Shown in pieces: positions 1-29,214 of a stretch of 29,214 bases of DNA. Within the stretch, counting starts at the first letter, position 1; every line of letters begins with the position of its first letter. Location: positions 1 through 29,214 of the forward strand of contig JAGPVK010000332.1 in NCBI GenBank assembly GCA_018067055.1, read 5' to 3'. This DNA comes from Sphingomonadales bacterium. Its GTDB lineage: Bacteria; Pseudomonadota; Alphaproteobacteria; Sphingomonadales; Sphingomonadaceae. The notes under the pieces are model-generated. The model made no database searches. It saw nothing but the letters and a program-made list of their open reading frames with translations, and was not told the origin of the DNA. Both the position numbers and the translations under genes were made by a program.

Positions 1-84
1 TTCCCGTTGCCCTTTGCCGACCGGGCGATAGACAAGATCGGCGATCCCCAGTTCGCATTGCCTCTGGTCACCACGGGTCAGTGA
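1..84 (+). CDS. C-terminal fragment of an unidentified protein upstream of bioF
   Basis: The reading frame is open from the window edge for 27 codons and ends with TGA at 82-84. Its last bases form a GTGA overlap with the GTG that begins the bioF frame at 81, which suggests translational coupling and membership of the biotin operon. The visible residues (ending PLVTTGQ) are too few to assign a family. By context it could be another biotin-synthesis gene such as a BioC- or BioH-type protein, but nothing in the 27 residues shows that. Confidence 0.5.
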   Translation, partial: FPLPFADRAIDKIGDPQFALPLVTTGQ

Positions 85-1244
85 CTGCTCACGGCCCGCT
101 AATGGATCGATTCAAACCCTATCGCGACCAGCTGACAGCGCTGGAACTGGCCGGACGCAAACGGCAGCTGATCATTCCGGTCGGCAAAGATTTCTCGTCG
201 AATGATTATCTCGGACTGGCGCACAGCCCGTTTCTGCAAGAGGTCGCCCAGACCGCGATCGCCAACGGCATCGCCCATGGGTCGGGCGGATCACGGCTGC
301 TCGGCGGCAATCATCCGGAACATGAAGCGCTCGAGGCCTTTGCCGCCGCGCATTATGGCGCAGAAGCATGCCTGTTCTTCGGTTCCGGATTTGCCGCCAA
401 CACCGCTTTGTTCGCGACCCTGCCGCAGACCGGCGATCTGCTGCTCTATGATGAACTGATCCACGCCAGCGTTCATGACGGCATGAAGCTGGGCCGCGCC
501 ACGTTCAACGCCTTCCGCCACAATGATTGCAACGCGATTGAAGCTGGAATTCGCGCATGGCGCGCGTCCGGCGGTACCGGCACCGTCTGGATCGCGGTCG
601 AGAGTCTGTACAGCATGGACGGCGACCGGGCACCGCTCGCCGATCTGGCGCGGATTGCCGATAAGCATGAGGCGATGCTGGTGATTGACGAGGCGCATGC
701 CGTCGGTGTGTTCGGCGATCGCGGGGTCGGCCTTTGCGCTGCGTTGGGCAAGCGGGACAATGTTCTGGTTTTGCGGACCTGTGGCAAGGCGCTAGGGGGC
801 GAAGGCGGGTTGCTCACCATGCCCGCAATATTGCGCGAATTTTTCATCAATCGCGCGCGTCCCTTCATCTTCTCGACCGCACCCAGCCCGTTGACCGCGC
901 ATCTCGCCCATCAGGCAATTGTCCATGTGGGCGACAGTCCGTCGCTGCAGGCGGGTCTGGCGGAACATATCGCGCTAGCCCGCAATTGCTTTGCCGGTCT
1001 GCAGCTCAGCGACGGCCAGGACAGCCAGATTTTCCCGATCATCTTGGGCGAAGATCGGGTCGCCGTCAGCGTGGCGGCTCTGCTACAGCGCCAGGGATTT
1101 GACGTGCGCGCCATTCGCCCGCCGACCGTGCCAGCCGGAACCGCGCGCCTGCGCATCTCGCTGACGCTGAATGTGACGGCAGACGATATCAGGGCTCTTT
1201 CCGATGCTTTGCGCGAAGCACTGGCTCTGGCCGAAGCGGCATGA
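81..1244 (+). CDS. bioF: 8-amino-7-oxononanoate synthase
   Basis: This is a PLP-dependent alpha-oxoamine synthase of biotin synthesis that condenses pimeloyl-ACP (or -CoA) with L-alanine to give KAPA (8-amino-7-oxononanoate) in the cytoplasm. The 387-residue length fits the family. SNDYLG lies at residues 40-45, an aromatic/glycine loop (FFGSGFAAN) near 99-107, HASVHDG at 128-134, DEAHAVGVFG at 203-212 with Asp203 and His206 as cofactor contacts, and the Schiff-base lysine is Lys236 in RTCGKALGG. The GTG at 81 overlaps the upstream stop. An in-frame ATG at 102 would give a protein seven residues shorter, and neither start has a good Shine-Dalgarno sequence, so coupling favours 81. It is followed by bioD through an ATGA overlap. 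The function is secure; the exact start is not. Confidence 0.95.
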   Translation: MTAHGPLMDRFKPYRDQLTALELAGRKRQLIIPVGKDFSSNDYLGLAHSPFLQEVAQTAIANGIAHGSGGSRLLGGNHPEHEALEAFAAAHYGAEACLFFGSGFAANTALFATLPQTGDLLLYDELIHASVHDGMKLGRATFNAFRHNDCNAIEAGIRAWRASGGTGTVWIAVESLYSMDGDRAPLADLARIADKHEAMLVIDEAHAVGVFGDRGVGLCAALGKRDNVLVLRTCGKALGGEGGLLTMPAILREFFINRARPFIFSTAPSPLTAHLAHQAIVHVGDSPSLQAGLAEHIALARNCFAGLQLSDGQDSQIFPIILGEDRVAVSVAALLQRQGFDVRAIRPPTVPAGTARLRISLTLNVTADDIRALSDALREALALAEAA

Positions 1245-1870
1245 GCGGGAAATTTGTCATCACCGGCACCGATACCGATATCGGAAAAACCGTCTTTGCC
1301 GCCGCCCTGACGGCAGCTTTGGGTGGCAGCTACTGGAAACCGGTCCAGGCGGGCCTCGCCGACGGAACCGACAGCGAGACGGTGGCGCGCCTTGGCGGCC
1401 TCGATCCTGCCCGGATCCTGCCCGAACGCTACCGGCTGAAGATACCTGCCTCCCCGCATTTTTCGGCGACGGAGGAAGGCATAACCATTGGTCTGGACGA
1501 TCTGGACATTCCGCACGTTAACGGCCCGCTGATCATCGAAGGCGCGGGCGGCGCGCTGGTGCCGGTCAATCCGGAATTGCTGTTCGCCGATCTGTTTGCC
1601 CATTGGGCGCTGCCGGTGATCATCGTCGCATCGACCCGGCTGGGGACGATCAATCACAGCCTGCTGACGATCGAGGCTTTGCGCAGTCGCGGCCTATCGA
1701 TTCACGGCATCGCTTTTACCGGACCGGAAGTCCGCGACAGCGAGCAGACGATCTGCACAATGGGCGCAGTCCGCCGTCTCGGGCGGTTGCCGATGATCGA
1801 CCAGCTCTCGCCGACGACTCTGAAGGCGGCCTTTGATGCGAATTTTTCCACCGCGGATTTCGGATCATGA
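1241..1870 (+). CDS. bioD: ATP-dependent dethiobiotin synthetase
   Basis: BioD closes the ureido ring of dethiobiotin from DAPA (7,8-diaminononanoate), CO2 and ATP, the step after BioA. The 209-residue protein begins with the family P-loop GTDTDIGKT at residues 9-17 and has the substrate-binding lysine region YWKPVQAG (31-38), an SPH motif at 71-73, and the second nucleotide/Mg motif EGAGGALVP at 100-108. STRLGTINHSLLT further on matches the usual BioD segment. The ATG at 1241 overlaps the bioF stop (ATGA) and its own stop overlaps bioA in the same way, so F, D and A are one transcription and translation unit. No anomaly was seen. Confidence 0.95.
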   Translation: MSGKFVITGTDTDIGKTVFAAALTAALGGSYWKPVQAGLADGTDSETVARLGGLDPARILPERYRLKIPASPHFSATEEGITIGLDDLDIPHVNGPLIIEGAGGALVPVNPELLFADLFAHWALPVIIVASTRLGTINHSLLTIEALRSRGLSIHGIAFTGPEVRDSEQTICTMGAVRRLGRLPMIDQLSPTTLKAAFDANFSTADFGS

Positions 1871-3132
1871 GCATCAATATCTGGCACCCGTTCACGCAGC
1901 ACGGTCTGGGCGAGCCGATTCCGGAGATCGCCCGAGCCGAGGGCGCAGCGCTCTATACAGCGGATGGCACGAAGATCATCGACGCCATATCCAGCTGGTG
2001 GGTGCAGACCCATGGCCATTGTCATCCGAAAATTGTCGCCGCGATTCAGGAGCAAAGCGCGAGGCTGGACCAGATGATCTTTGCCGGGTGGACTCATGAG
2101 CCCGCTCGCAAGCTGGCGGAGGGCCTTTCGGATTTCCTGCCCGATTCACTCGAGCATATTTTCTTTTCCGACAGCGGGTCGACTGCGGTCGAGGTCGCGC
2201 TCAAGATGGCGCTGGGCTATTGGCATAATCGCGGCGAAACGCGCCAGAAAATCCTGGTCATGGAGCATAGCTACCATGGCGACACGATCGGCGCGATGTC
2301 AGTCGGCGCACGTGGCGTGTTCAATCAGGCCTATGCACCGCTGCTGTTTGATGTCGGAACGATCACCTTTCCGAAAGCCGGATCAGAGCAAGCGACGCTC
2401 GACCAGTTGGAGGCCTTTTGCAAAGATGCCGAAAACCCGCCAGCGGCGCTGATCGTCGAACCGCTGATCCTCGGCGCCGGTGGTATGAAAATCTATGGTG
2501 CCGCGACATTGGCCAGGATGGCGGCGATCTGCCGCGAACATGATGTGCTATTCATCGCCGACGAGGTGATGACCGGCTGGGGCCGCACCGGCACAATCTT
2601 TGCCTGCGAGCAGGCGGGCGTCGAACCGGATATATTGTGCATGGCCAAGGGCCTGACCGGCGGCGTCATCCCGCTCGCGGTGACCGCCGCCAGCGATGCG
2701 ATTTATCAGGCGCATTTTTCCGAAGATCGCGCGCAGATGTTCTTCCACTCGAGCAGCTTTACCGCCAATCCGATTGCCTGCGCGGCCGCCAATGCCAATC
2801 TCGCTATCTGGCGTGACGAGCCGGTTCAACAGCGGATCGATGGCATCATCGCTTCCCATCGCGCATTTTCAGATCGGCTGCAGCGCAAATCGAACATCAG
2901 CGACCTGCGTCAGTGCGGGACCATCTTGGCGCTGGAAATCAACGATGGTGCGGGCGATTATATGTCTGATCTGGGACCGATGCTGCTCGGTTTTTTTCGC
3001 GATCGCAACATATTGCTGCGACCGCTGGGCAATACGATCTATATCATGCCGCCCTATTGCATCACGCTCGAGGAACTTACATCCATTCAAGCCGTTATAG
3101 AGGAAGCGATCGACCATTTCGGAACAGCCTGA
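1867..3132 (+). CDS. bioA: Adenosylmethionine-8-amino-7-oxononanoate aminotransferase
   Basis: BioA is a class III PLP aminotransferase that converts KAPA to DAPA using S-adenosylmethionine as amino donor. The 421-residue sequence starts with the BioA signature WHPFTQ (6-11) and carries SSWWVQTHGH (42-51), the phosphate-binding SGSTAVEVA (103-111), SYHGDT (135-140), the cofactor-ring pair Asp232-Glu233 in FIADEVMTGWGRTG, and the Schiff-base Lys261 in CMAKGLTGG. ATG overlaps the bioD stop. Biotin synthase (bioB) is not downstream: after 57 bp an unrelated antiporter begins with its own ribosome-binding site. BioB must therefore be upstream of the window or elsewhere. Confidence 0.96.
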   Translation: MSINIWHPFTQHGLGEPIPEIARAEGAALYTADGTKIIDAISSWWVQTHGHCHPKIVAAIQEQSARLDQMIFAGWTHEPARKLAEGLSDFLPDSLEHIFFSDSGSTAVEVALKMALGYWHNRGETRQKILVMEHSYHGDTIGAMSVGARGVFNQAYAPLLFDVGTITFPKAGSEQATLDQLEAFCKDAENPPAALIVEPLILGAGGMKIYGAATLARMAAICREHDVLFIADEVMTGWGRTGTIFACEQAGVEPDILCMAKGLTGGVIPLAVTAASDAIYQAHFSEDRAQMFFHSSSFTANPIACAAANANLAIWRDEPVQQRIDGIIASHRAFSDRLQRKSNISDLRQCGTILALEINDGAGDYMSDLGPMLLGFFRDRNILLRPLGNTIYIMPPYCITLEELTSIQAVIEEAIDHFGTA

Positions 3133-3189
3133 ATCGCGGGCGAAGCAAAGTTTTTTGCATAAGGCCGGAAAACCCGCCAAGGACAAATC

Positions 3190-5040
3190 ATGGAAATTGT
3201 AGATTCGCTAATGGTAAAGATTGCGCTGATTGGCCTGCTCGGCATCGGCGCGCAATGGATTGCCTGGCGGACCGGTCGTCCTGCCATTGCCCTGATGCTG
3301 ATTGTCGGCATCATCGCCGGCCCCATATTGGGCATTATCGACCCGGAACGCGATTTCGGAGCGCTGCAGGAACCGATCATCAAACTGGCCGTGGCGGTGA
3401 TCCTGTTTGAAGGTGGACTCAGCCTGAACTTTCGCGAACTCAGACAAGCGGGCGGTGCGGTGTCAGCGATGGTGCTGGTTGCCGGGCCGATTGCCTGGGG
3501 GCTTGGTACTGCAGCGGCGCATTATGGCGCCGGTCTGTCCTGGGAAATATCCGCCTTGCTCGGCGGCATCATGATCGTCACCGGTCCTACTGTGATCGGG
3601 CCAATGTTGCGCACATTGCGCGTGCCGTCGCGGGTCCGCAACATTTTGAAGTGGGAAGGCATTGTCAACGATCCGATCGGCGCGCTGCTTGCTGTCGGCA
3701 TCTATGCCTATATTACCTACGAAGGCGCCAATGCCAATATCGCCGTGATCAGCATGGATGTCCTGGCCGCCAGCTTCATTGCCGGATTGATCGGTGCCGG
3801 ACTCGGCTTTGCGGTCACCTGGCTGTTTCCCAGAGGATTGGTGCCGGAATATCTGAAGGCCCCGTTCCTGCTGGTGACGGTTATCGCCGGCTTTGTCATC
3901 GCCGACCTGATCAAGCATGAGACCGGATTGATCACCGTCACCGTGATGGGCATCGTCATGGCCAACCGGCAAATCTATTCGAGTCAGGCGCTCTACCGGT
4001 TCAAGGAAGATCTGGCGGTGCTGCTGATTTCCGGTGTGTTCATCATTCTTTCGGCAACGCTGGACTGGGAAACGGTGCAGCAATTCCGGCCACAGTTTGT
4101 CATTTTCCTGGTCTTGCTGCTGTTCGTCGTGCGTCCGATTTCGGTGCTGGTCGCCCTGCTGTTCAGTTCGGTGCCGTGGCGTGAACGCTTGTTTATCGCC
4201 TGGATCGCGCCGCGCGGTATCGTTGCGGTCGCAATCACCGGCCTGTTTGCGATTCGTCTGGTCGATTACGGAATGCCTGGTGCGGAAGCGCTTGTCCCGC
4301 TCAGCTTTGCCGTCGTCATCGCGACGATTTTCGCGCATGGCTTTTCCGCCTCATGGGTCGCCGAGCGACTGGGAATTTCGGAAGGCAAAGGCGAAGGCGT
4401 TCTGATCGCGGGTGCCAATCGCTGGTCGATCGCGCTGGGCAAAATGCTGAAATCGCTCGATATCGATGTGCTGATCACGGACAATAGCAAATTTGCCTTG
4501 CGCCGCGCCCACAGCGAAGGCCTTGCGATCCGCCACGGTGATGTGCTCGAGGAGGCCCATGACGACAATATCGATATGGGCGAATATCAGCATCTGATCG
4601 CTGCGACCGATAATGACAGCCAGAATCAGTTGATCACCGCCGATCTCGGTCCGGAAATGGGCTATGAACAAATCAGCCGGCTGGCCAACGACAGCCAGAG
4701 CAAGAGCCGGGTCGGCCATGGCCGGCTGCTATTCGAATCCGGTGCCGATTTCGGCACATTGCTTGACCGTGATCTGGCCGGCTGGCGATTCAGCAAGACC
4801 AATATCACCGAAAAATTCACCGCCGAAGATTATCGGAAGAATCTGGAAGAAGGTGAGGAACCGCTGGCCGTGTTCAAGCCGGATCGGCGGCTGCTATTCT
4901 TTGCCACCGACGCCCGGCCGGTGATCGAAGACGGCGATGTCGTGATCAGCTATGTCGCGCCCGATACGCCAGAGGAGCGCAAAGCCGACCGAGCGGCCAA
5001 AGACAGCGAAAAGAACGGGGAAAAGAAGGGCGAGAGATGA
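3190..5040 (+). CDS. CPA1-family Na+(K+)/H+ antiporter with C-terminal TrkA-N-like domain
   Basis: The 616-residue protein has a hydrophobic N-terminal part (about residues 5-395, roughly 11-12 membrane segments) of the monovalent cation:proton antiporter 1 family. The ion-binding ND motif is N160-D161 in EGIVNDPIG, preceded by GPTVIGPML (132-140). APRGIVAVAITG lies in a late helix. From about residue 400 a cytosolic Rossmann-like TrkA-N domain follows (VLIAGANRW, then an acidic residue in VLITDNS). The tail (about 590-616) is very rich in Lys, Glu and Arg. The expected role is sodium or potassium efflux and pH homeostasis in the inner membrane; ion specificity cannot be read from sequence. 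AAGGA seven bases before the ATG supports the start. It is convergent with the yggS-like gene with no spacer. Confidence 0.85.
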   Translation: MEIVDSLMVKIALIGLLGIGAQWIAWRTGRPAIALMLIVGIIAGPILGIIDPERDFGALQEPIIKLAVAVILFEGGLSLNFRELRQAGGAVSAMVLVAGPIAWGLGTAAAHYGAGLSWEISALLGGIMIVTGPTVIGPMLRTLRVPSRVRNILKWEGIVNDPIGALLAVGIYAYITYEGANANIAVISMDVLAASFIAGLIGAGLGFAVTWLFPRGLVPEYLKAPFLLVTVIAGFVIADLIKHETGLITVTVMGIVMANRQIYSSQALYRFKEDLAVLLISGVFIILSATLDWETVQQFRPQFVIFLVLLLFVVRPISVLVALLFSSVPWRERLFIAWIAPRGIVAVAITGLFAIRLVDYGMPGAEALVPLSFAVVIATIFAHGFSASWVAERLGISEGKGEGVLIAGANRWSIALGKMLKSLDIDVLITDNSKFALRRAHSEGLAIRHGDVLEEAHDDNIDMGEYQHLIAATDNDSQNQLITADLGPEMGYEQISRLANDSQSKSRVGHGRLLFESGADFGTLLDRDLAGWRFSKTNITEKFTAEDYRKNLEEGEEPLAVFKPDRRLLFFATDARPVIEDGDVVISYVAPDTPEERKADRAAKDSEKNGEKKGER

Positions 5041-5730
5041 TCAACCGGCTGGGGTGGCGCGGGGACCAAAGAGAGCCGTGCCGACCCGGACGTGGGTGGC
5101 ACCCAGCTTGATCGCCGTTTCAAAATCTCCCGACATTCCCATGCTGAGCCGATCAAGACCATGGTCACGGGCCAATTTGGCGAGCAAGGCGAAATAGGGC
5201 ACCGGATTGGTGTTTTCGGGGGGAACCGCCATCAGGCCGACAATCTCTATGCCGGATTGTCCCGCCAACGTGAGCAGGTCGGGAATGGCCGTGATATCGC
5301 AACCGCCTTTTTGGGACTCTTCGCCAATGTTGACCTGAAGAAAACAGGGAATATGGCGATCCTGCCGGTCCATTTCCCTGGCCAGCGCCTTGATCAGCGA
5401 AGGCCGGTCGAGCGAATGGATGCTGTCAAATAATGCCACCGCTTCTGCCGCCTTGTTCGATTGCAGCTGGCCGATCATGTGCAGTTGAATATCTGGATAT
5501 TCCGCCTGCAGGTCCGGCCATTTCGCCGCCGCTTCCTGCACCCGGTTTTCTCCAAACAGACGATGGCCAGCGACCAGCAACGGCCGGATTTCGTCGCTGC
5601 TGCGGGTTTTGGACACCGCGATCAGCGCGATATCGGATGACTTGCGATCCGCCAGCCTGGCGGCTTTTTCGATCTTGCCAATTATGTCTGTGAGTGCCGG
5701 GTTCGCCAAGTTTGAATCTCTCTCAATCAT
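5041..5730 (-). CDS. YggS/PROSC-family pyridoxal-phosphate homeostasis protein
   Basis: This 229-residue protein is a single-domain alanine-racemase-fold PLP carrier of the YggS/YlmE/PROSC family, cytoplasmic and thought to buffer free PLP and affect amino-acid pools rather than catalyse a known reaction. The PLP lysine is Lys41 in IALIAVSKTRS. The family hallmark FGENRVQEA is at 59-67, and the C-terminal phosphate-binding stretch SMGMSGDFETAI followed by VRVGTALFG is intact. Length and start fit the family. The stop codon directly abuts that of the convergent antiporter. A 35-bp gap separates its start from the divergent ThiE-like gene, so any promoters for the two genes overlap. Confidence 0.93.
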   Translation of the reverse strand: MIERDSNLANPALTDIIGKIEKAARLADRKSSDIALIAVSKTRSSDEIRPLLVAGHRLFGENRVQEAAAKWPDLQAEYPDIQLHMIGQLQSNKAAEAVALFDSIHSLDRPSLIKALAREMDRQDRHIPCFLQVNIGEESQKGGCDITAIPDLLTLAGQSGIEIVGLMAVPPENTNPVPYFALLAKLARDHGLDRLSMGMSGDFETAIKLGATHVRVGTALFGPRATPAG

Positions 5731-5765
5731 ATTCTTTCGCCAAGCTTGCGTCTATAGGCCTGCTT

Positions 5766-6341
5766 ATGTTGCGAGACCAGCCCTGCTCCCTGTTGCCGAA
5801 TCCCAAGAATTCGGCCCTGCCCCGGATATGGCTGTTCACCGACGAGCGGAATGAAGCGGTTCTGGAACAGGCGATTCTGCGACTGCCGCGCGGCAGCGGA
5901 ATAATCTTTCGTCACTATCATTTGCCGGAACCGGTGCGTCGGGCGCGGTTTGCAACGGTCAAGAAACTTGCCCGGCAACGCGGCCATATGCTGTTGCTGG
6001 CCGGATCGCCGGCATTGGCCAGGCGCTGGCGCGCTGACGGCGTCTACGGTCGCATGGCCCGACGCGCAGATATCGGCGGGCTGCTGCACAGCGTGCCGGT
6101 TCACGATGCGCAGGAAATTCAGCAAGCAAACCGGTCAGGCGCAGATATTTTTTTTCTGTCGCCGATCTTTGCCACCCGGTCCCATCCCGGACAGCGTCCG
6201 CTCAATCTTGTCCAGACCCGGCGGCTGGCCGCCTTGTGCAAGGGCGCAGTCATCTATCTGGGTGGAATGAATCGGCAACGCTATCGGAGGCGCAGAAATC
6301 CCATGACCCATGGCTGGGCGGCGATCGATGCTTTCTGCTAG
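5766..6341 (+). CDS. ThiE/TenI-like protein, probably without thiamine-phosphate synthase activity
   Basis: The 191-residue protein resembles the thiamine-phosphate synthase/TenI TIM-barrel superfamily. RIWLFTDERN is the first strand. ADGVYGR stands in place of ADGVHLGQ, and the stretch ending GADIFFLSPIFATRSHPG matches the GADYIGxGPVFPTxTKP segment of ThiE. A glycine pair (IYLGGMN) precedes the C-terminal phosphate-binding region. The QLREK motif that binds the pyrimidine substrate reads GIIFRHYHL here, and the Asn-Asp pair before ADGVH is replaced by LLLAGSP. The ATG at 5766 is preferred because an upstream in-frame GTG at 5694 would run 37 bp into yggS and add residues unlike the family. 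It is divergent from yggS and convergent with the exported protein at 6351. The family call is moderately sure; the loss of function is inference. Confidence 0.7.
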   Translation: MLRDQPCSLLPNPKNSALPRIWLFTDERNEAVLEQAILRLPRGSGIIFRHYHLPEPVRRARFATVKKLARQRGHMLLLAGSPALARRWRADGVYGRMARRADIGGLLHSVPVHDAQEIQQANRSGADIFFLSPIFATRSHPGQRPLNLVQTRRLAALCKGAVIYLGGMNRQRYRRRRNPMTHGWAAIDAFC

Positions 6342-6350
6342 TCGTGCGGC

Positions 6351-7094
6351 TTAGAAGCGGAACTGGGTTCCGACATAGACTGCCTGGCTGTCCTGACGAT
6401 TGTCGGTCAGTGGTGCCATCCGGTCGCGTTCATTGTTGATCCGGACACCAGCGGTCACGTCCAGATTGCGGGTGAGCGAATAGCTGCCGCCCACATCAAG
6501 CGTATAATCTTTCTGGCTGGCATCCAGTGCCCGCGGCGCAGCATTGATCGGTGCACTGGCATCAATCGACATGCGGGTATTGAAACGGCTCTTCTTGCCC
6601 GAATCCTGATCGCCCATCAGTCTTTCAGCGCCGATTTCCGAAAGGTCAGGAAGATTGCTGCCCAGCTTCTTGACCGGGATGGCAAAGCTCTTCAGCCCTT
6701 TTGCGGACCCCAGGCTATAAGAAACAGGGGCGATTTTCGCTGCACTGATCATGCCCGAACCGGGCGCGGCAGCGAGAATATTTTCGCGGATGGATACGGC
6801 ACCGGCATCAGACTTCTGACGAACCACGACGGTAACCGAGCGTTCTCCGTCACGCGTGCCGCCGGATGGTGTGAATTTGAAGCTCGCATTTCCACGCAAG
6901 GAACTGAGATTATATTTGGCGACAAGTTCGGGATCCGCACCCGCTACCGTGAAAGAGCCAATCGATCCCAGGGATTTCAGGGATACGATCCCGTCATTGC
7001 TGGAAAGCACTTTCGCCAGAGCAGGGGTCATGGCAAGCCCGGAGATCGCGAGTCCCGTCGCTAACCAACCGAAATGAATGACCTTTTTCGTCAT
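6351..7094 (-). CDS. Exported protein with outer-membrane-type C-terminus, function unknown
   Basis: I do not recognise a named family. From the ATG at 7094 the product is 247 residues, with a clear Sec signal peptide (MTKK, a hydrophobic core, cleavage near MTPALA-K at about residue 27). That start is chosen because the 17 codons further upstream destroy the signal peptide and an AGGGGAAG sequence lies upstream of 7094. The mature part is rich in Ser, Gly, Ala and Lys. The last 55 residues alternate polar and hydrophobic residues (YTLDVGGSYSLTRN, VTAGVRINNE) and end YVGTQFRF. A terminal Phe with aromatic or hydrophobic residues at alternate positions is the BAM-recognition signature of outer-membrane beta-barrels. 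The protein is short for a complete barrel, so a small barrel or a surface-associated beta protein are both possible. Confidence 0.65.
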   Translation of the reverse strand: MTKKVIHFGWLATGLAISGLAMTPALAKVLSSNDGIVSLKSLGSIGSFTVAGADPELVAKYNLSSLRGNASFKFTPSGGTRDGERSVTVVVRQKSDAGAVSIRENILAAAPGSGMISAAKIAPVSYSLGSAKGLKSFAIPVKKLGSNLPDLSEIGAERLMGDQDSGKKSRFNTRMSIDASAPINAAPRALDASQKDYTLDVGGSYSLTRNLDVTAGVRINNERDRMAPLTDNRQDSQAVYVGTQFRF

Positions 7095-7333
7095 GTTGAA
7101 GCCGCTTCCCCTTTGTCTGACTGTGGATATAACAAAATCTGCCAATCTGCACGAGTCAACATACTGTTTTTGTCCGATTTTCCCAAACTAGCGCCTTTCT
7201 GTTGCAGTTCGGTTACGCTTTTGTCCGGACAGAAAGTGATATCTAGCAGAAAAAAGATGAACCCAGGATGATTTTGCGGCCATTCAACTGGCATTCACTC
7301 GGTGCTGCTCAAGAGCGAAACATGCGCTTGTGC

Positions 7334-7361
7334 TTGCCCCTCGCGGCAAAGCATTTATAGA
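7334..7361 (+). promoter_or_regulatory. Weak sigma-70-type promoter candidate for the DUF3576-leuS operon
   Basis: TTGCCC (7334-7339) and TATAGA (7356-7361) are separated by 16 bp, about 80 bp before the DUF3576 start codon. Each hexamer matches only four of six consensus bases, so this is a suggestion based on spacing and position. Confidence 0.25.
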
Positions 7362-7432
7362 GAGCGCTGAAATGATATCATGTCCGGAACAAATCCTGCA
7401 AAACAGATTTCGTCTCGGTGCAATATACAACC

Positions 7433-7437
7433 AGGAG
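7433..7437 (+). promoter_or_regulatory. Ribosome-binding site fixing the DUF3576 start
   Basis: AGGAG lies six bases before the ATG at 7444. This sets the start there rather than at the upstream in-frame codon at 7330, which would bury the lipoprotein signal peptide. Confidence 0.8.
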
Positions 7438-7443
7438 CGCTTC

Positions 7444-7893
7444 ATGTCCCGCCTCAAACCATCTTCGTTCTTGCGATCCGCAACGGTTAGCCTGCTCGCA
7501 TTATCCCTGCTTTCTGCCTGCGGCGGAAAAGAGCGGCCGAAAGCCGATCTGGCCGCTTCCCAGGTCACCACGATTGGCGTGAACAGCTATTTGTGGCGGG
7601 CTTCGCTCGACGCATTGTCGTTCATGCCGCTGACCCAGACCGACAGCAATGGTGGCGTGATCCTGACCGACTGGTATGTGAACCCGGACAATCCAGGCGA
7701 GCGGATGAAAATCAATGTCTCGATCCTCGATCAGGATCTGCGTGCCGATGCCCTGCGCGTCGCTGCGTCGCGTCAGGTAGCCAGCAACGGCACCTGGGTC
7801 GATGCCCCGGTCAAGGCGGCGACTACGCAGAAACTGGAACAGATCATTCTTACCAAGGCCCGCGACCTGCGGCGCGGTGCGATCTCTAACTAA
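7444..7893 (+). CDS. DUF3576 domain lipoprotein
   Basis: The 149-residue product has a lipoprotein signal peptide: basic start (MSRLK), hydrophobic core and a lipobox LLSAC with the acylated Cys at residue 26, followed by Gly-Gly. The rest (SYLWRASLDALSFMPL, then DWYVNPDNPGERMKIN, then DLRADALRVAASRQV) matches the DUF3576 family, a group of alphaproteobacterial lipoproteins of unknown function. No catalytic motif is visible. It should be anchored in the outer or inner membrane facing the periplasm. It lies 27 bp before leuS on the same strand and probably shares its transcript, which continues into lptE. The pairing with an LPS-assembly gene hints at an envelope role but does not prove it. 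Confidence 0.85.
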   Translation: MSRLKPSSFLRSATVSLLALSLLSACGGKERPKADLAASQVTTIGVNSYLWRASLDALSFMPLTQTDSNGGVILTDWYVNPDNPGERMKINVSILDQDLRADALRVAASRQVASNGTWVDAPVKAATTQKLEQIILTKARDLRRGAISN

Positions 7894-7920
7894 ACTTTCC
7901 TGCCATATAATGGGGCCGCA

Positions 7921-10455
7921 ATGACCGATCAGCGATTCAATCCACTGGCGGCGGACAAACGCTGGCAAACGCGCTGGGCCGAATCGCGCGTGTTCGAGGC
8001 CGATGACGCGAGCAGCAAGCCGCGCAGCTATGTGCTCGAGATGTTTCCCTATCCGTCGGGCCGCATCCACATGGGCCATGTCCGCAATTACACCATGGGC
8101 GATGTGCTCGCTCGTTTCCGGCGGATGCAGGGCTATGAAGTGCTCCACCCGATGGGTTGGGACGCGTTCGGCATGCCGGCGGAAAATGCCGCGATGGAAA
8201 AGAAGGTCCATCCCGGCGAATGGACCAGAGCCAATATCGCATCGATGCGCAGCCAGCTGAAGACTTTGGGCTTTGCCTTTGACTGGAGCCGCGAACTGGC
8301 GACCTGCGATCCCGACTATTATGGCCAGGAACAGGCGCTGTTCATTGACCTGTTCGAGGGCGGGCTGGTCTATCGCAAGGAATCGGCAGTCAACTGGGAT
8401 CCGGTTGACATGACGGTGCTGGCGAACGAGCAGGTGATCGACGGCAAGGGCTGGCGTTCCGGAGCTCAGGTTGAAAAGCGCAAGCTCAGCCAGTGGTTTC
8501 TCAAAATTACCGATTTTGCCGAAGATTTGCTGGCCGGACTGGGTGACCTCAAGGGCTGGCCGGAAAAAGTGCGGCTGATGCAGGAAAACTGGATCGGCAA
8601 GTCGCAAGGACTGCAGTTCCATTTCGATCTGGCGGAAGCGCAAGGCGATATCGCGGCGGTCGAGGTTTTCTCGACGCGGCCGGACACTATTTTCGGGGCG
8701 AGTTTCGTCGCCTTGGCCGCCGATCATCCGCTGGCCCAGAAGCTGGCTGAACAGAATTCGGCGCTCGCGGCCTTTGCTGAAGAATGCAAGGCCGGCGGCA
8801 CAACCGCCGCCGAACTGGAAACGATGGAGAAGAAGGGCTTTGATACCGGCCTGACCGTCTCCCATCCGCTTGATCCCGACTGGCAACTTCCCGTCTATGT
8901 CGCCAATTTCGTGCTGATGGATTATGGCACCGGCGCGGTATTCGGCGTGCCGGCGCATGACCAGCGCGATCTCGACTTTGCCCGCAAATATGATCTGCCG
9001 GTCAAGCGGGTGGTTTCTGATGGCGAGGCAACGGACGCCCTGTTTACCGGTGACGAAGCCTATACCGGGCCCGGCACGATCGTGAACAGCGACATTCTCA
9101 ACGGCATGACCATCGAAGACGCGCAGCAGGCGATCATTGATCGTGCGCAATCCGAAGGCTGGGGCAAGGCCCAGACCACCTGGCGGCTGCGCGACTGGGG
9201 CGTTTCGCGACAGCGTTATTGGGGTACACCAATACCGATCATCCATTGCGATAGCTGCGGTCCAGTGCCGGTTCCCAAGGACCAGCTCCCGGTTGTCCTG
9301 CCGGAAGATATTGATTTTGAAACGCCAGGCAATCCGCTGGAGCGGCACGCGACGTGGAAGCATATCGACTGCCCCAAATGCAGTGCAGCAGCGCGACGCG
9401 AGACCGATACGCTCGATACATTTGTCGACAGCAGCTGGTATTTCCTGCGCTTTGCCAGCCAGCCGGATGACCGGCCCTTTGATCCCGATGTGGTGAAACA
9501 GTGGCTGCCGGTGACGCAATATATCGGCGGCGTCGAACATGCGATCCTGCATCTGCTCTATGCGCGATTCTGGACGCGGGCGCTGGCGAGCATCGGCAAG
9601 CTGGACTTTGCCGAACCGTTCGAGAGCCTGTTCACGCAGGGCATGGTGACGCATGAAACCTACAAGCATGGCGACGGCAGCTGGCTGTCTCCGGACGAAG
9701 TCGAAAAAAACGGTGCCGACTGGACGATGATCGCCGACGGGTCCCCGGTCACCACCGGTCGGGTCGAGAAAATGTCGAAGTCGAAAAAGAACGTCATCGA
9801 CCCCGATCCGATCATCGAGCAATATGGCGCCGATGCGGTGCGTTTCTTCATGCTCTCCGACAGCCCGCCCGAGCGCGACCTGCCCTGGTCCGAGGCCGGC
9901 ATTGAAGGCAGCTGGCGCTTTGTCCAGCGTCTCTGGCGGTTGTTCCTGTCCGTCACCGATGCTGCCGATGCACCGGTAGTCGAGGACAAGCCGTTGCAGC
10001 GCAAATTGCACCAGACCATCGCCGGGGTGGCACAGGATGTCGAGGCGCTGTCGTTCAACAAGGCAGTCGCCAAGATTTTCGAACTGGTCAATCTGATCGA
10101 AAAATCCGCCCCATCGGCGGATCGCAATAATGCGGTCAGGGCGCTTGCCCGGATCGTCGCGCCGATGGTCCCGCATATCGCCGAAGAAGCCTGGGCACTG
10201 CTGGGTGAGACCGATCTGATCGCCAACGCACCATGGCCCGACGTGGACGAAAGCCTGCTGGTCGAGGATGAAGTCACCATTGCGATTCAGGTGCGTGGCA
10301 AGCTCCGCGATACGATTACCGTTGCCAAGGGCAGCAGCAAGGAACAGCTCGAAGAACTTGCTCTGGCGTCCGAGAAGGTGCAGCGTAGTCTTGATGGAGC
10401 CGAGATAAAAAAGGTGATTGTTGTGCCCGACCGACTGGTCAATATCGTTATATGA
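7921..10455 (+). CDS. leuS: Leucyl-tRNA synthetase
   Basis: LeuS is a class I aminoacyl-tRNA synthetase that charges tRNA-Leu with leucine. The 844-residue protein has the HIGH-type signature as HMGH at residues 50-53 in [16 protein letters not shown], an inserted editing (CP1) domain in the middle ([20 protein letters not shown] and [15 protein letters not shown]), WYFLRFASQ in the catalytic core, and the ATP-binding loop KMSKS at residues 617-621. A C-terminal tRNA-binding domain follows ([12 protein letters not shown]). Length is normal and no disruption is seen. Only a weak G-rich stretch (GGGG) precedes the ATG. The stop overlaps the lptE start (ATGA). Confidence 0.98.
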
Positions 10456-10973
10456 CGCGCATGATCGCCCGGATTGCCACGCTTGTGGCCTTGTCCGCTC
10501 TGCTGGCTGGCTGTAATTTGCGTCCGCTTTATGCGGGGGGAACCAGCGGCGTGGTTGCCAGCGAACTCGGCAATGTCGAGATTGAGCCGATCGCCGGCAA
10601 GGCCGGCTGGTTGCTGCGCAATGCGCTCAAGGATCAGCTCGAAGCGTTTGAGGGACAAGAGGCAAAATATCGCCTGACGGTTGCCCTGGAAGACAAGATT
10701 GCCGGCTTTGGCGTGCGCAGCGACGACCGGATCACCCGCGAGCGCAGAACCTTGCGGGCCCGCTATCAGCTGGTCCGGCTTTCCGATTCGGTCGTCGTGC
10801 TGGATGCAACGGCGGGTTCGGATGCCGGGATCGACGTGGTGTCTTCGGAATATGCGACGCTTGCCGCGGAGGACACCGCGCTGGAAAACCTGGCGAATCG
10901 GGTGTCCAATCAGATTGTGACGCGGCTTTCTCTGTTCGCCCGGACCGAGGCCAACACGTCACCGGAACCATGA
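10452..10973 (+). CDS. lptE: LPS-assembly lipoprotein LptE
   Basis: LptE is the outer-membrane lipoprotein plug of the LptD translocon that inserts lipopolysaccharide in the outer leaflet. The 173-residue protein has a lipoprotein signal peptide with lipobox LLAGC (acylated Cys at residue 21), directly followed by the family hallmark NLRPLY. The mature part contains [15 protein letters not shown], then [14 protein letters not shown], typical of alphaproteobacterial LptE. The ATG overlaps the leuS stop and the TGA overlaps the holA start. The leuS-lptE-holA order is common in proteobacteria and supports the assignment where sequence identity in this family is low. Confidence 0.9.
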
Positions 10974-11998
10974 AGGTCAAACCGGAGGACATTGTCAGGC
11001 GCTATCACAGCGCTAGCGCTGCATCCCGATTGATCCTGTTGTGCGGCCCCAATGTCACCCGTTGCCAGGCGCTGGTCGAAGAACTGGTGCAGCCTCTGGC
11101 GCAATCGGCGGAACGGGTCGATATGACCATCTCCGATATCAGCGACCGACCGGGTCGGCTGAACGACGAAGCCAATTCTGCCTCGCTGTTCGGCGACAAG
11201 CGCTTCATCGTGTTGCGATTGAACAGCGGCGAAGCGGTCCGCGCTACGGCGGCGATTGAAAATCTTCTGGCGAGCGAGACCAGTGGCGATCCCGTGTTTG
11301 TCGTTGCGCCCGGCATGGGTGACAAGACCGCGCTGGCAAAAACCATCATCAAGGCACCGGATGCGTTGATCGCAACCTGTTATGAAACGACGCCTGAACA
11401 GGCGACGGCGGCGATCATGACCATGGCCAAGCACGAGGGGCTTCGGCTGAGCCGGGAAATGGCGCAGGAAATCGCCATTCTGACTAGCAATGATCTGGTG
11501 CTGGCCCGCATGGAAGTCGAGAAGATTGCGCTGTATCTCGATGCCACACCCGATAATCCGCAGGCACCGGAAGCCGATATTCTGCTGTTGCTCGGTGCAG
11601 AGAATGACGAAGAGGATATCAACCTGCTGATCCATGCCGCGCTCAATGGCGATGCCACCCGGTTGGCACAGGAAATCGCCGACGCGCGTGCGCAGGGGAT
11701 CAGCGAGATTGGCCTGATCCGGATCATGCTCCGTCATCTGACCAAGCTCGCGGAGCTGCGCAGCAAGGTCGACAAGGGCGGCAATGTCGATTCCGTTGCC
11801 GGACATCCCAGCGTCTTTTTCAAGGAACAGAAACATTTCAAGCGGCAGCTGCGAATCTGGTCGTCGGCCCATATCGCTCGCCTGATCGAGCGAATCTTGC
11901 AGCTGGAGATAGCGATGAAAAGCAGTGGTCAGCCAGACCAGGTGCTGCTCGAGGAAGAATTATTATTGATCGCCCGCAAGGCGGCGAGCAGCCGCTAG
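10970..11998 (+). CDS. holA: DNA polymerase III delta subunit
   Basis: HolA is the clamp-loader subunit that opens the beta sliding clamp during replication. The 342-residue length is typical. Recognisable parts are the N-terminal ATPase-like domain with a degenerate P-loop region (LILLCGPNVTRC), the segment SLFGDKRFIVLRL characteristic of delta, LASNDL-like ILTSNDLVLARMEVEKIALYL in the middle domain, and a C-terminal collar domain ending VLLEEELLLIARKA. It starts by ATGA overlap with lptE. The gene is convergent with the DUF4402 gene with a 1-bp gap. Confidence 0.95.
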   Translation: MKVKPEDIVRRYHSASAASRLILLCGPNVTRCQALVEELVQPLAQSAERVDMTISDISDRPGRLNDEANSASLFGDKRFIVLRLNSGEAVRATAAIENLLASETSGDPVFVVAPGMGDKTALAKTIIKAPDALIATCYETTPEQATAAIMTMAKHEGLRLSREMAQEIAILTSNDLVLARMEVEKIALYLDATPDNPQAPEADILLLLGAENDEEDINLLIHAALNGDATRLAQEIADARAQGISEIGLIRIMLRHLTKLAELRSKVDKGGNVDSVAGHPSVFFKEQKHFKRQLRIWSSAHIARLIERILQLEIAMKSSGQPDQVLLEEELLLIARKAASSR

Positions 11999-11999
11999 C

Positions 12000-12545
12000 T
12001 CACTCATAATCGGCGGTGATCGCAATCCGGCCGCGAAACTGGCCGCTGGCGTCACCGCGAACGCGCAACTGACCGCCAAAGGCAAAGGTCAGCCGCCCGG
12101 TCTGGTCCAGTCTGGCCAGTTCCGGCAGATTGGTTTCGAGCTTCTCCAGCTCCGCTGTCGAACCATTGGGTGCGCTCAGCTGAATCCGTTCTGGCAGGAA
12201 GATTCTTACGGTGCGGCCCGGCTCGCCGGTCAGTCGCCCTTCGCCGTGCAGCGCCATCCCGCCGAGATTGGCAATGCTGCCTCGAATCTGACGGTTACCG
12301 GACATCGGATCGATGCTGACCACGCCACCGCTGTTGCCGAGCACGGCCAGGCGCGAGAAATCCAGGTCGGTGGTAATTTCAATCTGCAACGGAATTTCCG
12401 ACTTTCCGGAAGTCGTTTTGGCAAGGCCGAACGGTTCGGGGCTGGTCGCACACAGGCGGCATTGGGCATGCAAAACCTCTGGCAGAAATGCCAGGGATAC
12501 GGTCATGAATGCTCCGATCAGCAAGGATTTTGCCACCATGTTCAT
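12000..12545 (-). CDS. DUF4402 domain secreted protein
   Basis: The 181-residue product has a Sec signal peptide (about residues 1-28, hydrophobic core LLIGAFMTVSLAFLP, cleavage near LHAQ). The mature protein starts with CRLC, a two-cysteine motif that could form a disulfide or bind a metal, and continues with LQIEITTDLDFSRLAVLG, GGVVSIDPMSGNRQI and TVRIFLPERIQLSAPNG, an all-beta pattern matching DUF4402, a domain of unknown function with a pilin- or adhesin-like look. Two ATGs (residues 1 and 3) are possible starts with no clear ribosome-binding site. It stands alone, convergent with holA and divergent from msrB. Confidence 0.75.
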   Translation of the reverse strand: MNMVAKSLLIGAFMTVSLAFLPEVLHAQCRLCATSPEPFGLAKTTSGKSEIPLQIEITTDLDFSRLAVLGNSGGVVSIDPMSGNRQIRGSIANLGGMALHGEGRLTGEPGRTVRIFLPERIQLSAPNGSTAELEKLETNLPELARLDQTGRLTFAFGGQLRVRGDASGQFRGRIAITADYE

Positions 12546-12660
12546 AGTCGCACATCATGGCGATCTATGCCTAATATCCGGTTAAGCACCACGTTTGACC
12601 GGAATGATTCTCTTCGCCAGACCGCTTGACCGGCTGCCTGCAAGCGCCCATTTAACAAAA

Positions 12661-13059
12661 ATGGAAAAAACAATATTGAGCGACGAAGAATGGCGGCAAC
12701 AGCTGTCTCCGGAACAATTTCATGTGCTGCGCGAAGCGGGTACCGAGCGGCCGTTCACCGGCGCGCTGAACACCGAATATCGCGAGGGTGAATTTTTCTG
12801 CGCCGGTTGCGGCAGTAAATTGTTTGAATCGAACAGCAAGTTTGACAGCGGCTGCGGCTGGCCAAGCTTCGACGCACCTGCCGATTCAGAAGCGGTCACC
12901 GAGATCGAGGACAATAGTCTTGGCATGCGCCGGGTGGAGATTCGCTGTTCGACCTGCGACGGCCATCTCGGCCATGTGTTTCCCGACGGACCGACGGAAA
13001 CCGGCCTGCGCTATTGCATGAACAGCGCCGCGATGGCGTTCGAACCCAAGCCGGAATGA
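12661..13059 (+). CDS. msrB: Peptide-methionine (R)-S-oxide reductase
   Basis: MsrB repairs the R-epimer of methionine sulfoxide in proteins. From the ATG at 12661 the product is 132 residues, close to the family norm. The upstream in-frame start at 12595 would add 22 residues that match nothing. Zinc ligands are two CxxC pairs: Cys47/Cys50 (CAGC) and Cys96/Cys99 (CSTC). The catalytic residue is Cys119 in RYCMNS. Substrate-pocket motifs SGCGWPSF (63-70) and GHLGHVF (101-107) are intact. No Shine-Dalgarno is visible in front of the chosen ATG. It lacks a signal peptide, so it is cytoplasmic, and it has no fused MsrA domain. Confidence 0.94.
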   Translation: MEKTILSDEEWRQQLSPEQFHVLREAGTERPFTGALNTEYREGEFFCAGCGSKLFESNSKFDSGCGWPSFDAPADSEAVTEIEDNSLGMRRVEIRCSTCDGHLGHVFPDGPTETGLRYCMNSAAMAFEPKPE

Positions 13060-13126
13060 TTTTCCCGTGCTTCCCCGTTCAGCCTGCAGTAAGGGGCCAA
13101 CACGCTAGAAAATCGTAAGTTACGTA

Positions 13127-13132
13127 TATAAT
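13127..13132 (+). promoter_or_regulatory. Candidate -10 element for the penicillin-binding protein gene
   Basis: A perfect TATAAT ends 13 bp before the ATG at 13146, with GGTGGA between as a possible ribosome-binding site. No recognisable -35 hexamer lies 16-18 bp upstream, and the implied leader is very short. Confidence 0.3.
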
Positions 13133-13145
13133 TGGGTGGATCAAT

Positions 13146-15278
13146 ATGGCGCGGGCCAATAAACGCAATGATAAGCAAGGGCCAGTGCGCAAATGGCTGT
13201 GGCGGCTGGCCAAGACCGGCCTGGTTGTCGGTTTACTCGGTGCGATTGCCCTGGTGGTTGCGGTATTGGTGGTCCGTTCCTCCCTGCCCGGCTTCGAGGA
13301 TCTGAAGTCTTCCCCCAATGGCCAGATGATCCGGGTGTTGGATGTGAACGGCAAAGAGCTGTTCTCGATGGGCCCGAGCTATGGCGAGTGGCTGCAATAT
13401 GCAGATATTCCGGACGTCATGAAAGCCGCCATGGTTGCCGTCGAGGACCGGCGCTACGAGAGCCATCTGGGCGTGGATCCGATCGGCATCGCCCGATCGT
13501 TGCAGGTCCGGATGCAGCGCGGCCATTGGGCCCAGGGCGGGTCGACCATCACCCAGCAGCTGGCCCGGAACGTGTTTCTGAATAATGACCGGACCTTTGG
13601 CCGGAAAGGCCGGGAGATATTGCTGGCGCTGGCAATGGAACGGAAATTTTCCAAGGAACAGATTCTCGAGCTTTATCTGAACAAGGTTTATTACGGCGGC
13701 GGCGCCTATGGCATTGATGCCGCGTCTCGCCGCTTCTTCGCCCATGGTGCCAGAGATCTCAAGCTGGCCGAAGCAGCGATCATCGCCGGTCTGGTCAAGG
13801 CGCCGTCGCGTTACTCGCCGACCGCCGACGCGACAGCGGCAATCGGGCGGGCAACGGTGGTTCTGGAAGTGATGCAGGATGCTGGTGCCATTTCTGCCGA
13901 CGAAGCGGCGAATGCCAATCCCGCCGCAGTAAAGCTGGCGCCCGAACCCCGGCAGAACAGCGTGCGCTATTTTACCGACTGGGCGTTGCCGCAACTGGAC
14001 CTGCTGATCGACGAAACCGTAGAGCCAATCGAGGTCTGGACAACTCTGGATCTCGACATGCAGCGTACCGCTACGGCGGCGATTCAGGCGAACGTGCCAA
14101 GCGGCGCGCAAGGCGCATTGGTGGCGATCGACCGCGACGGAGCGGTGCGCGCCATGGTCGGCGGAACCGATTATGTCACTTCCAACTATAACCGCGCCAC
14201 CCAGGCGGTCCGCCAGCCGGGGTCGGCCTGGAAAGTATTCGTCTATATGGCGGCGCTGGAAGCCGGCTATACGCCCGATGACAAGGTAACCGACGAGCCA
14301 ATTACGATTGGCAACTGGACACCCCGCAACAGCGGTGATCGCTATGCCGGAGAAATCGATGTCCGCACAGCGTTCGCTTTTTCCAAAAACACCGTCGCGG
14401 CGGCGATCGGCAATGATATCGGGACGTCCTCTATTGCCAATATGGCGCGCCGTTTTGGCATCACCACTCCGATTGATACCAATCCGTCGATGGTGCTCGG
14501 CACCTCCGATGTACGGGTGCTCGACATGACCCGCGCCTTTGCATCGATCAGCGCAAAGGGCGTCGCGATCACGCCGTTCGGCATCACCAAGGTGCAAACG
14601 ATGAAGGGCGATGTCCTGTATCAGAGCAAATTTGACGGCAGTCGCGTGCTTGTGGATCCGTGGGTGGCCGCTGGCATTACCGACCTGATGCAGACCGCCG
14701 TCAACACCGGCACCGGACGGGCAGCCCAGATTGGCAGACCGGTGGCCGGCAAGACCGGGACCACCAGCAGCAACAAGGATGGCTGGTTCCTGGGATTCTC
14801 GAGTGGTTTGACCACGGGAGTCTGGATGGGCCGCGATGATGCAAAACCGGTGGGCGGACTGCAGGGGGGACGGGCTCCGGCCGCTGCCTTCGCTCAGTTC
14901 ATGAAAGCGGCAGTTGCCAATCGCAAGGTCGAGAAATTCGATACCGAGCTGGTCTTGCCGGAATGGCAGCTAGAGCCGGACGAGGGCGAAATTTTCGGAG
15001 CACCCGAAGACGGTATTTACGTCGACGAAAATGGCATGCCGATCGAAACCGGTCGCGGCGTCGAATATGATCTGGAAGGCGGCGAGGCCGCCGATAGTCC
15101 CCGGCTGGACCAGGACTGGATTGACTCGGTACTCGGTCGCGGCGGCGATCCGGCTCCCCGCAAACCGGATGCGGCGAAAAAGCCCGAACCGGCGCCGGTC
15201 AAGAAACCGAAACCACAACCACCGCAAAATCAGCCCGAATCGCTGATCCCAGAAGCGGCCCGGATAGAACCGCAATAG
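13146..15278 (+). CDS. Class A penicillin-binding protein (glycosyltransferase/transpeptidase)
   Basis: This bifunctional peptidoglycan synthase polymerises lipid II and cross-links the peptides in the periplasm. The 710-residue protein has a short basic cytosolic tail, one membrane anchor (about 22-45) and a GT51 domain with catalytic Glu100 in EDRRYESH, GGSTITQQL at 131-139, and then KFSKEQILELYLNKVYYGGG. The transpeptidase domain has Ser360-x-x-Lys363 (GSAWK), the SKN triad at 413-415 and KTG at 536-538. The last 50 residues are a Pro/Lys-rich tail with repeated KP units, probably disordered. Architecture resembles the PBP1 group found in sphingomonads; whether it is the PBP1a- or PBP1b-type enzyme cannot be decided. 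It is convergent with the YgjP-like gene. Confidence 0.93.
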   Translation: MARANKRNDKQGPVRKWLWRLAKTGLVVGLLGAIALVVAVLVVRSSLPGFEDLKSSPNGQMIRVLDVNGKELFSMGPSYGEWLQYADIPDVMKAAMVAVEDRRYESHLGVDPIGIARSLQVRMQRGHWAQGGSTITQQLARNVFLNNDRTFGRKGREILLALAMERKFSKEQILELYLNKVYYGGGAYGIDAASRRFFAHGARDLKLAEAAIIAGLVKAPSRYSPTADATAAIGRATVVLEVMQDAGAISADEAANANPAAVKLAPEPRQNSVRYFTDWALPQLDLLIDETVEPIEVWTTLDLDMQRTATAAIQANVPSGAQGALVAIDRDGAVRAMVGGTDYVTSNYNRATQAVRQPGSAWKVFVYMAALEAGYTPDDKVTDEPITIGNWTPRNSGDRYAGEIDVRTAFAFSKNTVAAAIGNDIGTSSIANMARRFGITTPIDTNPSMVLGTSDVRVLDMTRAFASISAKGVAITPFGITKVQTMKGDVLYQSKFDGSRVLVDPWVAAGITDLMQTAVNTGTGRAAQIGRPVAGKTGTTSSNKDGWFLGFSSGLTTGVWMGRDDAKPVGGLQGGRAPAAAFAQFMKAAVANRKVEKFDTELVLPEWQLEPDEGEIFGAPEDGIYVDENGMPIETGRGVEYDLEGGEAADSPRLDQDWIDSVLGRGGDPAPRKPDAAKKPEPAPVKKPKPQPPQNQPESLIPEAARIEPQ

Positions 15279-15287
15279 CGATCCGGG

Positions 15288-16034
15288 TCAATCGGCCGGC
15301 AGCGGTTGCCGCTCGACACCCACCATATGCAGACCACGGCCGTGATCCTTGAGCCAGCGGTCGGCGACCCGGCGATCCGATTCATATATCTGGTCGAGCA
15401 AAGCGTAGAATCGCCGACTATGATCCATATGTCTGAGATGGGCCACTTCATGCGCCACCACCGACCGGCGCACAAGCGGTGGTGCCATGACCAGTCGCCA
15501 ATTCAACCGGATCGACTGGCGACCGGAGCAACTGCCCCAGCGCCGCCGCGCATCGCCAACCGCGAGCTTTGGCAAATCCGTACCGGCTTCTGTGCAATAA
15601 AATTGGAGATCTTCGGCAAAAATCATGCGGGCCTGGGTCCTGAGCCAGCGAAGGATGCGGGCCTCGACATGTTCAGCGGGTCCGCCGAGCCGGATTTCGT
15701 CTTCCACGAGCAGCGGTGAGCGCGCAAATTCCGGCGACCATCTGATGATATACGGCTCCCCCAGAAACGCGATCTGTGAGCCATGCTCGACCGGAACCGG
15801 CGGCACGGCTTCGGCAAAGCGAGCGTTGAGCCAGTCGGATTTCGATTGGGCGAAGCGCAGCGCCTGTTGTTCCGAAGCATAAGCCGGCACGGTAAGGCGG
15901 ACGACGCCTTTGACCGTATCTGCTGAAACAATGATCGACCGGGCCTGCTTCGATCGCCGCAACTGGAGCGGATAGCTGACCCCGTCGAGGTTGATGGCGA
16001 GCGCCTCGGAACGGGCTGAGCTAAAAAGGCGCAT
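15288..16034 (-). CDS. YgjP/DUF45-family zinc metallopeptidase-like protein
   Basis: The 248-residue cytosolic protein has the DUF45 (YgjP/WrbN-type, SprT-like) domain. WGSCS at 176-180 is a family signature. The zinc site HEVAH spans residues 205-209, with a probable third ligand in the following HMDHS (His212 or His215), and the C-terminal part of the domain (RFYALLDQIY) follows. The N-terminal 130 residues form the usual beta-rich half (LRRSKQARSIIVSADT). Substrates of this family are poorly known. The ATG lies inside the preceding ycgN-like gene (14-bp overlap), so it is the third gene of a coupled Sco1-YcgN-YgjP operon. Confidence 0.88.
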   Translation of the reverse strand: MRLFSSARSEALAINLDGVSYPLQLRRSKQARSIIVSADTVKGVVRLTVPAYASEQQALRFAQSKSDWLNARFAEAVPPVPVEHGSQIAFLGEPYIIRWSPEFARSPLLVEDEIRLGGPAEHVEARILRWLRTQARMIFAEDLQFYCTEAGTDLPKLAVGDARRRWGSCSGRQSIRLNWRLVMAPPLVRRSVVAHEVAHLRHMDHSRRFYALLDQIYESDRRVADRWLKDHGRGLHMVGVERQPLPAD

Positions 16035-16467
16035 CGATGATATGCTGTTCTAGCGGCCCGGCCTTGCTTTCCGGTATGACCTTGCCGCGGATCGACTTGC
16101 CAGCCGCATGGATCGATTCACGGTCACCGGAGACCAGATAATGCCAGGAAGGCAAGGGCAGGCCACGCGCCCGCAATTTATAGGTGCAACTGTCCGGCAG
16201 CCAGTCAAACTCCTCCAGCTTGTTCCGGGTCAGCCGCACACAATCGGGGACATGAAACTTGCGGTGGCGATAATCGCTGCACTGTGCGCTCTGAAGGTCG
16301 AGCAATTTGCAGGCGATATTGGTCATGTAGATCTGACCGTCATCTTCATCCTCTGCTTTCAGCAAACAGCATTTGCCGCAGCCGTCGCACAAGGCTTCCC
16401 ACTGCCCGCGATCCAGCGATTCGAGCGGCGCTTCCCAGAACGGCTGAGTGGAACCTATCGCACCCAT
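16021..16467 (-). CDS. YcgN-family (UPF0260) cysteine-cluster protein
   Basis: The 148-residue protein belongs to the YcgN/UPF0260 family of YkgJ-type putative zinc- or iron-chelating proteins. The hallmark cluster CDGCGKCC has cysteines at residues 27, 30, 33 and 34, and further cysteines occur in NIACKLLDL, AQCSDY, VPDCVRL and DSCTYKLRARG, all typical positions. LPSWHYLVSGDRE near the C-terminal third is also conserved in the family. The biochemical function is unknown. The gene overlaps the Sco1 gene by 13 bp at its start and the DUF45 gene by 14 bp at its end, so translation is probably coupled through all three. Confidence 0.92.
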   Translation of the reverse strand: MGAIGSTQPFWEAPLESLDRGQWEALCDGCGKCCLLKAEDEDDGQIYMTNIACKLLDLQSAQCSDYRHRKFHVPDCVRLTRNKLEEFDWLPDSCTYKLRARGLPLPSWHYLVSGDRESIHAAGKSIRGKVIPESKAGPLEQHIIDAPF

Positions 16468-17087
16468 CGGTTAATGTCGTCCGCGACCTGCTGAGGGGTG
16501 CCATCAAAGGGCAGCAGCGCCAGCGGCTCTCCTTCCGGTCCGAACAAATAGGCCTGCCGGCTATGGTCCACCAGATATTCGCTCGATCCCTCGTCCTTGC
16601 GAACATCATAAATGATCAGATATTTTTTGGCGACAGCGGCGATTTCCTCGGGCGTGCCGGTCAGACCGATCAGCCGCGGATGGAAAGCGGCCACATATTG
16701 TTTCAACACAGCGGGTGTGTCGCGCCCGGGATCCACCGATATGAAAATCGGCTGGATTTTGTCGCTCAGGGCGGGATTCTCTTTTTCGGCCTGCTTCAAT
16801 CCGAGCATGATATTGGCCAGATCGACCGGACACACGTCCGGGCAATAGCTGTAGCCGAAATACATGATGCGATATTTGCCCTTGAACTGTGTGTCAGAGG
16901 TTTTGCCTCCATCCTGGTTGGTCAGGGTGAAAGAGCCACCGATCTTTGCCCCCGCAAGCGGCGGTTCTCCATTGGCGGAAACGCTGCCGTCCGGTGCAGG
17001 ATTGCAGGCAGCCATCAGCGTCAGCAGCCCGGCGACCAGGATCATTTTTACTTTGTTGGTGATATTGTTCATTACGCGGCCAGACAT
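16455..17087 (-). CDS. SCO1/SenC-family copper-binding lipoprotein
   Basis: This thioredoxin-fold protein is expected to deliver copper to, or reduce, the CuA site of cytochrome c oxidase in the periplasm. The 210-residue form has a lipobox LMAAC with acylated Cys28. The copper-binding CxxxC is Cys82/Cys86 in FGYSYCPDVCPVDL, and the distal copper ligand is His175 in YLVDHSRQAYLF. FISVDPGRDTPAVLKQY is the standard family segment. In-frame ATGs at 17072 (residue 6) and 17045 (residue 15) would give more typical signal-peptide starts; no ribosome-binding site decides between them. It is the first gene of the overlapping Sco1-YcgN-YgjP operon and is divergent from the ankyrin gene. Confidence 0.92.
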   Translation of the reverse strand: MSGRVMNNITNKVKMILVAGLLTLMAACNPAPDGSVSANGEPPLAGAKIGGSFTLTNQDGGKTSDTQFKGKYRIMYFGYSYCPDVCPVDLANIMLGLKQAEKENPALSDKIQPIFISVDPGRDTPAVLKQYVAAFHPRLIGLTGTPEEIAAVAKKYLIIYDVRKDEGSSEYLVDHSRQAYLFGPEGEPLALLPFDGTPQQVADDINRWVR

Positions 17088-17097
17088 GGTCTGCTAG

Positions 17098-17126
17098 TTG
17101 ATCAATTTCAACAGATAATTGATAAG
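17098..17126 (+). promoter_or_regulatory. Promoter candidate for the exported ankyrin protein
   Basis: TTGATC (17098-17103) and GATAAG (17121-17126) are separated by exactly 17 bp, each matching four of six consensus bases. The -35 sits in the 8-bp palindrome TTGATCAA. The region is the 83-bp gap between the divergent Sco1 and ankyrin genes, so a promoter is expected here. Confidence 0.35.
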
Positions 17127-17170
17127 CGGCGCAGACAGCAGATATCGGGAAAGACTCGCCGGTTAATGAA

Positions 17171-17836
17171 ATGGGGCTAAAAATGTTCAGTAAAGATTCT
17201 TCAGGCGCACGCGCGAGCGGCGGGTTTCTCTTTTTCCTGCGCTATGTGTGGATCGCTGTGGCTGCAATTTCCTTTTCGGTACCGGCCGCAGCGCAATTTT
17301 CGGACAGCTATAATTTTCTGAAAGCCGTCAAGGACCGTGATGGCGAAGAAGCCACTAAATTTCTCAGCCAGCCCGGATCGGTAATCGTCAATACGCGCGA
17401 CCGCACGACCGGTGAGACTGCCTTGCATATCGTTGTGGAGCGGCGCGACATAATCTGGGTCGGTTTCCTGCTGCAAAAAGGCGCCAATCCCAATATCCGG
17501 GACAAAGCGGGCATGACCCCGCTGATGCTCGCCACCCAGCTTAAATTTTTGGACGGCGCCAAAACCCTTCTCGCCAATAAAGCGGACGTGGATGAAACGA
17601 ATAATCATGGCGAGACCGCGCTCATCCTGGCGGTCCATCTGCCTGATGTGGAACTGGTTCGCCTGCTTCTGGCAAATGGTGCAGACCCGGACCGGACCGA
17701 TACGCAAGCCGGCCTGTCGGCGCGCGATTATGCAACGCGGGATCGCCGGGCTGCGAGCATATTGGCGGAGATTGAAAAGGCCGACGCCGAGAAGAAACCG
17801 GAAACCACGGAAAGATTCTTCGGGCCGCAAGGCTGA
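17171..17836 (+). CDS. Exported ankyrin-repeat protein
   Basis: The 221-residue product has an N-terminal signal peptide (hydrophobic FLRYVWIAVAAISFSV, cleavage near PAAAQ at about 41). The mature part carries about four ankyrin repeats from residue 48 to 195. Consensus pieces are GETALHIVVERRD (81-93), LLQKGANPNIRDKAGMTPLM, then NNHGETALILAVH, then VRLLLANGADPDRTD. The C-terminus is a charged helix (ADAEKKPETTE). Ankyrin repeats bind proteins, so it probably acts as a periplasmic binding or inhibitor protein; no partner is evident. An alternative ATG at 17183 has GGGG about five bases upstream and may be the true start. It is convergent with mmcB (7-bp gap). Confidence 0.85.
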   Translation: MGLKMFSKDSSGARASGGFLFFLRYVWIAVAAISFSVPAAAQFSDSYNFLKAVKDRDGEEATKFLSQPGSVIVNTRDRTTGETALHIVVERRDIIWVGFLLQKGANPNIRDKAGMTPLMLATQLKFLDGAKTLLANKADVDETNNHGETALILAVHLPDVELVRLLLANGADPDRTDTQAGLSARDYATRDRRAASILAEIEKADAEKKPETTERFFGPQG

Positions 17837-17843
17837 TCCGCGA

Positions 17844-18362
17844 TTATCGGTAGCCCAGCTCGTCCGGTCCTGACTCAGGACTGATCCAGCCGCTGGAGAC
17901 TGCGGCGCGCTGCATGGCTCGCCGGGCCAGCCGCATGGTCTCCGTCTTGCGCCGCGCCGGAGCGAGCGCGTTGGTCGCAGCCGGACGCACCATTTCCGCA
18001 TCATAAGCATCGGCGATGATCAGTCCGGTGCGTTCGGGCAGAAAATCCGGTCCATGGACCGGCGAAGCGTCAAAACCGCTCGGCAAAGCCCAGTAGAACC
18101 GGTCACAATATTCCAGATATTCGGTCCATTTGCCATCGCCGAGCAAATCGCTCCGCGCTACCTTGATCTCGACAATGACAATCTGTCCCTTGGCATCGAT
18201 TCCCATCAAATCGGCGCGGCGCCTGTTCCGCAAACTGACCTCGGGTAGCACCATGATATCGTGGCGCAGAAACATGCGGGCGACGCCGCGGGCGACAGCC
18301 TGAGCCCCGGTCAGATCGGCAGAACTGGTCAACAGGCCAGACGAATCATTGATCGACATCAT
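17844..18362 (-). CDS. mmcB: MmcB-family DNA repair protein (putative PD-(D/E)xK nuclease fold)
   Basis: The 172-residue protein matches MmcB, an alphaproteobacterial family linked in Caulobacter to SOS-induced DNA damage repair. A restriction-endonuclease-like active site is visible: Glu41 in LPEVSL, Asp51 in RRRADLMG, and Glu65-x-Lys67 in IVIVEIKVA, the spacing expected for PD-(D/E)xK enzymes. SDLLGDGKWTEYLEYCDRFYWALP follows in two conserved blocks. Two adjacent ATGs are possible starts, and no clear ribosome-binding site or SOS box was seen upstream. It is transcribed alone, separated from the upstream hydrolase gene by a terminator. Confidence 0.85.
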   Translation of the reverse strand: MMSINDSSGLLTSSADLTGAQAVARGVARMFLRHDIMVLPEVSLRNRRRADLMGIDAKGQIVIVEIKVARSDLLGDGKWTEYLEYCDRFYWALPSGFDASPVHGPDFLPERTGLIIADAYDAEMVRPAATNALAPARRKTETMRLARRAMQRAAVSSGWISPESGPDELGYR

Positions 18363-18394
18363 CGGCCATGGCTAGAACATAAAAAGAACAAAGG

Positions 18395-18418
18395 AAAGGC
18401 CCCCATAGGGGAGCCTTT
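18395..18418 (-). terminator. Intrinsic terminator after the SleB-type hydrolase gene
   Basis: AAAGGC (18395-18400) pairs with GCCTTT (18413-18418). After one mismatch three more C:G pairs close a four-base loop. Read on the minus strand, the hairpin is followed by a U-rich stretch ending in five T (complement of 18381-18385), so it terminates transcription leftward, between the hydrolase and mmcB. Confidence 0.7.
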
Positions 18419-18441
18419 ACAAATCCGAACTTTCCGGCCGC

Positions 18442-19149
18442 CTAGCGATAGAAAATATGATTGTCGATTGTCGCCAGGCGCTTGAGACGCCAGCCCGGAG
18501 AGACATAGCGTGCGTGAAAGAAAAGCGCGCCTTCAACGGAGCTTTTCCAGCCATCGTTCATCGCGATCTTGGCAATCGCCACCGCGTCGCGCCAGTTTTG
18601 TTGTCCGGTCTTGATCGGAGGCATTTTGCCGCGACGGACAAAAGAAAACTGGCTGCGCTGGAAAACCACGCCGCAGATGCTGTCCGGGAACCGCGAAGAT
18701 TCGACACGGGCCAGAACAACGCGGGCTACGGCCAGCTGGCCTTGCAGTGATTCACCCTTGGATTCAAAATAGACAGTGCCCGCGAGACATTGCATTTCTT
18801 CATCGAGCGAACCATCGACCGATTGCTGTGCCACCAACTGACGCAGGGATTCGGCACCGTCATCGATGAAGTCACCGGTGCCAGCAAAATCGCGTTCGGC
18901 TTCACCATTGGCGATTTTGTCTGATTGCACGACATCCTGGGGAATCTCGGCGACAACTTCCCGTTCTTCGCCAAAAATAATCGCCTGATTGGATTCATCT
19001 TCTGCCAGCAGGGCCGGATCGACGAAAATCTCGGCTTCGGGCGTGTCATCGCTTGCTTCGAGGGCGAAAGACGCATCGGTGAACGACAAGGCCGCCACCG
19101 CAGTAAGGGCAAGCGACAAGACGCTTGTTGCACGAAAAATTTTGCTCAT
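18442..19149 (-). CDS. SleB-family cell-wall hydrolase
   Basis: The 235-residue protein has a signal peptide (about 1-29), an acidic, low-complexity linker (about 30-115, rich in Glu and Asp) and a C-terminal Hydrolase_2 (SleB/CwlJ) domain. The likely catalytic Glu129 is in GTVYFESKGES, followed by LQGQLAVARVVLARV, then FPDSICGVVFQ, QFSFV and GALFFHARYVSPGW. Proteins of this family in non-sporulating alphaproteobacteria are thought to be periplasmic lytic transglycosylases or amidases in peptidoglycan turnover. It is monocistronic: 205 bp lie upstream and a terminator lies downstream. Confidence 0.9.
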   Translation of the reverse strand: MSKIFRATSVLSLALTAVAALSFTDASFALEASDDTPEAEIFVDPALLAEDESNQAIIFGEEREVVAEIPQDVVQSDKIANGEAERDFAGTGDFIDDGAESLRQLVAQQSVDGSLDEEMQCLAGTVYFESKGESLQGQLAVARVVLARVESSRFPDSICGVVFQRSQFSFVRRGKMPPIKTGQQNWRDAVAIAKIAMNDGWKSSVEGALFFHARYVSPGWRLKRLATIDNHIFYR

Positions 19150-19354
19150 TAACCTATAACATTATGCGGTGAGCCCAGAGCAGATTATGACATTCTCGTC
19201 AAAACCGCCGAAAACAGACCCTGAAAAATCAAGGCGTGGGCCTGTTTCTGTTCTCCCCGTCTGCGTGTTTACCGCCTGTCATTTCCGACACCGAAACGGC
19301 AACCTGCGCATCAAAGTTGAGCGCCAATTATGGTTCTGGGGATTAAAGTCAAGT
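19150..19354. other. 205-bp gap upstream of the SleB-type gene
   Basis: A short frame exists on the plus strand but has no ribosome-binding site and no family resemblance. The gap should hold the promoter of the hydrolase gene on the minus strand. TTGACG occurs at about 19196-19201 on that strand but no -10 at a suitable distance stands out. I see no RNA gene. Confidence 0.4.
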
Positions 19355-19693
19355 TTACTGACCCATTTCGGCGATGAGCCGTTCCGCATCCGGGATGTCC
19401 AGTTCAATTAACCACATATCGGGGTCAAAACTGAATCTCTGGGCGATATAGTCAGGTAATTCTTTATGGTTTTCAGTGTCTTGAGGCCATATCTGTTGCC
19501 AATTGGGCTGGCCATCAAGCGACGGCATATTCTCCAGAAGCCTAGGGTTTCCCCCCTTTTCTACGCATTGGATGAGTATGGCTCCGGATATTCTGTCGCC
19601 CTTTTTCAGCACCGCACCGAAGCCGCCATTCTGGTTTACCAGCCTGAGCAGGGTTTTGACCTTCATGTCCGCAGAAAGCCGCGGTTCAATCAT
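19355..19693 (-). CDS. DUF1491 family protein
   Basis: From the ATG at 19693 the product is 112 residues, the usual size for DUF1491, a small cytosolic alphaproteobacterial family of unknown function. The typical pattern is present: IEPRLSADMKVKTLLRLV, then GGFGAVLKKGDRISGAIL, then a C-terminal segment DPDMWLIELDIPDAERL. The chosen start overlaps the preceding thioesterase gene by 8 bp. The longer frame back to 19777 is entirely within that gene and its extra residues are out-of-family. It is the last gene of the ptsN-thioesterase-DUF1491 group. Confidence 0.85.
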   Translation of the reverse strand: MIEPRLSADMKVKTLLRLVNQNGGFGAVLKKGDRISGAILIQCVEKGGNPRLLENMPSLDGQPNWQQIWPQDTENHKELPDYIAQRFSFDPDMWLIELDIPDAERLIAEMGQ

Positions 19694-20165
19694 CCTTCTT
19701 ATAGCCGGGCAAGGATGCCAGCGGGATATGCGAGCGCATGAAGGTCCCGGTGCCGCGGGCGATTTCCTCGCCCTCACTATCGATCAGTCGCGAATCGGCG
19801 ACGAACACCCGTCGCTTACCACTCACCCAGCGGCCTTCAGCGGTGACCGGACCGGATTTGAGCGGCTTGGTAAACAGCAGATTGAAAGCGGTGGTCAGGA
19901 TGAACCGGTCGGACACCAGACTGTTGGCGGCATAAAAGGCGGCATCATCGAGCATCTTGAAATAGGCGGTGCCGTGCACCGCGCCAGCAGCGTGATAATA
20001 GCGTTCATCGACATCAAAGAATATGCTGGCCTTGCCGGCCTCCACAATTTCCAGGCGAGAATTGAACAGACGGTTTATCGGCGCTTCTGCATATAGCCGT
20101 TCCAGTGCCCGGAAATGTTCCTGGGCCCCGCCACCTTCGCTATCGGTTGCAGTCTCAGCGGTCAT
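19686..20165 (-). CDS. PaaI-family hotdog thioesterase
   Basis: The 159-residue protein has the PaaI-type hotdog fold, which hydrolyses acyl-CoA thioesters. The central helix motif is AVHGTAYFKMLDDAAFYAA, with the Asp pair in the position of the catalytic acid (D in LDDAA). The strands LEIVEAGKASIFFDV, then TTAFNLLFTKPLKSG and RVFVADSRLIDSEG are typical. In many relatives the motif reads HGG; here it is HGT. The acyl substrate cannot be inferred. It lies 9 bp after ptsN and overlaps DUF1491 by 8 bp, so it is in the same transcript. Confidence 0.88.
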   Translation of the reverse strand: MTAETATDSEGGGAQEHFRALERLYAEAPINRLFNSRLEIVEAGKASIFFDVDERYYHAAGAVHGTAYFKMLDDAAFYAANSLVSDRFILTTAFNLLFTKPLKSGPVTAEGRWVSGKRRVFVADSRLIDSEGEEIARGTGTFMRSHIPLASLPGYKKDD

Positions 20166-20174
20166 GACCAGAGC

Positions 20175-20642
20175 TCAGGCAGCCTGCTGCTCTGGCTGCT
20201 TGTTCAGCAGCGCATAGAGCGCATCCTGACCCGATGCGCCACGAAGCTTGGCCACCATATGTTCATCCCGCAAGAAGCGCGAGACGGAAGCCAGAGCCTT
20301 CAAATGCTCGGCCCCGGCTTTTTGCGGAGACAGCAGGGCAAAAACCAGATCCACCGGTTTGCCATCGTGGGCATCGAAGGCAACGGGCTCGGCAAGGCGC
20401 AGAAAAATTCCGGCGCAATGTTCGATACTGGCCAGTTTCGTGTGCGGTATGGCGACTGATCGTCCAAAACCGGTCGAACCGAGCGCTTCGCGGGCGACCA
20501 GACCGTTGAGAATGCTGTCGGCATCCAGATGATAGCATTCCTGTCCGACGCGAGCGATTATCCGCAGAATATCTTTCTTATCCGTCACTTCCGGATAATC
20601 CCGCACCGCAGCGAGTTCCAATCTAACGGACAAATCAGTCAT
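20175..20642 (-). CDS. ptsN: Nitrogen-PTS enzyme IIA (EIIA-Ntr)
   Basis: PtsN is the terminal phospho-acceptor of the nitrogen phosphotransferase system (PtsP-PtsO-PtsN), a regulator of potassium, nitrogen and stress responses rather than a sugar transporter. The 155-residue protein carries the phosphorylated His67 in GRSVAIPHTKL, and the family segments ADSILNGLVAREALGSTGFG and DLVFALLSPQ. The start at 20642 is set by AAGGAAAG just upstream; the frame begins one codon earlier with TTG. It follows hpf, as in many proteobacteria, but a terminator-like hairpin separates the two genes. The EIIA-Ntr call is preferred over a fructose IIA because of the hpf neighbour and stand-alone domain. Confidence 0.93.
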   Translation of the reverse strand: MTDLSVRLELAAVRDYPEVTDKKDILRIIARVGQECYHLDADSILNGLVAREALGSTGFGRSVAIPHTKLASIEHCAGIFLRLAEPVAFDAHDGKPVDLVFALLSPQKAGAEHLKALASVSRFLRDEHMVAKLRGASGQDALYALLNKQPEQQAA

Positions 20643-20646
20643 CAAT

Positions 20647-20654
20647 CTTTCCTT
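20647..20654 (-). promoter_or_regulatory. Ribosome-binding site of ptsN
   Basis: AAGGAAAG on the minus strand ends four bases before the ATG at 20642 and decides this start over the adjacent TTG codon. Confidence 0.7.
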
Positions 20655-20732
20655 TTATCCCGGCACAACTCAGCCAGTTCAGCGGCTATGCCAGAATTCG
20701 GACTCCGCTACATGTTGGGCCAGCGATCAGAA

Positions 20733-20753
20733 AAACCGGTCAACCGACCGTTT
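20733..20753 (-). terminator. Intrinsic terminator between hpf and ptsN
   Basis: On the minus strand AAACGGTC pairs with GACCGGTTT around a GGTT loop (one bulged G) and is followed directly by a run of five T (complement of 20731-20735). It lies 17 bp past the hpf stop codon. The stem is modest, so partial read-through into ptsN is likely. Confidence 0.6.
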
Positions 20754-20769
20754 AAATAATATGTCGCGC

Positions 20770-21342
20770 TCAGCGATGCGGCTCTACCCAACCAATTGTG
20801 CCGTCGGAGCGGCGATAAACCATATTATGGGCGCCAGTGCCAGAGTTTTTGAACAAAAGTGCGCTGGTATTGCGCAAATCCATCATCATCACTGCGTTGG
20901 AAACGCTCGCTTCGGGAATGTCGGTGCTGGTTTCGGCGATGATCGGAGGAGATTCGCCATTAAGTTCGCTTTCATCTTCCTCTTCGAACGATTCAAAGAC
21001 CCGATAGGCCGCTTCTTCCTGCTTCGCAGCATATTGTGCCTGAAGATGGTGATCATTGAGCCGCCGCATGTAGCGGCGCAACTGCTTTTCAATCTTGTCG
21101 GCAGCCTGTTCGAATGCCTGATGGGCATCGCCTGCTTCGGCATCTGCCTTCAGCATCAGGCCCTGCATCACATGTGTCACAATATCGCATTTGAATTGCG
21201 CGTGCGGCGCTTTGCTGACGGTAACATTGGCGGATATCGCCTTGGCGAAATATTTGCTGGCGATCGCATTCATCCGATCATCGGCATGGGTTTGCAACGC
21301 ATCGCCAGTATTAACCTGATGTCCCGAAACACGAACTTCCAT
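20770..21342 (-). CDS. hpf: Ribosome hibernation promoting factor, long form
   Basis: HPF binds the 30S decoding region and, in its long form, drives 100S ribosome dimer formation in stationary phase. From the ATG at 21342 the protein is 190 residues. The N-terminal S30AE domain (about 1-105) begins MEVRVSGHQVNTGDAL and contains FAKAISANVTVSKAPHAQF. An acidic linker follows (ESFEEEDESELNG), then the C-terminal dimerisation domain from about 133 (VMMMDLRNTSALLFKN, NMVYRRSDGTIGWVEP). GAGGAG at 21349-21354 fixes the start rather than the frame opening at 21366. rpoN, a common upstream neighbour, is absent: dnaQ lies 46 bp upstream. Confidence 0.95.
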   Translation of the reverse strand: MEVRVSGHQVNTGDALQTHADDRMNAIASKYFAKAISANVTVSKAPHAQFKCDIVTHVMQGLMLKADAEAGDAHQAFEQAADKIEKQLRRYMRRLNDHHLQAQYAAKQEEAAYRVFESFEEEDESELNGESPPIIAETSTDIPEASVSNAVMMMDLRNTSALLFKNSGTGAHNMVYRRSDGTIGWVEPHR

Positions 21343-21348
21343 ATTACT

Positions 21349-21354
21349 CTCCTC
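21349..21354 (-). promoter_or_regulatory. Strong ribosome-binding site of hpf
   Basis: GAGGAG on the minus strand lies six bases before the ATG at 21342. It is one of the best Shine-Dalgarno matches in the window and rules out the in-frame ATG eight codons upstream. Confidence 0.85.
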
Positions 21355-21388
21355 TATATTCTGCACCGTTACACAATCTGTGATGCAG

Positions 21389-22087
21389 TTAAATCTCCGT
21401 CCAGAGAGGGTCCTTGATGCCCTCGATGAAAATCTTGTGCCGCGCCAGTTCTGCTGAGTCAGCCTGATGGTCTCGCGGTGTCATAAATGCCCTCCGCTCG
21501 GCACGCTGTGATGTTGGTCGCAGGCTGGCAATCGGGTTGTTCCGCTTGCTATCTTCTGCCAGGCCGAGGCCGATCTGTCGGCCACCGGTCAGTTCGATAT
21601 AGAGCTGGGTCAGCAGTTCCGCATCCAGCAAAGCACCATGTTTCACCCGGTGGCTGCGATCGATCCCATAGCGGGAACACAATGCGTCGAGCGACAATTT
21701 TGCGCCGGGATGCTTGGATTTGGCAATCGCCAATGTGTCGATCATCCGAAACCGGGAAATCGGCTGGTAACCGCACAATTGCAGTTCGGCATTGAGAAAA
21801 TTGAAATCAAACTGGGCGTTATGGGCAACCAGCTTGGCATCGCCGAGAAACGCCAGCAGTTCTTCCGCACCGTGGGCAAAGAGTTTCTTGTCGGACAGAA
21901 ACACGTCCGAGAGCCCGTGGACATTCTCGGCGGCCTTGGGCATCGCCCGTTCCGGATTATAATAGCAGTGAAAGCTTTCGCCGGTTTCGATCCGGTCAAT
22001 CATCTCGATACAGCCGATTTCGACCATGCGGTCACCATTTTGGGGATCAAAGCCGGTGGTTTCGGTGTCGAAAATTATTTCCCGCAT
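21389..22087 (-). CDS. dnaQ: DNA polymerase III epsilon subunit (3'-5' proofreading exonuclease)
   Basis: DnaQ is the proofreading exonuclease of the replicative polymerase. The 232-residue protein shows the DEDDh active site: Asp7 and Glu9 in FDTETTGF, Asp94 in HNAQFDFNFL, and His150 with Asp155 in HGALLDAELL. After the exonuclease domain (about 1-168) comes QIGLGL at 171-176, a candidate beta-clamp contact, then a Lys/Arg-containing tail that should bind the polymerase alpha subunit. It follows coaE by 27 bp and precedes hpf by 46 bp in the leftward gene run from the origin. The start at 22087 is the obvious one. Confidence 0.96.
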   Translation of the reverse strand: MREIIFDTETTGFDPQNGDRMVEIGCIEMIDRIETGESFHCYYNPERAMPKAAENVHGLSDVFLSDKKLFAHGAEELLAFLGDAKLVAHNAQFDFNFLNAELQLCGYQPISRFRMIDTLAIAKSKHPGAKLSLDALCSRYGIDRSHRVKHGALLDAELLTQLYIELTGGRQIGLGLAEDSKRNNPIASLRPTSQRAERRAFMTPRDHQADSAELARHKIFIEGIKDPLWTEI

Positions 22088-22114
22088 AAAGACGATATCG
22101 GACTGAACATTGGG

Positions 22115-22720
22115 TTACGCAAGAGATGCTTTCAGTTTCTCGACAAGTTTCTGCACCTGTCGACGCGTTTCTGCGTGAGGCAAGGATGTATCGATCACAG
22201 AATCGGCCTTTTGCCGTTTCTCCGCATCCGGCATTTGCAGCGATTTTATCTGTTCGAATCGTTGCTCGCTCATCCCCGGCCGGGAGAGAACGCGGGCGCG
22301 CTGATGATCGTCACCGGCCGATACCACGATGACATGATCCACACCTCCGGCACCGCTTTTTTCGAATAGCAGAGGGATGTCGAACAATATCAATGGCTGA
22401 TCCCGATTCTGCTCAAGAAATTCCTGGCGCATCGCCGCCACCGCCGGATGAATCAGCTTTTCCAGCCGCCGCAGGGCCACCGGGTCACCGAGCACCGCCG
22501 CTCCCAGCTTTTGCCGATCCACCCCGCTGCTGGTCGTGGTTCCCGGAAACAGGGCTTCGATGTCATCGACAAGAGCGCCACCCGGACCCTGCAACTGATG
22601 CACTGCGGCATCGGCGTCAAACAAAGGCACACCTTCGTCGACGAACATTTGTGCAACCGTGGATTTTCCCATCCCGATCGATCCCGTCAAACCGACGATA
22701 TAAGGCCGATTCGCTGCCAT
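22115..22720 (-). CDS. coaE: Dephospho-CoA kinase
   Basis: CoaE catalyses the last step of coenzyme A synthesis, ATP-dependent phosphorylation of the ribose 3'-hydroxyl of dephospho-CoA. The 201-residue protein has the P-loop GSIGMGKST at residues 13-21, the substrate-binding FDADAAVH (34-41) and LIHPAVAAMRQEF, then LILFDIPLLFE, the usual DxPLLFE signature of the family, and RVLSRPGMSEQRFEQI in the lid region. The ATG overlaps the aroE stop by one base (TGATG), showing coupling. The neighbours maf-aroE-coaE-dnaQ form a conserved alphaproteobacterial group. Confidence 0.96.
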   Translation of the reverse strand: MAANRPYIVGLTGSIGMGKSTVAQMFVDEGVPLFDADAAVHQLQGPGGALVDDIEALFPGTTTSSGVDRQKLGAAVLGDPVALRRLEKLIHPAVAAMRQEFLEQNRDQPLILFDIPLLFEKSGAGGVDHVIVVSAGDDHQRARVLSRPGMSEQRFEQIKSLQMPDAEKRQKADSVIDTSLPHAETRRQVQKLVEKLKASLA

Positions 22721-23538
22721 CAGGCGTTCAGCAATTTTCTGAGCTGGGCATCATCTTCCATCGGCGGTGTTGCGCCAAAAAACAGCTCGAACGCTAGCGC
22801 TGCCTGACCGATCAGCATGTCGAGACCATCGACGACTGCCAGATCGCGTTTTTTGGCGGCGCGCAAAAGACCTGTTTTCAGCGGCGCATAGACCAGATCA
22901 TAGACCAGCGCATCGGCGGGCAAGGGATCGAGATCCACCTCGAGCGGTGGTTTGCCCGTCATCCCGAGCGGGCTGGCATTGATCAGCAGGTCCGCCGCCG
23001 GCAATCGCGCGTCCATCGACAAGACACTGCCCTTGACCGACGCCTGCATCAGCATGCCCGATGCTTTCAGACCGCTGCGCGCGACGATGGTTATTTCGCC
23101 AATCCCGGCTTGTTTGAGCGCAAATATCACCGCCCGCGCGGCACCGCCTGCCCCGATCAGGATCGCATGTTTCCCCGACCAGTCGGTATCGGCGATCGGT
23201 GCCAGAAAACCGGCGGCATCCGTATTTGTGCCGATCAGACTGCCATCCGATTGCTTGACGATGGTATTCATCGCTCCGATCTTCTCACGCACGCCGCCGG
23301 GATCGTCGACCAGATCGAGCATGGCTATCTTGTGCGGTATCGTCACATTGCAACCGCGCCAGGCCGGATCGGCGCGACGCTGTTCAATATAGCCGGGCAG
23401 TTGGTCAGGCGTGACATGGCAGGCGCGATAATCGGCCTTGATATCCAGCCGTTCGAGCCAGAATTTATGAATCAACGGCGACTTGCTTTGCGTGATCGGA
23501 TCGCCGATCACCTCGGCATAAGGAATATCTGTGGTCAT
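22720..23538 (-). CDS. aroE: Shikimate dehydrogenase (NADP+)
   Basis: AroE reduces 3-dehydroshikimate to shikimate in aromatic amino-acid synthesis. From the ATG at 23538 the protein is 272 residues. The shikimate-binding SKSPLIH is at 18-24, catalytic Lys70 in NVTIPHK, Asn91-Thr92 and Asp107 (TNTDAAGF) line the active site, and the nucleotide-binding loop is GAGGAAR at 129-135. NASPLGM near the C-terminal half is also present. The start is chosen because the 51 upstream residues lie in the maf gene and fit no family; the chosen ATG overlaps the maf stop (ATGA). Confidence 0.96.
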   Translation of the reverse strand: MTTDIPYAEVIGDPITQSKSPLIHKFWLERLDIKADYRACHVTPDQLPGYIEQRRADPAWRGCNVTIPHKIAMLDLVDDPGGVREKIGAMNTIVKQSDGSLIGTNTDAAGFLAPIADTDWSGKHAILIGAGGAARAVIFALKQAGIGEITIVARSGLKASGMLMQASVKGSVLSMDARLPAADLLINASPLGMTGKPPLEVDLDPLPADALVYDLVYAPLKTGLLRAAKKRDLAVVDGLDMLIGQAALAFELFFGATPPMEDDAQLRKLLNA

Positions 23539-24140
23539 GACGGCAAAATAGACCGGATGCGGAGATAGTCCAGCAAATGCAGGAGCGGCAGCCCCATGAT
23601 CGTGAACTGGCTGCCGGCGATGGCGGAGAATAGCTGAGCGCCCCTGCCCTCGATTTCGTAGCAGCCAACGCAGTGACGGATATTGTCCCATTCCGATTCG
23701 ACATATTGCTCGATGAATGAATCGCTGAGCATGCGGACGGAGAGCGTCGCAACGTCAATATGCCGCCACACCGCGATCCCCTGTTCAGCAATGACCGCTG
23801 CGCTGAACAGCTTGTGCTTTCTGCCCGACAGCAATTTCAGATGTGCGATCGCCTCGGCGGGATCGGCCGGCTTGTCGAGCATCATGCCATCCTCCAGCGC
23901 CAGCACCTGATCGGCACCCAATATCAGCCCGGCTCCGATTCTTTGCGACAGCCGGACCGCCTTGGCCTCGGCCAGCGTATCAGCGAGATTGCGCGCGGTC
24001 ACGCCTTCGCTCTTCAACCCGTCCTTGAGCGCATCTTCGTCGACATTGGGCGCGATTGCCTCGACGGCAACGCCGGTCGCGGTCAGCATGGCCAGCCGCG
24101 CCTTGCTTTTGGAAGCCAGTATCAGGCGTGCGTCATTCAT
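23535..24140 (-). CDS. Maf/YceF-type nucleotide pyrophosphatase
   Basis: Maf proteins are cytoplasmic house-cleaning pyrophosphatases that hydrolyse non-canonical or modified nucleoside triphosphates. From the ATG at 24140 the product is 201 residues. The N-terminal signature reads LASKSKARLAML (8-19) and the central catalytic segment is LILGADQVL (72-80) with Asp77. The DQV (rather than DTV) motif resembles the YceF branch, which prefers 7-methyl-GTP in Escherichia coli, and so does the C-terminal GLPLLHLLDYLR. KPADPAEAIAHLKLLSG is the normal KP(x)n segment. The start overlaps the ppsR stop by 8 bp; the longer frame to 24185 lies in ppsR. Substrate is inferred from motif only. Confidence 0.9.
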   Translation of the reverse strand: MNDARLILASKSKARLAMLTATGVAVEAIAPNVDEDALKDGLKSEGVTARNLADTLAEAKAVRLSQRIGAGLILGADQVLALEDGMMLDKPADPAEAIAHLKLLSGRKHKLFSAAVIAEQGIAVWRHIDVATLSVRMLSDSFIEQYVESEWDNIRHCVGCYEIEGRGAQLFSAIAGSQFTIMGLPLLHLLDYLRIRSILPS

Positions 24141-24978
24141 CGCCAATGACCCTGTGCATATCGCCGGATCCGACATGGCGTTCATTATAGAGATTGATGA
24201 TCGCCGCTGCCGATTCCTCGATCGAACGCCGGGTCACATCTATCATCGGCCAGCCGTTATCGGCGAACATGCGGCGGGCATATTGGGTCTCTTCCTTGAC
24301 CTTTTCTTCATTGACATAATCGGTTTCCGGCGCCTGATTCAGCGACAGCAAACGGTTGCGCCGGACCTGCACCAGCCGAGAGGCACCGGTGATCAGGCCG
24401 ACGACCAGCGGATTTTTCAGATGGTAGAGCGAATCGGGCGGCGGCGATTCCGGCACGATCGGAATATTGGCGGTCTTGTAGCCGCGGTTGGCGAGATAGA
24501 TCGACGTTGGTGTTTTCGAGGTTCGCGACACACCGGCCAGCACGATATCGGCTTCTTCCCAATTTTCCCAGCCAACCCCGTCATCATGGGCAATAGTGAA
24601 CTGAATCGCCTCGACCCGGGCGAAATAGGCCGCATCCAGGATATGCTGGCGGCCTGGCCGGGCCTTGGCTTCCTGACCCAGCATGTTCGACAGGGCATCG
24701 GTCACGGTATCAAGCGCCGGCACCGACGGCAGCCCCAGATGCCGGCATTCGCGCTCGAGTTTTGCTCTGATATCACGGTTGACGATGGTGAAGATAACCA
24801 GACCGGGATTATCCGCGACTTCGGTCAGGATTCGGTTGAGATGCTTTTCCGAGCGGACCATAGGCCAGAAATGCTTGATGATCTCGACCCCGTCAAACTG
24901 GGCAAGCGCGGCCTTGGCGATGTTTTCCAGGGTCTCGCCGGTTGAGTCCGAGAGCAGATGAAGATGGAGCCGGTTCAT
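24133..24978 (-). CDS. ppsR: Pyruvate,phosphate/water dikinase regulatory protein (DUF299)
   Basis: This bifunctional kinase/pyrophosphorylase of the PSRP family switches phosphoenolpyruvate synthase or pyruvate phosphate dikinase off and on by ADP-dependent threonine phosphorylation and Pi-dependent dephosphorylation. The 281-residue protein opens with LHLLSDSTGETLENI and has the P-loop-like GVSRTSKTPTS at 149-159, followed by YLANRGYKTANIPIVPE and GLITGASRLVQVRRNRL. The target dikinase is not in the window. Its homologue is the gene next to hemE at the Caulobacter and Rickettsia origins, from memory of published work. It is divergent from hemE across the putative origin and is the first gene of the leftward run. 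Confidence 0.93.
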   Translation of the reverse strand: MNRLHLHLLSDSTGETLENIAKAALAQFDGVEIIKHFWPMVRSEKHLNRILTEVADNPGLVIFTIVNRDIRAKLERECRHLGLPSVPALDTVTDALSNMLGQEAKARPGRQHILDAAYFARVEAIQFTIAHDDGVGWENWEEADIVLAGVSRTSKTPTSIYLANRGYKTANIPIVPESPPPDSLYHLKNPLVVGLITGASRLVQVRRNRLLSLNQAPETDYVNEEKVKEETQYARRMFADNGWPMIDVTRRSIEESAAAIINLYNERHVGSGDMHRVIGDE

Positions 24979-25024
24979 CCGCTAAGCTTTGTGATTTCAC
25001 AGGGGATAAAGCAAGGGATGAAAA

Positions 25025-25033
25025 TGTGGATAA
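25025..25033 (-). promoter_or_regulatory. DnaA box 1 (perfect)
   Basis: TGTGGATAA on the plus strand equals TTATCCACA on the minus strand, a perfect match to the TTATNCACA DnaA consensus. Confidence 0.85.
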
Positions 25034-25069
25034 GTAGTCCCGTCACATTCTTCCCCGATTCCGGCAAAT

Positions 25070-25078
25070 CCATCCACA
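25070..25078 (+). promoter_or_regulatory. DnaA box-like site (7/9)
   Basis: CCATCCACA keeps the ATCCACA core of the DnaA consensus and differs at the first two bases. It may be a lower-affinity box. Confidence 0.5.
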
Positions 25079-25099
25079 GCGGGCCAACATTGACAGATT

Positions 25100-25120
25100 C
25101 AATCCACAGACTGTGGATAA
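25100..25120. promoter_or_regulatory. Inverted pair of DnaA boxes
   Basis: A near-match CAATCCACA (25100-25108, plus strand) faces a perfect box TGTGGATAA (25112-25120, minus strand). Together they form a perfect 8-bp inverted repeat, ATCCACAG and CTGTGGAT, around a single A at 25110, an arrangement that could load DnaA molecules head to head. Confidence 0.75.
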
Positions 25121-25143
25121 TGGGGATGAAATTTCGGAATCGG

Positions 25144-25158
25144 TTAAATTTGCGTTAA
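25144..25158 (+). promoter_or_regulatory. CtrA-type binding site (TTAA-N7-TTAA) in the origin
   Basis: TTAA at 25144-25147 and TTAA at 25155-25158 are separated by exactly seven bases, and the second half reads TTAAC. This is the full consensus of the alphaproteobacterial cell-cycle regulator CtrA. It lies 23 bp from the last perfect DnaA box. Binding is inferred. Confidence 0.65.
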
Positions 25159-25220
25159 CCGCCATCTGTCAATCTGTTTGTATTTGCGACGCTGGCGGGT
25201 TACCGCCTTTTCCACGCTCT

Positions 25221-25260
25221 ATCATCAACAACAATTTAAAATATATACTAATATAATATA
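25221..25260. other. AT-rich tract, probable DNA-unwinding element
   Basis: 35 of 40 bases are A or T and the plus strand has no G. It ends at the base before the hemE ATG and lies about 100 bp from the DnaA boxes. It contains TATAAT at 25252-25257. Confidence 0.65.
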
Positions 25261-26313
25261 ATGGATGACCATCTCTTTATGCCGAATGGAATCGATTCAC
25301 AGAAAATTTTGCTGCAGACATTGCTTGGCAGAAAGACCGAACGGACTCCCGTCTGGCTGATGCGCCAAGCAGGCCGCTATTTGCCGGAATATCGGGAATT
25401 ACGCGCGCAAAAAGGCGGGTTTCTTGAACTCTGCTATGATGCCGAGGCTGCGGCGGAAGTCACATTGCAACCGATCAAGCGATTTGCTTTTGACGGGGCG
25501 ATCCTGTTTTCCGACATTTTGATCGTGCCCCATGCGATGGGTCAGAAGCTCTGGTTTGAAGCAGGAGAAGGACCCCGTCTGGCACCAAGGTTGCTGGATG
25601 CGTCTTTGGCCTCTCTAGAGGGCGCTCCTGAGCATTTTGAAGCCATATATGCAACGGTTCGTGCCGTTGCCGCACAGCTCGACGATAAAACGACCTTCAT
25701 GGGCTTTGCCGGAAGTCCGTGGACGATCGCGACTTATATGGTCAACGGGCAGGGCAGCAAGGACCAGGCAGCGACGCGCCGTTTTGCCTATCGGGATGAA
25801 GCTGCTTTTTCCGAACTGATCAACGCGATCGTTGAGAATACGGTCACCTATCTGCTTGGCCAGATCGAAGCCGGCGTCGATGCCGTGCAATTGTTTGACA
25901 GCTGGGCTGGATCTTTGTCTCCGGTGCAATTTGAAAAATGGGTGATTGCGCCCAATGCGGAAATCATTGCGCGGTTGAAAGCGGTTCATCCCGATCTGCC
26001 GATCATCGGCTTTCCAAAAGGTGCGGGTGCCAAGTTGATCGCTTATGCGAACGAGACCGGCGCCAGTGCCATCGGTCTCGATGAAACGGTTGATCCGGTC
26101 TGGGCCGATAAATATTTGCCGGCCGGACTGCCGGTGCAAGGCAATCTTGATCCGCTGGCCCTGATCGCTGGCGGCGAAGCTCTGGAAACTTCGGTGCGCC
26201 ATATTCTGGACGTTTTCCAAGACCGGCCGCATATTTTCAATCTGGGTCACGGGATTTTGCCCGACACGCCCATTGAACATGTCGAAAAGCTGCTTACACT
26301 AGTCAGGCAATGA
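25261..26313 (+). CDS. hemE: Uroporphyrinogen decarboxylase
   Basis: HemE decarboxylates the four acetate side chains of uroporphyrinogen III to give coproporphyrinogen III in heme synthesis. The 350-residue protein has the signature VWLMRQAGRYLPEYR (31-45) with Arg35 and Arg39 binding substrate carboxylates. Asp85 in ILFSDILIVP is the catalytic residue. GFAGSPWTIATYMV, QLFDSWAGSLSP and FNLGHGILPDTP complete the active-site motifs. No Shine-Dalgarno precedes the ATG at 25261, which directly follows the AT-rich origin tract; the in-frame ATG at 25279 (residue 7) is an alternative. It overlaps hemJ by ATGA. Confidence 0.96.
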   Translation: MDDHLFMPNGIDSQKILLQTLLGRKTERTPVWLMRQAGRYLPEYRELRAQKGGFLELCYDAEAAAEVTLQPIKRFAFDGAILFSDILIVPHAMGQKLWFEAGEGPRLAPRLLDASLASLEGAPEHFEAIYATVRAVAAQLDDKTTFMGFAGSPWTIATYMVNGQGSKDQAATRRFAYRDEAAFSELINAIVENTVTYLLGQIEAGVDAVQLFDSWAGSLSPVQFEKWVIAPNAEIIARLKAVHPDLPIIGFPKGAGAKLIAYANETGASAIGLDETVDPVWADKYLPAGLPVQGNLDPLALIAGGEALETSVRHILDVFQDRPHIFNLGHGILPDTPIEHVEKLLTLVRQ

Positions 26314-26753
26314 ATGAAATTCTGTCCATGCTCTATCTCTGGTTAAAGTCAGCCCATATCATCTTTGTCATCTTCTGGATGGCAGGACTGTTCATGATGC
26401 CGCGTTTCTTTGTCTATCATCAGGAATGCGCCGCCGGTTCGGACGAAGACCGCAAATGGATCGAGCGCGAAGGCAAGCTCCGCAAAATCATTCTCAATCC
26501 GTCGCTGGTCATCACTTGGGTTTTGGGCCTGGCTCTCGCTTATAATATCGGCGCCTTCGGCCAGGGCTGGTTCCACGCCAAATTGCTCGTGGTGTTGCTG
26601 TTGACCGGCTATCATGGCTGGATGATCAGCTATGTGAAAAAGCTGGCCCGAGGCGAGCGGACAATGAGCGACAAGGCATTGCGGCTGGTCAATGAAGTGC
26701 CAGGTATTACCGCCGCGATCATCGTCATCTTGGTGATCATCAAACCCTTTTGA
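26310..26753 (+). CDS. hemJ: Protoporphyrinogen oxidase HemJ
   Basis: HemJ is the membrane-embedded protoporphyrinogen IX oxidase used by most alphaproteobacteria in place of HemG or HemY. The 147-residue protein has about four membrane helices. The conserved first helix carries His16 in KSAHIIFVIFWMAGLFM, followed by PRFFVYH. The second conserved block has WFHAKLLVVLLL and YHGWM, with His and Lys residues implicated in heme binding and activity. ERTMSDKALRLVNEVP is the usual cytosolic loop. The gene starts inside the hemE stop codon (ATGA), so the two heme enzymes are co-translated. Confidence 0.92.
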   Translation: MNEILSMLYLWLKSAHIIFVIFWMAGLFMMPRFFVYHQECAAGSDEDRKWIEREGKLRKIILNPSLVITWVLGLALAYNIGAFGQGWFHAKLLVVLLLTGYHGWMISYVKKLARGERTMSDKALRLVNEVPGITAAIIVILVIIKPF

Positions 26754-26764
26754 CCAGGCCTGGT
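26753..26764. repeat. 12-bp perfect palindrome after hemJ
   Basis: ACCAGGCCTGGT begins on the last base of the hemJ stop codon and its final T is the first base of a TTGACA hexamer. It has no loop, so a hairpin terminator is unlikely; an operator for the rho promoter is possible. Confidence 0.45.
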
Positions 26765-26792
26765 TGACAGTGAAATCACAAAGGCGTAATTA
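26764..26792 (+). promoter_or_regulatory. Promoter candidate for rho
   Basis: A perfect -35 TTGACA (26764-26769) is followed after 17 bp by TAATTA (26787-26792), a poor -10. It lies 107 bp before the rho start. The leader also contains a short GC hairpin (GCCCG/CGGGC, 26802-26813). The 146-bp gap between hemJ and rho has no gene. Confidence 0.35.
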
Positions 26793-26899
26793 ACCGCCAA
26801 AGCCCGTCCGGGCGACCTTTCATGTGAATCGAAGACAGCAACACGCTGCGCACATGCGAAATGAATATACAACCTCCTGATATATCTGGATAAAATTCC

Positions 26900-28156
<1,257 letters not shown>

Positions 28157-28174
28157 AACTGCCTGATTGCCCCG

Positions 28175-28471
28175 GTGATCGTCGAACATGCTATCTTGCA
28201 GGTCCGGCCGGGGCAGTCGGCAGCTTTTGAAGCGGCCATGGTGGAAGCCCGGCCGCTGATCGCCATACAGCCGGGCTTTCGGTCGATCGAGGTCCGAAAG
28301 TCAGACGATGATCCGGAACAATATTTGCTGCTGGTCGTTTGGGACAATATTGAATCGCACCGGGACGGTTTCCGCAAATCGACGGAATATCAGCACTGGC
28401 GCGCCTTGCTTCACCCGTTCTACGATCCTATGCCGGTCGTGAACTATTACGGACGATCGATTTTGTCATGA
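28175..28471 (+). CDS. ABM-domain (antibiotic biosynthesis monooxygenase-like) protein
   Basis: The 98-residue protein has the dimeric ferredoxin-like ABM fold: VEHAILQVRPGQSAAFEAAM as strand and helix, IQPGFRSIEVRKSDDDPEQYLLLVVWDN in the second half, and SHRDGFRKSTEYQHWRALLHPF as the terminal helix. Such proteins include heme-degrading IsdG-type enzymes and quinol monooxygenases, but many have no known activity, and no IsdG-type Asn/Trp/His triad can be assigned with confidence. The start is a GTG with no visible Shine-Dalgarno, 18 bp after the rho stop. Its stop overlaps the TerC-family gene by ATGA. Confidence 0.8.
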   Translation: MIVEHAILQVRPGQSAAFEAAMVEARPLIAIQPGFRSIEVRKSDDDPEQYLLLVVWDNIESHRDGFRKSTEYQHWRALLHPFYDPMPVVNYYGRSILS

Positions 28472-29190
28472 TGGACCTGCTTTCCCTGTTCTCCGCCGCG
28501 ACCGGTCTCGGTTCGATTTCCGATATCTGGGCAGCGATTGTCCATGATTTCTCCAATATCGGGTCGCCCGCCGCGCTGGCCGCCTTTGGCCAGGTCGTGC
28601 TGATCGATCTCGTATTTGCTGCCGACAATGCCATTGTGGTTGGCGCCCTGGCGGGCGGTCTGCCGGCGGATCAGCGGCGCAAGGTCATCCTGATCGGCAT
28701 CGGCGCCGCATTGCTGCTGCGCATATTGTTCGCGCTGATCGTGGTGCAGCTGTTGCAGATTGTTGGCCTGGTGCTGGCTGGTGGCCTGTTGCTGCTCTGG
28801 GTGGGCTGGAACTTTTACCGCGAGATTTTCCACACGGGTGAATCTCCCGGTTCGGAAGAGATTATTGGCGACGAACATAGCGGCATAAAGTCCACCAAGA
28901 CCTTCTGGGGCGCCGTGTGGGGCGTGACCGCCGCCGACGTGTCGATGAGCCTCGACAATGTGCTGGGCGTCGCCGGCGCAGCGCGCGAGCATCCCGGGAT
29001 TCTGGTCATCGGCCTGCTGCTGTCGGTCGCCCTGATGGGTCTGGCTGCCAATGTCATCGCCAAATATATCGAGCGCTACAAGTGGATTGCCTATCTGGGT
29101 CTGGCGGTGATCGTCTATGTCGCCGGCAAGATGATCTATACCGGTCTTATGGGTGACGCGCAGACGATTGGGGTTTTGACGCTGTTCTAA
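28468..29190 (+). CDS. TerC/YjbE-family integral membrane protein
   Basis: The 240-residue protein is a TerC-fold membrane protein with about seven helices. The two acidic motifs of the family are present within helices: IDLVFAADN at 46-54 (Asp47, Asp53, Asn54) and AADVSMSLDNV at 155-165 (Asp157, Asp163, Asn164). A charged loop (about 122-144, GESPGSEEIIGDEHSG) separates the halves. Relatives have been linked to tellurite resistance and to manganese or calcium export (YjbE/Alx/MeeF types). Specificity cannot be deduced here. It starts by ATGA overlap with the ABM-domain gene. Confidence 0.9.
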   Translation: MMDLLSLFSAATGLGSISDIWAAIVHDFSNIGSPAALAAFGQVVLIDLVFAADNAIVVGALAGGLPADQRRKVILIGIGAALLLRILFALIVVQLLQIVGLVLAGGLLLLWVGWNFYREIFHTGESPGSEEIIGDEHSGIKSTKTFWGAVWGVTAADVSMSLDNVLGVAGAAREHPGILVIGLLLSVALMGLAANVIAKYIERYKWIAYLGLAVIVYVAGKMIYTGLMGDAQTIGVLTLF

Positions 29191-29214
29191 TTTGAATTGA
29201 ACAAGGTCCTTTGC

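Follow-up and report, generated by a model that had tools for sequence, protein, structure and literature searches.

The ppsR–hemE intergenic region

The window, by which we mean the whole stretch of 29,214 nucleotides analysed here, lies on contig C292 of a 2.70-Mb sphingomonad MAG of 487 contigs that is 80% complete. At positions 24979-25260 it holds a gap of 282 bp that separates two divergent genes. To the left lies ppsR (24133..24978, minus strand; DUF299/Kinase-PPPase, COG1806), matched by PF03618 with an E-value of 2.5e-93 and by NF003742 above its cut-off, and to the right lies hemE (25261..26313, plus strand), matched by TIGR01464 above cut-off with an E-value of 5.2e-119. A hemJ-type gene and rho follow hemE in the window, and maf, aroE, coaE and dnaQ stand on the ppsR side. 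The gap reaches 57.4% A+T, compared with 42.4% for the whole window. An earlier note on this DNA had placed a probable replication origin here and had pointed to the hemE/COG1806 origin location reported for Caulobacter and Rickettsia (PMC1914354); the profile matches bear out this gene pair.

The ATG of hemE at 25261 comes directly after an A+T-rich tract, and a Shine-Dalgarno sequence is not visible before it (25235-25261). From the sequence, hemE may be leaderless, or its true start may be a later ATG. For many relatives the hemE alignment starts 12-16 residues further in.

Two sets of loci served for comparison. The ppsR-search set comprises the best 80 of 284 confirmed loci from a protein search with ppsR in named genomes, the window included, and is biased toward close relatives because the best-scoring loci were taken. 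The class/order set comprises 94 stretches from genomes with a PF03618 match, 40 from the 81 such class genomes and 54 from the 59 such order genomes, leaving out the window's own genome, G008 and G015 (already in) as well as G018 and G048 (ppsR at a contig end). Divergent ppsR and hemE were found in 79 of the 80 loci, L062 having no hemE match on its locus, and in 92 of the 94 stretches, the other two having no hemE match on the stretch. The 80 gaps of the first set and 92 of the second make up the 172 gaps compared below. A PF03618 match was absent from 34 of the 115 class genomes searched, and the boundary pair is therefore not universal. The gaps of L024 and L061 are longer (980 and 529 bp as cut), which suggests insertions next to a conserved origin core.

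The aligned gaps of the window and its relatives L001-L021 contain a series of near-invariant islands. Running from ppsR to hemE, the window's gap shows GGATAAAGCAAGGGATGAA, TCCACAG, and an inverted box pair around a central TGTGGATAA with an abutting TGGGGA; it continues with GAATC, GTCAATCTGTTTGTA, TTTTCCACG, CATCAACAACAA and the A+T tract. A wider alignment shows the central box, the right box, GAMTC, GTCAANNTGTTGGCA and the triplets to be kept in many of the rows listed. The block GGATAAAGCAAGGGATGAA adjoining ppsR (25004..25022, plus strand) is invariant in the window and L001-L021; it lies outside both genes and makes a poor DnaA box.

DnaA boxes and the CtrA-type site

The perfect DnaA box TTATCCACA occurs twice in the gap, at 25025-25033 and 25112-25120, both on the minus strand, and this pair, already noticed in the earlier note, is the only one in the window. 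The whole MAG holds nine such boxes, the remaining seven being found on seven other contigs. Several near-perfect boxes had also been announced: six additional boxes are present at two mismatches, but none at exactly one, for a total of eight at no more than two mismatches. Across 201 other half-overlapping segments of 282 bp the mean is 0.45 boxes at this threshold and the maximum 4, and when the gap is shuffled by mononucleotides 1000 times, eight is never reached. The clustering thus exceeds chance.

The left cluster begins with the weak box TTATCCCCT (25001..25009, minus strand, two mismatches), followed by the first perfect box (25025..25033), which the alignment shows to be variable in relatives. 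Next come the box-like CCATCCACA (25070..25078, plus strand), whose core TCCACAG is conserved in the window and L001-L021, and CAATCCACA (25100..25108, plus strand), the inverted partner of the central box. The central box itself (25112..25120) is the best conserved of the cluster and is abutted by the weak box TCATCCCCA (25121..25129, minus strand), seen both in the box scan and in the column profile. A layout with boxes on the ppsR side therefore holds for this cluster, but it had overlooked TTTTCCACG on the hemE side (25208..25216, plus strand), recovered by box scan and alignment. This last box has the CtrA-type site on one side and the A+T tract on the other and points at the latter, with TATCATCAACAACAA beginning 3 bp further on; a DnaA box thus faces the probable unwinding tract, as in the basal unwinding system (BUS) made of a DnaA box plus DnaA-trios. 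DnaA boxes are retained in the orthologous gap of close relatives; perfect ones number between 0 and 2 per locus, with 7 of 22 loci (window and L001-L021) having none.

An exact CtrA-type site, TTAAN7TTAA, lies in the middle of the gap (25144..25158), as had been described, but it is kept in place only among close relatives. The whole MAG holds eight such palindromes. In the window and L001-L021 the site is exact in 8 of 22 loci and within one mismatch in 19. Exact sites occur in 9 of the 80 ppsR-search gaps, eight of them at the aligned position and all in close relatives, the ninth elsewhere in the gap of L052; in the class/order set they occur in 8 of 92 gaps, at scattered distances from hemE. 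We rejected CtrA as an order-wide origin regulator, the exact aligned sites being confined to those eight gaps. A local CtrA input in the clade of the window is plausible from the sequence, and for Sphingomonas melonis an influence of CtrA on replication is reported (cited in PMC8116508). The gap of G056, a genome of the same family (L193), carries two overlapping exact TTAAN7TTAA sites together with CTACTACTT triplets, and its DnaA scores like those of other families.

The anchor, a putative weak box

Between the CtrA-type site and the right box lies GTCAATCTGTTTGTAT (25168..25183, minus strand), which we used as an anchor and whose right part we interpret as a weak DnaA box that has become frozen. 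Its pattern, GTCA[AT]NNTGT, is found in 82 of the 172 gaps: 73 of the 80 ppsR-search gaps and, within the class/order set, 9 of the 15 from the window's own family and 0 of the 77 from other families. The 90 gaps that lack it include seven of the ppsR-search set, six of which are from Novosphingobium, and six of the own-family class/order gaps.

In 23 of the 77 other-family gaps, a minus-oriented, consensus-like DnaA box is found 100-160 bp ahead of the hemE alignment, as against 0 to 9 of 77 for the other 60-bp bins tried, and the anchor slot of L022-L024 holds TGTGGATAA or TGTGGACAA. Since consensus-like boxes occupy a similar place in other families and in these three loci, the anchor looks like a former consensus DnaA box that drifted and then became fixed, and it may still bind DnaA.

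An IHF site had been our leading idea for the conserved GTCAANNTGTTGGCA and was dropped, since the G that is conserved ahead of TCAA does not fit the IHF consensus. The best match in the gap has two mismatches to the alternative form of the consensus, WATCARNNNNTTR, or to WATCAN5WTR, and a match with fewer than two is absent from the gap. With boxes of other families at that place and no good IHF match, a derived DnaA box fits GTCAANNTGTTGGCA better. WATCAN5WTR is the consensus given in PMC1914354, where an IHF site figures as one Caulobacter-based criterion for oriC and not as a rule on its location. The anchor pattern GTCAANNTGTTKGYA was also tried as an order-wide genome marker and abandoned: it matches in 77 of 246 order genomes, in some clearly elsewhere, as in G028, where the match lies at 2.209 Mb and ppsR at 1.307 Mb.

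A GA[A/C]TC site at fixed distance

The GAATC at 25137..25141 is a GANTC (CcrM-type) site. Relatives that have the site show GAATC or GACTC at the equivalent position, GA[A/C]TC being a subset of the CcrM motif. GANTC starts 29-31 bp before the anchor in 79 of the 82 anchored loci (the exceptions are L022, L023 and L024), for a background expectation of 0.025 per locus at this spacing, and in 46 of 48 loci after dereplication by spacer. In the column profile of these 46 loci, which were selected for GANTC, most flanking columns within ten bases lie between 0.35 and 0.57, the base just before the site reaching 0.70. The N base is A or C at all 79 anchored sites, in contrast to the GANTC found elsewhere in the same gaps, of which 161 of 220 are GATTC or GAGTC. 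As a methyltransferase reads GANTC symmetrically, an N base fixed with respect to the strand implies an asymmetric reader. No description of this fixed site was found in the literature searched, supplementary files being outside that search.

We see a somewhat less than even chance that the reader is some other asymmetric protein, or DnaA itself with GAMTC as a part of the box array, and that the overlap with GANTC is incidental. Such a reader would account for the strand-fixed N base and for the near-fixed distance from GAMTC to both the central box and the weak box. On the other hand, we know of no DnaA site that resembles GAMTC.

A true CcrM/GcrA control site, tying initiation to the methylation state of oriC, is possible, but we would sooner bet against it. 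The fixed distance amid mostly unconserved flanks speaks for it, and GAKTC, the other strand of GAMTC, agrees with the core of the GcrA preference YGAKTCG, as quoted in PMC7987155. A RAMA-domain (CcrM-type) protein was matched in the window's own MAG and in the relatives G001 and G008, the latter two also giving a GcrA profile match, and GANTC is reported as methylated in Sphingomonas sp. AAP5 (PMC8067484). Further afield, the RepC-dependent ori2 of Agrobacterium is described as influenced by GANTC motifs (PMC11514494).

Several observations weigh against this control site. The full YGAKTCG is present at only 18 of the 79 sites and YGAKTCK at 23, the window's own GGAATCG fitting neither, and this poor fit of the flanks also favours a different binding protein. 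For Brevundimonas, the GcrA is reported to show no extended preference of this kind (PMC7987155). A plain methylation site would be indifferent to the N base, and the anchor from which the distance is measured is missing from 90 of the 172 gaps. A GcrA match is absent from the window's own 80%-complete MAG, and the GcrA profile also matched in Sulfolobus. In Caulobacter, CcrM is reported as not required for the control of initiation (PMC3973325).

The A+T tract, the triplet repeat and DnaA

The richest 40-mer in A+T, from 25220 or 25221 onward, counts 35 of 40, a value that the earlier note had given and that is reached nowhere else in the window. The A+T scan delimits a probable unwinding element at 25235..25260, which ends directly before the hemE start and so touches hemE, as had been proposed.

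Between the right box and this tract runs the triplet repeat TAT-CAT-CAA-CAA-CAA (25220..25234, plus strand), which resembles a DnaA-trio. Within the last 120 bp of the gap, runs of at least three C[AT][AT] triplets occur on the box strand in 52 of the 80 ppsR-search gaps, as opposed to 2 of 80 on the other strand and 4.1 after shuffling; the class/order gaps give 38 of 92, 4 and 2.8, respectively. A trinucleotide repeat between box and A+T tract is thus found beyond chance expectation. CA-type triplets make up 145 of the 184 in such runs in the ppsR-search set and 70 of 137 in the class/order set. Some examples from several other families show a box and then, on the same strand, CTACTACTA-type triplets, equivalent to 3'-GATGATGAT-5' on the complement, where they read as the published DnaA-trio 3'-GAT-5'.

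Trios are taken to lie on the strand complementary to TTATCCACA. With this polarity, the strict rule, which asks for three or more 3'-NAN-5' trios no further than 16 bp from a box, finds no match in the window, where the longest run is 2; the opposite polarity gives a run of 5. A box-anchored version of the test on 161 gaps returned NAN runs of at least four in 46 gaps (24.3 when shuffled) and NTN runs in 32 (19.8), a moderate excess only. We set it aside, the automatic choice of the right box having often taken the repeat itself, and replaced it by the box-free count given above.

The residue of DnaA that would face the middle base of a trio differs as well. In B. subtilis, Asn187 is described as contacting the amino group of the middle adenine, for which T is a poor substitute (PMC10721633). 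In the DnaA of the window's genome, Ile aligns with Asn187 of the B. subtilis structure (PDB 8btg). From the 90 loci that have a run of three or more triplets we examined 64 DnaAs that are not phylogenetically independent (all 38 of the class/order set and 26 of 52 of the ppsR-search set), and position 187 was F in 24, Y in 16, I in 8, M in 7, V in 5, N in 3 and L in 1. In all three cases with Asn187 at least two of three triplets are CT-type, two of the three having identical motifs. Seven of the eight Ile187 cases are without CT-type triplets, those seven being close relatives and L022 the exception. These pairings are suggestive of a coupling between residue 187 and the type of triplet, and we offer them as a lead.

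Against TIGR00362, the DnaAs of the window's family and of the ppsR-search genomes score 461-500 bits and those of other families 524-578 bits, the own-family G056 reaching 556. The genome of L059 (G375) has a second strong DnaA match (C51:7807-9144), at 470 bits beside 472 for the first; the genome may have a second dnaA, or the MAG may contain mixed DNA.

Could the repeat be a DnaA-trio whose middle base has changed, with DnaA altered to match at the equivalent of Asn187? We consider this doubtful. The strong strand bias of the C[AT][AT] runs, the box followed by same-strand triplets in other families, the Ile at position 187 and the CT-type triplets accompanying Asn187 all point in this direction, and deviant trios without a middle adenine are foreseen in PMC8287927. 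Yet the strict NAN rule finds nothing in the window, a middle T serves B. subtilis DnaA poorly, the F and Y DnaAs (40 of 64) occur with every mixture of triplets, and the Ile and Asn cases are weakened by close kinship, by L022 and by identical motifs.

GC skew, dnaA and parS

GC skew was measured in four relatives (G001, G002, G003 and G008) because the window's own MAG is fragmented and incomplete. In G001, the genome of L005, where 40 stretches of 20 kb were sampled, the skew passes from -0.036 (2.58-2.60 Mb) to +0.012 (2.60-2.62 Mb) at the gap, located at about 2.598 Mb, and is mostly negative before it and positive after it. The values across the gap are -0.068 and +0.027 in G002 and -0.109 and +0.092 in G003. 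The skew flip that the earlier note had proposed to look for is therefore seen at the gap in these three relatives, but in G008 it falls near 2.16 Mb, displaced from the gap (2.209 Mb) by about 49 kb in the direction of hemE, perhaps through a local rearrangement (C1:2160000-2209000). Some stretches are off trend, at 0.09 and 1.98 Mb in G001 and at 1.50 and 1.72 Mb in G003. In the window itself, 1-kb bins are negative in 6 of 6 cases over 18-24 kb and positive in 5 of 5 over 24-29 kb; over 2-15 kb, 12 of 13 are positive.

That note had also named dnaA as a place where the skew minimum might lie instead. No flip was seen at dnaA in G001, G003 and G008, the relatives whose dnaA surroundings were sampled. 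The gene is away from the gap in all four genomes: 0.51 Mb in G001 (dnaA at 3.105 Mb), 0.24 Mb in G003, on another contig in G002, and at the start of the record in the single-contig G008 (C1:167-1489). In the window's own MAG, a perfect DnaA box (C463:10433-10441) precedes the start of the dnaA match (10875) by 442 bp, which makes autoregulation possible.

Sites of parS type accompany the gap on its hemE side, at about 10 kb in G001 and G002 and at 7-21 kb in G003; with a looser pattern and in the sampled stretches, they lie at 6-9 kb in G008. In the window's own MAG such sites are found on contigs C85 and C144. On the former (4456-6914), the parS pattern at two places and one TTAAN7TTAA fall within 2.5 kb.

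The gap as a very probable chromosomal origin

We conclude with high confidence that this sphingomonad has its chromosomal oriC in the gap and that the origin belongs to the alphaproteobacterial hemE/COG1806 type. What can be observed directly converges on this conclusion: a position between divergent ppsR and hemE in a kept gene neighbourhood, an enrichment in DnaA boxes and A+T, the skew flip of three of four relatives, nearby parS, conserved spacings and a strand-specific triplet repeat. Against it stand the skew of G008, the off-trend stretches of G001 and G003, the positive bins over 2-15 kb of the window, the class genomes without PF03618 and the seven loci without a perfect box.

That the gap is a mere divergent promoter of ppsR and hemE, its boxes regulating hemE and replication starting elsewhere, for instance at dnaA, is very improbable, for although TGTTGGCA within the anchor of many relatives can be read by eye as a hemE -35 element and a perfect box precedes the dnaA of the MAG, that dnaA contig carries this one perfect box and no cluster, the skew of the three relatives sampled there passes dnaA without a flip, parS lies on the hemE side, and dnaA is described as not conserved near ori in Sphingomonadales (PMC8116508).

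As an origin, the gap could work as follows. DnaA would bind the central box and its neighbours, and the array of strong and weak boxes, to which the putative frozen box at 25168-25183 belongs, would bring it to the hemE-side box at 25208-25216. From there DnaA would extend over the CAT/CAA triplets on one of the two strands, opening the adjacent A+T tract. We infer this loading and unwinding from the arrangement of the sites, and a role of CcrM, GcrA or CtrA in firing would be just as conjectural.

Going further, one may picture in many Sphingomonadaceae an oriC whose GA[A/C]TC is a methylation-readable switch, placed with constant helical spacing between two DnaA boxes, one conserved and the other weak and frozen, and coupling firing to CcrM/GcrA as a counterpart of Dam/SeqA, with, in the lineage of the window, a rewritten trio code that has T for A in the middle and a changed contact residue in DnaA. 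As a whole, this picture is speculative and in our view unlikely.

Relation to known origins

The location of the origin is already known for Sphingomonadaceae and agrees with what databases assume. The statement in the earlier note that the origin of many sphingomonad genomes is assigned only by skew or by dnaA was overstated, as DoriC places oriC near hemE for most Sphingomonadaceae (PMC4741004). To our knowledge, and within the literature searched, the apparently new elements are the GAMTC module, the putative frozen weak box and the CA-type triplets accompanied by a changed DnaA contact residue. The location has practical relevance, since the single-contig record of G008 starts at dnaA, 2.2 Mb along from its hemE gap. 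Should GAMTC take part in initiation, sphingomonads would supply a case of methylation-linked control at an alphaproteobacterial origin that depends on DnaA, in contrast to Caulobacter, where CcrM was tested and reported as not required (PMC3973325). If CAT and CAA work as trios, nature would have provided an experiment on the reading of single-stranded origin DNA by DnaA, and the contact between Asn187 and adenine could be tested directly.

Three published systems invite comparison. With the Cori of Caulobacter crescentus, as described in PMC1914354, the gap shares the boundary genes, DnaA boxes, an A+T-rich tract of about 40 bp and a CtrA-type site. It differs by having one CtrA-type site where Cori has five, and by the absence of an IHF consensus at fewer than two mismatches; the module from GAMTC to the weak box is a feature of this gap, the comparison with Cori covering its published features. 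The oriC of Sphingopyxis granuli TFA and of other Sphingomonadaceae near hemE is alike in location, DnaA boxes and a predicted DUE (PMC4741004, DoriC), and the relevant text of PMC4741004 speaks of boxes and DUE only. Like the BUS of B. subtilis (PMC8287927, PMC6669920, PMC10721633), the gap directs a DnaA box toward an A+T tract with a trinucleotide repeat between them. Unlike the BUS, it has CAT/CAA on the box strand, so that T and not A stands in the middle of the complementary trio, and its DnaA carries Ile at position 187 where that of B. subtilis carries Asn.
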